Shown here piece by piece: positions 1 through 64,000 of a DNA stretch of 64,000 nt. The stretch lies in contig NZ_JAKZEW010000013.1 of the NCBI RefSeq assembly GCF_022548875.1, positions 1 through 64,000 of the forward strand. The letters are read 5' to 3'. Made by a program: the position numbers and the translations under genes. Each line of letters begins with the position of its first letter. Position 1 is the stretch's first letter. A model generated the notes under the pieces. It worked only from the letters and a program-made list of their open reading frames with translations. It was not told the origin of the DNA and searched no databases. Source of the stretch: Glycomyces sp. L485 (GTDB lineage Bacteria > Actinomycetota > Actinomycetes > Mycobacteriales > Micromonosporaceae).

Positions 1-156
1 TTGGCGCAGAACAACCATCCACCCCACACCGCTCCCGCCAACGCAACCTCTGCCATTGCCGGACTCCGCACGCCCGCCCCTGAGACCAACTCGACCCCGC
101 ACCGCAGACGCACGCCGCACCGTCAACCCAGGACGCGCCATCACTCCCCAGGACGC

Positions 157-192
157 ACGGCGGGGCGGCACCTTCCGGTACCGCCCCGCCGT
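157..192 (-). terminator. Hairpin terminator after qcrB
   Basis: A 12-bp perfect inverted repeat (157-168 with 181-192) encloses a 12-nt loop and starts 21 nt past the qcrB stop. It has no clear U-tract, as is usual for high-GC actinobacterial terminators. It most likely ends the ctaE/qcrCAB transcript. Nothing convincing was seen in bases 1-156. Confidence 0.7.
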
Positions 193-212
193 CGTTCCGG
201 CTTGCTAACTTA

Positions 213-1790
213 CTACTTGCCGGCCTCGATCTCGTCTCGTCGCTCGCCGTTCCCGGTCGGCTCCTCGATCGACTTGAAGAATCCCTTGTCGGTCGGCTCC
301 AGAGCCCCCACGCGGTTCATCTTCTTCGGAACGACCCAGCCGTTGTACTCCAGCTCGGTGTGGCCGTGCTCGTCCGGCTCCGCCAGCGGCTGGTGCACCT
401 CATAGAAGCGGCCGTTCGGGTCGCGCATGAGAATGCCGGTCTCCAGGCCGTGAGCCAGGACCTCGCGGTCGTGCTGCTGGAGTCCCAGGCAGATCCGGAA
501 AGTCAAGTAGTACAGGGCGATCGGGACGACGACGATACCGATGCGGCCCGCCCACGTCATCGCGTTCAGGCTGATGTTGAACGTCTCGGCGAAGACGTCG
601 TTCCCGCCGGAGATCACGCCGATGATCCAAAAGCCCACGATCATGACGCCGAGGCTGGTGCGAGCCGGAACGTCGCGCGGGCGCTGGAGCAGGTTGTGGT
701 GGGCCCGGTCCTTCGTGAAGCGGCGCTCCAGCAGCGGGTAGGCCAACGGCAGCAGCACCGACAAGCCCATGCCCACGATGCCCGGCCAGAAGACGGCCGG
801 CAGCGTGAAGTACGGCGGCACACGGAACTCCCAGGCCGGGAAGAGCCGGATGAGGCCGTCCATGAACATGACGTAGAAGTCCGGCTGCGAGGCCGAGGAG
901 ACCACCGAGGCCTCGTACGGGCCGAACAGCCAGATCGGGTTGATCTGGAACAGGCCCGACATCGCGGCGACCACGCCCCAGATGAACAGCATGAAGCCCA
1001 CCTGCTTCATGACGTAGTTCGGGAACATCCGGAAGCCGACCACGTTGTGCTCGGTGCGCCCCGGTCCGGGCCACTGCGTGTGCTTCTGCGCGAATACCAG
1101 TCCGACGTGGACGGTGATGAGAGCGAGCAGCGCGAGCGGCAGCAGGAACACGTGGATGATGTAGAACCTGGCGATGACCTCGTCGCCGGGGAAGGCCCCG
1201 CCGAACAGACCCGCGGAGACCCACGGGCCGAGGAACGGCAGCGACTCGGTCATGCCCTCGGCGATGCGCAGGCCGGTGCCGGACAGGCCGTCGTCGGGCA
1301 GCGAGTAGCCGATGAAGCCCTCGAAGAAGCCCAGCCAGAACAGCAGGATGCCGATCATCCAGTTGGTCTCACGCGGGGCGCGGAACGCGCCGGTGAAGAA
1401 GATCCGCAGCATGTGGACCAGGATCGACGCCATGAACAGCAGCGTCGCCCAGTGGTGCATCTGCCGCATGATGAGCCCGCCGCGGACCTCGAACGAGAGG
1501 TTCAGGGACGACTCGTAGGCCTTGGACATCCCCACGCCCTGGAGGGGCACGTAGGAGCCCTCGTACGTCACGTGGGTCATGGACGGCTCGAAGAACAGCG
1601 CCAGGAAGGTGCCGGTCAACAGCAGCAGGATGAACGAGAACAGCGCGATCTCGCCCAGCAGGAACGACCAGTGGTCCGGGAAGACCTTGTTCATGAGGAC
1701 CCGGGCCGGTCCGGCGAGCTTGAAGCGGTCGTCGAGCTCGCCGCCCGCCTTCGTCATCAGACTCTCGCTAGTGCCTTTGCGGCGCTTCAC
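213..1790 (-). CDS. qcrB: Cytochrome bc1 complex cytochrome b subunit (QcrB)
   Basis: This 525-residue membrane protein is the di-haem cytochrome b of the menaquinol:cytochrome c reductase, which in actinobacteria forms a bcc-aa3 supercomplex. The four haem-ligand histidines are visible as two helix pairs: H112/H126 in the MHHW...LVHML stretch and H213/H228 in IIHVFLL...TVHVG. About eight to nine hydrophobic helices are seen, plus the longer cytosolic C-terminal tail (roughly from residue 430) typical of actinobacterial QcrB. It starts with GTG and overlaps the qcrA stop as GTGA, indicating translational coupling. It is the last gene of qcrCAB and is followed by a hairpin. Confidence 0.97.
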   Translation of the reverse strand: MKRRKGTSESLMTKAGGELDDRFKLAGPARVLMNKVFPDHWSFLLGEIALFSFILLLLTGTFLALFFEPSMTHVTYEGSYVPLQGVGMSKAYESSLNLSFEVRGGLIMRQMHHWATLLFMASILVHMLRIFFTGAFRAPRETNWMIGILLFWLGFFEGFIGYSLPDDGLSGTGLRIAEGMTESLPFLGPWVSAGLFGGAFPGDEVIARFYIIHVFLLPLALLALITVHVGLVFAQKHTQWPGPGRTEHNVVGFRMFPNYVMKQVGFMLFIWGVVAAMSGLFQINPIWLFGPYEASVVSSASQPDFYVMFMDGLIRLFPAWEFRVPPYFTLPAVFWPGIVGMGLSVLLPLAYPLLERRFTKDRAHHNLLQRPRDVPARTSLGVMIVGFWIIGVISGGNDVFAETFNISLNAMTWAGRIGIVVVPIALYYLTFRICLGLQQHDREVLAHGLETGILMRDPNGRFYEVHQPLAEPDEHGHTELEYNGWVVPKKMNRVGALEPTDKGFFKSIEEPTGNGERRDEIEAGK

Positions 1791-2902
1791 TGTTCATCCT
1801 CCTCTGGGAGGGACGGGCGATTCCAGAACGCCGGCCCCGGGGGCACCAGGAAATCCGACTTGGCGATGAAGTAGCCCTCGTCGTCGACGTCCAGCGGCAG
1901 CATCGGCAGGTGCCGCGTCGCCGGGCCGAAGATCGGAGCCGCGTTGTCCACCACGTTGAACTGCGACTGGTGGCACGGGCACAACAGACGCTGGGACTGC
2001 TGCTCGTAGAGACTGGCCGGGCAGCCGACGTGGGTGCAGATCTTAGAGTAGGCGACGTAGTCGCCCCACATGGCGTCGGCTTCCTGGTACATGGGGTACA
2101 GGTTCTCGCGAAGCAGCGCCGCGTCCTGTTCACGCAGGCGGATCAGCAGCGTCGGCGCGGTCGCGAACTCGTTGCTGGCCCCGCCTTCGATGGCCGGGAA
2201 GACGGTGATCTGACCGCCGGCCGAGACCATGTCCGGGCGCACCAGCGCGCCGTCCTTCATCATGAGCTGGACCGGGTTGCCGTCGTTGAACTTCTCGGCG
2301 TTCCAGCCGGTGACGGTGAGCATGTCGCCGGGGTCCTTGACGAGCGCCCCGAGCGGCGCGACCGCAGCCAGGCCCAGCGGGGCGGCTCCGAGCAGCGCGG
2401 CCTTCACCAGGAACGGGCGCCGTTTGATCCCCATGTCGTCGACCATGTTGTCGACGGTGGACTCGGCGAACTTGCGGTCGTCGCCGGAGGAGCCGCCGTC
2501 GTGACGGTCCTGGACGAGCTCCTCGACCGGCAGCAGCTTCTTGGCCCAGGTGAGGACTCCGACTGCGAACAGCAGCAGGGACAGGCCGAGGGTGACGCCG
2601 AGGATCGGCGTGTACCAGGTCTGCGGGTCTGCGGCGGTCGCCACGCCCTCGTATTCCCAGGGCCAGAAGATGTAGGCGACGACGAACAGCGTCGCGAACA
2701 GGCCGGAGCCGAGGAACAGGCCGGCGACGATGCGTTCCATGCGCCGCTCGACCTTCGTCCCGGGCGTCGCGTAGCGCGGCTCGTAGTGAATGATCTCGAT
2801 GCCGTCGCGACGCAGACCCTCACGGTAGACGTCGAAGCGCGAGAGCTTCGGGTCGTTCAGGTCGACCGCTTCCGGCTGATTGTCATCGTTGTGGGCACTC
2901 AC
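1787..2902 (-). CDS. qcrA: Rieske iron-sulfur subunit of the bc1 complex (QcrA)
   Basis: This 371-residue protein carries the Rieske [2Fe-2S] cluster of the menaquinol reductase. The cluster ligands are C289 and H291 in CTHVGCP and C308 and H311 in CPCHQS; C294 and C310 are placed to form the usual stabilising disulfide. Hydrophobic segments lie near residues 59-80, 98-120 and 165-187. This three-helix N-terminus is the long actinobacterial form and differs from the single-anchor proteobacterial form. The GTG start overlaps the qcrC stop as GTGA, and the stop overlaps the qcrB start. Confidence 0.97.
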   Translation of the reverse strand: MSAHNDDNQPEAVDLNDPKLSRFDVYREGLRRDGIEIIHYEPRYATPGTKVERRMERIVAGLFLGSGLFATLFVVAYIFWPWEYEGVATAADPQTWYTPILGVTLGLSLLLFAVGVLTWAKKLLPVEELVQDRHDGGSSGDDRKFAESTVDNMVDDMGIKRRPFLVKAALLGAAPLGLAAVAPLGALVKDPGDMLTVTGWNAEKFNDGNPVQLMMKDGALVRPDMVSAGGQITVFPAIEGGASNEFATAPTLLIRLREQDAALLRENLYPMYQEADAMWGDYVAYSKICTHVGCPASLYEQQSQRLLCPCHQSQFNVVDNAAPIFGPATRHLPMLPLDVDDEGYFIAKSDFLVPPGPAFWNRPSLPEEDEQ

Positions 2903-3705
2903 GATTTACCTGCAATCCAGAGCGTGGCCAGCAGCAGCGAAGAGATGCCGACCAGGAAGATGGCCAGCCCTTCGGTGGACGGGCCGAAGCGTCCGAGGGT
3001 GAACACGCCGCCCGGGTCCTTGTCGTCGTTGACGATGTACTGGACGTAGGCGATGACGTCGGCCTTCTGCTCAGGGGTGAGCTCGTTGTCGGCGAAGACC
3101 GGCATGTTCTGCGGGCCGGTCAGCATCGCCTGGTAGAGCTCCTCGTCGGTGACGCCGTTCAGCGAGGGCGCCTCCGCGCCGGAGGAGAGTGCTCCGCCGC
3201 CGCCGGCATAGCCGTGGCAGGACGAGCAGTTGACGCGGTACAGGTCGCCGCCTTCGGCCGCGTTGCCCTCCGTCACGAGTGCTTCGAGGTCGTCGGGGAC
3301 CGAGGGCCCGCCGCCGAGGTGCTCGACGAAGGCGCCGAGCCACTCGGCCTCCTCCTCGGAGAAGACCGGGTCGCCGGGGGGCGCCTGGGCGCCCTGGGCG
3401 GCCATCGGCATGCGGCCGGTGTTCACCTGGAACTCCACGGACGCAGAACCGAGACCGATCAGGCTCGGTCCGCGGCCTTCGATGCCCTCGCCGTTCGCGC
3501 CGTGGCAGCTGATGCAGCTCGTGTCGAAGAGCTCCTCGCCTTTGACGACGTCCGACTCGATGGCGTTGTCGTCGGCTTCCTGGGCGTACAGGCTCGGCGA
3601 GAAGGCCGAGTAGAGCCCACCGACAATGACCAACGCGCCGGTGAACCTGGCCAGCGCGCCGAGGCGCTTGCGCCAGCCTCGCCGGCGTTTCGCTGATGCA
3701 GCCAC
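2899..3705 (-). CDS. qcrC: Di-haem cytochrome c subunit of the bc1 complex (QcrC)
   Basis: This 268-residue membrane-anchored c-type cytochrome passes electrons from the Rieske centre to the aa3 oxidase. Two CXXCH haem-binding motifs are visible, C64-C67-H68 (CISCH) and C160-C163-H164 (CSSCH), so it is the fused di-haem form that replaces soluble cytochrome c in actinobacteria. There is an N-terminal membrane segment near residues 21-37 after a basic stretch and a C-terminal anchor near 245-265. The start codon is GTG. It leads the qcrCAB operon, 180 nt downstream of ctaE. Confidence 0.97.
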   Translation of the reverse strand: MAASAKRRRGWRKRLGALARFTGALVIVGGLYSAFSPSLYAQEADDNAIESDVVKGEELFDTSCISCHGANGEGIEGRGPSLIGLGSASVEFQVNTGRMPMAAQGAQAPPGDPVFSEEEAEWLGAFVEHLGGGPSVPDDLEALVTEGNAAEGGDLYRVNCSSCHGYAGGGGALSSGAEAPSLNGVTDEELYQAMLTGPQNMPVFADNELTPEQKADVIAYVQYIVNDDKDPGGVFTLGRFGPSTEGLAIFLVGISSLLLATLWIAGKS

Positions 3706-3738
3706 GGTTGTTGCCTCACCTTTATCTAGCTCTCAGAC

Positions 3739-3764
3739 CGGCGGGGGCTCTGCGGTCCCCGCCG
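3739..3764 (-). terminator. Hairpin between ctaE and qcrC
   Basis: An 8-bp perfect stem (3739-3746 with 3757-3764) with a 10-nt loop lies 34 nt upstream of qcrC. A second 7-bp stem (3848-3854 with 3871-3877) lies just past the ctaE stop. Either could lower read-through from ctaE into qcrCAB and so set subunit ratios. This role is inferred. Confidence 0.4.
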
Positions 3765-3885
3765 ATCGGGCGGCCGCCTCCGGGGGACGGCCGTCGCTCT
3801 TCTCGGGATTTCACCACGGCGCGGGGCCGGGGCCTTGACAGTATTGCGGCCGGACTCGACGGTGGTCGCTTCCGGCCCGAATTCA

Positions 3886-4506
3886 TTACTGGAGGAAGTA
3901 GATCATCGCGAACAGCGCGATCCACACCACGTCGACGAAGTGCCAGTAGTAGGACACCACGATGGAAGCTGTGGCCTGAGCGGGACTGAACCGCCCCATC
4001 GTCGTGCGGATGAGGAAGATGATGAACGCGACCAGGCCGCCGGTCACGTGCAGGCCGTGGAAGCCGGTGGTCAGGTAGAACATCGACCAGTACCCGTCCG
4101 AGGCGATGGTGTACCCCTCCGCGATCAGGTTGCGGTACTCGTTGACCTGGCCGAGCACGAAGACCAGACCCATGACGAACGTGATCGCGAACCAGCGGCG
4201 GAGGGCGTAGACGTCGCCCTTCTCCGCGGCGAAGACGCCCAGCTGGCAGGTGATCGAGGAGGCCACCAGGATGACGGTGAAGACCAGCGCGTAGGGAATG
4301 TTGAGGTGCGCGGGTCCTCCGACGTGCTCGGCGGTCCCGTTCCACAGCTCCGGCGCGGCGGCGCGGATGGAGAAGTACATCGCGAACAGGCCCGCAAAGA
4401 ACATGAGTTCGCTGCTCAACCACACGATGGTGCCGACACTGACGACATTGGGCCTTGTCAGTGAGTGGATTCGGCTGGGGTCGATAGTTGCTTCGGCGGC
4501 AGTCAC
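3886..4506 (-). CDS. ctaE: Cytochrome c oxidase subunit III (CtaE)
   Basis: This 206-residue protein is subunit III of the aa3 cytochrome c oxidase, with five hydrophobic helices as in actinobacterial CtaE. The ending [21 protein letters not shown] is the conserved last-helix region of this family ([10 protein letters not shown]). I chose the GTG at 4506 because a TAATAAT -10-like element ends seven bases upstream, which suggests a leaderless mRNA, and because the length then matches the family. Alternatives are GTG at 4512 or a start at 4545. The ctaE-qcrCAB order is the standard actinobacterial respiratory cluster. Confidence 0.95.
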
Positions 4507-4512
4507 GCGCAC

Positions 4513-4519
4513 ATTATTA
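4513..4519 (-). promoter_or_regulatory. Probable -10 element of ctaE (leaderless)
   Basis: The minus-strand sequence TAATAAT lies seven bases before the GTG chosen for ctaE, with no Shine-Dalgarno sequence between them. A transcription start on the GTG itself is therefore likely. No good -35 hexamer was found at 17 nt. Confidence 0.4.
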
Positions 4520-4689
4520 CGGCCCGGCGGTCGCAACCTGTGCATGGGGTGTGTTTTTCGTGCGTGTCGGCCGACGGTAGGCTCCGCCCGCCTCGATATC
4601 GCTTCCGCAGGTCATCTGCCGTTCGGCCGAGGTGGCCGCGGCGGGAGGCGGAAGTGGCCGCGCCGGTCTTCCCATTTCAGTGTGGCCGG

Positions 4690-4695
4690 TTTAAT
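4690..4695 (+). promoter_or_regulatory. Possible -10 element of the receiver gene
   Basis: TTTAAT stands out in GC-rich DNA ten bases before the GTG at 4705. There is no ribosome site in front of either possible start (ATG 4696 or GTG 4705), so a very short leader or leaderless mRNA starting near 4702 is plausible. Confidence 0.35.
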
Positions 4696-4704
4696 ATGCG
4701 AGGC

Positions 4705-5130
4705 GTGAGTACCTCAACGACCGAGTACGCAGTGCTGCTCTACAGCCATAAGCCCTCCGTGATCGAGCAGATGCGATCCGCGATCGGGGACGAGCCGGCC
4801 GATGGCGTGAAGATCGAGTACGCCGTCGCCGACGACTACGACGACGCGGTGGCCCTGATCGACTCCTACGAGATCGACCTCGTCCTGCTCGACGGCGAGG
4901 CGCAGCCCGCCGGCGGCATGGGCATAGCCCGCCAGCTCCGAGACGAATTCGACGCGCCCCCGACCCTGGCGGTGGTCGTGGCCCGAGCCGCCGACCGCTG
5001 GCTGGCGGCGTGGTCGCGGGCCGACTCCGTCCTGACCCACCCTCTCAACCCCGTGACGACCGGGCAGACGGTAGTAGACTTGCTGGTCAACCGGCGCTCG
5101 GCCGAATTGCCCGCACAGCGCGCCGCCTGA
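4705..5130 (+). CDS. Stand-alone receiver-like protein
   Basis: This 141-residue single-domain protein has a CheY-like pattern: a hydrophobic first strand (YAVLLYSHKP) and a third strand ending in the usual phospho-acceptor position, D63 in LVLLDGEA. The acidic pair normally found after strand 1 is absent (S14, H15), and the conserved Lys near strand 5 is replaced in VLTHPLNP. It may therefore be a pseudo-receiver that is not phosphorylated in the usual way. No output domain is present. It sits between divergent ctaE and downstream trpD. The start could also be ATG 4696. The function is unknown. Confidence 0.7.
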   Translation: MSTSTTEYAVLLYSHKPSVIEQMRSAIGDEPADGVKIEYAVADDYDDAVALIDSYEIDLVLLDGEAQPAGGMGIARQLRDEFDAPPTLAVVVARAADRWLAAWSRADSVLTHPLNPVTTGQTVVDLLVNRRSAELPAQRAA

Positions 5131-5153
5131 GCCTATAGCCCTCTGGAGCCTTC

Positions 5154-6263
5154 ATGACCGACACCACCCGCCCGTCTCCCGACACCACCCGAACCGGAGT
5201 GGACGCTGCTCCAAGCTGGCCGAACGTCCTCGCGCGCCTTTCCGGCGGCACGCATCTCGATGAGGCCAGTGCCGACTGGGCGATGGCGGAGATCATGGCC
5301 GGCAACGCCGACCCGGCGCAGTTGGCGGCGTTCGCGGTGCTGCTGCGCTCGAAGGGTGAGACGGCGCAGGAGATCGCGGCGATCGCCGGGCGGATGCTCG
5401 CCGAGACGACTCGGATAGACGTGAGTGACCTGGGCGTGGCGGTCGACATCGTCGGCACCGGCGGCGACGGCTCGAACAGCGTCAACATCTCCACGATGGC
5501 GGCGATCGTCGTCGCGGCGACGGGTGTGCCGGTGATCAAGCACGGCAACCGTTCCGCCTCCTCCTCTGTCGGTTCGGCGGACCTGCTCGAAGCGCTCGGC
5601 GTGGACCTGGAGGCCTCGGCCGACCGGGTCGAGGCGTCGGTCCGCGAGGTCGGCATCGGCTTCTGCTTCGCGAGGGCCTTCCACCCGGGCATGCGCCATG
5701 CCGGTCCCGTGCGCGCAGCGCTCGGCATCCCGACCGTGTTCAACGTGCTCGGGCCGCTGACGAACCCGGGACAGCCGAAGTCCGGCCTCATCGGCTGCGC
5801 CGACCCGCGCATGGCGCCGCTGATGGCGCAGGTCTTCGCCGACCGGGGCGCGTCGCTGTTCGTCGTGCGCGGCGACGACGGCCTGGACGAGATCTCGACG
5901 TCGTCGACGACCACCGAATGGGTGGTCTCTGGCGGCCGGGTCACCGAGGGCAGCCTCGACATCGGGGAGTTCGGCCTGGTCGAGGCCGGACCGGAGGCGC
6001 TGCGCGGCGGCGACCTGGAGTTCAACACGAACGTGGCCCGCGAGGTGTTCGCCGGCAAGGGCGGCCCGGTCCGCGACGCGGTGCTCATCAACGCCGCCGC
6101 GGCGCTGGCCTCACGGGACGGGCTGGTCGACGACGTGGACCTGCACGATGTGTCCCGGCGCCGGGAGATGCTCGAAGCGGGCCTGAAGAAGGCCGCGAAG
6201 GCGGTCGACGAGGGCGCGGCGGCGGCGCTGGTGGAGCGCTGGGCCGGGTTCAGCAAGTCGTGA
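5154..6263 (+). CDS. trpD: Anthranilate phosphoribosyltransferase (TrpD)
   Basis: This 369-residue enzyme transfers phosphoribose from PRPP to anthranilate, the second step of tryptophan synthesis, in the cytosol. The PRPP-binding glycine loop is visible as VDIVGTGGDGSNSVNIST (about residues 97-114), followed by the anthranilate-site motif KHGNRSASSSVGSADLLEALG from about residue 129 (first part KHGNRSASSS). The ATG start has GGAG five bases upstream. It stands alone, not in a trp operon, next to the ctaE cluster, an arrangement common in actinobacteria. It converges with the zinc-ribbon gene across a shared hairpin. Confidence 0.96.
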   Translation: MTDTTRPSPDTTRTGVDAAPSWPNVLARLSGGTHLDEASADWAMAEIMAGNADPAQLAAFAVLLRSKGETAQEIAAIAGRMLAETTRIDVSDLGVAVDIVGTGGDGSNSVNISTMAAIVVAATGVPVIKHGNRSASSSVGSADLLEALGVDLEASADRVEASVREVGIGFCFARAFHPGMRHAGPVRAALGIPTVFNVLGPLTNPGQPKSGLIGCADPRMAPLMAQVFADRGASLFVVRGDDGLDEISTSSTTTEWVVSGGRVTEGSLDIGEFGLVEAGPEALRGGDLEFNTNVAREVFAGKGGPVRDAVLINAAAALASRDGLVDDVDLHDVSRRREMLEAGLKKAAKAVDEGAAAALVERWAGFSKS

Positions 6264-6274
6264 ACGCATCGCGG

Positions 6275-6302
6275 AGGGGGCGAACCGTTCGGTTCGCCCC
6301 CT
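6275..6302. terminator. Bidirectional terminator between trpD and the zinc-ribbon gene
   Basis: A perfect inverted repeat (6275-6287 with 6290-6302) with a tiny loop lies 11 nt after the trpD stop and 11 nt before the convergent gene's stop. It can serve both transcripts. Confidence 0.85.
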
Positions 6303-6312
6303 TCGCCGTCGT

Positions 6313-7095
6313 CTAGGTGTACTTCTTGAGCTCTTCTTCGGAGGCGCTCGTCTTCGGGCCGCCGGAGGGCAGCTCGGTGCGGATGAGGACGCAACCGCAC
6401 TCCTCGCAGCGCAGGACCTCATCGATGGCGGCGGCGCGGATGGGGGCCATGTCGGCAGGGGACTTCTCGATGCGGCACGAGCCGCAGCGGCGCCCGACCA
6501 GTTCGGCGGCGGCGATCGGCTGGCGGGTGTGGATGCGCTCGTAGAGCTCGACGAGTCTGCCGGGGATGGAGGAGGTCAGGGTGATCCGCCCGGCCCGCGC
6601 GGTGTCGGTCTCGGCGTCGATCTCGTCGAGGACCCCCCGGTGGGCGGTCTCGGCGTCGTCGAGGGCGTTCTGGGCCTCGGCGGTCTGGCGGCGAGTCGCC
6701 TCCAGCTCGGCTTCGAGGCCTTCGCGGCGCTCCATGAACTCGAGCTCGTCGTCTTCGAGGGTGCCTTGGCGGCGGGCGAGCGATGCGAGTTCGCTCTGGA
6801 GCCCTTCGAGTTCCTTGGCGCTGGCCGCGCCTGAGGCCATGCGGTCGCGGTCGCCGGCGGCGCGCTTGGTGACGAGTTCGACCTCCTGCTCGATGCGCTT
6901 GATGTCGCGGTCGAGATCGGCGATGTCGGCGGTGAGGGACGCGGCGCGGTCGGTCAGGGCCTGGACGCGCCTGCGGGCGTCGGCGACCGTCGAGTCTTCG
7001 GCGAGTCTCTTGCGTCGCTGGTCGAGCTGGGTGAGCGTGGTGTCGACGGCTTGCAGGTCGAGCAGTCGTCGCTGATCGAACAGGTCAGCTTTCAA
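6313..7095 (-). CDS. Coiled-coil protein with C4 zinc ribbon (CT398/YbgI-neighbour type)
   Basis: This 260-residue protein has a long charged helical region with heptad character (about residues 10-180, many R/E/L repeats) followed by a C-terminal zinc ribbon. The ribbon cysteines are visible in GRRCGSCRIE and LRCEECGCVL. This is the architecture of the zf-RING_7/CT398 family, whose exact role is not settled. The TTG start overlaps the last 11 bases of the Nif3-like gene, indicating tight coupling. The pairing of these two genes is widely conserved in actinobacteria, so the proteins probably act in the same process. Confidence 0.9.
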   Translation of the reverse strand: MKADLFDQRRLLDLQAVDTTLTQLDQRRKRLAEDSTVADARRRVQALTDRAASLTADIADLDRDIKRIEQEVELVTKRAAGDRDRMASGAASAKELEGLQSELASLARRQGTLEDDELEFMERREGLEAELEATRRQTAEAQNALDDAETAHRGVLDEIDAETDTARAGRITLTSSIPGRLVELYERIHTRQPIAAAELVGRRCGSCRIEKSPADMAPIRAAAIDEVLRCEECGCVLIRTELPSGGPKTSASEEELKKYT

Positions 7096-7918
7096 CTCGG
7101 TTCACCCCGGAATTCTGATGGATGGTCCACGGATCGGTGTCGATGTCGGAGACGATCACCTCGTCTACGAGAACCGACAGCCGTTCTGCAACAGTATCGA
7201 GCCAGGGTCGCTCGGTCGCCCAGTGGGCGGCGTCGATGAGCGCCGGGCCGCCCCTCGCGATGTGCTCGCTGACGGGATGGTGTCTGAGGTCGGCGGTGAG
7301 GTAGACGTCGGCCTCTGCGGCGACGGCGTCGTCGAGGTAGCCGTCCCCGGCGCCGCCGCACACCGCGACGGTGCGGACGATCCGGTCGGGGTCGCCCGCG
7401 GCGCGGATGCCCCAGGCGGTGGCGGGCAGGACCTTCGCGGCGTGCTCGACGAGGGCTGAGAATTTGACGTCGGAGAGGCGGCCGATGCGGCCGATGCCGC
7501 GGCCGGAGTCCTCGTGCTCGGGTCCGTCGAGCGGCCGGAGCGGTCTCAGGTCGGCAAGGCCGAGCCGTCCGGCCAGCGCGTCGGAGACGCCGGGGTTGGC
7601 GACGTCGGCGTTGGTGTGGGCGACGTACAGGCCGATGCTGCGTTCGATGAGGGTGTGGACGAGGTCGCCCTTGTAGTCGGCGGAGGGGTCGAGGCTGGAG
7701 ACGCCTCGGAGGAGGAGGGGGTGGTGGGCGACGATGAGGTCGCAGCCGCCTTCGATGGCCTCGATGACGGTCTCGGGGACGACGTCGACGGCGCACAGGA
7801 CTCGCCTGACCGCGATGTCGGGGCGGCCGCAGACGGGTCCGACCCGGTCCCAGCCCTGGGCCCAGTGGCGCGGATAGGTCTCGTCCAGTGCTGCGGTTAC
7901 CTCGCTGAGCGTGCGCAT
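7085..7918 (-). CDS. Nif3-like dinuclear metal centre protein
   Basis: This 277-residue protein belongs to the NIF3/YbgI (DUF34) family, which forms hexameric toroids with a two-metal site. Supporting motifs are LIVAHHPLLLRG near residue 65 and AHTNADVANPGVSDALA near residue 110, together with the C-terminal H-x-x-E-like region (IDAAHWATERPW). Its biochemical role is debated; a GTP cyclohydrolase annotation for the family is not reliable. I chose ATG 7918 because the longer frame to 7993 runs through the terminator hairpin of the next gene. It is upstream of, and overlaps, the zinc-ribbon gene. Confidence 0.9.
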   Translation of the reverse strand: MRTLSEVTAALDETYPRHWAQGWDRVGPVCGRPDIAVRRVLCAVDVVPETVIEAIEGGCDLIVAHHPLLLRGVSSLDPSADYKGDLVHTLIERSIGLYVAHTNADVANPGVSDALAGRLGLADLRPLRPLDGPEHEDSGRGIGRIGRLSDVKFSALVEHAAKVLPATAWGIRAAGDPDRIVRTVAVCGGAGDGYLDDAVAAEADVYLTADLRHHPVSEHIARGGPALIDAAHWATERPWLDTVAERLSVLVDEVIVSDIDTDPWTIHQNSGVNRVES

Positions 7919-7959
7919 GCCTTGGAGTCTATTGATGTTCGTGTCGCGGACGGAGGGGT

Positions 7960-7993
7960 GTGCCCCGAGCCCGAGCGGTTGGGCTCGGGGCAC
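7960..7993 (-). terminator. Hairpin terminator after the HTH regulator gene
   Basis: A 13-bp perfect stem (7960-7972 with 7981-7993) with an 8-nt loop starts 11 nt past the HTH gene stop. It also marks where the Nif3-like transcript can begin. Confidence 0.8.
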
Positions 7994-8004
7994 GTCCCGA
8001 CCGA

Positions 8005-9243
8005 CTAGTTCAAGGCCCCCACGTGTTCTGCCAGTCGTCGCACTTCGGGCGTCGGCTCGCCCTTGGCGCGATGCAGGATCTGGTCTATGAGCTCGACGGC
8101 GATCGGGCGGCAGCGGATCTCGGCCGGTGCGGTTCGGTCGGCCGCGGTCAGCGACCGTCCGGCGCGTTCGATGTCGCCGATCTGGATGCAGGCGCGCGCC
8201 ATGTCGAGGTAGTGGTGCGCGCGTCGTTCGGCGACGAGGTCGCCCAGTGCTCCCCGGTCGATGGTGTCGTGGACGGCGAGGGCGTCGGCGCCCTCCCCGA
8301 GTTCGACGAACGCGGCGGCGCGGTGGAGCAGGACGTTGGTCGGTCCGAACGAGGTGTAGTAGTGGTTGGCGTCGCGGCCGAGGATGACGGCGGCGCGGTC
8401 GGCGCTGTCGAGCAGGTCAGAGCAGGTAGCGCCTTCGCCGGAGAGTGCGGCGGCCATGGCGCCCTGGAGCAGGAGGGCGCCGTAGACGCTGATGGCCTCG
8501 GGGCCGGCGGACTCGCCGCCGGTGTCGCTGATGAGTCCGTGGGCCACTTGGATGTTGAGGTCGAGCGCGGCCTGGTAGCGGCCGAGCGCGCGGAGCGCGT
8601 TGGCGACGCGGGTGGTGGCGATGCCGGCCAGGAGCGGGTCGTTGCCGCGCTGGGCGGCGCTGATGGCGCGGTCTGCGGCGAGCCAGGCGAGCTGGGGCTC
8701 GCCGAGTTTGCGCAGGACCGTGGAGGCGATCTGGTAGACCTGGGTCATGAGTTCGGCGGCGTCGGCTTTGGTGCCGCCGATCGGGTTCTCCTCGGCGACG
8801 GGTGTGTCGCGCAGGAGCTGGATGAGGGAGCGGGCGACGACCGGGTAGTGGCCCTTCTCGAAGGCGAGCCACGCGTAGGCGACCGCGCCGCGCAGTTCCG
8901 GTATCGGCGTCGGTTCGATCGCGGCCGCTTCGAGAAAGCGTCCGAGTCGTTCGTAGCGTTCGAGGGACTGCCGGATGGACTCGACCTCCACCTGGTCGAG
9001 GCACCCGCCCAGTCCGGGTCGGCGTTTCGGTTCGCGGCCGAGCAGTTGCCCGGCGTCGATGCTGAGGGCTTCCGCGAGCTCGGTGATGACCGAGTACTTG
9101 TCGAGGCGTCTGACGCCTCGTTCGATCTTGTCGACCCAGCTCTTGGACTTGCCGATGCGATCGGCGAACACTTGTTGGGACATCCCGCGGCGCTGGCGCC
9201 AGTACGCCACGCGCCGCCCCGTCGGTTGTGTTTCGGACTCCAT
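8005..9243 (-). CDS. HTH regulator with TPR-like C-terminal region
   Basis: This 412-residue protein has an N-terminal Cro/C1-type (XRE) helix-turn-helix around residues 12-70, with the recognition region GMSQQVFADRIGKSKSWVDK. The remaining ~340 residues are all-helical, alanine-rich and repetitive, as in the TPR-bearing actinobacterial regulators. Such proteins are usually single-copy orphan transcription regulators whose signals are unknown. No DUF397 partner gene, often seen with other XRE families in these bacteria, is present here. It is monocistronic, with a 317-base upstream gap and its own terminator. Confidence 0.85.
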   Translation of the reverse strand: MESETQPTGRRVAYWRQRRGMSQQVFADRIGKSKSWVDKIERGVRRLDKYSVITELAEALSIDAGQLLGREPKRRPGLGGCLDQVEVESIRQSLERYERLGRFLEAAAIEPTPIPELRGAVAYAWLAFEKGHYPVVARSLIQLLRDTPVAEENPIGGTKADAAELMTQVYQIASTVLRKLGEPQLAWLAADRAISAAQRGNDPLLAGIATTRVANALRALGRYQAALDLNIQVAHGLISDTGGESAGPEAISVYGALLLQGAMAAALSGEGATCSDLLDSADRAAVILGRDANHYYTSFGPTNVLLHRAAAFVELGEGADALAVHDTIDRGALGDLVAERRAHHYLDMARACIQIGDIERAGRSLTAADRTAPAEIRCRPIAVELIDQILHRAKGEPTPEVRRLAEHVGALN

Positions 9244-9560
9244 CAGACCCCACCGTCCTTATAGGAGTTAAACGCATTCATTGGGACTTCGCATTTCTGT
9301 GCCTTATGGAATTGGGCGGCGACGGTCGCAACCGGATGCCGGACGGTCGCGGTCGTGGCCCGCCCTGGAGTGCTCCGTCCGAAGCGGTCGGTCTCATCCG
9401 GACGATCGCCCCGACAATATGTATCTACAGGTTTTTCCACTTCAGCACAACGGCCGCGCGCGGCGGCAGCGACTCTCCGTTGAGAGTTCATCACAATATT
9501 TCCTGCCCGACACTGAAATACGCCTGCTATATGCCGTTATGACGGGTTTAAGCCACCCGA
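9244..9560. other. Gap of 317 bases upstream of the HTH gene
   Basis: No coding region with actinobacterial codon bias was found here. The base composition is lower in GC than the surroundings (for example 9415-9440 and 9485-9560), as expected for promoters of the divergent HTH gene and the small membrane gene. No clear repeat or operator was seen. Confidence 0.5.
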
Positions 9561-9881
9561 ATGCGGGAAAATATGCACATGCAACGTGCCTACTCAAGCG
9601 CCCGCATCGTTGTGTCGGATATGAGACACGACAAAGTTCGGACGCTGCGGCGGCGACGGCATGCGTTCGGCAACGCCTTCACAGGAGCGGCGTTCTCCAC
9701 GGCGGCGGCCGCAGTGCTGGGCCACCTCATCGCCCTCTCCTCGCTCGCCGGATGGGTCGTCCTCGGCATCGGAGCGGCCCTCGCGCTGAGCCTGTGGATG
9801 GAGTCCAGACCCGCGAAGAGCACCACTCCCCCACCGATCGCCGCAGCCTTTTCGTTTCCGCGACAACGAGGCGGTGAATAA
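9561..9881 (+). CDS. Small membrane protein of unknown function
   Basis: This protein of about 100 residues has a basic N-terminus (RTLRRRRHAF), then a hydrophobic region near residues 42-80 long enough for two membrane helices (AAAAVLGHLIAL and WVVLGIGAALALSLW), then a Pro-rich tail. Codons in the membrane region are nearly all G/C in the third position, which supports a real gene. The start is uncertain: ATG 9561, 9573 or 9579, with a weak GGGA before 9573. Its whole 3' part lies antisense to the tail of the convergent phosphoesterase reading frame. I do not recognise the family. Confidence 0.6.
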   Translation: MRENMHMQRAYSSARIVVSDMRHDKVRTLRRRRHAFGNAFTGAAFSTAAAAVLGHLIALSSLAGWVVLGIGAALALSLWMESRPAKSTTPPPIAAAFSFPRQRGGE

Positions 9882-10673
9882 GTTCAGGTGCACAACCAGA
9901 CAACGGCCGCCTTGGTAGACCCCGCCGTCCACATTCAGCGCCAGGCCGTCGCAGTAGCGGCGCGCCTGCGTCACCTGGCCCGGCTCCAGATCGGTCGTGT
10001 CGGGGATGGTCGAGTGGCCGTGGATGAGTTCCTCGCCGCCGAACGCGCGCAGCATCCCGCGCGCCCGCGACGGCCCGTCCGCGCCCATGAACTCGTGGCG
10101 GCGGGTGAGCTCACGGAACAGCTGCCACCACTCCTCGGGCTCGTCCGAGGCCATCACCGCCCGCACCGCCGTGTTCACGGCCTCCTCGCTGCGCCCGTAA
10201 GCCAGATAGGACTCGGTGTCGGAGTGGACGAGCAGCGACCGGCCGACCAAATGGACGACGCGCCTCGTCCGGAGCCACTCGGCCTCGTCATCGGTCAGCT
10301 CGCCCAGGTCGTCCTCGAAGCCGCCGTTGAGGACCCACCAGTGCAGGAACTGCCGCTCCTGGCCGTCCACGTCGGTGAAGCGGCGGTCGCCGAAGCGCTT
10401 GGAGCCCAGCATAAGCACCTCGTGGTTGCCGACGAGCGTGTCGACGATCCCGCCCTCGGCCGCGGCCTGGCCGGCGAGCCTGCGCAGCAGCCGCACCACC
10501 GCCACGCCCTCCTCACCGCGGTCGAACAGGTCGCCGAGTATCCACAGCCGCGCGTCGCCGCCGGTCCAGGCGGCGTCCCCGTCTACCAGTCCACGTCCGC
10601 GCAGCGCCTCGACGAGCGCATCGAAGTGGCCGTGGACGTCGCTGGCCACGAACAGCGGGCTCGTCTCAGACAT
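9594..10673 (-). CDS. Metallophosphoesterase with an antisense-overlapping tail
   Basis: This cytosolic calcineurin-type phosphoesterase has the full metal-site motif set: DVHG near residue 12, GDLFDRG near residue 47, GNHE near residue 83 and the later HGHS. It resembles bacterial PPP-like serine/threonine phosphatases or diadenosine-polyphosphatase relatives; the substrate is unknown. The recognisable domain ends near residue 268 (base ~9870). The last 91 codons are low-complexity, rich in G/R/E/S, and lie antisense to the small membrane gene. This tail looks like read-through after loss of an earlier stop. It is divergent from the M3 peptidase. Confidence 0.85.
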   Translation of the reverse strand: MSETSPLFVASDVHGHFDALVEALRGRGLVDGDAAWTGGDARLWILGDLFDRGEEGVAVVRLLRRLAGQAAAEGGIVDTLVGNHEVLMLGSKRFGDRRFTDVDGQERQFLHWWVLNGGFEDDLGELTDDEAEWLRTRRVVHLVGRSLLVHSDTESYLAYGRSEEAVNTAVRAVMASDEPEEWWQLFRELTRRHEFMGADGPSRARGMLRAFGGEELIHGHSTIPDTTDLEPGQVTQARRYCDGLALNVDGGVYQGGRCLVVHLNLFTASLSRKRKGCGDRWGSGALRGSGLHPQAQREGRSDAEDDPSGERGEGDEVAQHCGRRRGERRSCEGVAERMPSPPQRPNFVVSHIRHNDAGA

Positions 10674-10774
10674 GGACTCGATATTAATGGGGCGAAGCCG
10701 CGCAGGGAATGCGGTTGTCGGCTACAGGCGTCGGGAATAGGATTCGCTCCACCGCCACTGTGTTAGGAGCACCT

Positions 10775-12820
10775 GTGACCGAGAACCCGTTTCTGACCGT
10801 CTCCGACCTGCCGTTCCATCTCCCACGCTTCGAGGAAATCTCCATCGGCCACTACCTGCCGGCCTTCGAGGCCGGCATGGAGGAGGAGCTCGCCTCCGTT
10901 CGTGCGATCACCGCGAACCCCGACGAGCCGACGTTCGAGAACACCATCGTCGCCCTGGAGCAGGTCGGAACCGGGATCCTCACGCGCGTCAGCCTGGTGT
11001 TCTACAACAAGAACACCTCGGACACCGACGACGAGCTCCAGGCGATCGAGACCGAGATCAGCCCCCGGCTCGCCGAGCACCACGACAAGATCCTCCTCGA
11101 CGCCGAACTGTTCGCCCGCGTCGACGCCCTGTGGCGACGCCGGGACCGGCTCGGCCTCGACGAGCAGGACGAACGGCTCCTCGAGCGCTACCACACCGAG
11201 TTCGTGCGGGGCGGCGCCGCGCTCGACGAGGACGGCAAGACCCGGCTGTCCAGGATCAACGCCGAGCTCGCCGAACTGTCGGCCAAGTTCAACCAGCAGG
11301 TGCTGGCCGACATCAACGACGCGGCCGTCCACGTCACCGACGCCGCAGAGCTCGACGGGCTCGGCCAGGAGGCCGTCAGGGCCGCCGCGGCGGCCGCCGC
11401 CGACCGCGATCTCGACGGCTACCTGTTCACCCAGAGCCTGTTCAGCAACCACCCCCAGCTGGAGCAGCTGACGAACCGCGCCCTGCGCGAGCGTCTGTGG
11501 CGGGCCTCGACCTCGCGCGGCGCCGACAACGCCGGGACCCTCCTGTCCATGGTGCGGCTGCGCGCCGAGAAGGCCCGGCTGCTCGGCTTCGAGCACCACG
11601 CCGACTACATAGCCGCCGACCAGACCGCCGGCGACGCCTCGATCATCGCCGAGCGCCTCGCGTCCTTGGCCGCCCCGTCGGCGCGCAACGCCCGGGCCGA
11701 GGCCGCCGAACTCCAGGAGCTCATCGACGCCGAGGGCGGCGGCTTCAAGCTCGCCGCCTGGGACTGGTCGTACTACGCCGGAAAGGTCCGCAAGGCCAAG
11801 TACGGCTTCGACGCCGAAGCGCTCCAGCCGTACCTGGAGCTCGATCGGGTCCTGTTCGACGGCGTCTTCCACGCCGCGGAGAAGGAGTTCGGCCTCACCT
11901 TCGCCGAGAGGGACGACCTGGTCGGCTACCACCCGGACGTGCGAGTCTTCGAGGTCTTCGACGCCGACGGCGGGACACTGGGCCTGTTCCTCGCGGACTA
12001 CTTCACCCGCGACTCCAAGAAGGGCGGCGCGTGGATGAACGCCCTCGTCGTCCAGTCCGACCTGACCGGCGACAAGCCGGTGGTCGTGAACAACCTCAAC
12101 GTCGTGGCGCCCTCCGAGGGCGAGCCGGCGCTGGTCACCGTCGACAACGTCCAGACCTTGTTCCACGAGTTCGGGCATGCCATCCACGGGCTGCTGTCGG
12201 CCTGCCGCTACCCGAAGACGTCGATGACCTCGACGCCGCGCGACTTCGTCGAATACCCCTCGCAGGTCAACGAGATGTGGATCCGCCGGCCCGAGGTCGT
12301 CGCGAACTACGCGCGCCACCACGCGACCGGGGAGACCGCCCCGACCGAGCTGCTGGAGCAGTGGGAGGAGTCGGGCAAATTCGGCGAGGGCTTCGCCTCG
12401 ACCGAGTACCTCCAGGCGGCGATCCTCGACCAGGCCTGGCACCGGCTCTCCCCTGAGGACGTCCCCGAGCCCGGCGACGACCCTGCCGCGGCAGTGGAGG
12501 CGTTCGAGCGCAAGGTGCTCCAGGACGCGGGCATCGCGATGGACGAGATCGCGCCGCGCTACCGGTCGGGCTACTTCGCGCACATCTTCGCCGGCGGCTA
12601 CTCGGCCGGGTACTACTCCTACATCTGGTCGGAGATCCTGGACGCCGACACGGTCGAATGGTTCAAGGAGAACGGCGGCCTCACCCGCGCGAACGGCGAC
12701 TACTTCCGGGAGCACCTGCTCAGCAAGGGCGGATCGATCGACCCGATGGAGTCCTACCGGCGCTTCCGCGGACGGGACGCCCAGATCGAGCCGCTGCTCG
12801 AACGCCGCGGCCTGAAGTAG
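10775..12820 (+). CDS. M3-family metallopeptidase (oligopeptidase A / Dcp type)
   Basis: This 681-residue cytosolic zinc peptidase degrades short peptides. The zinc site is H464-E465-F-G-H468 in FHEFGHAIHGLL, and the third-ligand region follows about 25 residues later in FVEYPSQVNEMW. Length and motifs match thimet oligopeptidase relatives such as OpdA and peptidyl-dipeptidase Dcp; the two cannot be told apart with confidence here. The GTG start has a clear AGGAG at 10765-10769 five bases upstream. The gene is alone and ends in a strong terminator shared with the Stealth gene. Confidence 0.93.
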   Translation: MTENPFLTVSDLPFHLPRFEEISIGHYLPAFEAGMEEELASVRAITANPDEPTFENTIVALEQVGTGILTRVSLVFYNKNTSDTDDELQAIETEISPRLAEHHDKILLDAELFARVDALWRRRDRLGLDEQDERLLERYHTEFVRGGAALDEDGKTRLSRINAELAELSAKFNQQVLADINDAAVHVTDAAELDGLGQEAVRAAAAAAADRDLDGYLFTQSLFSNHPQLEQLTNRALRERLWRASTSRGADNAGTLLSMVRLRAEKARLLGFEHHADYIAADQTAGDASIIAERLASLAAPSARNARAEAAELQELIDAEGGGFKLAAWDWSYYAGKVRKAKYGFDAEALQPYLELDRVLFDGVFHAAEKEFGLTFAERDDLVGYHPDVRVFEVFDADGGTLGLFLADYFTRDSKKGGAWMNALVVQSDLTGDKPVVVNNLNVVAPSEGEPALVTVDNVQTLFHEFGHAIHGLLSACRYPKTSMTSTPRDFVEYPSQVNEMWIRRPEVVANYARHHATGETAPTELLEQWEESGKFGEGFASTEYLQAAILDQAWHRLSPEDVPEPGDDPAAAVEAFERKVLQDAGIAMDEIAPRYRSGYFAHIFAGGYSAGYYSYIWSEILDADTVEWFKENGGLTRANGDYFREHLLSKGGSIDPMESYRRFRGRDAQIEPLLERRGLK

Positions 12821-12824
12821 TCCA

Positions 12825-12855
12825 AGGCCCGGTCGGAGCACCTCCGACCGGGCCT
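12825..12855. terminator. Bidirectional terminator, M3 peptidase / Stealth gene
   Basis: A 14-bp perfect stem (12825-12838 with 12842-12855) with a three-base loop lies between the convergent genes, four bases after the peptidase stop and 10 before the Stealth stop. Confidence 0.9.
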
Positions 12856-12865
12856 GCTCATTCGC

Positions 12866-14563
12866 TCAGACGGCCATCGGGCGCTCGAACGGCGAGGGCA
12901 CCGGGAAGTAGGCCTCCAGGAACGACCGCATCATCGCCGAGCGCTCCTCGGCGATGTCGGGGCTCAGCCCTGCGTCGTTGATGCAGAACGACTCCCGGTC
13001 GCGCAGGTCGAGCAGCTCGTCGAGCCGCTCGGCGAGGTCGGGCCTGCCCAGCTCCAGGTACGAGTCCCGGCTGGTGCCCTTCACCGCCCGACCGGTCAAG
13101 AACGCGTAGTAGTGCTGCAAGGTCACCACCGACACGTCGGTGACATTGCGGAAGGAGCTGTTCGCCGTCCGCGTGTGGACGTCGTTGAACTCCTTCTCGA
13201 CCTCGGCGAGGACGCTGCGCTGCATCGGGTACGGCACGTGCTTCATCATCCGCGAGATCGTCCGCCCGAACGCGTGCTCGATGAGCGCCCGATCGTTCTT
13301 GAACGCCGCGTTCGGCGGCGTGTCGGCCGCGTTGACGGGGTCCATCCCGATGAAGGTCTCAGCCGGGAAGAACCGGCTCAGCCCGTTGGGCTCGAAGAAC
13401 GACTGCGGCCCGACCGGGCGCCCCAGGAACATGTCGTCGTTGAAGTACAGGAAGTGCTCCGACAGGCCCTCGATGCGGTGCAGCTGCGTCTCGATCGCGT
13501 GCGAGTTGAACGTCGGCAGGCAGTCGAGGTCGTCGAACAGGTCGGCGTGGTCGACGACGGTGATGCCCGGCGCCTCGGATTCGAGCCAGTGCGGGCGCTG
13601 CCGGTCGGTCACCAGGTAGACGTTGCGCACCCACGGCGCGTTCATGTGCAGCGAGCGCAGCGAGTACCGCAGCTCCTCGCGGTCGACGAACCTGGCGTCG
13701 TTCGCGGACTCAGCGTGGTACGGCGACTGGTCGGCCTCGGCGCGCCGCCGAAGCCAGGCGTGGTCGGAGCCGTCGACCCAGGTGTAGACGACGTCGATCG
13801 GGAAGCCGACGTAATCCGGCCCCGGCCCGGCGAACTCGGGGCGGGTGACCACATCGGGCAGGCTGGCGCGCGAGCCGCCCGCGAGCGCGGTGAACAGCCG
13901 CCCGGGCGCGACCGCGGCCGCGCCGTCGCGGCGGACGACCGGGCTGATGCGGTTGTGGCGCGGGGCGATCAGGTGGCCGTCGCCGGTGTCGGTCCAGAAC
14001 TCGACGTCGCAGCCGTAGTCGGCGCCGAAGACGAGGTTGCGGGTGGGCTCGGTCCACAGCCAGTCGGCGCGCACCATCGGCACGTCGCCCAGGCCGGTGC
14101 CGCGCGCCCACACAGGCTTGTCGAGGGCCGATTCGGATTCGAGGTAGGCCGGTTCGGGGACCGTCAGGCGCCCGCCGGTGGTGTCGCACAGCATCGCGAG
14201 GGCGGCGCAGACGCGATGGCGGTCGATGTCGGCGACGCCGAGGACCGGCCGGGTCAGGCTGAAGCCGGGGACGGCGAAGAACTCGACACCCACGGCGGTG
14301 AGCAGGGCCGAGACGATCTCCAGGTTGCGCCGCCATATCTCCAGCGGCGTCGGCGCGGCGAGGGCGTAGGCCGGACGGATCTGAAGGGAGTGCAGGACGT
14401 GGCTGGAGGCGAGGTCGGTGAAGAAACGGTAGGGTTCGGAGACTTCGGTTCCGGCGCAATGAGGTTCGACCGGACGGGGTCCGGTCGGATTCACCGCCTC
14501 TTCAAGCGGCGGAACGTATTGGGTCGTTCGGGCTGCGATACGACCTTCTCTCTGGGCGAACAT
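12866..14563 (-). CDS. Stealth-family hexose-1-phosphotransferase
   Basis: This 565-residue protein carries the Stealth conserved regions: CR1 (IDVVYTWVDGSD), CR2 (REELRYSLRSLHMNAPWVRN... then LYFNDDMFLGRPV) and CR3 around HVPYPMQRSVL...FNDVHTRTANSSFRN. Family members (Neisseria capsule polymerases, human GNPTAB, mycobacterial CpsY) transfer sugar-1-phosphate to glycans, so a role in a phosphodiester-linked surface glycan is likely. The N-terminal ~230 residues are the actinobacterial extension. The ATG at 14563 is chosen because a perfect AGGAGG (14569-14574) precedes it; the frame is open further upstream. It is a single gene with no capsule cluster nearby. Confidence 0.9.
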   Translation of the reverse strand: MFAQREGRIAARTTQYVPPLEEAVNPTGPRPVEPHCAGTEVSEPYRFFTDLASSHVLHSLQIRPAYALAAPTPLEIWRRNLEIVSALLTAVGVEFFAVPGFSLTRPVLGVADIDRHRVCAALAMLCDTTGGRLTVPEPAYLESESALDKPVWARGTGLGDVPMVRADWLWTEPTRNLVFGADYGCDVEFWTDTGDGHLIAPRHNRISPVVRRDGAAAVAPGRLFTALAGGSRASLPDVVTRPEFAGPGPDYVGFPIDVVYTWVDGSDHAWLRRRAEADQSPYHAESANDARFVDREELRYSLRSLHMNAPWVRNVYLVTDRQRPHWLESEAPGITVVDHADLFDDLDCLPTFNSHAIETQLHRIEGLSEHFLYFNDDMFLGRPVGPQSFFEPNGLSRFFPAETFIGMDPVNAADTPPNAAFKNDRALIEHAFGRTISRMMKHVPYPMQRSVLAEVEKEFNDVHTRTANSSFRNVTDVSVVTLQHYYAFLTGRAVKGTSRDSYLELGRPDLAERLDELLDLRDRESFCINDAGLSPDIAEERSAMMRSFLEAYFPVPSPFERPMAV

Positions 14564-14672
14564 CGACACCTCCTGACTCACGGCAAGCTGCCGCTCCGGG
14601 AGAACCGGAGACTCCAACCGGCGCCGTGGGAAGCGGATCTGTCCTCGACCACGCTCGAACCCCACGTGGCCG

Positions 14673-14690
14673 GACATTGACACATGTCCC
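14673..14690 (-). promoter_or_regulatory. 18-bp inverted repeat upstream of the Stealth gene
   Basis: GGACAT and ATGTCC arms with a 6-nt centre lie 110 bases upstream of the Stealth start. The position and symmetry fit an operator for a dimeric regulator, which cannot be named. Confidence 0.3.
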
Positions 14691-14799
14691 AACAGTAGGC
14701 CACAGAACGGTGACGAGATAGTGTCAGAAAAGCGTCCGAACCGTCAACGAATTCGGAATTAACCTCGGGTTCACCCTACGGAGTCAGGTCGATGTTGTT

Positions 14800-15432
14800 C
14801 TAGCCCAAGGGGATTCGGGCAACGGTCTCCCAAGTGTAGGTCGAGGCGTCCTCGGACTGAATGACCCTGACGAGATCCACACCGGTCACTGTGATTTCGG
14901 CCCTACCGGGCCTGACGTCGCGCAGATGGTTCTGTATGGCGCCGCGTTTCGTGTCGGCGCCGACCGAGTCGGGGCGGTATGACAGCGACACGTGACCGGG
15001 CCCGCCGCACGGGCGGCCGAAGCCGCCGTCGACGACCTCGTTGATGACGTCGACGCAGGTGCGCACGAGACGCTGGAACTCCTCGTCGGGACTGGTGTCG
15101 AGCATGATCGCTCCGGTCGCGGCGAGCGCCGGTCCGACGGTGAGGCCGAAGGACTCCTGCTCGCCGACGCGATCGCGGAGCGATCCGACGAGGCGGTGGC
15201 GGGTCTCCGACGAGATGTCGGCGGCATCGCACTCGATCGAGGCGATGGTGGCGTGGAGCCACTGGTGGGGGACGGCGACTTCGTCGGATACCTCTTCGAT
15301 GACCGGGCGGTACGAGTCCGCGACCGGCTTGACCTCTTCGAGATCGGTGAGATACACGTGGAGCTTCGTCCAGCCTTCAGGCCAGCGCTGCCCGGATCTG
15401 GGGCTTTCGGGCTCTGGCGCAGATGTATTCAC
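14800..15432 (-). CDS. 2H phosphoesterase superfamily protein (2'-5' RNA ligase-like)
   Basis: This protein of about 210 residues has the two diagnostic H-x-S/T motifs of the 2H superfamily: HAT in WLHATIASI (near residue 62) and HVS in GHVSLSY (near residue 145). These two histidines act together on 2',5' or cyclic phosphate bonds in family members such as LigT/ThpR. The in vivo substrate is unknown. The start is uncertain: GTG 15432 gives a compact domain, but the frame is open to 15516. It is separated from cydC by about 100 bases and is probably monocistronic. Confidence 0.75.
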   Translation of the reverse strand: MNTSAPEPESPRSGQRWPEGWTKLHVYLTDLEEVKPVADSYRPVIEEVSDEVAVPHQWLHATIASIECDAADISSETRHRLVGSLRDRVGEQESFGLTVGPALAATGAIMLDTSPDEEFQRLVRTCVDVINEVVDGGFGRPCGGPGHVSLSYRPDSVGADTKRGAIQNHLRDVRPGRAEITVTGVDLVRVIQSEDASTYTWETVARIPLG

Positions 15433-15528
15433 TGCTGATGCCTTAGAGAATGTTGGGAGAGGCGGCCGCCGGGTCCAGCGCCGCTTGTTGCGTCCACCGA
15501 TGGAGCTCGGTAGCACCGAAACCGGATT

Positions 15529-17226
15529 CTACATGCCTGTGGCGACTCCGAGCAGCGGGTCGTTCCGCGCGTCACGGAGCGGCGGCGCGGGTGCGTCGAG
15601 ACGGAGTACCCGGTCGACGACGCCCTCGGGCAGGGGCCGGTGCGTGATGATGATCGCCGACTTCCCTTCGAGGGCGGCGGCGACGTTGCGCAGCACGCGG
15701 TCGGCGCAGGCGGCGTCGAGATGGGCGTCGGGCTCGTCGAGGACGAGCACTTCGCGGTCGGCCAGGAGACACCTTGCCAGTGCGATGCGGCCTCTCTCGC
15801 CTCCTGAGACGGCGCGGCCGTGCTCCCCCAGGCGGGTCGCCAGACCCTCTTCGAGGCCGTCGAACCACTCGCGGAGCCCGGCCCGGCGCAAGGCGCGGGC
15901 GAGCTCGTCGTCGTCTGCTCCGGGGCGGGCGATGCGGAGGTTCTCGGCGAGCGTGGTGTCGAAGACGTGCGCGTTCTGCGAGCACAGGCCGACTCGGGCG
16001 CGGACGGCGTCGCCGTCGAGTTCGGCCAGTTCGATCCCGCCGAAGCGCAGGCTGCCCTCGTAGGGCAGGAAGCCCATGAGCGCGGCGGCGAGGGTGGACT
16101 TGCCGGCCCCGGAGGGGCCCATGATGCCGACGCGTTCGCCGGGCTGGAGCGTGAGGTCGAGGCCGGTCAGCGCCGGGGCCCCGGCGCCCGGCCAGGTGAC
16201 GCTGAGCCGCTTGATCTCGATGGGCGCGGGCCCGCCCGCGGGTTCGGGTCCGAATTCGAGCGGTTCGGCCGGATCGGGTCTGGGCTCGGGCATCTCGGTG
16301 ATCTCGGTGAGGCGGCGGCCGCATTCCTTCGCGATCGCGGTCTGCTGGACCGCTTGCGGCAACGCCAGGACCGGTTCGAAGGCGGCGAGCGGCACGAGCG
16401 TGATCACGGCCAGCAGCACGCCGTCGAGAGTCCCTTCGGCGACAGCGGGGATGCCGGTGTAGAGCGCGCCGCACACGGCGGCGGCGAGAGCCAGGAGCCC
16501 TACGGCCTCGCCCAGCCCGGCGGTCCAGGCGATGCGAGCGTGGGCGCGGCGCAGTCGGTCGTCGGTGGCGGAGATGTTGTCGAGGGCGAGGCGGTCGGCT
16601 CCGGAGGCGACGAGTTCTTCGCGTCCGGCCAGGCAGCTCTGGACGCCGTGGGTGAGGTCGGCGCGCGCGCTCCCGGTGGTTCGCACGGCGATCCGGGCGG
16701 CCCAGGACGCCAGCGCGGGGCCGAGCGTGGCCGCGGCGAGGATCGACGCGGCGAGGACGGCCCCCGCGGCGGGCAGAAGGACGCTCTGGAGGGCGACCGC
16801 CGCGGCCGCGACGATGACGGCGGTGGCGAGGGGCAGGGTGCCGCGCAGCCAGCGGTCGCCGACGCCGTCGACGTCGTCGATCAGTCGCGATTGGAGGTCC
16901 CCGGATCGCCAGACGGGGAGCCCGGCCGGGGCTAGGCGGACGAGCCTGCCGTAGACGGCGGTGCGCAACCGCTCCAGGCCTCGGAATGCCGCGTCGTGGG
17001 AGACGAGGCGTTCGGCGTAGCGCAGGGTGCCTCGACTGACGCCGAAGAGCCGCACCGAGGTGACGGCGACCATCAGGTACAGGATCGGCGGCTGCTGCCA
17101 GGCGCGCGAGATCAGGTAGCCGGAGACGGCCAGGAGTGCGAGGGCGCTGAGCTGGGACAGAGCACCGAGGACGGCGCCGAGGCCGAGCCGGGGCGCCACG
17201 CCGGTGCGCCACAGGGTCACCTTCAC
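15529..17226 (-). CDS. cydC: Thiol reductant ABC exporter subunit CydC
   Basis: This 565-residue half-transporter has six membrane helices (about residues 10-290) followed by a nucleotide-binding domain with intact Walker A (GPSGAGKST), signature (VSGGERGR) and Walker B (VLVLDEPDA). With CydD it exports cysteine/glutathione-type reductants needed to assemble cytochrome bd. Its GTG start overlaps the cydD stop as GTGA. In actinobacteria such as Mycobacterium the order cydABDC is standard, as here. A longer apparent reading frame upstream of 17226 is a shadow of cydD. Confidence 0.93.
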   Translation of the reverse strand: MKVTLWRTGVAPRLGLGAVLGALSQLSALALLAVSGYLISRAWQQPPILYLMVAVTSVRLFGVSRGTLRYAERLVSHDAAFRGLERLRTAVYGRLVRLAPAGLPVWRSGDLQSRLIDDVDGVGDRWLRGTLPLATAVIVAAAAVALQSVLLPAAGAVLAASILAAATLGPALASWAARIAVRTTGSARADLTHGVQSCLAGREELVASGADRLALDNISATDDRLRRAHARIAWTAGLGEAVGLLALAAAVCGALYTGIPAVAEGTLDGVLLAVITLVPLAAFEPVLALPQAVQQTAIAKECGRRLTEITEMPEPRPDPAEPLEFGPEPAGGPAPIEIKRLSVTWPGAGAPALTGLDLTLQPGERVGIMGPSGAGKSTLAAALMGFLPYEGSLRFGGIELAELDGDAVRARVGLCSQNAHVFDTTLAENLRIARPGADDDELARALRRAGLREWFDGLEEGLATRLGEHGRAVSGGERGRIALARCLLADREVLVLDEPDAHLDAACADRVLRNVAAALEGKSAIIITHRPLPEGVVDRVLRLDAPAPPLRDARNDPLLGVATGM

Positions 17227-18866
17227 CAGTGCACCTCCAGGTCGGCTATGGCGCGCACCGCCGGGCGGTGGGAGGCGATCAGAACGGTCCTGCCTGTCGC
17301 GGCGGTCTCGATCGACGCGAGGACGGCCTGCTCGGTGTCGGCGTCGAGGTGCGCGGTGGGCTCGTCCAGCAGCAGTATCGGGGTGTCGAGCGCTTCGGCC
17401 CGCAGGAGGATTCGGGCGAGGCCGATGCGGGCGGCTTCTCCTGCAGAGACGCCTGAGCCGTCTGCGGAGACGCGGCGGCCCGCTTCGGGAGCGCGGGCGG
17501 AGGCGATCGCGGCGGCCACGGCGGCCTCGTCGGCGCCGTCGGGGACGGCGAGGCGGACGTTGTCGGCGACGGTGCCGTCGACCAGGGCGGGGCGCTGCGG
17601 CATCCACGCGATGGAGCGGCGCAGCGCGGTGAGGTCGAGCTCTGCCAGCGGGGTGCCGTCGATTTCGATCGCACCGCTCGCTGGAACGCGGAAGCCTACG
17701 AGGGCGGCCAGCAGCGTCGACTTCCCCGCGCCTGAGCGCGCGGTGAGCACGGTGATCCGGCCGGGCGGGGCGGTCAGGCTCACTTCGGGGAGCGGTTCGC
17801 GGCCGGGGTAGGCGAAGACGGTGCGGCGGAACAGGATCACCGGGGCGCGGTCGGCGATCCGGGAGGCGCCGCCCGACGCCTCGGGGCGTTGGTCGAGAAC
17901 GGCGAACAGCCGTTCCGCGGCCGCAAGTCCCTCGGCACTGGCGTGGTAGTGAGCGCCGACGTTGCGCAGCGGCAGGTAGGCCTCGGGAGCCAGGATGAGC
18001 ACGAGCAGGGCGGTCTGGAGTCCGATCTGGCCGGACAGGCCTCCGTGGACGAGTTGGACGCCGACGGTGACGGCGACGATCGCGACCGACAGGCTCGCGG
18101 CCAGCTCGAGGACTAGCGCCGAGCAGAAGGCGACGCGCAGGAGTGACATGGTGCGCTTGCGGTAGGCGCCGGTGGTGGAGCGGATCGAATCGACCTGCGC
18201 CGCGGCGCGACCGAACGCCTTCAGGGTCGGGAGCCCTGCGACAAGGTCGGCGAAGTGGTGCGCGAGCGTTGCGGTCGACTGCCATCGGCGTTCGGCGTGG
18301 GTCTTCGTGTAGAGGCCGATGAGGATGCCGAACACGGGGATGAGCGGCAGAGTCAGGGCGACGATCAAGGCGGCGGCCGGGTAGGCGGCGGCCATGGTGA
18401 TCAGGACGCCGACCGGGACGATGGCGGCGAGGACGAGCTGCGGCAGGTAGCGGGCGAAGTAGGCGTCGAGCGCGTCGATGCCGCGCACCAGCAGCGCGGT
18501 GGTCTCTCCCGTGTTGCGGTCCGTGGAGGGCAGGCGCATGAGGTGGGCGAGGACCTGGCGGCGCAGCGCGGTCTTGACCCCGGCGGCGGCACTGTGCGCG
18601 GCGGCCTCCTGGACCGAGGCCAGGAGGGCCCGGGCGCCGAGGACGGCGGCCAGCGCGGCGAGCGAGGGGGCCAGTTCCTCCAGGCTCTGGCCGCCCGCGA
18701 AGGCGCCGCTGACGAGTCGGGCGATGAGCCAGGCTCCGGCGATGACGCACGCGGTCGTGGCGGTGCCGATCGCGACGCACACGGCGATGTAGGGCGTCGC
18801 CCCTTTGGCGCGGTGCAGCAGGCGCCGGTCGAACGTCCGCTCGCGCGGCGGCGACAGCGCGGTCAT
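17223..18866 (-). CDS. cydD: Thiol reductant ABC exporter subunit CydD
   Basis: This 547-residue half-transporter pairs with CydC. Six hydrophobic helices occupy about residues 20-310. The ATPase domain has Walker A ARSGAGKST, a shortened signature VSAGEAAR instead of LSGGQ, and Walker B ILLLDEPTA. The altered signature suggests asymmetric ATP sites within the CydDC heterodimer. The ATG start overlaps the cydB stop as ATGA, so the oxidase and its assembly exporter are translationally coupled. Confidence 0.93.
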   Translation of the reverse strand: MTALSPPRERTFDRRLLHRAKGATPYIAVCVAIGTATTACVIAGAWLIARLVSGAFAGGQSLEELAPSLAALAAVLGARALLASVQEAAAHSAAAGVKTALRRQVLAHLMRLPSTDRNTGETTALLVRGIDALDAYFARYLPQLVLAAIVPVGVLITMAAAYPAAALIVALTLPLIPVFGILIGLYTKTHAERRWQSTATLAHHFADLVAGLPTLKAFGRAAAQVDSIRSTTGAYRKRTMSLLRVAFCSALVLELAASLSVAIVAVTVGVQLVHGGLSGQIGLQTALLVLILAPEAYLPLRNVGAHYHASAEGLAAAERLFAVLDQRPEASGGASRIADRAPVILFRRTVFAYPGREPLPEVSLTAPPGRITVLTARSGAGKSTLLAALVGFRVPASGAIEIDGTPLAELDLTALRRSIAWMPQRPALVDGTVADNVRLAVPDGADEAAVAAAIASARAPEAGRRVSADGSGVSAGEAARIGLARILLRAEALDTPILLLDEPTAHLDADTEQAVLASIETAATGRTVLIASHRPAVRAIADLEVHW

Positions 18867-19861
18867 GCGACCGGGATGTGGTTGACGGAGACGCGCTTGC
18901 GGAACACCCAGTACGTCCAGGCCTGATAGAGCAGGATGACCGGCAAGAAGACGATCGCGGCCCAGGTCATGATGCCCAGCGTCTTGTCGGTCGCGGCCGC
19001 GTTGGCGTGGGTGAGGCTGTTCATCGGGTCCGAGGTGGACGGCAGTACGTTCGGCCACAGTGCCGCGAACAGGGCGGCCGATGCGAGGGCGACCGTCCCG
19101 GCGGTGCAGGCGAACGCCAGAGCGCCGCGGCCGAGGAGGTCGAGGACGAGTGCGCCGATGAGCGACAGGACGCACAGCGTGATGAGGATGGCGCTGAGCG
19201 CGTCGCCGTGGGCGGCCTGAGTCCAGATCAGGAACGCCGCGGCGGGCGCGGCGGTGAGGGCGGCGAGTTTCCAGCCGAGGGCCCTGGCCCGTTCGCGGAT
19301 GTCACCGGCGGTCTTGAGGTGCAGGAAGAACGCGCCGTGGGCGGTGAACAGCAGCAGCGTTGTCAGTCCACCCAGGAGCGCGTAGCCGTTGAGGAGCTGC
19401 CAGACGGTCCCGGTGTAGTCGAAACCGTCGTCGAGCGGAACGCCGCGGACCATGTTGGCGACGACGACGCCCCAGAAGAACGCGGGGAGGACCGAGCCGC
19501 CGAACAGGCAGGCGTCCCAGCCGCGCCGCCACCGGTCGGTGGTGCCCTTGCCGCGGTATTCGAAGGCCACGCCTCGAACGATCAGGCCGAGAAGGATCAC
19601 GAACAGCAGCAGGTAGAAGCCGGAGAACAGGCTGGCGTACCAGTGCGGGAAGGCGGCGAACATGGCGCCGCCGGCGGTGAGCACCCACACTTCGTTGCCG
19701 TCCCACAGCGGACCGATCGTGTTGATCATCACGCGGCGCTCGCGGTCGTCGCGTCCGAGCACCGGCAGCAGGATTCCGACGCCGAAGTCGAATCCTTCCA
19801 GGATGAAGTAGCCGGTGAACAGCAGCGCGATGGCCAGGAACCAGATCGTCGTCAATTCCAT
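18863..19861 (-). CDS. cydB: Cytochrome bd ubiquinol/menaquinol oxidase subunit II (CydB)
   Basis: This 332-residue protein has about eight to nine membrane helices and the family start ELTTIWFLAIALLFTGYFILEG (first part ELTTIWFLAI) with the conserved FDFGVG segment and GPLWDGNEVW region. It is the second subunit of the high-affinity bd quinol oxidase. It follows cydA by nine bases and overlaps cydD at its stop. Confidence 0.97.
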   Translation of the reverse strand: MELTTIWFLAIALLFTGYFILEGFDFGVGILLPVLGRDDRERRVMINTIGPLWDGNEVWVLTAGGAMFAAFPHWYASLFSGFYLLLFVILLGLIVRGVAFEYRGKGTTDRWRRGWDACLFGGSVLPAFFWGVVVANMVRGVPLDDGFDYTGTVWQLLNGYALLGGLTTLLLFTAHGAFFLHLKTAGDIRERARALGWKLAALTAAPAAAFLIWTQAAHGDALSAILITLCVLSLIGALVLDLLGRGALAFACTAGTVALASAALFAALWPNVLPSTSDPMNSLTHANAAATDKTLGIMTWAAIVFLPVILLYQAWTYWVFRKRVSVNHIPVA

Positions 19862-19870
19862 CAGAGGTCC

Positions 19871-21280
19871 TTAGTAGGCGAATGCCATGGGCTTGTCGGG
19901 GTCGTCGGACGGGCCGGAGGCGGACGCGAGCGCGTCCTCTTCGCTCGGCGGTCCGGCTTTGGCGAACTTGAAGAACAGTTTGAGGGCGATGACGATGAGC
20001 ACGGCGTAGACGAGGGTGAAGCCTGCCAGGGACAGGGCCACGGTCCGCATCCCGACGCTCGGCGAGATGCCGGCCTCGGTGCTGAAGAGGCTGAACACCA
20101 CCCATGGCTGGCGGCCCATCTCGGTGAAGATCCACCCGAAGCTGTTGGCCAGGAACGGCGTGACGGCCATCCACATGACCGTGGGCCAGAACCAGCGACG
20201 CGAGGGCAGGCGCCCGTGGCGGGTGGACCACCAGACGATGGCGGCCATGGCGAGCGCGAGCATGCCGAAGCCGATCATGAGGCGGAACGACCAATAGGTG
20301 AGCGGGATGTACGGGGCGTAGTCGCCCGCCCCGTAGAGAGCCTGGTAGTCGGCGTTGAGGTCGTCGATGCCGTGGACTTGGCCGCCGAAGCCCCCGGTCG
20401 CCAGGTAGGACAGGAGGCCGGGGATCTCGACGACCGGGGTGCCGGTGCGCCCGTCGAGCGAGCCGATGGTGAGAACGGAGAACGGCGCGTTGTCCGTGGT
20501 CTCGTAGAGCGCCTCGGCGGCGGCCATCTTCATCGGCTGCGTACTGGTCATGACCTTGCTGAGGGCGTCGCCGGAGATGGCGGTGCCGACGCCCCCGACG
20601 AGCGTCGTCAGGACTCCGAGGCGCATCGCGGGGCGGTGGACGTCGAGGTCGCGCTCGTGTTTGAAGTGATACGCGGACACCGCGATCACGACGACCCCGG
20701 CGGTCATCCAGGAGGCGAAGATCGTGTGGGGGAAGGCGGCGAGCACGACCGGGTTGGTCAGGACCGCGCCGAAGTCGGTGAGTTCGGCGCGCCCGGCGGT
20801 CTCATTGATCTGGTAGCCGACGGGGTTCTGCATGAAGGCGTTGGCGGCCAGGATGAAGTAGGCGCTTGCCATGGTGCCGAAGGCGACCAGCCATATGCAG
20901 GCGAGGTGGATCGACGGTTTGAGCTTGTCCCAGCCGAAGATCCAGATGCCGATGAAGGTCGACTCGACGAAGAACGCCAGGAGCGCCTCGAACGCGAGTG
21001 GTGCGCCGAAGATGTCGCCGACGAAGCGGGAGTAGTCGCTCCAGTTCATCCCGAACTGGAACTCCTGGACGATGCCGGTCACCAGGCCCATCGCGAGGTT
21101 GATGAGGAAGAGCTTGCCCCAGAACTTGGTGGCGCGCAGGTAGGAGTTCTTCCCGGTGGTGCGCCACAGGGTCTGCAGGATGGCCACCAGCAGCGACAGT
21201 CCGATCGTGACGGGGACGAACAGGAAGTGGTAGACGGTGGTGACACCGAACTGCAACCGCGCCAAATCAAGAACGTCCAT
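19871..21280 (-). CDS. cydA: Cytochrome bd quinol oxidase subunit I (CydA)
   Basis: This 469-residue subunit binds the three haems of cytochrome bd. Visible landmarks are the N-terminal haem-ligand His in VYHFLFVPVT (H18), the conserved GRQPWVVF motif before helix 9, and the quinol-binding loop in the middle. The length fits the short Q-loop class found in actinobacteria. It leads the cydABDC operon. The operon gives the cell an oxygen-scavenging, non-proton-pumping alternative to the bcc-aa3 branch encoded at 0.2-4.5 kb. No Rex-type operator was recognised upstream. Confidence 0.97.
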   Translation of the reverse strand: MDVLDLARLQFGVTTVYHFLFVPVTIGLSLLVAILQTLWRTTGKNSYLRATKFWGKLFLINLAMGLVTGIVQEFQFGMNWSDYSRFVGDIFGAPLAFEALLAFFVESTFIGIWIFGWDKLKPSIHLACIWLVAFGTMASAYFILAANAFMQNPVGYQINETAGRAELTDFGAVLTNPVVLAAFPHTIFASWMTAGVVVIAVSAYHFKHERDLDVHRPAMRLGVLTTLVGGVGTAISGDALSKVMTSTQPMKMAAAEALYETTDNAPFSVLTIGSLDGRTGTPVVEIPGLLSYLATGGFGGQVHGIDDLNADYQALYGAGDYAPYIPLTYWSFRLMIGFGMLALAMAAIVWWSTRHGRLPSRRWFWPTVMWMAVTPFLANSFGWIFTEMGRQPWVVFSLFSTEAGISPSVGMRTVALSLAGFTLVYAVLIVIALKLFFKFAKAGPPSEEDALASASGPSDDPDKPMAFAY

Positions 21281-21422
21281 ATCGCCCCAATCGAGTTTTC
21301 CAGAATGCTCGCTGCGGCAATTATCGTGGCGGCGCTGCGGACCCCCACGGGACTAAACGCCCGACAATCGGGGACTTTCACGATGCGCGCGGACGAGGTA
21401 GGTCACCGCTCGGGCGAGGCAC

Positions 21423-21442
21423 AATCGGTGAGGCAACCGATT
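21423..21442 (+). promoter_or_regulatory. Inverted repeat just upstream of proC
   Basis: AATCGGT and ACCGATT arms (21423-21429, 21436-21442) with a 6-nt spacer end 15 bases before the proC start. It could be an operator or a hairpin in the leader close to the ribosome site. Confidence 0.35.
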
Positions 21443-21457
21443 TCGAGGGGAGACGGC

Positions 21458-22264
21458 ATGGGGACAGTTGCGGTGCTCGGCGCCGGGAAGATGGGGCAGG
21501 CGATCCTGTCGGGCCTGCTGCGCGCGGGCTGGGAGACCGGCTCGGTGGTGGCGACGGCGCGCAGCGCCGAGCGCGCGGCCGAGCTGCGCGAGGCCTACGG
21601 CGTCGCGGTGGAGCCGAACGAGGAGGCGGTGAGGCGCGCCGACGTCGTGGTGGTGGCGGTCAAACCCCAGGACGCCGCCGCGCTCCTCGAAGAACTGCAC
21701 GGGGTCTTCGCGGCGGGCGCGCCGGTGGTGAGCATCTGCGCGGGTCTGCCGACCGCCTTCTTCGAGAAGCGGCTGCCCGATTCGACGCCGGTGGTTCGGG
21801 CGATGCCGAACACTCCGGCACTGGTCGACGAGGCCATGACCGTCCTCTCCCCGGGCACGCACACCGACGCCGGGTGCCTGGCCGAGGTCGAGGAGCTGTT
21901 CAAACCTTTGGGCCGCACGCTGATCGTCGAGGAGAAGCACCAGGACGCGGTCACGGCGATCTCAGGCTCGGGTCCGGCGTACTTCTACTACCTGGCCGAG
22001 GCGATGACCGAGGCGGGCGTCCTCATGGGGCTGCCGCGGGCGGTGGCGTGCGAGCTGGTGACGCAGACGTCGCTGGGCGCCGCTCGGATGCTCAAGGAGG
22101 CCGAGTCCTCCCCGGCGGAGCTGCGGGAGGCGGTCGAGTCCCCGGCGGGGACGACGATCAGCGCGGTGCGGCAGTTGGACAACCACCGGGTGCGCTCGGC
22201 CGTCAACGACGCCATCGAGGCTGCCCGCGACCGGGCCCGGGATATCGCCGACGAATACGCCTGA
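21458..22264 (+). CDS. proC: Pyrroline-5-carboxylate reductase (ProC)
   Basis: This 268-residue enzyme reduces pyrroline-5-carboxylate to proline with NAD(P)H. The Rossmann start is MGTVAVLGAGKMGQAILSGL (G-x-G-x-x-G). The C-terminal family signature region is clear in SPAELREAVESPAGTTISA from about residue 221, preceded by the helical dimer region GSGPAYFYYLAEAM. The ATG at 21458 has GAGGGGAG upstream; the frame is open far upstream only as a shadow of cydA/cydB. It diverges from cydA. Confidence 0.97.
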   Translation: MGTVAVLGAGKMGQAILSGLLRAGWETGSVVATARSAERAAELREAYGVAVEPNEEAVRRADVVVVAVKPQDAAALLEELHGVFAAGAPVVSICAGLPTAFFEKRLPDSTPVVRAMPNTPALVDEAMTVLSPGTHTDAGCLAEVEELFKPLGRTLIVEEKHQDAVTAISGSGPAYFYYLAEAMTEAGVLMGLPRAVACELVTQTSLGAARMLKEAESSPAELREAVESPAGTTISAVRQLDNHRVRSAVNDAIEAARDRARDIADEYA

Positions 22265-22317
22265 GCAGCAACGGGTTCCCTTCCCGGACGCAACATTCAG
22301 ATCACTGCACAAAAAAG

Positions 22318-22383
22318 AGAGCAGCGCTCTTGACGAATGCCGTCCGACATGCGATCGTTGATCCATAACGAGAGCATCGCTCT
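22318..22383 (+). promoter_or_regulatory. Two-site operator before the epimerase gene
   Basis: Two 13-bp palindromes of the form AGAGC-N3-GCTCT occur at 22318-22330 (centre AGC) and 22371-22383 (centre ATC). Their centres are 53 bp apart, about five helical turns. A TTGACG -35-like hexamer (22330-22335) touches the first site, and the second lies just upstream of the ribosome site. This arrangement fits cooperative repression by a TetR-type dimer, but no regulator gene is adjacent. Confidence 0.6.
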
Positions 22384-22403
22384 CTCTGAGAAGGGAACCC
22401 GCC

Positions 22404-23348
22404 ATGACCGACCACGTCATCCTCGGCAAGGGCCAGATCGGCTCGGCCGTCGCCGCCATCCTCGCCGAGCGCGGCGAGCGCGTCCGCGTCCTCAGCCGTT
22501 CCGGCGGTGCCGACGCCCCCGGCATCACCCACGTCAAGGTCGACGCCAGAGACGCCGCGGCGCTCACCGCCGCCACCGCCGGAGCCGACGTCCTCTACAA
22601 CTGCGCCAACCCCACCGGCTACCACAAATGGGCCGAGGAGTGGCCGCCCATGTTCGCCGCCGTCCTCGCCGCTGCCAAGGCAGGCGGCGCGAGCCTGGTG
22701 CAGACCGGCAACCTCTACGTCTACGGGCCCGTGAGCGAACCCATGACCGAGCGGACGCCGCTGCGCTCCCCCGGCCGGAAGGGGCAGATCCGCACCGACA
22801 TGTGGAAGCAGGCGATGGAGCTGCACCGCAAGGGCGACATCCGGTTCACCGAGGCCCGCGGCTCCGACTACTTCGGGCCCGGCGCCCTCGCCGACTCCGT
22901 GCTCGGCGAGCGCGTCGTCCGACCGGTCATCGAGAACAAGGACGTCTCGGTCTTCGGCGACCTCGACGCGCCCCACAGCTTCACCTACATCCCCGACGTC
23001 GCGAACGCGCTCGTCCGGCTCGGCAGCGACGACCGCGCCTGGGGCCGCCCTTGGCACATCCCCACCGCGCCCGCCGCGTCACAGCGCGAGATGGTCCAGG
23101 CCATGGCGCGGCTGCTCGGGCACGGGCCGGCCACGATCAAGCGGATCCCCTGGTGGGTCCTCATAAGGGTGGCCGGTGCCTTCCAGCCGGCGTTGCGCGG
23201 CCTGGCCGAGACTCGGCACCAGTGGGACGGGCCGTTCGTCGTGGACTCCTCGGACTTCACCGCGACGTTCGGCGACGAGCCGACCGAGACCGAGACCGCA
23301 CTCGCCCAGACCCTCGAATGGTGGCAGCGCCGACTGGCCCTGGTCTAA
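22404..23348 (+). CDS. NAD-dependent epimerase/dehydratase family protein
   Basis: This 314-residue protein is an extended short-chain dehydrogenase/reductase of the NmrA/epimerase group. The dinucleotide-binding loop is ILGKGQIGSAVAAIL (G-x-G-x-x-G form) at the N-terminus, and a Tyr in GNLYVYGP occupies the place of the catalytic region. The substrate is unknown. The ATG has AAGGGA seven bases upstream. It sits behind a two-site palindromic operator and is followed, eight bases later, by a GNAT gene that is likely co-transcribed. Confidence 0.85.
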   Translation: MTDHVILGKGQIGSAVAAILAERGERVRVLSRSGGADAPGITHVKVDARDAAALTAATAGADVLYNCANPTGYHKWAEEWPPMFAAVLAAAKAGGASLVQTGNLYVYGPVSEPMTERTPLRSPGRKGQIRTDMWKQAMELHRKGDIRFTEARGSDYFGPGALADSVLGERVVRPVIENKDVSVFGDLDAPHSFTYIPDVANALVRLGSDDRAWGRPWHIPTAPAASQREMVQAMARLLGHGPATIKRIPWWVLIRVAGAFQPALRGLAETRHQWDGPFVVDSSDFTATFGDEPTETETALAQTLEWWQRRLALV

Positions 23349-23356
23349 TTGCGGGC

Positions 23357-23794
23357 ATGGGCGAAATTCGACACGGGCGGTTCACCGATCTCGACGCCGC
23401 GACGGTGTTCGGCCTGGCCCGCCTCAGGCAGGAGGTGTTCGTCGTCGAGCAGGAGTGCGCCTATCCCGACCTCGACGACCGCGACACCGATCCCGAGACC
23501 GTCCACTTCTGGATCGGCGGGGAGAACGGTATCGTCGCGTGCTTGCGGCTGCTGCGCGACGGCGCCGGGTGGAAGATCGGCCGGGTCTGCTGCGCGAAGG
23601 CCGAACGGGGCCGAGGTCTGAGCGCGAGGCTCATGGCCGCCGCGATCGGCCGGGCCGGGCCCGAGACCACGTTCGCCCTCGACGCCCAGACCTACGCGGC
23701 CGGGTTCTATCGCCGCTTCGGCTTCGTCGAGGACGGCCCCGAGTTCATCGAGGACGGCATCGCGCACGTCCCGATGATCCGCAAGGGCCGGTAG
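23357..23794 (+). CDS. GNAT-family acetyltransferase (ElaA-like)
   Basis: This 145-residue cytosolic acyl-CoA-dependent acetyltransferase resembles ElaA. It starts with the family pattern LRQEVFVVEQECAYPDLDDRD, whose core VFVVEQECAYPD is seen near residue 25. It contains the acetyl-CoA loop RVCCAKAERGRGLSARLM (R-G-x-G type) and ends YRRFGFVEDGPEFIEDGIAH. The substrate is unknown. The gene follows the epimerase gene by eight bases and is probably in the same operon. A hairpin terminator follows. Confidence 0.88.
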   Translation: MGEIRHGRFTDLDAATVFGLARLRQEVFVVEQECAYPDLDDRDTDPETVHFWIGGENGIVACLRLLRDGAGWKIGRVCCAKAERGRGLSARLMAAAIGRAGPETTFALDAQTYAAGFYRRFGFVEDGPEFIEDGIAHVPMIRKGR

Positions 23795-23803
23795 GAAGGG
23801 CAG

Positions 23804-23830
23804 GGCGGAGCGCCCGGCTCGCGCTCCGCC
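23804..23830. terminator. Terminator between GNAT and xylanase genes
   Basis: A 10-bp perfect stem (23804-23813 with 23821-23830) with a 7-nt loop lies between the convergent genes. Confidence 0.75.
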
Positions 23831-23852
23831 ACCGGTCCCTCTTCGCGGCAGG

Positions 23853-26483
23853 TCAGTCGAGCATCGCCACGCCCCAACGCGACGTGTTCTGCCAGGAGTC
23901 GCCGGTCGGGTCGTGCCAGGTGGTCACGCCGGTCCTGGCACCGTCCGCAGCGTCGTTGACCTGTGCGTCCAGGCCGAGCATCGAGCCGGTGCCGAAGCCC
24001 TCGGGCAGCGCGACGGCCATCTCCACCAGGTACCCGGTCGCCGTGGTCGCCGCCGCCGAGGTCAGCGCCCCGGCGGCGGTGCCGGTGTTGAGGCTCTCGG
24101 TGCCCGAGAAGCTCACCCGGTACTGGCCGTCGAGCGGCCCGTAGGCGCCGGACTTCGTGTTGCCGGGGTTGACGAACAGCTCCACGCTGTCGTGCGCCCA
24201 CACGTCCGGGGACGACTCGTCGAGCTCGGCGTCGTCCACCGCGAACAGGGCGTACAGGTAGGTGTCGTCCCACAGCAGCCGGACCCTCGCCCGTGCGCCG
24301 TCGGCGCCGACCACGTCGACCTCGGTCTCGATGCACGGCGCCGTCCACCAGGCCCAGTCGATCCTGCCGTCGATCACCGGCTTCATGAACCACTTGGCCT
24401 CGCGGACCTCGACGGCGGCGATGGCCTCCGTCAGCTCGACCGCGCCGAAGCGGGAGGTGTCGGTCTCCTGGGCGTGGTCGGGATCGGACCAGGACTGGAG
24501 GATCCCGCCGTCGGCCACCCGCAGGTCGAAACCGATGCTCCGGCCTGTCGCGCCGGGCGTGGCAAGAGGGATCGCCGCTTCGACGAGCCAGCCGCCGCCG
24601 TCCTCGGCCACCACGGCCTCGATCCCCTCGGAGGCGGTGCCGTCGCGGGCGACCGCGTAGGCGGCGTCGCCCTCGGTCCACTCCCCCGCCCGCTCACCGG
24701 AGTCGTTCACGAACACGTCGAGCCTCTCGCCGCCCTCCAGGCGCGCCAGCAGGTACAGGTGCTCCTCGTCCCAGCGGGTCTGGAACGCTCCGGTTCCGAA
24801 GTCGCCACCGGGCACGAGCGACCACTCCGTCTCCGAGAAGCCGTCGACCTCGACGGCGGCTCGGGCGGCCCGTTGGGCCGGCGCGAAGTGGTCCAGCCGG
24901 CTCGGGTCCACGATGCCCCAGTAGGCGGGCTTGGACTGAAGGTCGTCGTCGAAGATCAGCGGCGCCTCGTGCGGGCGGTCGATCGGCCAGGTGCGCAGCC
25001 ACGAGACCGCGTCGTACAGGCCCCACACCGTCACCGATTCGAGCTTGTCGGCTCGGGCGCGCAGGACTTCGAACAGGTCCCTGTAATACCAGCCCTGCTC
25101 GACCAGACGCTCGGGCGGCGTCTCGGGGAGGCTCTCCTCGGCGTGCCTGGAGATCGAGACGTCGAGTTCGGTGACGGCCTGGAGGACGCCGAGTCCGGCG
25201 AATGCGTCGATGGATTCACCGAGCAACTCGACCGGCCGGTCGAGTGAGACGTGGGCCTGGTGGCCGACGCCCTCGATCGGGACGCCGTCGGCGCGCATGG
25301 ACTCGACCAGGTCGTACATCGCGTTTCGCTTGTCGGGGAACTCGGTGTTGTAGTCGTTGATGAAGAGCTTGACGTCCGGCCCGAAGGCCTCGCGGGCGAT
25401 GGTGAAGGCGTGGGCGATGTAGTCGCCGCCTCCGAAGATCTCGTACCAGCGCGAGTGGCGCAGCCCGTCCGCCTCGGAGGGGTCGACTACCTCGTTGACG
25501 ACGTCCCAGGCCCAGATCCGGTCGCCGTAGTGGTCGGCGATCGCGTTGATGTGGGACTCCAGTCGCGCGATCATGAGCGCCCGGTCCTCGGGGGTTCCCG
25601 TGAGCGGCTCGCCGTTCGCGTCCTCGAACCACCAGTTGGGGGTCTGGTTGTGCCACAGGAGGGTGTGGCCCCAGATCCGCATCCCTGCGGCTTCGGCGAA
25701 GTCGACGATCCGGTCGGCCTCGGAGAAGTCGAAGACGCCTTCGACGGGCTGGATGGCCTCGGGTTTCATCTGGTTGCCGACGGTCAGCTGCGCGAAGTGC
25801 TTGGCGAGCAGTTCGGAGGGCTTGCCGGTGACTTCGGGCGGTTCGACGGCGGTGCCCATGACGAAGTCGTCGGCGAGGACGTCCTTGAGCGGCGTGAGGT
25901 CCTCGATCTCGGGGTCGTCGAGGCGGGTGAGCGAGAAGTCGTCGACGAGGATCGGGGTGAGGCTCTGGTCGGATTCGACGTAGAAGTGGAGGCTGTCGGC
26001 CGGTGCCGCGATCGAGTAGGCGCCGGTGAACTCGATCCAGGCATCGCCGCCGACCTCGCGGTTGAAGACCACGGAGTCGTAGCTCGACTCCGTGCCGACG
26101 TCGCGCTGGACGGTCGTGCGCAGCTGCGCGGGATCGGCGCCTTCGGGCAGCTTCATATCCACGCTGAGGCGGTACCGGGAGCCGACCTCGATGTGGTCGG
26201 TGATGTCGATGGCGGCGCCGTGCCAAGTCTCGGTGCGGCCCTCGACGAGCAGGTGCTCTTCGGCGGTGGCCTCGACGACCACGTCGCCGCGGCTGAACCA
26301 GCCTTCGGTGGTGCCCGAGGAGAAGTCGGTGGAGAGGATCGGCTCGTCGGCTCCGGCCGCCTCGGTGTCGACGACGAGGAGTCCGAGGGCGAGGACTGCC
26401 GCGCCGCCCAGGGCCACGGCGCGCGGACGCCGTCTCGGTGGGCTTTGCGCGCCTTGGATTCGGGGTGCCGGGAGGGGTCTCAT
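23853..26483 (-). CDS. Secreted modular endo-1,4-beta-xylanase, GH10 with CBMs
   Basis: This 876-residue secreted enzyme cleaves internal xylan bonds. It has a twin-arginine-rich N-terminus and hydrophobic signal segment (about 20-42), a CBM4/9-like module (about 45-190), a GH10 catalytic domain (about 200-530) and two CBM9-like modules (about 535-690 and 700-875). The catalytic acid/base is E331 in DVVNEVV and the nucleophile is E439 in TELDVSI; WGHTLLWHNQTPNW is a GH10 landmark. ATG 26483 is chosen because AAGGAG lies seven bases upstream. The gene is monocistronic, behind a perfect 22-bp palindrome that suggests sugar-responsive repression. Confidence 0.95.
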   Translation of the reverse strand: MRPLPAPRIQGAQSPPRRRPRAVALGGAAVLALGLLVVDTEAAGADEPILSTDFSSGTTEGWFSRGDVVVEATAEEHLLVEGRTETWHGAAIDITDHIEVGSRYRLSVDMKLPEGADPAQLRTTVQRDVGTESSYDSVVFNREVGGDAWIEFTGAYSIAAPADSLHFYVESDQSLTPILVDDFSLTRLDDPEIEDLTPLKDVLADDFVMGTAVEPPEVTGKPSELLAKHFAQLTVGNQMKPEAIQPVEGVFDFSEADRIVDFAEAAGMRIWGHTLLWHNQTPNWWFEDANGEPLTGTPEDRALMIARLESHINAIADHYGDRIWAWDVVNEVVDPSEADGLRHSRWYEIFGGGDYIAHAFTIAREAFGPDVKLFINDYNTEFPDKRNAMYDLVESMRADGVPIEGVGHQAHVSLDRPVELLGESIDAFAGLGVLQAVTELDVSISRHAEESLPETPPERLVEQGWYYRDLFEVLRARADKLESVTVWGLYDAVSWLRTWPIDRPHEAPLIFDDDLQSKPAYWGIVDPSRLDHFAPAQRAARAAVEVDGFSETEWSLVPGGDFGTGAFQTRWDEEHLYLLARLEGGERLDVFVNDSGERAGEWTEGDAAYAVARDGTASEGIEAVVAEDGGGWLVEAAIPLATPGATGRSIGFDLRVADGGILQSWSDPDHAQETDTSRFGAVELTEAIAAVEVREAKWFMKPVIDGRIDWAWWTAPCIETEVDVVGADGARARVRLLWDDTYLYALFAVDDAELDESSPDVWAHDSVELFVNPGNTKSGAYGPLDGQYRVSFSGTESLNTGTAAGALTSAAATTATGYLVEMAVALPEGFGTGSMLGLDAQVNDAADGARTGVTTWHDPTGDSWQNTSRWGVAMLD

Positions 26484-26560
26484 GCATCGCTCCTTTGCGG
26501 TTCCGGCTCGCGGGGTGCCGGGCACGGATTCGGGAGTCGATCGCCGCCGCGAGCTTGGAC

Positions 26561-26582
26561 TGAAAGTTTCGCGAAACTTTCA
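26561..26582 (-). promoter_or_regulatory. 22-bp perfect palindrome, probable LacI-type operator
   Basis: The half site TGAAAGTTTCG is followed directly by its reverse complement, with no mismatch over 22 bp. The sequence resembles the CGAAA/TTTCG operators of actinobacterial LacI-family regulators that control plant-polysaccharide genes. It is 78 bases upstream of the xylanase start. The regulator gene is not in this window. Confidence 0.75.
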
Positions 26583-26684
26583 TTCGAAGTATCGACATGT
26601 TACGATCCCCAGGTCGACGCTGTCAAGACCGGCGTCGGCCTGCCACTGCGGTGGAGATGTGAGGGGCTCCGCCGCAACAGAACA

Positions 26685-26708
26685 GGGGGCCGGCTCACGC
26701 CGGCCCCC
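26685..26708 (-). terminator. Terminator after bfr
   Basis: A 10-bp perfect stem (26685-26694 with 26699-26708), tetraloop TCAC, lies 31 bases past the bfr stop. Confidence 0.8.
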
Positions 26709-26738
26709 TCTTCCACGTTCGTTCCGCCCGAAGGGCTC

Positions 26739-27218
26739 CTATTCGCTCGGCTGCTCGATGAGCGACTGGATGTACAGCTCCTCGCCGATCTTCTCGATGA
26801 TGTCGAGCTGCGTGTCGAGGTAGTCGATGTGGTGCTCTTCGTCCTTGAGGATCCCCTCGAACAGGTCCCGCGAGACGTAGTCCTTCACCGATTCCATGTA
26901 TTCGATGCCGCGCTTGAGGCGGTCGATGGCCTCGACTTCGATCTCGCGGTCGCATCGGAAGATCTCCGGAACGCTCTGCCCGATCCGCAGTGGGAAGAGG
27001 CGCTGGTAGTTCGGCAGCCCTTCGAGGAAGAGGATGCGGTCGGTGAGGACCTCGGCATGGCGCATCTCGTCGACCGATTCGGACCGGGTGTACTTCGCCA
27101 GCTTGGCGTAGCCCCAGTTCTCCTGCATCTTGGCGTGCAGGAAGTACTGGTTGATGGCGGTGAGCTCGGCGCTCAGCTGCTCGTTGAGGAATTCGATGAC
27201 TCGCTCGTCGCCCTGCAT
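26739..27218 (-). CDS. bfr: Bacterioferritin
   Basis: This 159-residue subunit belongs to the 24-mer iron-storage shell. All ferroxidase ligands are in the canonical positions: E18, Y25, E51, H54, E94, E127 and H130. The haem ligand M52 is also present (DEMRHAE), so it is a haem-binding bacterioferritin, not a plain ferritin. The next gene upstream encodes the ferredoxin that reduces the haem to release iron. An iron-box-like site lies in the upstream gap, which fits IdeR/DtxR control; in related species bfr is induced when iron is abundant. Confidence 0.97.
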   Translation of the reverse strand: MQGDERVIEFLNEQLSAELTAINQYFLHAKMQENWGYAKLAKYTRSESVDEMRHAEVLTDRILFLEGLPNYQRLFPLRIGQSVPEIFRCDREIEVEAIDRLKRGIEYMESVKDYVSRDLFEGILKDEEHHIDYLDTQLDIIEKIGEELYIQSLIEQPSE

Positions 27219-27320
27219 GTCGCTCCGTCCTTCCCAAGGTTCGTCAGAGGCCGGTCACGAAGACCGACGACCCCAGCGTAGGTCGAGTTCAGGCCGGATT
27301 TCCAGTCAGGAATGCCTAAA

Positions 27321-27339
27321 ATAGGACAAGCTAGCCTAA
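27321..27339 (-). promoter_or_regulatory. Candidate DtxR/IdeR iron box upstream of bfr
   Basis: On the minus strand this 19-mer begins TTAGGCTAG and matches 14 of 19 positions of the TWAGGTTAGSCTWACCTWA consensus by eye. It lies about 100 bases upstream of the bfr start and just beyond the bfd stop. Confidence 0.55.
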
Positions 27340-27381
27340 CCCCGTGGGGACCGAGAGCGCAGGAACAAGACGAGCGCACGC

Positions 27382-27570
27382 TCAGACCGCTGCGGGAACG
27401 GCCTCGGATGCGAAGTAGCTCTCGATCATGTCGGCGAGGCGCTCGCGGCAGTTGCCGCAGCCGGTGCCGGCCTCGCAGGCGTCGCCGATCGCCTCTTCGC
27501 TGTGCGCGCCGGCACGGATGCAGTCACGAACCTCGTGGTCGTGGACTCCGTGGCAGATGCAGGCGTACAT
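27382..27570 (-). CDS. bfd: Bacterioferritin-associated [2Fe-2S] ferredoxin (Bfd)
   Basis: This 62-residue protein has the Bfd cluster pattern C4-x-C6 ... C38-x-x-C41 (CICHG and GCGNC) and the typical helical spacing. Bfd reduces the bacterioferritin haem so stored Fe3+ leaves as Fe2+. The ATG has GGAGG seven bases upstream. It lies directly upstream of bfr on the same strand, but the 163-base gap with its own iron box suggests separate promoters. This fits opposite regulation of storage and release. Confidence 0.95.
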   Translation of the reverse strand: MYACICHGVHDHEVRDCIRAGAHSEEAIGDACEAGTGCGNCRERLADMIESYFASEAVPAAV

Positions 27571-27603
27571 CCCGAGACCTCCGGGAGATTAGGCATGACT
27601 AAT

Positions 27604-27622
27604 AAAGGCATGCCTAACCTAC
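27604..27622 (-). promoter_or_regulatory. Candidate iron box upstream of bfd
   Basis: The plus-strand 19-mer ending CCTAACCTAC matches 14 of 19 consensus positions by eye. It overlaps a wider inverted repeat, TTAGGCAT (27589-27596) with ATGCCTAA (27610-27617). The site is 34-52 bases before the bfd start, a position suited to repression by Fe-loaded IdeR/DtxR. Confidence 0.65.
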
Positions 27623-27671
27623 TCTCTGTCAGGGCCGATCGGCAACAGCCGATCAGTTCGGGGATCGGGGC

Positions 27672-28682
<1,011 letters not shown>

Positions 28683-28692
28683 GCCCCCGAGA

Positions 28693-29745
28693 CTAGTACG
28701 GGTTGTCGCCGTTGCCGATGCCGAGGACCGGCAAGTACATGCGCTCGCCGTCTGCGGTGAAACCGTCGTAGACGATGTCGAACAAGTCCTGGATGCCGAA
28801 GGCTCGCAGTGCGTCGACCATCATGTGGGCGGCCTGCGTGGTGGCGGCCCGGTCGGCCGAGGAGAAGGCGCGCGACCAGTTCGGCTGGGCGCCGCTCGGA
28901 GCCCGGTAGCCCATGTTGGGGAGGTTCGACAGGCCGCCGCGCCAGTTGCCCTTGACGGCGGCTGAGGCCTCGACGCGCAGGCCGCCGTCGACGAAGGCCG
29001 CGACGTACCGCGCCGACCAGTCGCCGGTGCGCAGGAGCACGGTCCCGGAGGTGTCGATCGTGGGGACGTCGGCGGCCATGTCGCCGAGCAGCGAGCTGAG
29101 CCGCTCGGTGAACTCCCCCATGTCGTAGCAGGCGGGCTCTGTCGGGTGCTTGGACTTGCGGGCGAAGGCCTGCCAGCCCGAGACGTCGCCCTTGCCGACC
29201 GAGTGCGCCTCCAACTGCTCGAACAGCTGAGGTGAGAGCAGCCGCAGCGTCACGCCGCCGTGGAAGCGCCGCAGGTGCAGCTCGAAGATCAAGTCGCCGC
29301 GGTACCAGCGGATCCAGGGGCCGCCGTCTCCGCCGCGCACTTCGGGGACGCCGAGCTCGTTCATCATGGTGCGCAGCACTTCGCGGAAGACGATGGTGCG
29401 GTGGTTCTCGCCTTGTCTGCCTCGCTCCGCCGACCGGAGCACCATGACCTCGATCGAGTAGAAGTCGGCGCGGCCGGTGACCGGGGTCTGGGGCGGTACG
29501 GAGTCAGCGATGGCGTTGCCGGTTTCGTAGCCGGTCTCGGCCCGCCACATGCCGATGTCGACCTCGGCGGAGCGAACCTGCCATCCCAGGTTCGTCATGG
29601 CCCGCTTCAGGTCGTCCTTGCTCCACCGCCCGAAGTCGGTCTGTCGGGCACGGCGGAGGAGCTCAACGAGTTGCGATTCGCTGATCCGGTGTGTGCCGAG
29701 CATCAGGTACTGCGCCAATCCATCCGTGGGTGGGGCCGCGGGCAT
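28693..29745 (-). CDS. Protein of unknown function, possibly DUF6301-like
   Basis: This 350-residue soluble protein has no signal peptide or membrane helix. Its middle part (about residues 30-175) alternates hydrophobic strands and contains WSKDDLKRAMTNLGWQV and GGPWIRWYRGDLIFELHL, which resembles the actinobacterial DUF6301 pattern; this is from memory and not certain. A second region from about 245 (TIDTSGTVLLRTGDWSARY) may be another copy or domain. It leads a two-gene unit with threonine aldolase and diverges from the DUF3159 gene across an iron-box-like site. Confidence 0.65.
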   Translation of the reverse strand: MPAAPPTDGLAQYLMLGTHRISESQLVELLRRARQTDFGRWSKDDLKRAMTNLGWQVRSAEVDIGMWRAETGYETGNAIADSVPPQTPVTGRADFYSIEVMVLRSAERGRQGENHRTIVFREVLRTMMNELGVPEVRGGDGGPWIRWYRGDLIFELHLRRFHGGVTLRLLSPQLFEQLEAHSVGKGDVSGWQAFARKSKHPTEPACYDMGEFTERLSSLLGDMAADVPTIDTSGTVLLRTGDWSARYVAAFVDGGLRVEASAAVKGNWRGGLSNLPNMGYRAPSGAQPNWSRAFSSADRAATTQAAHMMVDALRAFGIQDLFDIVYDGFTADGERMYLPVLGIGNGDNPY

Positions 29746-29766
29746 GAAGCCGGCGGCTCGCTGCGG

Positions 29767-29785
29767 TTAGGGTAGCCTTGCCTGG
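29767..29785. promoter_or_regulatory. Candidate iron box in a divergent promoter gap
   Basis: TTAGGGTAGCCTTGCCTGG matches 15 of 19 positions of the DtxR/IdeR consensus by eye. It lies 21 bases from one start and 12 from the other, so it could control both divergent genes. Neither gene has a known iron role. Confidence 0.45.
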
Positions 29786-29797
29786 CATAGCGGGTCC

Positions 29798-30532
29798 ATG
29801 AGGGTTGAGGGTTGGCAGTTGTCTTCAAAAGCTTCCGATACTGTGCGGCAAGACACGCTTGTCAGCCTACTAGGCGGCAGGCGCGGAGCGTTCGACGCCA
29901 CCGCCCCGCTCCTCGTGTTCGTCCTCACCTGGCTCGCGACCGGCAATTCGATCGCCTGGGGAGTCGCGGCTTCACTCGTCTCAGCGACAGTGATCGCCGC
30001 GGTGCGACTCCGCCAGAAGACCAAGCCCCGAGCGGTGATCCTCGGCCTCTTGAGCGTCTGCGCGGCGGGCCTGGTCGTCCTCTACACAGGACGGGCGGCG
30101 GACATCCTGCTCCCCCGCATCTTCTCGAACGCGGCGAGCGCGCTGGTGTGGGCGGGCTCGATCGCGTTCAGGTGGCCGCTGCTGGGAGTGATCGTCGGAG
30201 CGCTCCTGGGACAGAGGGCGCGATGGCGGCTGGACCCGGCGCTCGTGCGCGCCTACAGCGCAGCTTCGTGGATCTGGGTGGCGATGTACGGACTGAGAGT
30301 GGCGGTCCTGACCCCGTTCTGGCTGGCCGATCAGGAGCACCTCGCGGTCCTGGGGGGAGGTGCGGCGCAGGTCCTCCTCTCCTGGCCCCTGCTCGTGCTC
30401 TGCCTGGCAGTCTCCGGCTCAGTGATCAGATTGTCACTTCCGGCGGCCCATCCCGGCCTTCGCCACCCGATCGCCCCACCGCCCGCGAAGCCCGCACCCG
30501 ACGCCCCTGACCGAGGCATCCCACCGGCCTGA
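29798..30532 (+). CDS. DUF3159 membrane protein
   Basis: This 244-residue protein starts its conserved part with LVSLLGGRRGAFDATAPLLVF, the DUF3159 hallmark (core LLGGRRGAFDATAP near residue 24). About five to six membrane helices follow (near 40-60, 78-98, 115-145, 160-180, 190-215), then a Pro-rich tail. DUF3159 proteins are widespread in actinobacteria and often sit beside TrkA/OB-fold genes, which are absent here. The function is unknown. The start is uncertain; a GTG or TTG downstream of 29798 is possible. Confidence 0.85.
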   Translation: MRVEGWQLSSKASDTVRQDTLVSLLGGRRGAFDATAPLLVFVLTWLATGNSIAWGVAASLVSATVIAAVRLRQKTKPRAVILGLLSVCAAGLVVLYTGRAADILLPRIFSNAASALVWAGSIAFRWPLLGVIVGALLGQRARWRLDPALVRAYSAASWIWVAMYGLRVAVLTPFWLADQEHLAVLGGGAAQVLLSWPLLVLCLAVSGSVIRLSLPAAHPGLRHPIAPPPAKPAPDAPDRGIPPA

Positions 30533-30636
30533 GACGAGACGCCACTACATGTATTCGTGTTGCGAAGCGACACAAGGCGGGCGTGAATTCCCCGTCGGAA
30601 TCCCGACAGTCGGCGTTTCGTCCCCAAGATCACATT

Positions 30637-30652
30637 GTGTGCACTATTACAC
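30637..30652 (+). promoter_or_regulatory. Possible Crp-type site before the regulator gene
   Basis: GTGT (30637-30640) and ACAC (30649-30652) form a small inverted repeat with an 8-nt centre, similar in form to Crp sites. Its position nine bases before the ATG suggests autoregulation, but the match is short. Confidence 0.3.
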
Positions 30653-30660
30653 TCAACAAT

Positions 30661-31335
30661 ATGGAGAGCTTTACAGGCCAAAGGCGAGAACCGCTCCTAA
30701 CCGATGAGGAGCAGGCAGCACTCGGACCGAGCGCCCACCGCCTGGCGTATCCGGCGGGGACCCGCCTGGTCTGCGTCGGCGACCAGACCGATTTCGTGCT
30801 TTACCTCCTCAGCGGGTATGTGAAGTCGGTCCGCCACGACCCAGAATGCATCCTCGGCGTCCATCGGCCGGGGACGTTGATCGGTGAACTCGCGGCCCTG
30901 ACATCCACGGCCCGTTCCGCCGACCTCGTCGCGGTGACCGACATCGAGGCGATCCTGATCCCCGCCGACGCCTTCCTCAAGCTCGTCGCCTCCAACGGCA
31001 AGGTCGCGGTCGCCGTGGCCCAAGGGCTCGCCGAACGGGTCCACGAACTCGGGGACCGCGCGAAATCGATCACCAGCGCCGAACGGCGCCTGGCCCGTGC
31101 GATCACCGAGATCGTCAGATCCGGCATCGGCGTTCAACGCGGAAACGCTTTGGAACTCGCCGGGTTCAACCAGCGGGACCTGGCCTCGCTGGCGGGGGTC
31201 TCCCGGGAGTCCGTATCGGCGATCCTCAAGCAGCTCAAATCGAAAGGTGTGATCACGACCGGACGACAGCGAATCTTCATCCACGACCTCGAACAGATCG
31301 AGGTACTCGCACAGCGCCTTGACCACGCGCACTGA
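30661..31335 (+). CDS. Crp/Fnr-family transcription regulator
   Basis: This 224-residue protein has an N-terminal cyclic-nucleotide-binding-type beta-roll (about 15-130, with GTLIGELAALTSTARSADL in the phosphate-binding cassette position) and a C-terminal winged helix with recognition helix NQRDLASLAGVSRESVSAIL. The cassette has the G-E-L-A core, but the R-S-A-D ending leaves cAMP binding open. The ATG has no ribosome site, so a leaderless mRNA is possible; the frame is open to 30583. A GTGT-N8-ACAC repeat sits 9 bases upstream. It is followed by two short genes on the same strand. Confidence 0.88.
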   Translation: MESFTGQRREPLLTDEEQAALGPSAHRLAYPAGTRLVCVGDQTDFVLYLLSGYVKSVRHDPECILGVHRPGTLIGELAALTSTARSADLVAVTDIEAILIPADAFLKLVASNGKVAVAVAQGLAERVHELGDRAKSITSAERRLARAITEIVRSGIGVQRGNALELAGFNQRDLASLAGVSRESVSAILKQLKSKGVITTGRQRIFIHDLEQIEVLAQRLDHAH

Positions 31336-31360
31336 CCAGGACGCGCCGGCATGATCCACG

Positions 31361-31654
31361 ATGTTGAACCCCGATCCGATTCATCTCTCAGCCGCGGCGG
31401 TCATATTCACCTCCGTGGCAGTGATCGCCCGCGCATGGTTCGGCTACAAGTCGGTCCATACCCGGGAGAAGGAGATGACCAAGCGCCACAAGATGTCCGT
31501 GAGCACGGACCGGTGCGCGAAATGCGGTCGTCTGCCAACCGATCCACCCGACGCCTCGAACCCGAAGCGAAAGCCGACGGCTGAGCCAACCTCGGCCAAT
31601 CACAAACCGATCCAACGGATGAGGAATCTTTTCAGTGACTCGGGTACGGGTTGA
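31361..31654 (+). CDS. Small single-span membrane protein with CxxC
   Basis: This 97-residue protein has one hydrophobic helix near residues 9-26 (AAAVIFTSVAVIARAWFG), a basic juxtamembrane stretch and a CAKCG motif at about residue 51. Third codon positions are strongly G/C over the first two thirds, which supports a real gene, and weaken near the end. The last 20 bases overlap the next gene. It is 25 bases after the Crp-like gene and may be in its operon. The family is not recognised. Confidence 0.55.
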   Translation: MLNPDPIHLSAAAVIFTSVAVIARAWFGYKSVHTREKEMTKRHKMSVSTDRCAKCGRLPTDPPDASNPKRKPTAEPTSANHKPIQRMRNLFSDSGTG

Positions 31655-32138
31655 GACCTTCAACGGCTTCAAACTCATGGAGTTGATACATCAGCATATT
31701 CCGCACGACTTCGATCCTAGCGAATTCTTGTTCGCGGGGAGCGCGCGTCTGTGGGCCGGCGGTATCACGCAGCAGCTGTCCGACATCGACATACTCGCCC
31801 GCCAGGGCAGCGAGACCTGGCGGCGGGCAAGCGAACTCGCATTCGAGCATGCTCCGCTTTTCGGATACTCCCCGCTGAGGACCAGCGATCACACCGGCGA
31901 CAAGATCGCCCGGCTCTACGGTGGGATCGTCGAAGTCTGCGTTACCTGGGTCGTTCCCGGCTGCGATACCGAGGAACTCATTCGCACCGCCGACGTCATC
32001 GACGGACTCCGATATCTCACCATCCCGGACGTCGTCGCGTACAAGCGTCATCTCAATCGCCCGAAGGACCTCGCGGATCTGGCGGTCATCGAGCGAAATC
32101 TCCGCAGAACGCCGACGGCCGTCAGCGTTCTCGGATAA
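31635..32138 (+). CDS. Minimal nucleotidyltransferase-fold protein
   Basis: This 167-residue protein has the nucleotidyltransferase signature: G-S near residue 34 (LFAGSARLWAGG), then D-x-D in LSDIDIL about 15 residues later, and a likely third acidic residue in IVEVCV. The C-terminal KRHLNRPKDLADLAVI is common in small actinobacterial members whose substrate is unknown. Similar folds occur in antitoxins, aminoglycoside-modifying enzymes and AbiEii toxins, so function cannot be assigned. The GTG start has GAGGAAT seven bases upstream. The 3' end overlaps a decayed beta-galactosidase on the opposite strand by 17 bases. Confidence 0.7.
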   Translation: MTRVRVETFNGFKLMELIHQHIPHDFDPSEFLFAGSARLWAGGITQQLSDIDILARQGSETWRRASELAFEHAPLFGYSPLRTSDHTGDKIARLYGGIVEVCVTWVVPGCDTEELIRTADVIDGLRYLTIPDVVAYKRHLNRPKDLADLAVIERNLRRTPTAVSVLG

Positions 32139-32498
32139 CGGCTGCGCTGTTGCCCTGAGGCGGGTCCTCGGGGTCCAGGTCGCTCCGGTGAGGAGATCGG
32201 TGCCTTCGGTCGGGATGGTCGCCGCCTTGTCGGTGTGGTTGATCGCGAAGAGGTAGCTTCGGCCGTCCTCGTGGACGCGGCGGACCGTCTCGACGCCCAC
32301 CGGCAGACCTGGGAGCTCTCCGGTGATGTCGAGGCGGTCGAGGTCGGTCAGGCGGGTCGAGAGGTACCAGACCTCGCCCTTGCCGAACTCGCGGCGGAAG
32401 ATCGCTCCGGTGGAAGGCGTGACTTCTCGGGGCCACTGCTCGGGGTTGTAGTCGCCACCGAAGGCGAGTTCGTCCACGGACGGGATTATGTTCGGCAT
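32122..32498 (-). pseudogene. GH42 beta-galactosidase remnant, internal deletion and frameshift
   Basis: The first 26 codons encode the typical GH42 N-terminus (LAFGGDYNPEQWPREV). At about base 32420 the frame jumps directly into sequence typical of the GH42 C-terminus (RREFGKGEVWYLSTRL, then SYLFAINHTDKAATIP). Intact enzymes have about 650-690 residues, so more than 500 central residues, including the catalytic domain, are missing. Near 32180 the expected ending (LPPxGxxAVIRE-like) continues only in a second frame (PPQGNSAAVIRE, stop at 32122), which indicates an extra frameshift. The gene cannot encode an active enzyme. Confidence 0.85.
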
Positions 32499-32595
32499 AC
32501 GCTTTCTTCTATCGCATGTTGACGATGCCGCGAGGTTCGAGCTTTTCGCGGCGGACGCCGTCTTCGAGCTCGACGGCCCCGGTGTCGCAGGTGCA

Positions 32596-33099
32596 TCAGG
32601 CCCGGAAGGTTCGGCGGGGCGGCCGACCGCTCTTGTAGGTCTCCCACAGGCTTCGCATGACGAAGATCTTCTCGTCGAGCTCGGGGTCGGCGGCCATGCC
32701 GCGACCCGAGTAGGGGGCGCGCAGACGCCACGGCTGCTGCGCGTCGTCGAGAAGGTAGACGACCGGGACCGTCCGCCCGCGCCGCCGCTCGGCGCGGATG
32801 TCGCCGACGCGGGTCCAGTGGGCGTAGCGGTCCGCCTTCGGCGAGACCGCGGGCTGCACGATCGGGTGGATGCCGTGCTCGTCCAGCACGACGCCGGCGC
32901 GACGTGAGCTCCAATAGGCCAAGGCGATCGCGAACGCCAACACCCCCGCCGCGAGGGCGAGCAGCACGAGCGGGCGCCAGCGCCCGGAGAGCGCCATCGC
33001 GACCGCGGCGGGCAGCAGCGCCACGGCGCAGGCGAACGCCGCGATGAACAGGGCGCGCCCGAGCACCTGGCGCGGTGTCGGACGGATTGTGATCTTCAC
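32596..33099 (-). CDS. PH-domain-like two-helix membrane protein A
   Basis: This 167-residue protein has two closely spaced hydrophobic helices near residues 10-32 and 38-60, followed by a soluble part of about 100 residues: GVVLDEHGIHPIVQP, then HWTRVGDIRAERRRGRTVPVVYL. This is the layout of actinobacterial membrane-anchored PH-domain (bPH) proteins. GTG 33099 is chosen because the domain starts there; the frame is open to 33246. It diverges from a gene of the same layout at 33241. The function is unknown. Confidence 0.7.
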   Translation of the reverse strand: MKITIRPTPRQVLGRALFIAAFACAVALLPAAVAMALSGRWRPLVLLALAAGVLAFAIALAYWSSRRAGVVLDEHGIHPIVQPAVSPKADRYAHWTRVGDIRAERRRGRTVPVVYLLDDAQQPWRLRAPYSGRGMAADPELDEKIFVMRSLWETYKSGRPPRRTFRA

Positions 33100-33240
33100 G
33101 GCCACCCCACCACTGCCGGCCTCGTAGTGCTGCTTCTGAAGTGATCGTCCCACGTGAAACGGGTGCGCCAAGCGACAATCCGACAGAAACCGGACCGCAC
33201 TGGCGGTGCGACGCCCATTCGGGTGTGTCAGGATCGGACC

Positions 33241-33678
33241 ATGCATGCTGCCGAGCCCGCTTCCTCGCCCCGCCTGCGCATTCGCCGATCGGCGGCGATC
33301 ACCGTGGCCGCGTTCATCGCCTGGCTCACCGTCGGCCCGCTGGCGCTGGCCCTGATGATCGAGCAGCCGCTGTGGGACTGGTTCTCGACGGTGCTGGGCC
33401 TGGCGATGCTGGCCGCCCCGATCGTCTTCTCAGTGTGGGCGTGGCGATCCGGTGTGGACGTCACCCGGGAGGGCATCACCGTCAGGAGGCTGACCTCGCA
33501 TCGCCTGATCGAATGGCGCCACATCGACGGCTTCGCCACCGACGAGGAGGGCGTGGCCGCGATCCTCGACGACCAGTCCCAGGTCCGCCTCAAGCCCCTC
33601 CGTGCCGAGAACCTCCCGAAGGTCCTCGAAATCGGAGGCCAGGAGCTCAGGGACGACTCCGAGCCCGAAGCGGACTAA
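33241..33678 (+). CDS. PH-domain-like two-helix membrane protein B
   Basis: This 145-residue protein has two hydrophobic helices (about 18-40 and 48-68) followed by a bPH-type segment, GVDVTREGITVRRLTSHRLIEWRHIDGF (core GITVRRL...EWRHIDGF), ending in an acidic tail. It resembles its divergent neighbour in size, topology and domain, so the two may be distant paralogues or partners. The start ATG 33241 gives the compact form; the frame is open to 33154. Its stop overlaps the convergent dehydrogenase stop by four bases. Confidence 0.75.
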   Translation: MHAAEPASSPRLRIRRSAAITVAAFIAWLTVGPLALALMIEQPLWDWFSTVLGLAMLAAPIVFSVWAWRSGVDVTREGITVRRLTSHRLIEWRHIDGFATDEEGVAAILDDQSQVRLKPLRAENLPKVLEIGGQELRDDSEPEAD

Positions 33679-34586
33679 TAGCCTTCGGTGACGATGTTCT
33701 CGAGCGGTTCGCCGGCGGCGAACCGGCGGATCTGCGGGCCCACCGGTCCGTAGGCGCGCTCGATCATGCCGTCGACCGAAGCGCCCACGTGCGGTGTGAT
33801 GAGGGCGCCCTCCAGGTCCCACAGGGGGTGGTCGGCGGGGAGCGGCTCGGGGTCGACGACGTCGAGCGCACACCGCAGGCGCCCGGAAGCGACCTCGGCG
33901 ACGAGGGCGTCGGTGTCGACGACCGGTCCCCGCGCGGCGTTCACCAGCAGCGAGTCGTCCTTCATCCGCGAGAGGAAGTTCGCGTCGACCAGGCCCCGGG
34001 TGGCGTCGGTCAGCGGGAGTATGAGGACCACGATGTCGGCCTCGGGAAGGAGCTCGTCGAGCTCGTCGACGGCGTGGACGCCCGGCCTGGCCCGCCGGGC
34101 CACCTTGGTGATCCTCGTGCCGAGCCCCGACAAGACCTCGGCGACCTTCTCTCCTATGTCGCCGGCGCCGACTATCAGGGCGCGCTTGTCGCACACCGTC
34201 GTCTCCCACTGGACCTTCCACTCGCGGCGCGACTGCTGCCGCGCGAACACGTCGAAGCCGCGCATGGAGGCGAGGATCGCCCCGATCGTCCATTCGGCGG
34301 TCACTCCGGTATGGACACCGCGCGCGTCGCACAGCGTGACGCCCGGCGGCACCACCGGGACCCACACCTCGGCCCCGGCGCTCAGCAGCTGAATCGCCTT
34401 CAGTGATGTCATGTCGTTCAGGGGCCTGGTGACCTTCGACTTCGCCAGGAACGGCGGGACCCAGAAATCAACCGTCGCCGGATCAGAGGGATATTCTCCT
34501 CGGCCGGTGAACACCTCCACCTCGACGTTCTCGGGCATTTCGCCGATGTATTCGCCGCCTTCTTCATGAGCGATCCATACCTTCAC
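33675..34586 (-). CDS. D-2-hydroxyacid dehydrogenase family protein
   Basis: This 303-residue NAD(P)-dependent oxidoreductase has the Rossmann loop VGAGDIGEKVAEVL (G-x-G-x-x-G, about residue 140), the substrate-Arg segment NAARGPVVD near 218, a Glu in VDPEPLPADHPLW and the catalytic His in ITPHVGAS near 265. The specific acid (glyoxylate, phosphoglycerate or other) is not clear; the length fits the short glyoxylate/hydroxypyruvate reductase group. The start is GTG. It lies between unrelated genes and is probably monocistronic. Confidence 0.92.
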   Translation of the reverse strand: MKVWIAHEEGGEYIGEMPENVEVEVFTGRGEYPSDPATVDFWVPPFLAKSKVTRPLNDMTSLKAIQLLSAGAEVWVPVVPPGVTLCDARGVHTGVTAEWTIGAILASMRGFDVFARQQSRREWKVQWETTVCDKRALIVGAGDIGEKVAEVLSGLGTRITKVARRARPGVHAVDELDELLPEADIVVLILPLTDATRGLVDANFLSRMKDDSLLVNAARGPVVDTDALVAEVASGRLRCALDVVDPEPLPADHPLWDLEGALITPHVGASVDGMIERAYGPVGPQIRRFAAGEPLENIVTEGY

Positions 34587-34621
34587 GTGGCAAATCCTAA
34601 TCCACCACTAGGCTTGGGTCC

Positions 34622-35773
34622 ATGCGCCGATCGGTACCGGCGGCCGTGACGGCCGCGGTCATGCTCACCACCGCCTCCTGCTCGTTCGGGGACCCCCCCG
34701 AACCCGAAGGCGGCGAGCCGCCGAACCTGCCGACCCCCTCCGGCTCGCCCGAGGAACCTGCCACCTTCATGGACATCGTCGCCGAAGGGCTCGAAGTTCC
34801 ATGGGGCCTCGACTTCCTGCCCGACGGCACCGCCCTGGTCGGCGAACGCGACTCCGGACGGATCCTCTCGATCACCGTCGCCGAAGACGGCACCGCCGGC
34901 GAGCCGGAGGAGATCCGCAGCGTCGAGGTCGACTCCCAAGGCGAAGGCGGCCTCCTCGGCCTCGCCGTCTCCCCCGACTTCGAGGACGACTCCACGGTCT
35001 ACCTCTACTACACGACCGAGGAGGACAACCGGATCACCGCGATCGACCTCGAATCCGAGGACGAGCCCGAGCCGATCCTCACCGGCATCCCCGCCGCCGC
35101 CAACCACAACGGAGGCGCGCTCGCCTTCGGTCCCGACGGCTATCTCTGGGCCTCCACCGGCGACGCCGGCAACAGCGAGAACGCCCAGGACGAGGGCTCA
35201 CTCGGCGGCAAGATCCTGCGCATCGACACCGACGGGGACGCCGCCGAGGACAACCCCGACCCCGACTCGCCGGTCTACTCCACGGGCCACCGCAACATCG
35301 AGGGACTCGCCTGGGACACCGAAGGGCGCCTCTACGCCACCGAGTTCGGCGCCGACCTCGCCGACGAGGTCAACCGCATCGAGGCCGGCGGCAACTACGG
35401 CTGGCCGCTGTTCGAGGGCCCCGGCGGCGACGACGACTACATCGACCCGGTCGTGGCCTGGGAGCCGTTCGAGTCCTCGTGCGCCGACGCGGTCTTCGTC
35501 GACCAGACCTTCGTCACCGCCTGCCTGCGCGGCCAGCGCCTGTGGATCCTCGAGTTCGATCCCTCCGGCGCGATCAGCGGCGAGCCGCAACCAGCGCTCG
35601 AAGGTGAATTCGGTCGGCTACGATCGATCGCCATGGGTCCCGACGGGATGCTGTGGGTGACCACCTCCAACCGCGACGGCCGCTGCGTCGAAGACCGCGG
35701 TTGCGTCGCCGATGAGGCCGACGACCGCATCATCCGCTTCGCCACCTCGTACGCCGTCGAAGGAAGGGTCTAA
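34622..35773 (+). CDS. Lipoprotein of the PQQ-dependent sugar dehydrogenase (GDH-B/sorbosone) family
   Basis: This 383-residue predicted lipoprotein has a basic N-terminus, a short hydrophobic stretch and a lipobox ending at C20 (TTASC). A Pro/Glu-rich linker and a six-bladed beta-propeller follow, with family motifs VPWGLDFLPDGTALVGER, GEGGLLGLAVSPDF, NHNGGALAFGPDGYLW and GHRNIEGLAWD. Such proteins oxidise sugars with PQQ, but many actinobacterial members have no proven cofactor. It is exported to the outer face of the membrane. Its stop overlaps the next start by one base (TAATG), so it is translationally coupled to the membrane phosphoesterase. Confidence 0.9.
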   Translation: MRRSVPAAVTAAVMLTTASCSFGDPPEPEGGEPPNLPTPSGSPEEPATFMDIVAEGLEVPWGLDFLPDGTALVGERDSGRILSITVAEDGTAGEPEEIRSVEVDSQGEGGLLGLAVSPDFEDDSTVYLYYTTEEDNRITAIDLESEDEPEPILTGIPAAANHNGGALAFGPDGYLWASTGDAGNSENAQDEGSLGGKILRIDTDGDAAEDNPDPDSPVYSTGHRNIEGLAWDTEGRLYATEFGADLADEVNRIEAGGNYGWPLFEGPGGDDDYIDPVVAWEPFESSCADAVFVDQTFVTACLRGQRLWILEFDPSGAISGEPQPALEGEFGRLRSIAMGPDGMLWVTTSNRDGRCVEDRGCVADEADDRIIRFATSYAVEGRV

Positions 35774-37386
35774 TGCCGGATCGGCACAACTCGCTCCCCC
35801 AGCACCTCAAATCCGCTGCGCGCCCCGTTAGGCGCGGCGCGCAGGTGATCGGACGCGCATCGAGCCGGGCGGGCCACCGCACGCGCACCGTCTGGAACGC
35901 GCTGCGGGCCTCCCGGCTCGCGCGCAGCCTCGCCGTCACCGTCATGGTCCTGCTGATCGGCACCGCCTCGGCAGCCGGCGGCCTGCTGCTGGTGGGCGGC
36001 ACGAACGCCGCCATCGGCCCATTCGACACCACCGTCGCCCTGCATCCCGACGTCCACGGCGAGACCGTCGTCAACATCCCGCCGCTCGGCCAGGTCGTCT
36101 TCGACAGCCACGACGGCCCTATCGGCGTGAACCTCACCCTCGACTCGGTCGACCCCGAAGCGGCGCAGACCATCATCAACTCCCCCGGCGGCGTCACCGC
36201 CGCCTCCGAAGGCCTCGCCTCGGAAGTCACCGAGGCGGCCGTCCGCGTCGTCGTCGAGGCGCTGGCGATCGTGACGCTGTGCGGCCTGCTGGTAGGCGCG
36301 CTCGCCTTCCGCAACATGCGCCGCACGCTGCTGACCGGCCTGGCGTCCCTGTCGGTGACCGCGGCGCTCATGGGCTACTCCTCCACCACCCTGCAGGCCG
36401 AGTCGATATCGCAACCGCGCTACGAGGGCCTGCTCGCCTACGCCCCCTCGGTGGTCGGCAACGCCGAGGACATCGCCGAGAACTACGAGGAGTACGTCAC
36501 GAACCTCCAGAAGTTCGTCACGAACATCTCCGGGTTCTACGCGCTGGCGATGGACATGCCCCAGCTGGGCATCGACGACGACTCGATCCGCGTCCTGCAC
36601 GTCTCGGACATCCACCTCAACCCCTCGGCGTTCCCGGTCATGGAGTCGGTGGTCGAGCAGTTCGACATCGACGCGGTGGCCGACACCGGCGACTTGAACG
36701 ACTGGGGCTCGGAGCAGGAGGCCGAGATCTTCTCCCGCGGTGTGGACCGGATCGACGTGCCTTACGTGTTCGTCAAGGGCAACCACGATTCGGCGACCAC
36801 CGTGGCGGCGCTGGCCGCCTACGACCACGTGGTGATCCTCGACGGCGAGGTCCAGGACGTGGCCGGGCTGCGGTTCTCCGGCGTCGGCGACCCCCGGTTC
36901 ACGCCCGACAAGGGCAGCCAACCGTCCAGCGAATACGCCCAGCAGATGCTCGCCCAGTCGGGCGAGCGGCTTCGGCAGGCGATCGAGGACGCCGGCGGAG
37001 CCGACCTGGCGCTGGTGCACGAGCCGCCGATGTCGGTGCCGCTCACCGGTTCCGTGCCGCTGGTGCTGGCCGGACACACGCACAAGCGGGCGGTGCAGGA
37101 CCTCGGCGAGGGGACGACGCTCATGGTCGAGGGCTCGACCGGCGCGGCCGGGCTGCGGACGTTCGACTCCGACACGCCGATGAAGATGGAGCTCGACGTG
37201 CTCTACTTCGACCGGGACACGAAGGCGCTCACCGCCTACGACTCGATCTCCATCGGCACGGTCGGCGAATCGGACATCACGCTGGACCGCACCGTCATCC
37301 CCGCGGACGAGGAGGTCGACGAGGCCGAGATCGAGGACGGCGAGACGACCTCGCCGGAGCCGACCTCGCCCGAGCCGACCGAATGA
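35773..37386 (+). CDS. Membrane-anchored metallophosphoesterase
   Basis: This 537-residue protein has a basic N-terminus, a first membrane helix near residues 54-77, an extracytoplasmic stretch (about 80-150), a pair of helices (about 155-210) and a calcineurin-like phosphoesterase domain (about 270-470). Metal motifs are DIHLN near 277, GDLNDW near 300, GNHDS near 336, and GHTHKR near 435. The tail (about 505-537) is acidic with Thr-Ser-Pro-Glu-Pro repeats. It is coupled to the upstream lipoprotein gene. The substrate is unknown; an envelope role is inferred. Confidence 0.85.
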   Translation: MPDRHNSLPQHLKSAARPVRRGAQVIGRASSRAGHRTRTVWNALRASRLARSLAVTVMVLLIGTASAAGGLLLVGGTNAAIGPFDTTVALHPDVHGETVVNIPPLGQVVFDSHDGPIGVNLTLDSVDPEAAQTIINSPGGVTAASEGLASEVTEAAVRVVVEALAIVTLCGLLVGALAFRNMRRTLLTGLASLSVTAALMGYSSTTLQAESISQPRYEGLLAYAPSVVGNAEDIAENYEEYVTNLQKFVTNISGFYALAMDMPQLGIDDDSIRVLHVSDIHLNPSAFPVMESVVEQFDIDAVADTGDLNDWGSEQEAEIFSRGVDRIDVPYVFVKGNHDSATTVAALAAYDHVVILDGEVQDVAGLRFSGVGDPRFTPDKGSQPSSEYAQQMLAQSGERLRQAIEDAGGADLALVHEPPMSVPLTGSVPLVLAGHTHKRAVQDLGEGTTLMVEGSTGAAGLRTFDSDTPMKMELDVLYFDRDTKALTAYDSISIGTVGESDITLDRTVIPADEEVDEAEIEDGETTSPEPTSPEPTE

Positions 37387-37390
37387 CCCC

Positions 37391-38734
37391 TCACATCAGC
37401 GGGCCGAGCACCGCCGCGGCGATCGAGAAGTACAGGACCAGGCCGGTCGCGTCGCACAGCGTCGAGACCATCGGCGCCGAGATCACCGCAGGGTCGATGC
37501 CGACCTTCTTGGCGATCAGGGGCAGGAACGCGCCGACGAACGTCGACCAGGTGCAGATCGTCAACAGCGTCAGCGCGATGATCAGGCCGATGTCGGGCCC
37601 GTAGGCGAGTCCGACGAGCGGTCCGCCGACGATCGCGAGCATCGCCCCGAGCATGAGGCCGACCCGGCCCTCCCGCCAGACGATCCTGAACGTGTCGGAG
37701 AAGCGGATCTCACCGACGGCCATGGCGCGGATGACGACCGCCGATGCCTGGGAGCCGGAGTTGCCGCCGACGCCGGTCAGCAGCGAGATGAACACCGCCA
37801 GAACGGTGACCCGCTCCAGCGCGGCCTCGTAGTAGTTGAGGACCGAGACGGTCAGGATCCCGGCGAGGGCGAGCAGCAGCAGCCAGAACGCCCGCTTGCG
37901 GGCGAGCATGAACACCCCGGCGGAGAGGTACGGCCGCTCCAGCGGCTCCGAGCCGCCGGATCGGGCGGCGTCCTCGGTGTCCTCGGCCTCCAGGACCTCC
38001 ATGGCGTCGTCGAAGGTGATGAGCCCCACCAGGCGGTCGTCGTGGTCGACGACGGGCAGGGCCGCAAGGTTGGCGTCCTGGACCAGGCGCGCGGCCTCCT
38101 CCTGGTCGGTGTCGGTGCGCACCATGTGGTGGTCGTCGGCCATGAGGTCGTGGACCACGGTGTCGGGGTCGGCGGCCACCAGGTCGGGCAGCGCGACGGT
38201 GCCGAGCAGCTTGCGGCGCCCGTCGGTCACCGGCAGGATGTCCAGGTGGCGGGGCCGACTGCGCAAGTGCCGGATGCGTTCGATCGCGTCGGCGGCGATC
38301 ATCGATGCCCGCAGCGACACGAAGTCGGGCGTCATGATGCGCCCGGCGGACTCGGGGTCGTAGCCCAGGAGCCTCGCCGTCGACAGCCGCTCGGACGGAC
38401 TGAGCTGCGCCTGGAGCCGTGTGGCGACCATGGCGGGCATCTCCTCGAAGAGCTTCGCCCGGTCGTCGGCCTCCATGGAGTCGAGCAGGTCGCGGACGGT
38501 CTCGGTCTTGAGCGCGTCCAGCAGCTCCTGCTGGTGGTAGGTGTCGAGCTCTTCGAAGACGGCCAGCGCGCGGTCCTTGGGGAGCAGGCGGAACCGCACC
38601 GCCTGGTCGGCGAGTTCCATGCGGGGCAGTTCTTCGGCGAGTTCGACGGCCGAGGATTCGGAGAGCTCGGCCCGGAGCGCGGCGAGGGAGTCCATGGCCG
38701 CGGGAGAGATCGGTTGGATGACCTGATTCGACAC
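37391..38734 (-). CDS. mgtE: Magnesium transporter MgtE
   Basis: This 447-residue Mg2+ channel has an N-terminal MgtE_N superhelical domain (about 25-125), a tandem CBS pair that senses cytosolic Mg2+ (about 130-255) and a five-helix membrane domain from about 280. The conserved pore segment is visible as GVGGNSGSQAS. I chose GTG 38734 because AGGAGG (38743-38748) is eight bases upstream; an in-frame GTG at 38743 would lie inside this ribosome site. A short leader reading frame and competing hairpins precede the gene, suggesting Mg2+-responsive control. Confidence 0.95.
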   Translation of the reverse strand: MSNQVIQPISPAAMDSLAALRAELSESSAVELAEELPRMELADQAVRFRLLPKDRALAVFEELDTYHQQELLDALKTETVRDLLDSMEADDRAKLFEEMPAMVATRLQAQLSPSERLSTARLLGYDPESAGRIMTPDFVSLRASMIAADAIERIRHLRSRPRHLDILPVTDGRRKLLGTVALPDLVAADPDTVVHDLMADDHHMVRTDTDQEEAARLVQDANLAALPVVDHDDRLVGLITFDDAMEVLEAEDTEDAARSGGSEPLERPYLSAGVFMLARKRAFWLLLLALAGILTVSVLNYYEAALERVTVLAVFISLLTGVGGNSGSQASAVVIRAMAVGEIRFSDTFRIVWREGRVGLMLGAMLAIVGGPLVGLAYGPDIGLIIALTLLTICTWSTFVGAFLPLIAKKVGIDPAVISAPMVSTLCDATGLVLYFSIAAAVLGPLM

Positions 38735-38748
38735 CAGAGTCACCTCCT

Positions 38749-38771
38749 AGCACGAGAGAACGGCCGTGCTC
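38749..38771 (-). promoter_or_regulatory. Hairpin before the mgtE ribosome site, with an alternative partner
   Basis: On the mRNA, AGCACG (38765-38770) can pair with CGTGCT (38749-38754), which directly precedes the AGGAGG of mgtE. The same segment, extended to GAGCACGG (38764-38771), is perfectly complementary over 8 bp to CCGTGCTC (38821-38828) inside the leader reading frame. The two pairings exclude each other, which is the layout of an attenuation or translation switch. The switch is inferred. Confidence 0.5.
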
Positions 38772-38800
38772 GGGGTCTCGACTACAGGTTCGGACGCGCC

Positions 38801-38887
38801 TCAGCTGCAGGTCGGACGCGGAGCACGGTGGAAAGAAGCATGGGGCAGCACGTCGGTATCTCGACTAGGACTGGGATCATCGCCCAT
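38801..38887 (-). CDS. Putative leader peptide (uORF) of mgtE
   Basis: This 28-codon reading frame has a very strong ribosome site, GGAGGAGGTG at 38894-38903, and starts MGDDPSPSRDTDV. It ends with TGA 67 bases before the mgtE start. The acidic residues and alternating prolines at the N-terminus recall enterobacterial MgtL (EPDPTP-like), where such sequences destabilise ribosomes at low Mg2+. Segments inside this frame can pair with RNA just upstream of mgtE. No promoter is certain; TAGGCT at 38929-38934 could be a -10. Product and mechanism are inferred. Confidence 0.5.
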   Translation of the reverse strand: MGDDPSPSRDTDVLPHASFHRAPRPTCS

Positions 38888-39004
38888 GACTCTCACCTCC
38901 TCCGGCCGAAACGGTGCTAGCGCGGTCAAGCCTAGCAAGGGCCCGTGAACGACAACTCGATTCGCGGCATCGGGGAATGGCGGCTCACACCGACCGATGA
39001 CGAA

Positions 39005-39037
39005 CGGCGGCGCGGGTCGCCCGGACCCGCGCCGCCG
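39005..39037 (-). terminator. Terminator after gatB
   Basis: A 13-bp perfect stem (39005-39017 with 39025-39037) with a 7-nt loop lies 14 bases past the gatB stop. It separates the gatCAB operon from the mgtE leader. Confidence 0.85.
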
Positions 39038-39050
39038 CTTCGCGTCTCGG

Positions 39051-40538
39051 CTAGGAGAGCTTGTCGAGGATGATCTGGCGGACCGTCCCGGCGTCGGCCT
39101 GTCCCTTGGTGGCCTTCATGACCGCACCGATGAGGGCCCCGGCGGCGGCGTGCTTGCCGCCGCGGATCTTCTCGGCCACATCGGGGTTGGCGGCTATGGC
39201 CTCGTCGACGGCGGCTTCGAGTGCGCCGGTGTCGGATACGACCTCCAGGCCGCGGGCGGCGGCCACGGCGGCCGGGCCGCCCTCACCGGCGAGGACACCG
39301 TCGATGACCTGGCGGGCCAGCTTGTCGTTGAGCCGGCCGTCGTCGACCATGCCCTGGAGCTCGGCTACCTGCGCCGGGGTGATGGCGAGCGAGCCGAGCT
39401 CGGCGCCGGACTCGTTGGCGCGCCGCGACAGCTCGCCGAGCCACCACTTGACGGCGCCGGAGGCGCTGGCCCCGGCGGCGATGGTGGCCGCGATGAGGTC
39501 GACGGCGTCGGCGTTGACGACCGACTGCATCTCCTTGTCCCCCAGGCCCCATTCGGCCTGGAGGCGCTCGCGGCGCTGGCGCGGCGGCTCGGGCAGGCTC
39601 GCGCGGAGCTCCTCGACCCATTCGCGGCCGGGCTCCATGACGGCCAGGTCCGGCTCGGGGAAGTACCTGTAGTCGGTGGCCTCCTCTTTGGAGCGCCCGG
39701 GGCTGGTCTCGCCGGTGGCCTCGTGGAAGTGGCGGGTCTCCTGGTGGATCTTGTCGCCCGCGTCGAGCAGCGCCGACTGGCGGCGGATCTCGTAGCGGAC
39801 GGCGCGCTCGACGCTGCGCAGCGAGTTGACGTTCTTGGTCTCGGTGCGGGTGCCCCACTCGTCGCCGGACTTGTTCAGCGAGAGGTTGACGTCGCAGCGC
39901 AGCGAGCCCTGCTCCATGCGGACGTCGGAGACGCCGAGGGAGCGGACGATGTCGCGCAGTTCGGCGGTGTAGGCGCGGGCGACCTCGGGGGCGAGGGCGC
40001 CCGTCCCCGGGACGGGCCTGGTGACGATCTCGACGAGCGGGATACCGGCGCGGTTGTAGTCGACGAGCGACTCGGTGGCACCGTGGATGCGGCCGGTCGC
40101 GCCGCCGACGTGGAGGGTCTTGCCGGTGTCCTCTTCCAGGTGGACGCGTTCGATCTCGACTCGGTAGGACTCGCCGTCCACGGTGACCTCGACGTAGCCG
40201 TCCTCGCAGAGCGGCTCCTCGTACTGGCTGGTCTGGAAGTTCTTCGGCATGTCCGGGTAGAAGTAGTTCTTCCGGGCGAAGCGGGTCCACTCGGCGATGC
40301 GGCAGTTCAGGGCAAGACCGATCTTGATGGTCGCTTCGACGGCTGCCTTGTTGGCGACCGGCAGCGCGCCGGGCAGGGCCAGGCAGACCGGGCAGACCTG
40401 GGTGTTCGGTTCGGCGCCGAAGGTCGTGGAGCAGCCGCAGAACATCTTGGTGTTCGTGTCGAGCTCGATGTGCGTCTCAAGCCCGAGGACGGGCTCGTAG
40501 GCGGCGACGGCGGCTTCGTAGGTGTTGAGTTTCGTCAT
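39051..40538 (-). CDS. gatB: Asp-tRNA(Asn)/Glu-tRNA(Gln) amidotransferase subunit B
   Basis: This 495-residue subunit binds misacylated tRNA and carries the kinase/transamidase site. Family landmarks are [20 protein letters not shown] at the N-terminus, with Cys residues for zinc (C-G-C and [12 protein letters not shown]), [17 protein letters not shown], and the C-terminal YqeY-like helical domain with [13 protein letters not shown]. The ATG at 40538 follows the gatA stop by five bases. It is the last gene of gatCAB. Confidence 0.97.
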
Positions 40539-40543
40539 CTGCG

Positions 40544-42046
<1,503 letters not shown>

Positions 42047-42048
42047 GT

Positions 42049-42348
42049 CTAGGCCTCCTCGTCCAGGATGCGCGGGACGCGGAAACGGCCCTCGGCGGTG
42101 TCGGGGCCACCGGCGAGGACGGCGTCGCGGGGCAGCGATGGCTGGGGCTGGTCTTCCCGGAGCACGTTCACCAGGGGCACCGCGTGCGAGGTCGGCTGGA
42201 CGCCTTCGGTGTCGACCTCGCCGAGGGTCTTCATCGATTCGAGGATGACGTCGAGCTGCCCTGCGAAGGCGTCGAGCTCGTCATCGGTGACTTCGAGGCG
42301 GGCCAGTCGCGCCAAATGCGCGACTTCCTCACGTGAAATCGTACTCAC
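42049..42348 (-). CDS. gatC: Amidotransferase subunit C
   Basis: This 99-residue linker subunit stabilises GatA/GatB. It has the family features [22 protein letters not shown] at the start (core [12 protein letters not shown]) and the C-terminal R-x-D-x-P pattern [18 protein letters not shown]. It is the first gene of gatCAB, two bases before gatA. Confidence 0.96.
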
Positions 42349-42841
42349 GACAGGTGTTTCCTAACGGTTTCTAGCTGCGGGAAGACCTATCGAGTCTAGG
42401 TCGTGCGCGGCCGGGCACATCCGGCACCCTGCCGCGCAGCAAACTGCCGCACAGCGCGGTGATCGAGGCGTCGTGTGGTTTCGAGCTCACCGCAGACTCA
42501 CCGCGAGAACGTGGCGTCGGCAACCGCCGATGCGGAATCGTTACCGACGGGCAGGCAACCTCGGACGGCCGTGACCGCGTCGGCGCGTCACATGGATTCG
42601 CCTGCGCGCCAGAGCCTCGGGCTTCTCGCGCACCGGTCCTGGGCACCCGCCGACAGGCCCTGTGACCTGCGGATGGCGCGACACGGCTAATCAGGGACCA
42701 GAGGCCCCTTCAGAATGCCTCGATCGTGGTCTATGATTGTGCTCACTGGTTCGGAACGGGTTTCCTGGTTTCCTTTCTGTTTCCTTGCTAATAACGAGTC
42801 GGTGGGTGTTCCGACTTGTGGTGGTGTTCTCGGACCAGTGC
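42349..42841. other. Gap between gatC and the ABC transporter cluster
   Basis: No convincing gene was found; short frames here lack consistent third-position bias. The part 42715-42830 is unusually low in GC and contains a pyrimidine-rich block (TTTCCTGG, TTTCCTTT, GTTTCCTT spaced about 11 bases) and a small stem GTCGG/CCGAC near 42800-42816. With the strong hairpin at 42842-42869 this could be a small plus-strand RNA of about 150 nt, but that is speculative. Confidence 0.35.
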
Positions 42842-42869
42842 CGGGCCCCGGGCGAAAGTCCGGGGCCCG
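42842..42869. terminator. Hairpin terminator of the ABC cluster
   Basis: A 10-bp perfect stem (42842-42851 with 42860-42869), loop GCGAAAGT, lies ten bases past the stop of the last ABC gene. On the plus strand it is followed by ATTTCG and could also end an unidentified RNA. Confidence 0.8.
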
Positions 42870-42878
42870 ATTTCGTCG

Positions 42879-44666
42879 TCAGCGGACCCCGGCGACCTCC
42901 CCATGCCATGCGCGCCAGAGCTCGGCGTAATGCCCGTCGCGGGCGATGAGCTCGTCATGACTGCCAAGCTCTGCCACGAGACCGCCTTCCACGACCGCGA
43001 TCCGTTCGGCGTCGTGAGCGGTGTGGAGCCGGTGGGCGATCGCGATGACGGCGCGGCCCTCCAATACCGCGCCCAGTGCCCGCTCGGTGTCGCGGGCGGC
43101 GCGCGGGTCGAGCATCGCGGTCGCCTCGTCGAGGATCACCACGTCCGGGTCGGCGAGGATGATGCGCGCCAAGGCGATCTGCTGCGCCGAGGCCGCGTCG
43201 AGCTCACGCGCGGTGCCCCCCAGCCGCGTGTCGAGGCCGTCGGGCAGCTCGAAGGCCCAGTCCGCGCCGACGGCCGCCAGCGCCGACTCCAGTTCGGTGT
43301 CGCGCGCATCGGCCCGGGCGAGGATCAGGTTGTCGCGCAGGGACGCGGTGAACACGTGGTGCTCCTGAGTGACCAGGGTGACGCGTCGGCGCCGCTCGTC
43401 GAGCCCGAGCGCGGCGACGTCGACCCCGCCGATCGTCACGGTGCCCTCACGCGGGACGTCGGCCCCCGAGACCAGGCGCGCCAGCGTCGACTTGCCGGCC
43501 CCGGAGGGACCGACCACGGCGAGCCGTTGACCGGCCGGGACGGTGAGGTTCACGCCGTGAAGGACGTCGCCGCCGGTCGGATAGGCGTAGCGGACCTCGC
43601 GCAGCTCGACCGTCCCGTCGGCGGGGCGCTCGGCGGTGGCGCCGTCCTCGGCGTTTTCGGCTGCGGCGACCCCTTCGACGCGGGCCAGGGCGGCGAGACC
43701 GCGCTGGAGGCGCTCGACCCACATGAGGATGTGGTCGATGGGGAACATGATCTGACGGGTGAGCACGGCGCAGCTGGCGACCATGCCGAGGCTGACCGAG
43801 CCCTGGAAGTAAAGGCCTCCGCCGATGAGCAGGACCGCGGCGGTCGGCAGCGCATAGGTGGCGTCGAGGAACGGGAAGAAGACGCTGCGCAGGTAGAGGG
43901 TGTAGCGGGTGGCGCGCCAGTGCCCGGCGACGGAGTCGTCGCCGACGCGGCGGCGTCGGTCTTCGAGACGGTAGGCATCGGTGGTGCGGGCTCCGTCGGC
44001 CGACGCGCCGATGGTGTCGCCGATCTTCGACTCGGCCTCGCGCTCGGCGAGGTAGCCGTGTCGGGCGCGCTTGAGGTACCAGCGGGTGCCGTAGGCGATC
44101 GGAGGGAAGGCCACGAGCATGCAGGCGGCGAGCAGCGGACTGACCCACAGCATCGCGCCGAGGTAGACGAGGACCTTGAGCATGGAGACGGTGACTTGCG
44201 GGACGCCTTCGCGGAACAGACCGCCGGCTTCGGGGACGTCCGCCGAGGACCGGGTCATGAGGTCGCCCGAGCCGGCCTGCTCGACGACGGGCATGGGCAG
44301 CCGCAGGCAACGGTCGACGAACTGCTCGCGCATGCGCGCCGAGAGCTGCTCCCCCAACCGGTGGGAGACATAGGTTCCGGCCCAGGTGAAGACGACGACG
44401 GCGACGACCGCGGCTCCGATGCCGAGGGCGAGCCGGTCGACACCGGAGGCGCCGCCGCCAGCGGCGAGGTCGTCGATGATCTCGCCCAGCAGCAGCGGGG
44501 CGACGGCGGCCGCGGCGGCACCGAGCAGGTGCAGGCCGACGGCGAGGCCGACCCGGCGCTTCTCGGACAGCAGCAGCGCCACGAAGGCGCGGCGGACCTC
44601 CGCGCGCTCGGCGACGGGCAGCTGCCCGCCCTTCGAGGCCGGTGGGGTTTGGGTCTCGGCGTTCAC
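42879..44666 (-). CDS. ABC exporter half, pair 1, catalytic-Walker subunit (B1)
   Basis: This 595-residue type IV half-exporter has six membrane helices (about 30-320) and an ATPase domain with intact Walker A (GPSGAGKST, about 385-393), Walker B (VVILDEATAM) and switch His (IAHRLHT). Its signature, however, is LDAASAQQ instead of LSGGQ, so it cannot complete the partner's ATP site. The GTG start overlaps the stop of the upstream ABC gene as GTGA, so the two form a heterodimer. The substrate is unknown. Part of the domain is nearly identical in DNA to the gene at 46443-48188. Confidence 0.92.
   Translation of the reverse strand: MNAETQTPPASKGGQLPVAERAEVRRAFVALLLSEKRRVGLAVGLHLLGAAAAAVAPLLLGEIIDDLAAGGGASGVDRLALGIGAAVVAVVVFTWAGTYVSHRLGEQLSARMREQFVDRCLRLPMPVVEQAGSGDLMTRSSADVPEAGGLFREGVPQVTVSMLKVLVYLGAMLWVSPLLAACMLVAFPPIAYGTRWYLKRARHGYLAEREAESKIGDTIGASADGARTTDAYRLEDRRRRVGDDSVAGHWRATRYTLYLRSVFFPFLDATYALPTAAVLLIGGGLYFQGSVSLGMVASCAVLTRQIMFPIDHILMWVERLQRGLAALARVEGVAAAENAEDGATAERPADGTVELREVRYAYPTGGDVLHGVNLTVPAGQRLAVVGPSGAGKSTLARLVSGADVPREGTVTIGGVDVAALGLDERRRRVTLVTQEHHVFTASLRDNLILARADARDTELESALAAVGADWAFELPDGLDTRLGGTARELDAASAQQIALARIILADPDVVILDEATAMLDPRAARDTERALGAVLEGRAVIAIAHRLHTAHDAERIAVVEGGLVAELGSHDELIARDGHYAELWRAWHGEVAGVR
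43084..43205 (-). repeat. Duplicated ABC segment, copy 1 (122 bp)
   Basis: This stretch matches 46651-46772 with a single mismatch (C at 43122 versus G). It covers the codons from the degenerate signature through Walker B to the D-loop. The rest of the two genes is clearly more diverged. Confidence 0.9.
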
Positions 44667-46402
44667 TGTTCCTCCCGGGTGACCAGGGCGCGGTAGTCGG
44701 GACACTGGGCGGTCAGCTCCAGGTGGGTCCCGGTGGCGGCGATCCGGCCGTCTCGGATGAACGCGACGCGGTCGGCGCGGCCGAGCCACAGCGGCGAGGT
44801 GGTGGCCACGGCGGTCGACTTGCCGGTGCGGGCGGTGGCGAGACGCTCGACGATGCGGGCTTCGGTGTGGGAGTCGACCGCTGAGGTCGGCTCGTGGAGC
44901 AGCAGGGCCTCGGGGTCGGCCGCGATGGCGCGGGCGAGGCGCAGCCGCTGGCGTTGCCCGCCGGAGAGCGTGCGGATCTGGTTGTCTACTTCAGTGTCGA
45001 GCCCTTCGGGGAGGGCCTCGACGACGTCTGCGGCCGAGGCGGCTTCGACGGCCTTCTCGACGCGGGCGGCGCCGTCGCGGGCGGCGACGACGTCGGCGAC
45101 GGTGCCCGCGAAAAGGTAGGAGTCGTGTTCGGCGACGAGCACGCGGCGGCGCAGCTCGTCGCGGTCCATGCGGGCGACGGGCACCTCGCCGAAGCGCGCT
45201 TCGGAGTCGGTGTAGCCCCCGAGCCGGTCGAATGCGTCGGCGACGCGGTCGGTGTCGGCCGCGGCGACGGCGAGCAGCTCACCTCCTTCGACGGTGAGAC
45301 CGGAGTCGGGGTCGTGGAGCTCGGCTCCGGCCTGCGGCCCCGCCTGTGGCCGATCAGGGGCGGGCCGGAGCGGTACGCCCAGCAGCTTGCAGACCTTCCC
45401 GCAGGCCACGCGGGCCTCGATGATGCGGTAGGCGGTGCCGATCAGCCAGTGGACGGGTAGGAGGAGCGCCCCGGTGTAGCCGAACGCGGAGACCATCTGG
45501 CCGGGACTGATCTCGCCGGAGGCGACGAGCCGGCCGGAGATCCAGACGACGAGGCCGAGCAGGATCGCAGGGGTGCCCTCGCCGAGGGCGTTGAGCCATG
45601 CGACGGGGCCGGCGACCTTGTAGCCGGCCTCGCGCAGCTCCTCTGAGTCGCGCCGGTAGGAGGCGCTGAAGCGCCGTTCGCCGCCGATGCCGCGCAGCAC
45701 GCGCAGTCCAGAGACGATGTCCGAGGCGCGGTCGGTGATGTCGCCGACCCTCTCGCGGTAGGTCTCCTGGCGCTTTTGGAGCCGCGTGAGCACCGGGCCG
45801 GTGATGAGGCCGACGATGAACACGCCGCCGAAGATGGTCAGTCCCAGCGAGACTGAGGTGTTGAACAGCAGGACGCCGACGGCGACGAGGCCGACGACGC
45901 AGCCGACGGCGGGCGACAGCGAGTCGACCCCCTCGGCGATGCGGCGGATGTCGGTGGCGCCGACGCTGACGACCTCGCCGGTGGTGACCTTGCGGCGCAG
46001 GTCGTCGCCGAGCCGGTTGACCTTCCGGGTGGCGAGCTGGAGTGTGCGGTAGGCGGCGTCCATGCGCCAGTAGACCGTCAGGCGGTGGGACCAGACGATC
46101 GCGCCCGCCGTGGCGAAGCCGGCGAGGACCAGGCCGGCGCACCAGGCGGCGAGGGCTCCCCAGTCGCCTCGCGCCAAACCGTGGTCGACCGCTCCGGTGA
46201 GGAAGTATGGCAGCAACGGCAGCGCGCCGAGGGCGAGCGCGGAGGCGGTGAGGGCCGACAACGCGAGGCCCTTGCGGCGGGTGGCGAGCCAGACGAAGTA
46301 CTTCCAGGGTGTCAGGGGGACCGGGGACGCGGTGGTGCCCGTCGTGCCGTCAGGGTGGAGCGGGTCTTCGAGCGGGAGTTCGGGAGCGCGGAGGAACCTC
46401 AC
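44663..46402 (-). CDS. ABC exporter half, pair 1, Walker-less subunit (A1)
   Basis: This 579-residue half-exporter has six membrane helices (about 45-330) and an ATPase domain that keeps a perfect signature (LSGGQRQRLRLARAI) and D-loop. It has no Walker A at all: the expected position reads LLAVAAADTDRVADAF. Walker B has H in place of Asp (LLLHEPTSAVD), and the switch His is replaced in TTSPLWLGRADRV. It can therefore only supply the signature to the partner's ATP. GTG 46402 is chosen because the conserved VRFLRAPELP start is shared with A2. Its partner is the next gene. Confidence 0.92.
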   Translation of the reverse strand: MRFLRAPELPLEDPLHPDGTTGTTASPVPLTPWKYFVWLATRRKGLALSALTASALALGALPLLPYFLTGAVDHGLARGDWGALAAWCAGLVLAGFATAGAIVWSHRLTVYWRMDAAYRTLQLATRKVNRLGDDLRRKVTTGEVVSVGATDIRRIAEGVDSLSPAVGCVVGLVAVGVLLFNTSVSLGLTIFGGVFIVGLITGPVLTRLQKRQETYRERVGDITDRASDIVSGLRVLRGIGGERRFSASYRRDSEELREAGYKVAGPVAWLNALGEGTPAILLGLVVWISGRLVASGEISPGQMVSAFGYTGALLLPVHWLIGTAYRIIEARVACGKVCKLLGVPLRPAPDRPQAGPQAGAELHDPDSGLTVEGGELLAVAAADTDRVADAFDRLGGYTDSEARFGEVPVARMDRDELRRRVLVAEHDSYLFAGTVADVVAARDGAARVEKAVEAASAADVVEALPEGLDTEVDNQIRTLSGGQRQRLRLARAIAADPEALLLHEPTSAVDSHTEARIVERLATARTGKSTAVATTSPLWLGRADRVAFIRDGRIAATGTHLELTAQCPDYRALVTREEQ

Positions 46403-46442
46403 TAGTCGACCGTAAAGTAGGCCTCCGGCATCCGGCAATCGA

Positions 46443-48188
46443 TTAAGTCGCGGACGACTCGGCGGTCCCGTGCCAGCTTTGCCAGAGTCGGGCGTAGGCG
46501 CCATCGCGGGCGAGGAGCTCTTCGTGGCTGCCCAGCTCGGCGACCTCGCCACCGTCGACGACCGCGATGCGGTCGGCGTCGTGAGCGGTGTGGAGCCGGT
46601 GGGCGATGCCGATCACAGTACGTCCTTCGAGGACGGCCGCGAGGGCCCGTTCGGTGTCGCGGGCGGCGCGCGGGTCGAGCATCGCGGTGGCCTCGTCGAG
46701 GATCACCACGTCCGGGTCGGCGAGGATGATGCGCGCCAAGGCGATCTGCTGCGCCGAGGCCGCGTCGAGCTCGCGTGCGGTGCCGCCGAGCTCGACGTCG
46801 AGGTCGTCCGCCCAGGTGGCGCCGACGGTGGCCAGCGCGTCCCGCAGTTCGGCGTCGGTGGCGTCGCGTTCGGCGAGGGCGAGGTTCTCGCGCAGCGTGG
46901 CGGTGAAGACGTGGTGCTCCTGGGTGACGAGGGTGACGTGCCTGCGGCGGACCTCGAGCGGCATGGACGCGACGTCGACGCCGCCGAGCGCGACCGAGCC
47001 CGATCCCGGCGGGTCGATGCCGGCGATGAGGCGCGCGAGGGTGGACTTGCCGGCGCCGGAGGGTCCGACGACGGCCAGCCGCTCCCCTGCGGGGACGGCG
47101 AGGTCGACACCGTGGAGGACCTCTCCCCCGGTGGGGTAGGTGAAGCGGACGTCCCGAAGGACGACGTCGCCGCCGGTCGGCGCCCGGCCGCTCTGGACGG
47201 GCTCGTCGGACTCGGTTTGCCCGACGCCTTCGACGCGGGCGAGCGAGGCGAGGCCGCGCTGGACCCGCTCGATGGTCATGAGCAGGTTGTTGAGCGGGGC
47301 CATGGCCTGGCGGCTGAGCACGGCGCAGGCGGAAACGGCGCCGAGGCTGACCGCGCCGTCGAAGTACAGGACCGCGCCGACAAGGAGGACACCCGCGGTG
47401 GGCAGGACATAGGAGCTCTCCAGGCCGAGGAAGTACACGCTGCGCAGGAACAGCGTGTATCGCGTCGCTCCCCAGTGAGCGGCTATGGCCTCGTCTCCGG
47501 TCCGGCGGCGGTGCCTGGTGAGTTCGAACAGTTCGGCGGTGCGGGCGCCGTCGGAGCTGGCGGCCAGGGTCTCGCCCATTCTGGACTCGGCGCGGCGTTC
47601 GTCGATGTAGCCGGAGCGGGCGCGTTTGAGGTACCAGCGGGCGCCGATGGAGATCGAGGGGGCGGCCAGCAGGACGGTGAGCGCGAGGACAGGGCTGGTC
47701 CAGGCCATGGCGCCGATGTAGACGAGCGAGGTCAGGATCGCGGTGGTGACCCAGGGCGCGGTATCGCGCAGGAGGCTCCCTGCCTCGGGGACGTCGACGG
47801 TGGACCTGGTGGTGAGGTCGCCGGACCCGGCCTGCTCGGCGACGTGCGGAGGCAGGCGGAGGCAGCGGTCGATGAAGCGCTCACGCAGTCTGACCGAGAG
47901 CAGCTCGCCGATCTGGTTGAGCGTGTAGCCGGCCGCCCAGGTCAGTATGAGGGCGGCTAGGAGCGCCGCGGCCAGGCCGAGGGCGAGCCGGTCGATGTCG
48001 CCGACTGAAGCGCCGGCCGACAGGTCGTCGATCATGCGGCCCATGAGCAGCGGGGCGGCGGTGGAGGCCCCGGCGGCGGCCACGTGCAGCACGACGCCCG
48101 TGATGACACGACGGCGCTCGGCGCCGAGCAGGGAGAAGAACGCGCGGCGGACCCGGCGGCCCTCGGCGACCGGCAGTTCGATCGTCAT
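46443..48188 (-). CDS. ABC exporter half, pair 2, catalytic-Walker subunit (B2)
   Basis: This 581-residue half-exporter is a close homologue of B1, with Walker A GPSGAGKST, Walker B VVILDEATAM and switch His IAHRLHT intact and the same degenerate signature (LDAASAQQ). It has six membrane helices in the first ~310 residues. The ATG start overlaps the A2 stop as ATGA. A 122-bp stretch differs at one base from the corresponding part of B1. The substrate is unknown. Confidence 0.92.
   Translation of the reverse strand: MTIELPVAEGRRVRRAFFSLLGAERRRVITGVVLHVAAAGASTAAPLLMGRMIDDLSAGASVGDIDRLALGLAAALLAALILTWAAGYTLNQIGELLSVRLRERFIDRCLRLPPHVAEQAGSGDLTTRSTVDVPEAGSLLRDTAPWVTTAILTSLVYIGAMAWTSPVLALTVLLAAPSISIGARWYLKRARSGYIDERRAESRMGETLAASSDGARTAELFELTRHRRRTGDEAIAAHWGATRYTLFLRSVYFLGLESSYVLPTAGVLLVGAVLYFDGAVSLGAVSACAVLSRQAMAPLNNLLMTIERVQRGLASLARVEGVGQTESDEPVQSGRAPTGGDVVLRDVRFTYPTGGEVLHGVDLAVPAGERLAVVGPSGAGKSTLARLIAGIDPPGSGSVALGGVDVASMPLEVRRRHVTLVTQEHHVFTATLRENLALAERDATDAELRDALATVGATWADDLDVELGGTARELDAASAQQIALARIILADPDVVILDEATAMLDPRAARDTERALAAVLEGRTVIGIAHRLHTAHDADRIAVVDGGEVAELGSHEELLARDGAYARLWQSWHGTAESSAT
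46651..46772 (-). repeat. Duplicated ABC segment, copy 2 (122 bp)
   Basis: This is the counterpart of 43084-43205 in direct orientation, 3567 bases away, with 121 of 122 bases identical. It is a possible site of gene conversion or recombination. Confidence 0.9.
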
Positions 48189-49891
48189 GGCAGCTCCCTG
48201 GAGACGAGTGCCCGGTAGTCGGGGTTGGAGGTCATGAGTTCGGCGTGGGTGCCGGCGGCTTTGACCTTGCCGTCCTGGACGAAGGCGACCGAGTCGGCGC
48301 GGCCGAGCCACAGCGGCGAGGTGGTCGCGACCGCGGTGGTGAGGCCGCCGCGGAGCGCGGCGACGCGCTCGACGATGCGGGACTCGGTGTGGGAGTCGAC
48401 CGCGGAGGTCGGCTCGTGGGCGAGCAGCACGTCGGGGTCGGCCGCGAGCGCTCGCGCCAGGCGCAGCCGCTGGCGCTGGCCGCCGGACAGGGTCCGGATC
48501 TGGTTGCTGACCTCGGTGTCGAGGCCGTCGGGGAGGGCGTCCACGATGTCCTCGGCGCTGGCGGCCTCGACCGCCGCTCGGACGCGTTCGGGTCCGCGGC
48601 GGCCGGCGATGACGGCGCTGAGCGTGCCGGCGAACAGGAACGCGTCGTGGTCGGCGACGAGCACTCGGGGCCGCAGCTCGTCGGGGTCGATGCGGTCCAC
48701 CGGTACGTCGCCGAAGACCGCCTCGCCCGGTGCGAGCCCGGCGAGTCGGTCGAACAGCTCGGTGACGGCCCCTGCGTCGGCCGAGGCGACGGCGGTGAGG
48801 CCGGGTCGCAAGGCGAGTCCGGAGTCGGGGTCGGCAAGGGGCGCACCGGCCTGGGGCCCGGGGACGGTGTCGGTGCGTCGCGGCGGGTCGGGCAGGTTGA
48901 GCAGGTCGCAGATCTTGGCGGAGGCGACGTGGCCCTGCATGAGGACCATGGCGGTGCTCATGAGCCAGCCGACCGGCTGGAGCAGCGCGGCGGTGTAGCC
49001 GTAGGAGGAGACCATCTGCCCGACGGTGATCTCTCCGGCGCTGACCAGCCGCGCCGAGATCCAGACGACGGCGCCGAGGAGGACCAGCGGTGCGCCCTCG
49101 GAGAGCACGTCGATCCAGGCGCCGGGACCGGCGATGCGCAGGCCGGCCCGCTTGAGCGCCTGGGAGTCGCGGCGGTAGGAGTCGTTGAAGGCGTCCTCGC
49201 CGCCGACGCCGCGCAGGACCCGCAGGCCCGCGACGATGTCGGAGGCGCGGGTGGTGATGGCGCCGACGCGCCGGCGGTAGGCGCTGTAGCCGCGCTGGAG
49301 GCGGCCGAGGAGCGGCCCGGTGAGGACCGCGACGGCGATGACGCCGCCGAAGACGACCGCGCCGAGTTCGACCGAGGTGCTGAACAGCAGGACGGCGACG
49401 GCGATGATGCCGGCGGCGCAGCCGACGGTCGGGGCGACGCACTCGACGGACCGCTGGACGGTGCGCATGTCGGTGATGCCGACGCTGACGACGTCCCCTG
49501 TGGTCGCGTGGGTGCGCAGGCGGCTGCCGAGTACGCCCACCTTGGCGATGGCGAGCTGCTGGGCGCGGTACGAGGCGTCCTGGCGCCACCAGACGGTCAT
49601 GCGGTGGTGGACGACGATGCTCACGGCCACCACCGATCCGGCCGCGATGAGGGCGCCGACCCAGGCGGCCAGCGCGCCCCAGTCCCTCTGCGACAGTCCG
49701 TCGTCGATGGCGCCGGTGAGGAAGATGGGCATGACCGGGACCAGGCCGAGGGAGAAGACCGCCGAGGTCCAGACCGCGGCGGCGAGGGGTTTGCGGCGCG
49801 TGGCGAGCCACCAGAACAGCCGCCACGGGGTGGTGCGGGTCGGCGTCCCGGGGTCGGCGGCGGGGAGGTCGGGGGCGCGGAGGAGCGTCAC
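48185..49891 (-). CDS. ABC exporter half, pair 2, Walker-less subunit (A2)
   Basis: This 568-residue half-exporter is homologous to A1. Its ATPase domain keeps LSGGQRQRLRLARAL but lacks Walker A (LTAVASADAGAVTELF at the expected place), has LLAHEPTSAVD instead of a normal Walker B, and lacks the switch His (TTSPLWLGRADSV). The same three losses as in A1 show this state predates the duplication. The GTG start (49891) begins VTLLRAPDLP, parallel to A1. It leads the four-gene ABC cluster, just downstream of the arsR-type gene. Confidence 0.92.
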   Translation of the reverse strand: MTLLRAPDLPAADPGTPTRTTPWRLFWWLATRRKPLAAAVWTSAVFSLGLVPVMPIFLTGAIDDGLSQRDWGALAAWVGALIAAGSVVAVSIVVHHRMTVWWRQDASYRAQQLAIAKVGVLGSRLRTHATTGDVVSVGITDMRTVQRSVECVAPTVGCAAGIIAVAVLLFSTSVELGAVVFGGVIAVAVLTGPLLGRLQRGYSAYRRRVGAITTRASDIVAGLRVLRGVGGEDAFNDSYRRDSQALKRAGLRIAGPGAWIDVLSEGAPLVLLGAVVWISARLVSAGEITVGQMVSSYGYTAALLQPVGWLMSTAMVLMQGHVASAKICDLLNLPDPPRRTDTVPGPQAGAPLADPDSGLALRPGLTAVASADAGAVTELFDRLAGLAPGEAVFGDVPVDRIDPDELRPRVLVADHDAFLFAGTLSAVIAGRRGPERVRAAVEAASAEDIVDALPDGLDTEVSNQIRTLSGGQRQRLRLARALAADPDVLLAHEPTSAVDSHTESRIVERVAALRGGLTTAVATTSPLWLGRADSVAFVQDGKVKAAGTHAELMTSNPDYRALVSRELP

Positions 49892-49930
49892 CGGGTCACC
49901 ATAGCCGCAGGCGACTACCAAGGCAAACGG

Positions 49931-50299
49931 TTAACTTCCGGTGCGGCGCTCCTCCTTCAGGGCCGCGAGCGGCCGACCCGTCAGGTGTGCCGCGTGTGAG
50001 AGGGCCTGTTCGACCAGGGGCAGGATGTGGTGGTGGGCGGCCGAGTAGTAGACGAACGTCCCTTCGCGACGGGTTGTCACGAGCCCGGCGAGTCGGAGCT
50101 TCGCGAGGTGCTGGCTCACGGCGGTCGGCCGGGCGCCGACGAGGTCGGCCAGGCAGGCGACGTTCTCCTCGCCCTGGAGGAGCGCCCACATGAGTTTGAG
50201 TCTCGTCGGGTCGGAGAGCATGCGCAGCGCGTCGGCGGCGACCTGCACCTGCTCGTCGTCCGGCATGCTGAAGTCCGACAGCGAATCGTGCATGGCCAC
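49931..50299 (-). CDS. ArsR/SmtB metal-sensing repressor, NmtR type
   Basis: This 122-residue winged-helix repressor has the ArsR core LSDPTRLKLMWALL and recognition helix RPTAVSQHLAKLRLAGLV. The last helix carries H89-x-H91-x10-H102-x2-H105, which matches the alpha-5 metal site layout of SmtB and mycobacterial NmtR (D/H-x-H-x10-H-x2-H). This predicts Ni/Co or Zn sensing. It diverges from a P-type metal ATPase gene, with a perfect inverted repeat between them, the standard repressor/efflux-pump arrangement. It points away from the metal pump and toward the ABC genes. Confidence 0.92.
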   Translation of the reverse strand: MAMHDSLSDFSMPDDEQVQVAADALRMLSDPTRLKLMWALLQGEENVACLADLVGARPTAVSQHLAKLRLAGLVTTRREGTFVYYSAAHHHILPLVEQALSHAAHLTGRPLAALKEERRTGS

Positions 50300-50316
50300 A
50301 GCCTACCGCGGCTTCA

Positions 50317-50338
50317 TATCTTCGTATCTGCGAAGATA
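50317..50338. promoter_or_regulatory. ArsR operator in the divergent promoter
   Basis: TATCTTCG (50317-50324) and CGAAGATA (50331-50338) form perfect 8-bp arms with a 6-nt spacer. The repeat lies 18 bases before the repressor start and ends five bases before the ATPase start, so the bound repressor would block both promoters. Confidence 0.8.
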
Positions 50339-50343
50339 CGCTT

Positions 50344-52266
50344 GTGCGCATGTTGGAGGGAATGTTCAGAGTCCCGGATGTCAGATGGGCCGCCGCCGCG
50401 CTGGCCTGGTTCGCCGTCGGCGGCCTCGCCCAGCTGGCAGGCGCGCCACCGTGGCTGTGGATCGGCGCCTACCTGGCCTGCTACGCGACCGGAGGATGGG
50501 GACCGGCCTGGGAAGGACTCAGCGCGCTCGCCAAGCCGCGCTTCGAGGTCGACTTGCTCATGGTCATCGCGGCCGTCGCTGCGGCGGCCATAGGCCAGTG
50601 GTTCGACGGGGCGCTGCTCATCGTCATCTTCGCGACCTCCGGCGCCCTGGAGGCGGTCCTGACCGAGCGGACCGCAGACTCGGTCCGCTCGCTCCTCGAC
50701 CTCGCCCCCGAACGCGCGGTCCGCCTCAGCGGAGGAACCGAGGAGGCCGTCGACGCGGCTGACCTCGCCGCCGGAGACGCGGTCCTGGTGCGCCCGGGCG
50801 ACCGCGTGCCGGCCGACGGCACGGTCACCGCCGGGGAGTCCGAGGTCGACGAGTCGACCCTCACCGGCGAGCCGATGCCGAACCGCAAGGCCCCCGGCTC
50901 GACGGTGCTGGCGGGAACGGTCAACGGCACTGGCGCGCTCACCGTCGCCGTCGCCAGGGACCCTTCCGACTCGGTCCTGGCCCGCGTGTCCCGCCAGGTC
51001 GAGGAGGCCTCGGAGGCGAAGTCGAGGACCCAGTTGACGATCGAGAAGGTGGAGCAGCCGTACTCCCTCGCGGTCGTCGCGATCACCCTGGCACTCATCG
51101 GCCTCCCGCTCGCCTTCGGAGCACAGTTCGAACCGGTGCTGCTGCGAGCCATGACCTTCATGATCGTCGCGAGCCCCTGCGCGATCGTCCTTGCGACGAT
51201 GCCGCCGCTGCTCGCGGCGGTGGCACTGGCGGGGCGCCGAGGTGTGCTGGTCAAGAGCGCGCTCATGATGGAACGGCTCGCCGAGGTCGAGACGGCGGCG
51301 TTCGACAAGACCGGCACGCTCACCACCGGCGCGCCCGAGATCGAACGGATCACGGTCCTCGACGGAGACCAGGCGCGTCTGCGGCGACTGGTGGCCGCCG
51401 CGGAGCTCAAGAGCGAGCACCCGATCGGGAGGGTCCTTGCGGCGATCGGTCCGAACGGCGGCGCCGAGTGGTTCGAGGCGCTCCCAGGCAGAGGCGTGAA
51501 GGCCGCAGTCGACGGCGTCGAAGTGCAGGTGGGGCACCCGGTCCTCCTGGAGGCCGCCGAGAACTCGGCCGAGGCCGCCGCGACGGTGGCGGACCTCGAA
51601 TCGAAGGGCATGACCGTGGCGGTGGTCCTGGCCGATGACCGCCCGATCGGCGCGATCGCCCTGACCGACGCGATCAGACCCGAAGCGGCCGAGGCGATCG
51701 GCCGACTCGAAACCATTCTCGGCACCGAGACCCGCCTCCTGACGGGCGACAACCGGGTGGCCGCGAACCGGGTCGCCGAAGCGGTCGGCATCGGCGACGC
51801 CGAGTCCAAGCTGCTCCCCGGCGACAAGGCGGCGAGACTCGCCGGAACGAGAACCCTCTACTGCGGCGACGGCGTGAACGACGCGCCCGCGCTGGCGGCG
51901 TCCCACGTGGGCGCGGCGATGGGCGGCACCGGCTCGGACCTCGCGTTGCAGTCCGCCGACGTGGTCCTGGTCGGCCGACGCCTGACCGCCCTGCCCGCGG
52001 CGGTCGCCCTGGCCCGCAGGGCGAGGCGCGTCGCGCGGGCCAACCTGTGCTTCGCCGCGGCCGTGATCGTGGCGCTGTCCGCCTGGGACCTGCTGGGCCA
52101 CCTGCCGATGGTGCTGGGAGTGGCGGGCCACGAGCTGTCGACGGTGATCGTCGGGCTCAACGGCCTGCGCCTGCTGAGCGGACGCCACTGGAACGAGCGG
52201 CGCTCGTCGGCCTCTGACTCCTCACCGGTGGAGCACCTGGAAAAGCCTGACCCAGCGGTCAGGTGA
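50344..52266 (+). CDS. P1B-type metal-exporting ATPase (P1B-4-like)
   Basis: This 640-residue ATPase pumps transition metal out of the cell. It lacks an N-terminal metal-binding domain. The phosphorylated residue is D321 in FDKTGTLTTG, the actuator motif is LTGEPMP, the membrane metal site is S277-P278-C279, and H596-E597 (GHELSTV) lies in the last helices. SPC plus HE-x-S/T without HMA domains fits the P1B-4 group (CtpD, CtpJ, CoaT) specific for Co/Ni/Fe. The start is uncertain (GTG 50344, ATG 50350 or 50362); no spaced ribosome site supports the first two, so leaderless translation is possible. Confidence 0.9.
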   Translation: MRMLEGMFRVPDVRWAAAALAWFAVGGLAQLAGAPPWLWIGAYLACYATGGWGPAWEGLSALAKPRFEVDLLMVIAAVAAAAIGQWFDGALLIVIFATSGALEAVLTERTADSVRSLLDLAPERAVRLSGGTEEAVDAADLAAGDAVLVRPGDRVPADGTVTAGESEVDESTLTGEPMPNRKAPGSTVLAGTVNGTGALTVAVARDPSDSVLARVSRQVEEASEAKSRTQLTIEKVEQPYSLAVVAITLALIGLPLAFGAQFEPVLLRAMTFMIVASPCAIVLATMPPLLAAVALAGRRGVLVKSALMMERLAEVETAAFDKTGTLTTGAPEIERITVLDGDQARLRRLVAAAELKSEHPIGRVLAAIGPNGGAEWFEALPGRGVKAAVDGVEVQVGHPVLLEAAENSAEAAATVADLESKGMTVAVVLADDRPIGAIALTDAIRPEAAEAIGRLETILGTETRLLTGDNRVAANRVAEAVGIGDAESKLLPGDKAARLAGTRTLYCGDGVNDAPALAASHVGAAMGGTGSDLALQSADVVLVGRRLTALPAAVALARRARRVARANLCFAAAVIVALSAWDLLGHLPMVLGVAGHELSTVIVGLNGLRLLSGRHWNERRSSASDSSPVEHLEKPDPAVR

Positions 52267-52400
52267 CACGAAGCCGACCGGCGCGTCCCGGGCGATTCCG
52301 GCCGCAGCGCAGGCGCGGTCGGCGCTCCGGGCCGGATACGCCCGGCGGAGGGAGGCCGCGAGGGAACCGCCCTTGCCGGTGAAGCCGAGGCCGACCAGGC
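52222..52400 (-). pseudogene. Orphan C-terminal gene fragment, methyltransferase-like
   Basis: About 58 codons ending at 52222 have almost exclusively G/C third positions and encode LVGLGFTGKGGSLAASLRRA, then AAAGIARDAPVGFVSPDRWV. There is no start or N-terminal part; upstream the frame runs into the symporter gene. The pattern recalls the C-terminus of Erm/KsgA-type rRNA adenine methyltransferases, from memory and with low certainty. The fragment overlaps the 3' end of the metal ATPase gene in antisense by 45 bases. It is best read as a gene remnant. Confidence 0.45.
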
Positions 52401-52472
52401 GCCGGTGCTCCCCCGGCGGCCGAGAATGCGGCGGGCGCGCAGACCGCGGGCCCGTCCGTACATGCCGAGGGG

Positions 52473-53966
52473 CTAGTCGGTCTCCTCGCGGGCGTCGACC
52501 GATTTCCGCGAGCGGGTCGGCAGGTGCAGTCGCAGCACCGCCTCGTCGGCCCATTCGGGGATCTCCGAGGGCCTGGAGGCGAGGATCATCGCCGTGAACG
52601 CCATCGGTACCGTCCACAGTGCAGGCTGCGAGAGGAGGATGGAGACGACTCCCGGTTCGAGGTCGATGAAGACCGAGGCCAGAGCCGCTCCGGTGGAGGC
52701 GCCGGCGCCGATGAGAAGCCCCACGGTCGCCCCGGTCGCGGTGAGGCCGCGCCACCAGATGCCGAGTGCCAGCAGCGGGCAGAACGTCGAGGCCGCCACC
52801 GCGAAGGCCCATCCGACGAGGACGTTGATGTCGACGCCCGCGGCAGGCAGCGCCAAGGCGACCGCGAGGCCGGTGCCGGCCGCGACGCCGAGGCGGAGCC
52901 GGGGCAGGGAGCCCCCGAACAGGTCGTGGGAGAGGCCGCCGGCGAGGGCGAGCAGGAGCCCCGACGAGGTCGACAGGAAGGCCGCGAAGGCGCCCGCGGC
53001 CACCAGCGCGGTGAGGACGGCGCCGACGGCGCCCGGGGCGATCTCGCCGGGGACCAGGACCGTCACGATGTCGGTCTCGGCGGGGTTGGGCGCGACTACC
53101 CGGCCGAGGAGCCCGTAGACGATCGGGAAGAGGTAGAACCCGCCGAGCAGCACGATGACGCCGACGGCGACCCGGCGGGCGGCGCGCGCTCCGGCGACGG
53201 TGTGGAAGCGCATCACGACGTGCGGCAGCCCCATGGCGCCCAGGGTGGTGGCGACGAGGACCGAGACGGTGGCCAGCACGGGATGCCCGGAACCGTCGAG
53301 GTCGAGCAGGGGCCGCATCCATTCGGCGTCGACTTCGGCGGGGTTGATCGCCGCCGCGCGCCGGGCTGGCCCGGCCAGGAAGATCAGGAACAAGGCCGGC
53401 ACGGCGATGAACGCGAGCTTGACCATGTAGTGGAAGGCCTGGACGTAGGTGGCCGCCCGCATGCCGCCGACGGCGATCGTCGAGGCCACGACCAGTCCGG
53501 CGCCGACGACGCCCACCCAGTAGGGGATGCCGCTGACCAGTTCGAGCACGACGCCCGCGGCCTTGAACTGCGGGATGAGGTAGAGCAGCATGATGACCAG
53601 GACGACCAGGCCGCACATGCGCCTGAGGCGGGGCGAGCCGAGCCGGTATTCGGCGAAGTCGGGGACGGTGTACGCGCCGCTGCGGCGCATCGGCCCGGCG
53701 ACGAGCGCGGCCACCAGTACGTAGCCGCCGGTGAAGCCCACGGCGTACCACATCGCGCCGACGCCGTTCTTGACCAAGAGCCCGGCGAGCCCGAGGACGG
53801 AGGCGGCCGAGACGTACTCGCCGGCGATGGCCAGGGCGTTCCATCCGGGGACGATGCGCCTGGAGGCCACAAGGAAGTCCGGTGTGGAGCGTGCGGCCCT
53901 GACGCCCCAGACGCCGATGACGACGCTGGAGATGAGCACCAGGCTGATCGAGGCGAGGCCGATCAT
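52473..53966 (-). CDS. Sodium/solute symporter (SSS family), acetate-permease-like
   Basis: This 497-residue transporter has about 13 hydrophobic helices. It shows ActP-type motifs: FLVASRRIVPGWNALAIAGEYVSAAS near residue 30 (core GEYVSAASVLG), PDFAEYRLGS and GAMGLPHVVMRFHTV. It most likely imports a short-chain monocarboxylate with Na+ or H+. A small two-helix protein gene overlaps its start as ATGA. The pair resembles the ActP/DUF485 pair at 56.3-58.3 kb, with the LytS/LytTR genes in between. Confidence 0.9.
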   Translation of the reverse strand: MIGLASISLVLISSVVIGVWGVRAARSTPDFLVASRRIVPGWNALAIAGEYVSAASVLGLAGLLVKNGVGAMWYAVGFTGGYVLVAALVAGPMRRSGAYTVPDFAEYRLGSPRLRRMCGLVVLVIMLLYLIPQFKAAGVVLELVSGIPYWVGVVGAGLVVASTIAVGGMRAATYVQAFHYMVKLAFIAVPALFLIFLAGPARRAAAINPAEVDAEWMRPLLDLDGSGHPVLATVSVLVATTLGAMGLPHVVMRFHTVAGARAARRVAVGVIVLLGGFYLFPIVYGLLGRVVAPNPAETDIVTVLVPGEIAPGAVGAVLTALVAAGAFAAFLSTSSGLLLALAGGLSHDLFGGSLPRLRLGVAAGTGLAVALALPAAGVDINVLVGWAFAVAASTFCPLLALGIWWRGLTATGATVGLLIGAGASTGAALASVFIDLEPGVVSILLSQPALWTVPMAFTAMILASRPSEIPEWADEAVLRLHLPTRSRKSVDAREETD

Positions 53967-54304
53967 CGAGGGTCGGCCTCAATGCGCTCGGCCCGGCGCA
54001 CGTGGATCGCGGCGAGCGCGAGCAGGACCGGATAGGGCATGAAGAACAGCACCGCCCAGCCGAGGCGGCCGCCGGCGAGGTCGGCGGCCAGGAGCAGGGC
54101 GGTCAGGGCGATACCGAGGAGGGCGACGGTGCGGACGGCGAGGCGCCGCTGACGCCGCAGGGCACGTTCGGCCGCCTCGATGTCGATGGCGGTGGACACG
54201 ATCGGCGCTCGCCCGGATTGGTGGCTGCCGCGCCGCATCGCGTCGGCCCGGCGGCGCATGGCGAGGCGGGTCTGAGGGCTGGTGACGCGGACCCTTTGAC
54301 TCAT
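53963..54304 (-). CDS. Small two-helix membrane protein linked to the symporter
   Basis: This 113-residue protein has a basic N-terminal half and two hydrophobic helices near residues 58-75 and 80-100 (VALLGIALTALLLAADLAGG and WAVLFFMPYPVLLALAAIH). It overlaps the symporter start by four bases (ATGA), so the two are co-translated. Small two-helix partners such as DUF485 or DUF4212 commonly accompany SSS transporters; this one is a looser match and may be diverged. A later internal start is possible. Confidence 0.65.
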   Translation of the reverse strand: MSQRVRVTSPQTRLAMRRRADAMRRGSHQSGRAPIVSTAIDIEAAERALRRQRRLAVRTVALLGIALTALLLAADLAGGRLGWAVLFFMPYPVLLALAAIHVRRAERIEADPR

Positions 54305-54372
54305 GCGTTCACTCCGATTCGGGGCGGGGCGTTACGAAGCGGCACCCGTGCGGGGTGACGGGCTTGTGGGGT

Positions 54373-55128
54373 TCACGGCCGGCTCCTGTCCTTGTTCCTC
54401 GCAGCCTGGAGGAGTCGCTCGCGCAGCAGCCTGGAGTGGCGGCGGCTGACCGGGACCTCCCCGGCGCCGGTGACGGCGACGAGCCCGGCCGTGGAAGTGA
54501 CGCGCAGTTCGGTGACGGCGGCCAGATTGACCAGGTAGGAGCGGTGGGCTCGCACGAAGCCGGCCTCGTCCCACACCTGTTCGAGGTAGGTCAGGGACTG
54601 GCGCAGCAGATGCGAGTCCTCCCCGCTGTGGAGCCTGACGTAGTCACCGTGGGCTTCGGCGAAGGCGATGTCGTCACGGCGGATGAAGATGGTGCGCCCG
54701 GCGAGCTCGACCTGGACGACGGCGAGGTCGTCGGCCTTCTCCCCGGCGGACGCGGGGCCGCTGCGATGGTGGTCGATGCGCGCGACGGCCTCGGCGAGCC
54801 GCTCGGCCCGAAACGGTTTGAGGAGGTAATCGACGGCGCCGAGCCCGAACGCCTCGACGGCGTGGTTGTCGTAGGCGGTGACGAAGACGATGGCGGGCGG
54901 GTCGGAGAGCCTGGTGAGGATCCGGGCGACGTCCATGCCGTTGAGGCCGGGCATGGCGATGTCGAGGAAGGCCGCGTCGAAGATGCCCGAACCGAGGAGG
55001 CGGACGGCTTCGTCGCCGCCGTCTGCGCAGACGACGTCGCCGACGCTCGAGTGCTCGGCGAGCTGGCCGGCGAGCTCGGTGCGGGTGGAGGGCTCGTCTT
55101 CGACGACGAGGACACGGAGGCGCTTCAT
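54373..55128 (-). CDS. LytTR-family response regulator
   Basis: This 251-residue regulator has a receiver domain (1-115) with E10/D11, phospho-acceptor D56 (FLDIAMPG), T84 and K104 (YLLKPF), and a LytTR DNA-binding domain (about 145-245) with DDIAFAEAHGDYVRLHS and VRAHRSYLVNLAAV. It is the partner of the overlapping kinase gene (ATGA overlap). In Escherichia coli, LytTR systems of this kind (BtsSR, YpdAB) control pyruvate uptake, so the flanking symporter genes are likely targets. The targets are inferred. Confidence 0.94.
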   Translation of the reverse strand: MKRLRVLVVEDEPSTRTELAGQLAEHSSVGDVVCADGGDEAVRLLGSGIFDAAFLDIAMPGLNGMDVARILTRLSDPPAIVFVTAYDNHAVEAFGLGAVDYLLKPFRAERLAEAVARIDHHRSGPASAGEKADDLAVVQVELAGRTIFIRRDDIAFAEAHGDYVRLHSGEDSHLLRQSLTYLEQVWDEAGFVRAHRSYLVNLAAVTELRVTSTAGLVAVTGAGEVPVSRRHSRLLRERLLQAARNKDRSRP

Positions 55129-56189
55129 TGGGCGAGGACTCCTCGGGCATAGCGGGGGATGCGGACAGTGGCCTTAGTGCCTGCCCCTTGGGCGGTGTCG
55201 AGCAGCAGGCCGTACTCGGGACCGTAGACGGCCCGCAGGCGCCGGTCGACGTTGGCCAGGCCGATGCCGCCGGTGCCGCGCTCGTTGCCGGTGAGGACGG
55301 CCTTGGCGTGCTCGGGGTTCATCCCGGCGCCGTCGTCCTCTACCTCGATGACGCACAGGGGGCCCTCGGAGAACCCGCGGACGGCGATGTGGCCGACGCC
55401 GGGGCGGGACTCGAAGCCGTGGCGGACGGCGTTCTCGACGATGGGTTGCACGACCAGGAACGGGATGGCGACCGGGAGGACTTCTGGTGCTACCTGGACG
55501 GTGATGTCGAGGCGGTCGTCGAAGCGGGCCCGCTGGAGTTCGAGGTACGTCTGGACCGCCTGGAGCTCATCGGCGACGGTGGCGTAGTCGCCGGTGTTCG
55601 CGAACGAGTAGCGCAGGTAGTCGGAGAAGTCGGTGAGCAGCTCACGTGCCCGCTCGGGGTCGGTGCGGGTGTGGGCGGAGATCGCGGCCAGGGCGTTGTG
55701 CATGAAGTGGGGTGAGATCTGGGCGCGCAGGGTCCGCAGGTCAGCGGCGGCGATGCGCTCGCGGGCCCGGTCGAGGTCGGCGTGGTCTAGGGCGGTGGCG
55801 ACGAGGCGGGCGGCCTCGGTGAGCTCGGCGTCGGTGACGTCACCGGCGACGATGAGTCCCCCGGCGAGGTCCCCGGAGACGACGAGGGGCGCAGCGCGCA
55901 GGGGTGGGTCGGTGACGGTCTCGAGTTCATCGAGGGTCTCGGCGAGGATCTGCGAGGCGGCGGCGGGATCGAACCGGCCCCAGGCGGCGAGGACCCGGTC
56001 GCAGTCGGCGAGCGCGACCGCGTCTGCGCCGAGGAGGCGGGCGAGGCGGCGGGCCGCGTCGCCGGCGTGCTTGCCCGCGAGCCCGTCGGCGAGGGCCTCG
56101 CCGACCTGGCGTGAGAGCCGCAGGGCGGCCAGCGCCGCCGCATTGGTGCCGCGGCGGCGCAGTTGCTGGTGAGGGGATCTCGCGATCAC
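55125..56189 (-). CDS. LytS-type sensor histidine kinase without membrane segments
   Basis: This 354-residue kinase has an N-terminal region resembling a GAF domain (about 35-135, alternating hydrophobic strands), a His_kinase H-box with H161 (LRAQISPHFMHNAL) and a HATPase_c domain with VVQPIVENAVRHG, EDDGAGM and GIGLANVDRRL. Unlike canonical LytS it has no N-terminal transmembrane domain, so it should sense a cytosolic signal. It overlaps the LytTR gene and lies between two symporter modules. The start could be slightly later. Confidence 0.92.
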   Translation of the reverse strand: MIARSPHQQLRRRGTNAAALAALRLSRQVGEALADGLAGKHAGDAARRLARLLGADAVALADCDRVLAAWGRFDPAAASQILAETLDELETVTDPPLRAAPLVVSGDLAGGLIVAGDVTDAELTEAARLVATALDHADLDRARERIAAADLRTLRAQISPHFMHNALAAISAHTRTDPERARELLTDFSDYLRYSFANTGDYATVADELQAVQTYLELQRARFDDRLDITVQVAPEVLPVAIPFLVVQPIVENAVRHGFESRPGVGHIAVRGFSEGPLCVIEVEDDGAGMNPEHAKAVLTGNERGTGGIGLANVDRRLRAVYGPEYGLLLDTAQGAGTKATVRIPRYARGVLAQ

Positions 56190-56219
56190 CCGCCAACTGT
56201 AACGTGGGGCACATGGAAC

Positions 56220-56252
56220 CGCGGGGAGGGCCGAGGGTAGGCCCTCCCCGCG
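56220..56252 (-). terminator. Terminator after actP
   Basis: A 13-bp perfect stem (56220-56232 with 56240-56252) with a 7-nt loop starts ten bases past the actP stop. It separates this operon from the kinase gene. Confidence 0.85.
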
Positions 56253-56262
56253 TGGAAGTGAC

Positions 56263-57942
56263 TCAGTGTTTCACGGCCCGCTCCGAGCCCGCACCTGTCA
56301 GCGCCCTCACCTGGAGGGTCGCGAACCGGTCCGGCCTCGATTCGGAGGACGTCAGCGTACCGACCACGGCGCAGACGAGCCCCAGCGGAATGGACACCAA
56401 GCCAGGGTTCGACATCGGGAACCAGGCGATGTCGACCCCTTCGCCGAGCAGCGAACCAGGATTGCCGGAGAAGACCGGCGAGAAGACCACCAGTCCGATG
56501 GCGGAGATGAGTCCGCCGTAGATCCCCGCGACCGCGCCGGCCGTGTTGAACCGCTTCCAGAACAGGCTCAGCAGCAGCGTGGGGAGGTTGGCGGAGGCGG
56601 CGACCGCGAAGGCCAGCGCCACCAGGAAGGCGACGTTCAGCGTCTGGGCGAAGATCGCCAGGATGATCGCGACGACGCCGACGCCGATCGCGGCGAACTT
56701 GGCGAAGACGACCTCCTCGCGGTCGCTGGCAGCCCCGCGCCTGATGACGCTGTTGTACAGGTCGTGCGCCAGCGACGAGGACGAGGCGATGACCAGTCCG
56801 GCGACGGTCGAGAGGATGGCCGCGAACGCCGCCGAAGCGATCAGGGCCAGCAGGATCGAGCCGACCGTGGAGCCGCCGATGTTGGATCCGACCGCCTCGG
56901 CCAACTGGGGCGCGGCCGTGTTGCCGGCAGGGTTCTGTGCCGTGATCGCCTCCGCGCCGACGATGGCGGCGGCGCCGAAGCCGAGCACCAGGGTGAGCAG
57001 GTAGAACGTGCCGATCAGGCCGATGCCCCAGTTGACCGATTTGCGGGCCGCCCGCGAGTCGGGGACGGTGTAGAAACGGATAAGGATGTGGGGCAGGCCG
57101 GCCGTGCCGAACACCAGGGCCATCGCGAGACTGATGAAGTTGAGCTTGTTCCACATCGTCGCGGTGGCGTCGCCGGCGACCTCCGCACCGAAGCGTTGCC
57201 CCGGTTCGAGGAAGGCGGCTCCGGCTCCGGACGCCTCAGCGGCGTCGCCGAGCAGGTTCGACAGGTTGAACCCGTAGTCGGCGAGGACCAGCAGGGCCAG
57301 CAGGGCCGCGCCGCCGAGGAGCACGCACGCCTGGACGATCTGGACCCAGGTGGTGCCCTTCATGCCGCCGAGGGCGACGTAGAAGATCATCAGGAGTCCG
57401 ACCAGGACGATGCCGGCGATCTTTGCGGTGGCGGCGTCCATGCCGAGGAAGGTCTCACCTTCCTGGATGCCGAGCAGGAGCGCGATGAGGGCGCCGGCGC
57501 CGACCATCTGCGCGATCAGGTAGAAGATCGAGACGCTCATGGTGGAGACGGCGGCCGCGGTGCGTACCGGCCTCTGGCGCATCCGGAAGGAGAGCACGTC
57601 TGCCATGGTGAACCGGCCGGAGTTGCGCAGCAGCTCGGCCACGAGCAGCAGCGCGATGAGCCAGGCGACCAGGAAGCCGATCGAGTACAGGAAGCCGTCG
57701 TAGCCGGACAGGGCGATGACGCCGGCGATGCCGAGGAACGAGGCGGCCGACATGTAGTCGGAGGCGATCGCGAAGCCGTTCTGCCACGGCCGGAATCCCC
57801 TCCCGCCGGAGTGGAAGTCGGTCGCGTCGCGGGTGTGGCGGCGGGCCCACACGGTGATCACGATGGTGGCCGCGACCATCACCACGAACAGAGTGAAGGT
57901 CAGGGTGCGGCCGGTGGTGTCGGCCTGGGCGAGGAGGTTCAT
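56263..57942 (-). CDS. actP: Cation/acetate symporter ActP
   Basis: This 559-residue SSS transporter has about 13 helices and the ActP signature regions FHSGGRGFRPWQNGFAIASD (core NGFAIASDYMSAASFLG), AGLPHILIRFYTVPDSRAARKS and NPAGNTAAPQL. It imports acetate or related monocarboxylates. The ATG at 57942 has GGAGGG eight bases upstream; a longer frame upstream is a shadow of the DUF485 gene. It overlaps the DUF485 gene as ATGA, the usual yjcH-actP arrangement. Confidence 0.95.
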   Translation of the reverse strand: MNLLAQADTTGRTLTFTLFVVMVAATIVITVWARRHTRDATDFHSGGRGFRPWQNGFAIASDYMSAASFLGIAGVIALSGYDGFLYSIGFLVAWLIALLLVAELLRNSGRFTMADVLSFRMRQRPVRTAAAVSTMSVSIFYLIAQMVGAGALIALLLGIQEGETFLGMDAATAKIAGIVLVGLLMIFYVALGGMKGTTWVQIVQACVLLGGAALLALLVLADYGFNLSNLLGDAAEASGAGAAFLEPGQRFGAEVAGDATATMWNKLNFISLAMALVFGTAGLPHILIRFYTVPDSRAARKSVNWGIGLIGTFYLLTLVLGFGAAAIVGAEAITAQNPAGNTAAPQLAEAVGSNIGGSTVGSILLALIASAAFAAILSTVAGLVIASSSSLAHDLYNSVIRRGAASDREEVVFAKFAAIGVGVVAIILAIFAQTLNVAFLVALAFAVAASANLPTLLLSLFWKRFNTAGAVAGIYGGLISAIGLVVFSPVFSGNPGSLLGEGVDIAWFPMSNPGLVSIPLGLVCAVVGTLTSSESRPDRFATLQVRALTGAGSERAVKH

Positions 57943-58298
57943 CGGGCGTTCCCTCCGTAGTGGATCTCGTCGTGGAGCTCTTTGGCCCGCGGGTCGTACT
58001 CGCGGGCGGCGTAGCGCGAGTAAGCCCACGCGATGCCGAACGTCGAGATGAACTGAAGCACACCGAACACAAGGGCGACGTTGATGTTGCCGAACAGGAC
58101 GGTGCCCATGAAGTCGCGAGCGTAGGCGGACATGAGGACGTAGAGCACGTACCAGGCGAAGAATCCGACCGTTGCGGGCACGACGAATCGGAACAGGCGC
58201 CGCTTGAGGTCGACGAAGCGGGGGTCGTCGTACATGGCGGCAAGGTCGTCGTCGGTGGCGGTGGGCGGTGGGCCATCGCGCGTGGGGGTCGTAGCCAT
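57939..58298 (-). CDS. DUF485 (YjcH-like) membrane protein
   Basis: This 119-residue protein has two membrane helices (about 43-63 and 77-97) and the DUF485 pattern PRFVDLKRRLFRFVVPATVGFF (core FVDLKRRLFRFVVP) and GNINVALVFGVLQFISTFGIAW. DUF485 genes accompany actP and probably assist the symporter. The ATG has AGGAGG eight bases upstream. It leads the two-gene operon, with a 281-base upstream gap likely to hold the LytTR-regulated promoter. Confidence 0.94.
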   Translation of the reverse strand: MATTPTRDGPPPTATDDDLAAMYDDPRFVDLKRRLFRFVVPATVGFFAWYVLYVLMSAYARDFMGTVLFGNINVALVFGVLQFISTFGIAWAYSRYAAREYDPRAKELHDEIHYGGNAR

Positions 58299-58579
58299 CG
58301 GGCCTTCCTCCTTGAAGGGGTTGCCGTGTCGGTCGTATAACTGGCGCATGACGACACGGTGACGTGCATTACCAAGAACGTAGGGCCTGGTGGAGCCGGT
58401 GAGAAGTCCCGATGTGACGCGTGTCGCTAGGCGTGCGGTTCTTGCGCCGGGCCTGCGGCGAGCGGTCGGTGAGCGGTCGGCGGGCGGTTGCGGAGGAAAT
58501 TCCTCCCGCGAACGATGAATCCGCGGCGGCGGCCTCGTCTGTACTGGTGAACCGACCATACGCAGAAAGGGCGCCGATC

Positions 58580-58999
58580 ATGGCCGACAAGATGATCTTC
58601 CTGAACCTCCCGGTGAACGACCTCCAGCGCTCCAAGGAGTTCTACGTGTCGCTGGGTTGGTCGATCAACGAGGACTTCACCGATGAGAAAGCGAGCTGCG
58701 TGGTCATCGACGACAACATCTGTCTGATGCTGCTGACCAAGGAGTTCTACAAGACGTTCTCCGAGCGGCCGATCGCCGACACCGCGGCCTATTCGGCCGC
58801 CGCCTACGCGGTGGCGCTGCCGAGTCGCGAGGCGGTCGACGAGATCACCGAGGCGGCGCTCAAGGCAGGCGGGGCCGAGGAGACGGCCAAGAGCGAGCGA
58901 CGTGGCCAGGAGGCCGAGGTCGGCATGTACGGCCGCACCTTCCTCGACATCGACGGCCACCAGTGGGAGCCGTTCTACATGCCGAATCCGACTTCCTGA
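58580..58999 (+). CDS. VOC-family (glyoxalase/bleomycin-resistance fold) protein
   Basis: This 139-residue protein has the duplicated beta-alpha-beta-beta-beta fold pattern of the vicinal oxygen chelate superfamily: MIFLNLPVNDLQRSKEFYVSLG at the start (core LNLPVNDLQRSKEFY) and YGRTFLDIDGHQWEPFYM at the end. It resembles actinobacterial PhnB/lactoylglutathione-lyase-like proteins whose substrates are unknown. The ATG at 58580 has AAGGG eight bases upstream; the frame is open to 58421. Confidence 0.92.
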   Translation: MADKMIFLNLPVNDLQRSKEFYVSLGWSINEDFTDEKASCVVIDDNICLMLLTKEFYKTFSERPIADTAAYSAAAYAVALPSREAVDEITEAALKAGGAEETAKSERRGQEAEVGMYGRTFLDIDGHQWEPFYMPNPTS

Positions 59000-59019
59000 C
59001 ACCCGGGAAACCCGGGAAG

Positions 59020-59048
59020 ACGGCCGCCCCGCTGCGCGGGACGGCCGT
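59020..59048 (+). terminator. Terminator after the VOC gene
   Basis: A seven-base outer stem (ACGGCCG/CGGCCGT, 59020-59026 with 59042-59048) encloses an inner GC stem with one mismatch and is followed by TTTCG. It starts 21 bases after the stop. Confidence 0.75.
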
Positions 59049-59071
59049 TTCGCGTGGTCAGGCTCAGGGTC

Positions 59072-59206
59072 TCAGCATCTCGCGAAGACCTTGGGGGTGT
59101 AGCCGACGCCCCGCTCCCGGGAGTAGACGAGCCACGACCCGTCCTGGTGGACGAAGGTCGCGGATCGCCTGCGAACACGAATCTGGAGCAGTCGATGCCG
59201 CGACGT
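59072..59206 (-). pseudogene. In-frame 44-codon segment after the sigma-factor stop
   Basis: Directly after the TGA of the sigma-factor gene, the same frame stays open for 44 codons to the TGA at 59072. The last 30 codons have almost only G/C third positions and encode SATFVHQDGSWLVYSRERGV, followed by GYTPKVFARC. This looks like real coding sequence without a start. It may be the remnant of another gene's 3' end, or an extension reached by stop-codon read-through. Confidence 0.35.
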
Positions 59207-60175
59207 TCACCTCGGGTTCCCCTCGCGAAATTCGGCCGGGAGACCGAACAGCGGGAAGAGGCGAGAGGTGTCGAGGAAGTAGTTCAGGCCGGTGATCCGC
59301 CCGGCCTCTACCTCCAGGACGGTGATCGACCACGGGTTCCACACGCCGGGCTCGTTCGAGGGCTTGTAGTGGCCGAAGGCGGGCAGGCCGTTGGCGCCGA
59401 TGCGGACCAGGCGGGAGTCGCGGCAGTCGCCGCCGGTGCCGAGCATGAACTCGGCGACGCCGCTCGGGCCTTGGACCCACAGCGGGATGGGCGGCATGGA
59501 CAGGGCCACGTCCTGGTGCAGCAGCGAGGTGAGCGCCTCCATGTCGTAGGCCTCGAACGCGGCCACGTAGCCGTCGACGAGCTTCTTGAGCTCGGCGTCG
59601 TCGATCGTGTACTCGTCGGCGGGCGAGGGCTGGAGCTTCTCCATGGTGGCCCTGGCCCGCTGGAGCGCGCTGTTGACCGAGGCGGGGCTGATCTGGAGGG
59701 CCTCTGCGGTCTCGGACGCGGAGAACCGCAGGACCTCTCGCATGAGCATGACGGCGCGCTGCTTGGCCGGCAGGTGCTGGACCGCGGCTACGAACGCCAG
59801 CCGCAGCGAGTCCTTCACGGCGGTGTGCTCGGCCGGGTCGGCGCCGAACGCCATGGAGTCGGGGATCGGCTCGATCCACACGTACTCCGGTTCGGGGGCT
59901 GGAAGGGGCGCGCCGGCGTCCGAGGCCGGCGCGAGGTCCATGGGGCGGGCGCGCCGCTGCGGGCCCTTGAGCATGTCCAGGCAGACGTTGGTGGCGATCT
60001 TGTACAGCCAGGAGCGCAGGCTGGAGCGGCCTTCGAACGAGTCGATGGCGCTCCAAGCGCGAGTGAAGGTCTCCTGGACCGCGTCCTCGGCCTCGAACGA
60101 GGAGCCGAGCATCCGGTATGCGTGGGCGCACAGCTCTCGGCGATGCGGCTCGAAGGCGTTGAGCACGTCGTTCAT
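59207..60175 (-). CDS. ECF sigma factor with NTF2/SnoaL-like C-terminal domain (SigG-like)
   Basis: This 322-residue sigma factor has region 2 (about 10-80, with AYRMLGSSFEAEDAVQETF and SLRSWLYKIATNVCLD), region 4 (about 130-190, with LPAKQRAVMLMREVLRFSA and ISPASVNSALQRARA) and a C-terminal NTF2-like domain (about 200-320, LVDGYVAAFEAYDMEALTSLL). This layout matches mycobacterial SigG-type ECF factors, in which the extra domain replaces a separate anti-sigma factor as control element. No anti-sigma gene is adjacent. The ATG is at 60175. Confidence 0.93.
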   Translation of the reverse strand: MNDVLNAFEPHRRELCAHAYRMLGSSFEAEDAVQETFTRAWSAIDSFEGRSSLRSWLYKIATNVCLDMLKGPQRRARPMDLAPASDAGAPLPAPEPEYVWIEPIPDSMAFGADPAEHTAVKDSLRLAFVAAVQHLPAKQRAVMLMREVLRFSASETAEALQISPASVNSALQRARATMEKLQPSPADEYTIDDAELKKLVDGYVAAFEAYDMEALTSLLHQDVALSMPPIPLWVQGPSGVAEFMLGTGGDCRDSRLVRIGANGLPAFGHYKPSNEPGVWNPWSITVLEVEAGRITGLNYFLDTSRLFPLFGLPAEFREGNPR

Positions 60176-60273
60176 ACCGCTACGATTCCACACTCCTACG
60201 ACGAAATGAGCGCGTTCTCTCGCGTGCCATGAACAGCGGTGGCACTGAACCCTGTGTGGGTCAACGAGATCAG

Positions 60274-62298
60274 CTAGGAGTTCCCGCGGTGGAGGTGGAG
60301 CCAGCGGTCGAAGTCGTCGGCGCTCATCGGCTTGGCGAAGTGCCAGCCCTGTCCAGCGTGGCAGCCCCAGTCCTCTAGTTGCTTGCGCACCTTCTCGTCC
60401 TCGACGCCCTCGGCGACGACCGCGACGTCCAGCGCGCGGCCCAGATCGATCGTCGAGGAGACGATCGCCGCGTTGTCCGGGTCGTCGATGAGGGTGGTCA
60501 CGAACATCTTGTCGATCTTGATCTCGGTGACCGGCAGGCGCCGCAGATGCTGCATCGAGGAGAAGCCGGTGCCGAAGTCGTCGAGGCTGATGCCCAGGCC
60601 CAGGTCGGAGAGGCATTGCACATTGTCGACCACTCGGCGCGGGTCGGCCATGAGGGCGCTCTCGGTGATCTCCAGTTGAAGCCGGGAGGCGTCAACCCCG
60701 TAGGCGTCCATCCGCTCGGTGAGGTAGTCGGTGAACTCGGGCGACTGGAGGTCCCGCACGCTCACGTTGACCGCCATCCGCAGCCGGTAACCGGCGTCGT
60801 TCCAGCAGCGCAGTTGACGCAGCGCGATGTCGACGACCCGTTCGGTGAGCATCCGCATCACCGAGGAGTGCTCGGCGGTCTCGATGATCTCGGCGGGATT
60901 GACCATGCCGCGCTCGGGGTGGTGGTAGCGCAGCAGCGCCTCGGCGCCGATGACCTCGCCGGTCGCCAGGCAGACCTGTGGCTGGTAGAAGAGGTTGACG
61001 CCGGGGGCGTCGGGGTGGTCGAGGGCGCGGCGGAGGTCGCCGAGGAGGATGAGCCGCTCAGGCGAGTGGTGGTCGAACTCGGGCGCGTACCGGGCGTACG
61101 AGCCCGCGCGCTTCTTCGACTCGTCCATGGCGATGTCGGCGTGGCGGAACAGGGTCTGGAAGTCCTTGCCGTCGTCGGGATAGACCACGATGCCGACCGA
61201 GCCGTCGATCTCGATCGAGACGTCGTCGATGACGATGGCCTTGTCGAGGCGGGCGCGGATCTCGCGGGCGCATTCGAGCGGGTCGGTCATGCCGTCCAGC
61301 TCGCTCCACGCGAACGCGAACTCGTCACCGCCGAGCCGCGCGATCTGTTTGCCGAGGGGCTTGTCGGCCAGGAAACGGTCGGCGAGTTCGAGGAGCAGCT
61401 TGTCGCCGACGTCGTGGCCGAGCGCCGAGTTGACGTCCGCGAAGCGGTCGAGGTCGAGGATCATGACGGTCACGGCGGTGTTGGTCTCACCGGCGTCGAC
61501 GAGCTTGGCCTCGACGGCCTGCTGAAAGCCCTTGCGGTTGAGCAGGCCCGTCAGCGGGTCCCGCTCGGCCTGCTCCTCGCGCCGCGCGGCGGTCTGAAGG
61601 ATCCGGTAGACGCTGAAGATCGGGATGGCCGAGACCGCCACCAGCCACCACGAGGTGCTGGCGGCGACCGCCAGCAGCGGCGAGATCGCCGTCAGAGTCG
61701 CCCGCAGCGCCCATTCGCTGCGGAACCAGGCCCAGAAGTGGTCGGCCCACGAACCGCCAGCGCGCATCTTCATCGCCAGCGACACCTGAGCGGTGGAGAC
61801 GACGCTCCACACCATCCCGGCGGCGAGCAGCCCGGCGACCTGCGTCAACGAGGCGGTCCATTCGCCGCCGGCGATCCCCGTCCACGTCCACCAGGCCGCG
61901 CACAGCGCGATGCCGATCTGGGACAGGTTGAACACCGACCGCCACAGCGATGCGCCCAGCTGGACGTACAGCAGCATCATCGCCGCGGACTGGACGATGA
62001 GCGCCGGAACGAAACCCCAGGTGACCATTGTCGAGTAGACGTAGGTCAGGGAGATCATCGCGATCGGCGACATGCCGAGCCCGGCCCAGCGGGCCGGGCG
62101 CAGTTCCGCGAACAGAGCGAGCCCCGCGGTGAGCCACAATGCGAAGGGCGCGCTGAACCACCCTGTGTCGGGACTACCGGCCTGTGCCGCCGTCAGCGCG
62201 GCGATGACGACCGCCCCCACGGCGACGGCCGCCATGAAGCCGTAGTACCGGCCCGGATGCTCTCGAGGCGCAGTGTTGCGCATGAGCGTCGTGGCCAT
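60274..62298 (-). CDS. Membrane GGDEF/EAL protein (cyclic di-GMP metabolism)
   Basis: This 674-residue protein has about seven to eight membrane helices (about 20-250), a GGDEF domain with the intact motif GGDEF at 323-327, and an EAL domain with EALLR at 453-457 and further active-site motifs (NVSVRDLQ, EITESALM, DDFGTGFSS, KIDKMF, AEGVE). Both synthesis and breakdown of c-di-GMP look possible. No RxxD inhibitory site precedes GGDEF. The ATG at 62298 follows GGAGGAG; the frame is open to 62346. It is monocistronic. Confidence 0.93.
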   Translation of the reverse strand: MATTLMRNTAPREHPGRYYGFMAAVAVGAVVIAALTAAQAGSPDTGWFSAPFALWLTAGLALFAELRPARWAGLGMSPIAMISLTYVYSTMVTWGFVPALIVQSAAMMLLYVQLGASLWRSVFNLSQIGIALCAAWWTWTGIAGGEWTASLTQVAGLLAAGMVWSVVSTAQVSLAMKMRAGGSWADHFWAWFRSEWALRATLTAISPLLAVAASTSWWLVAVSAIPIFSVYRILQTAARREEQAERDPLTGLLNRKGFQQAVEAKLVDAGETNTAVTVMILDLDRFADVNSALGHDVGDKLLLELADRFLADKPLGKQIARLGGDEFAFAWSELDGMTDPLECAREIRARLDKAIVIDDVSIEIDGSVGIVVYPDDGKDFQTLFRHADIAMDESKKRAGSYARYAPEFDHHSPERLILLGDLRRALDHPDAPGVNLFYQPQVCLATGEVIGAEALLRYHHPERGMVNPAEIIETAEHSSVMRMLTERVVDIALRQLRCWNDAGYRLRMAVNVSVRDLQSPEFTDYLTERMDAYGVDASRLQLEITESALMADPRRVVDNVQCLSDLGLGISLDDFGTGFSSMQHLRRLPVTEIKIDKMFVTTLIDDPDNAAIVSSTIDLGRALDVAVVAEGVEDEKVRKQLEDWGCHAGQGWHFAKPMSADDFDRWLHLHRGNS

Positions 62299-62632
62299 AT
62301 CGCTCCTCCCACTGCCACGGTCGTCGAGGTGACGCGCCAGAATCACCGTTGATCGGCCGTGACCGACTCTTCTGTCATATCGCGAATTCGGCTCCCAGAC
62401 AACGTCGGCGGCACATGCGGCACAGTTGTGACCAGGCGCGACATATCAATTACAGAAACCGTTATCCATCCATTCGCGGCAGCGCCGACGAGCGCGGACG
62501 CGCGCCCGCGAGTCGCCCCGCGCGAAGCGAGATGACCCGCCGTAGGGGCGCGGGGCGACTCCCCGCAATGACTCTGCCCTGTTCTAACGAACCGACCCCC
62601 GCTTCGGAATACGGATCGTTATCGATTTGTGA
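62299..62632. other. Intergenic gap with ligA terminator hairpin
   Basis: No coding region was found. A 14-bp perfect inverted repeat (62510-62523 with 62548-62561) with a 24-nt loop lies 72 bases past the ligA stop and probably ends ligA. The lower-GC part 62370-62460 probably contains the promoter of the GGDEF/EAL gene. Confidence 0.55.
62510..62561 (-). terminator. Probable terminator of ligA
   Basis: Perfect 14-bp stem with a 24-nt loop, downstream of ligA and upstream of the GGDEF/EAL promoter region. Confidence 0.6.

Positions 62633-64000
<1,368 letters not shown>

Follow-up and report, generated by a model that had tools for sequence, protein, structure and literature searches.

Sensing of Mg2+ by the translating ribosome has been described for enterobacteria, with the leader peptides MgtL, MgtQ and possibly CorL (PMC8092293, PMC11282234, PMC11552253). 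Ribosomes on an acidic start are unstable, for MgtL more so at low Mg2+ (PMC11282234, PMC11552253, PMC8092293). MgtL is encoded before mgtA in enterobacteria; there, the drop-off of ribosomes when Mg2+ is low changes how the leader RNA folds, and MgtL acts via Rho-dependent termination (PMC11282234, PMC11552253). For MgtQ, which precedes Salmonella mgtB, expression of the upstream open reading frame (uORF) and of the transporter are inversely linked, and a stem-loop in mgtQ that hides the mgtB ribosome site was shown by mutation (PMC8092293). Translation of CorL, encoded before corA in E. coli and Salmonella, is inversely related to corA (PMC11552253). The nearest described leaders to the one discussed here are the M-box riboswitches (RF00380), which include a mycobacterial mgtE type and are actinobacterial leaders of Mg2+ genes, partly with conserved uORFs (PMC12810186), and the mgtE motif of Thioalkalivibrio, a candidate structured leader of mgtE reported only from that genus and as a riboswitch candidate, not as a uORF (PMC11109978).

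The leader considered here precedes mgtE of Glycomyces sp. L485, a soil bacterium, in a stretch of 64,000 nucleotides called the window (contig NZ_JAKZEW010000013.1, positions 1 to 64,000). It resembles MgtQ in several respects: the uORF is short, has an AGGAGG ribosome site and precedes a Mg2+ transporter gene; acidic residues near the N-terminus are accompanied by one Pro; and a region of the uORF pairs with leader segments (PMC8092293). The two differ in length (8 aa for MgtQ against 28-39 aa in actinobacteria), peptide, gene (mgtB versus mgtE or corA) and phylum, and no switch at the ribosome site is predicted in Glycomyces. With MgtL it shares the position of a leader ORF before a Mg2+ importer and an N-terminal acidic-Pro stretch, EPDP in MgtL and DDP in Glycomyces (PMC11282234, PMC11552253). 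By eye the sequences are not similar beyond that stretch, and the Glycomyces leader is likened to MgtL by design only. The corA leaders of the actinobacterial genus g150 described below correspond to CorL in position, whereas CorL has fewer Pro and acidic residues than these MRSEPPS-type leaders (PMC11552253). Unlike the mycobacterial loci, Glycomyces gave no covariance-model match to the M-box in the leader, the genome or the scanned loci, in agreement with the earlier note on this DNA, which had recognised none; 2 of 14 control genomes matched in the scan. That note had also known of no described leader of this type for actinobacterial mgtE, and searches of the available parts of the open-licence PMC literature gave no account of acidic-Pro leader peptides for either mgtE or corA of actinobacteria. 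The report on Streptomyces lividans leaders (PMC8079986) has no occurrence of mgtE or magnesium.

Layout of the mgtE locus

Relatives were collected by a protein search for mgtE orthologues of at least 70% identity, which gave 21 other Glycomyces genomes and one genome each of two sister genera. The leader set thus comprises 24 sequences, 22 from Glycomyces with the window included and two from the sister genera. On the minus strand the gene order is gatC-gatA-gatB, a gap of about 300 nt, and then mgtE; GatB and the amidase were assigned by Pfam, gatC by position and length only. The features of the leader, all on the minus strand, are as follows.

38929..38937, minus strand: extended -10 promoter-like element TGCTAGGCT, putative and found by inspection, with an expected start site at about 38922
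38893..38903, minus strand: near-perfect ribosome site of the uORF, GGAGGAGGTGA, with AGGAGGTGA at 38901-38893
38801..38887, minus strand: leader ORF of 28 codons, from ATG 38887 to the TGA ending at 38801, encoding the 28-aa peptide MGDDPSPSRDTDVLPHASFHRAPRPTCS (begins MGDDPSPSRDTD)
38873..38881, minus strand: codons 3-5, Asp-Asp-Pro, the proposed ribosome-destabilising site
38864..38866, minus strand: rare Ser codon AGT, invariant, at position 8 of the uORF (9 in L003)
38821..38828, minus strand (38828-38821): 5' arm of helix A, CCGTGCTC, inside the uORF; CCGTG in 24/24 leaders
38764..38771, minus strand (38771-38764): 3' arm of helix A, GAGCACGG, which pairs with the late-uORF segment CCGUGCUC
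38749..38754, minus strand (38754-38749): CGTGCT, alternative partner of GAGCACGG (helix B), pairing in the window
38743..38748, minus strand (38748-38743): mgtE ribosome site AGGAGG; GGAGG kept in 24/24 leaders
37391..38734, minus strand: mgtE, Mg2+ transporter, with Pfam MgtE_N, CBS (two stretches) and MgtE (Pfam run on 37391-38743)

The uORF, both helix arms, CGTGCT and AGGAGG lie where the earlier note had placed them. The likely start of mgtE is GTG 38734, on the basis of ribosome-site spacing and the relatives; a longer version starting at GTG 38743 is disfavoured, as it overlaps the mgtE ribosome site. The uORF stop is 66 nt from the mgtE start in the window and 55-109 nt from the start of the mgtE match among the relatives.

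Directly 3' of gatB, inspection of the minus strand at 39036-39006 shows a 12-bp GC-rich hairpin without a U-run, and in several relatives, L012 for instance, TTTT follows a hairpin at this position. In view of these hairpins, mgtE probably has its own promoter. An extended -10-like element TGNTAnnCT is present upstream of the uORF in 17 of the 24 leaders, at -47 to -51 in 11 and farther away in the remainder, which would place the uORF within the mgtE transcript. A sigma-70 promoter scanner made no call in the mgtE leader region, including the -10-like element, and a terminator scan of 38700-39080 gave no intrinsic terminator (hairpin plus U-run) between uORF and mgtE. A further sequence, GTGTGAGCnG (38990-38981 in the window, minus strand), precedes the uORF in 19 of the 24 leaders, mostly by about 103 nt, and is possibly a regulator site. 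One sister genus carries a second, distant MgtE (G034:C1:748071-749339, 36% identical).

Conservation of the leader peptide

All 24 genomes with a close mgtE have the uORF in front of it, preceded in every case by a GGAGG-type ribosome site. The peptide starts with [MV]-x-Asp-Asp in 24/24 and has DDP in 23/24, the other being L003 with DDS; a typical peptide of the relatives is MGDDPGSSRDTDVFFPFSFYRAPRPLTLKRAA. Both Asp codons vary synonymously only (GAT/GAC). The MgtL-like acidic-Pro uORF that the earlier note had proposed for an actinobacterial mgtE is thus conserved throughout the set. A model of the leader RNA (R1) detects a strong copy (E below 1e-20), one per genome, at mgtE in the 22 Glycomyces. 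When a model of this type was run on the 121 genomes of the family, 11 matched: 10 of them at mgtE, in Glycomyces or one of the two sister genera, and the eleventh, G358, over part of the model (E 0.0028). Genome G016 has an identical second copy of the leader on another contig (G016:C13 and G016:C31, loci L099 and L116, identical over 3159 compared bases), which is either a duplication or an assembly artefact.

Codon-level comparison was done on the 17 of 24 uORFs (15 distinct) that have 32 codons in one frame, a set to which the window's own uORF does not belong. The pN/pS ratio among the 15 distinct sequences is 0.45 in codons 2-13 and 0.16 in codons 14-17, against 5.8 in codons 18-20 and 1.0 in codons 26-32, values that show no restraint on the peptide. 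Synonymous change is also low in codons 2-13 (pS 0.157), and for that reason selection on the peptide and selection on the RNA overlap there. The codon adaptation of the uORF falls in the lowest 1.3% of 27-codon segments from the long ORFs of the window, a reference of 42 long GC3-rich ORFs that were picked by script and are not annotated genes. In these ORFs, AGT makes up 3% of the Ser codons; in the leaders of Glycomyces and the sister genera it is kept in 24/24.

The stretch containing this codon has complementary sequences nearby. The uORF segment AGUCG (38866-38862) can pair with UGACU (38742-38738), between the mgtE ribosome site and the start codon. In the Glycomyces leaders AGUCG:UGRCU is paired in 99% of cells, with no compensatory change and mostly as wobble outside the window. 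If this pairing forms, a ribosome that pauses at DDP would keep the mgtE ribosome site free, which is one lead towards a reason for the invariant AGU. Two hairpins over this part of the uORF were considered and dropped. The small hairpin GUCG/CGAC in codons 8-13 is paired in 91.3% of cells but shows no covariation. The hairpin CGAY/GUYG over the acidic-Pro codons, a candidate explanation of the invariant AGU, can form at least three pairs in 24/24 leaders, but its mean predicted probability in Glycomyces is 0.03, with 0.64 in L023, where another partner is used, and at most 0.02 in the other 23.

Pairing of the uORF with the leader

The segment CCGUGCUC forms at least seven contiguous pairs with GAGCACGG in 24/24 leaders (median 9), compared with 0.084 per species when the downstream sequence is shuffled; this count uses the anchors CCGTG[CT] and GC[AG]CGG, which we chose, so that five to six pairs are partly guaranteed. 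Taken singly, the window gives weak evidence, since its 8-bp match is equalled in 82 of 1000 dinucleotide shuffles. In the alignment, the uORF arm CCGUGCYY pairs with RRGCACGG, which precedes the mgtE ribosome site, in 96.7% of cells, and this value falls to 31-49% when the partner is slid by 1-3 columns; the 3' arm of L024 is misaligned in alignment A1. RNAalifold selects helix A unaided. Two of the eight pairs are changed on both sides. The covariation is modest, as out of 500 shuffles the observed value was matched by 16 for cells paired, 23 for score, 181 for pairs changed on both sides and 425 for pair types. The helix between uORF and leader that the earlier note had drawn from one sequence is therefore found in the whole set, and RNAalifold picks the same one.

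Four species (L003, L004, L006, L024) keep CCGUG although it is read there in another frame, so that selection at this position is on the RNA, not on the peptide. A reading of RAPRP in this part of the uORF as an arrest-peptide motif was rejected on the grounds of the frame change over the segment in the four species. In 24/24 leaders 18-23 nt separate the end of the 3' arm from that of the mgtE ribosome site, and this fixed distance is kept despite a linker between uORF and 3' arm that varies by tens of nt.

Predicted folding of helix A depends on where the ribosome is placed. In the whole free leader it is predicted weakly, with a mean probability of 0.25 (0.14 in the window). With the ribosome at codon 5, the probability is at least 0.77 in 13 of the 24 leaders and 0.97 in the window, while in 8/24 helix A still stays below 0.1 after removal of the 5' part.

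Alternative pairings and access to the mgtE ribosome site

The earlier note had proposed that GAGCACGG could switch from the uORF segment to CGUGCU, right before the mgtE ribosome site, and that the position of the ribosome on the leader would thereby decide access to mgtE. The comparison separates the three segments. The two that form helix A are conserved, with the modest covariation given above, and CGUGCU is not well conserved: by inspection it is lost in 9/24 leaders, being CAUG in five, CGCG in two and absent in L023 and L024. Helix B is paired in 85.9% of cells across 23 distinct rows with no compensatory change, and was rejected as the OFF partner on both counts. Gated opening of the mgtE ribosome site was also rejected. 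When the 24 leaders were folded in two ribosome states, with the ribosome at codon 5 or over CCGUGC, the predicted openness of the mgtE ribosome site was 0.19 versus 0.21, respectively (Wilcoxon p 0.60), and a second folding simulation gave a similar outcome with 0.28 versus 0.31, so neither simulation predicts the switch that had been suggested. The coupling could be kinetic or depend on Rho or on decay of the RNA; a failure of the energy model on such GC-rich leaders is another possibility.

Other structures in the leader were examined as well. An AUGGG:CCCAU pairing is possible in 21/24 leaders, but in shuffled sequences it averages 17 and reaches 23, and it was set aside. For a pairing of the uORF ribosome site with a pyrimidine stretch before the mgtE ribosome site, we attribute the apparent compensation to extra bases preceding the ATG, which shift the rows concerned, and this candidate was discarded too. 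Rfam has no family at the mgtE leader; the only hit, CcsR1 at 38999-39076, scores 17.3 bits and so misses its cut-off of 65.3. The RNAalifold consensus fold of the leader contains only 17 pairs, with a covariation term of -0.67 kcal/mol.

Leaders of mgtE and corA in other actinobacteria

Surveys of the order and the class gave 88 mgtE matches outside Glycomyces (E 1e-45 or better), and the upstream regions of 83 were read, the other five being G245, G274, G277, the second G167 copy and G499. Thirteen of the 83 regions have a uORF preceded by a ribosome site and with [DE]P near its start, and all 13 share [DE]-P-x(1,2)-Ser; the other 70 failed the uORF test, and the reverse-strand control on the same regions gave three matches. 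The positives belong to three other actinomycete families, with MRSEPPSRRPRG-type leaders in 6/6 genomes of g35 (family f8), MRSEPPS-type leaders in 2/2 of f33, and longer [AS][DE]PxHS-type leaders in 5/7 of f34. Together with Glycomyces and its sister genera, this gives 37 leaders found without requiring AGU, and AGU encodes the Ser one or two positions behind [DE]P in all 37 of them (24 from Glycomyces and its sister genera, 6 from g35, 2 from f33, 5 from f34). The proposed actinobacterial leader family would have the signature [DE]-P-x(1,2)-Ser, with AGU as an invariant codon.

The MRSEPPS pattern matched 16 of 394 genomes of the class, and the reversed pattern none. Five of these matches stand before mgtE, from whose leaders the pattern had been taken, and the other 11, all from genus g150, stand before corA; the association with Mg2+ transporters is therefore circular in its mgtE part and not in its corA part. 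The gene downstream in g150 is CorA by Pfam for one genome (E 1.8e-60) and in 11/11 by its length of 378-381 aa with YGMNF. An acidic-Pro leader thus precedes corA in 11 of the 12 genomes examined of this genus (family f34), with an MRSEPPSHA uORF 127-134 nt before the corA start (L167-L177). A looser pattern, which the window also fits, matched 21/394 genomes, of which 17 before Mg2+ transporters, with none in the reversed control. In the four others no Mg2+ transporter was recognised in the stretch read, and these are taken for chance matches. Glycomyces corA, by comparison, has no such uORF in the 29 readable loci (39 matches, 30 with a locus); among these 29, L207, L208 and L222 look mis-framed.

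Pairing between uORF and downstream leader occurs in these groups as well. In the g35 mgtE leaders, GUCG...GCCGCG.GGCGCCG in the uORF pairs with GGCGCC.CGCGGU.UGAC downstream; most pairs hold in 6/6, and the GUC of the stretch with the AGU codon is paired in all six. In the g150 corA leaders CGCAGG in the uORF is matched by CCUGCG downstream in 11/11, with no compensatory change. Given the pairings in g35 and g150, the plan of an acidic-Pro start, a uORF arm and a downstream partner recurs with different sequences.

Some of these loci contain a second short frame. In three f34 mgtE leaders (L133, L135, L138), inspection shows that GGGUGUGC can pair with GCGCACCC or GUACACCC, which lie around the ATG and the Shine-Dalgarno sequence of another short ORF that follows the first uORF. 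In four g35 leaders (L025, L040, L042, L047), a second frame preceded by a Shine-Dalgarno sequence (...AANLPVEGRAA...) overlaps the MRSEPP uORF in another reading frame.

Possible mechanisms

The comparison of genomes establishes, at the level of sequence, the uORF with its acidic-Pro start, the helix together with its fixed distance to the mgtE ribosome site, and the occurrence of such leaders with two unrelated Mg2+ transporters. In view of the above, we consider it marginally on the probable side that the uORF encodes a leader peptide which is translated and controls mgtE in cis, in the way known from MgtL and MgtQ. At ample cytoplasmic Mg2+, ribosomes would clear Asp-Asp-Pro at codons 3-5 and continue through codon 20 and beyond. 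Their passage would cover or melt CCGUGCUC, so that helix A with GAGCACGG would be absent and mgtE expression low. When Mg2+ is scarce, the N-terminal acidic-Pro stretch would destabilise the ribosomes and cause early abortion of translation, to which slow codons may contribute. After abortion, CCGUGCUC would be free and helix A would form 15 nt upstream of the mgtE ribosome site, after which mgtE expression would go up. The peptide itself probably acts only while being made. Translation of the uORF, its response to Mg2+ and the direction of the effect are inferred, as is the coupling step, be it ribosome-site access, Rho-dependent termination or RNA decay. Because Mg2+ dependence, sign and coupling have this status, membership in the MgtL/MgtQ group is claimed only in the sense that the leader would work like these systems.

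Other explanations of the conserved uORF should be considered. The ribosome could respond to a cue other than Mg2+, such as rare codons (AGU, CGA), the supply of Pro or Ser, or general translation stress. The poor codon adaptation of the uORF would fit such a cue, as would the preservation of the rare AGU in 24/24 leaders, whereas DDP is replaced by DDS in L003. However, two unrelated families of Mg2+ transporters are represented among the downstream genes, which favours Mg2+ as the cue, and acidic and Pro residues near the start are a known Mg2+-linked feature (PMC8092293, PMC11282234). We regard a cue other than Mg2+ as unlikely, though it deserves weight. A sensor made of RNA, in which the leader itself binds Mg2+ like a small riboswitch and the ORF is secondary, would account for nucleotides that are conserved across frames, for the near-invariant AGUCGAGAU block, for helix A and perhaps for the AUGGG:CCCAU pairing. 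Yet that pairing is little above what composition gives, the Rfam search and the small consensus fold with its weak covariation term speak against a structured sensor, and the start of the uORF, its ribosome site and [MV]xDD are kept in all 24 leaders, which makes this explanation rather improbable.

The uORF could also load ribosomes for mgtE, by reinitiation or as a standby site, and raise expression without sensing. Its near-perfect ribosome site speaks for this, as does the distance of only 66 nt between its stop and mgtE in the window. Among the relatives, however, that distance ranges over 55-109 nt, and what is under selection is the internal codons and helix A, not a stop near mgtE; we judge ribosome loading to be slightly more improbable still than an RNA sensor. 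That ORF and pairing both arose by chance would agree with the helix match in the window alone, which shuffles reproduce too often to be significant, but is hardly credible, the conservation of ORF and helix in 24/24 leaders having already refuted it.

Returning to the translated leader peptide as the preferred explanation, the wider reading is that Actinobacteria possess their own family of ribosome-aborting Mg2+ leader peptides, found before mgtE and corA in at least four families, independent of the enterobacterial MgtL, MgtQ and CorL, with the ribosome as the Mg2+ sensor and the helix between uORF and leader as the output. We hold this reading to be evenly poised between right and wrong. 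If it is true, the occurrence of the same design on mgtE and corA, with other peptides and other RNA arms, would point to ribosome destabilisation as a general way of sensing Mg2+. The many natural variants would be available for testing which residues and codons matter. For Glycomyces, the leader would offer a possible explanation of how Mg2+ uptake is controlled in an actinobacterium without an M-box.
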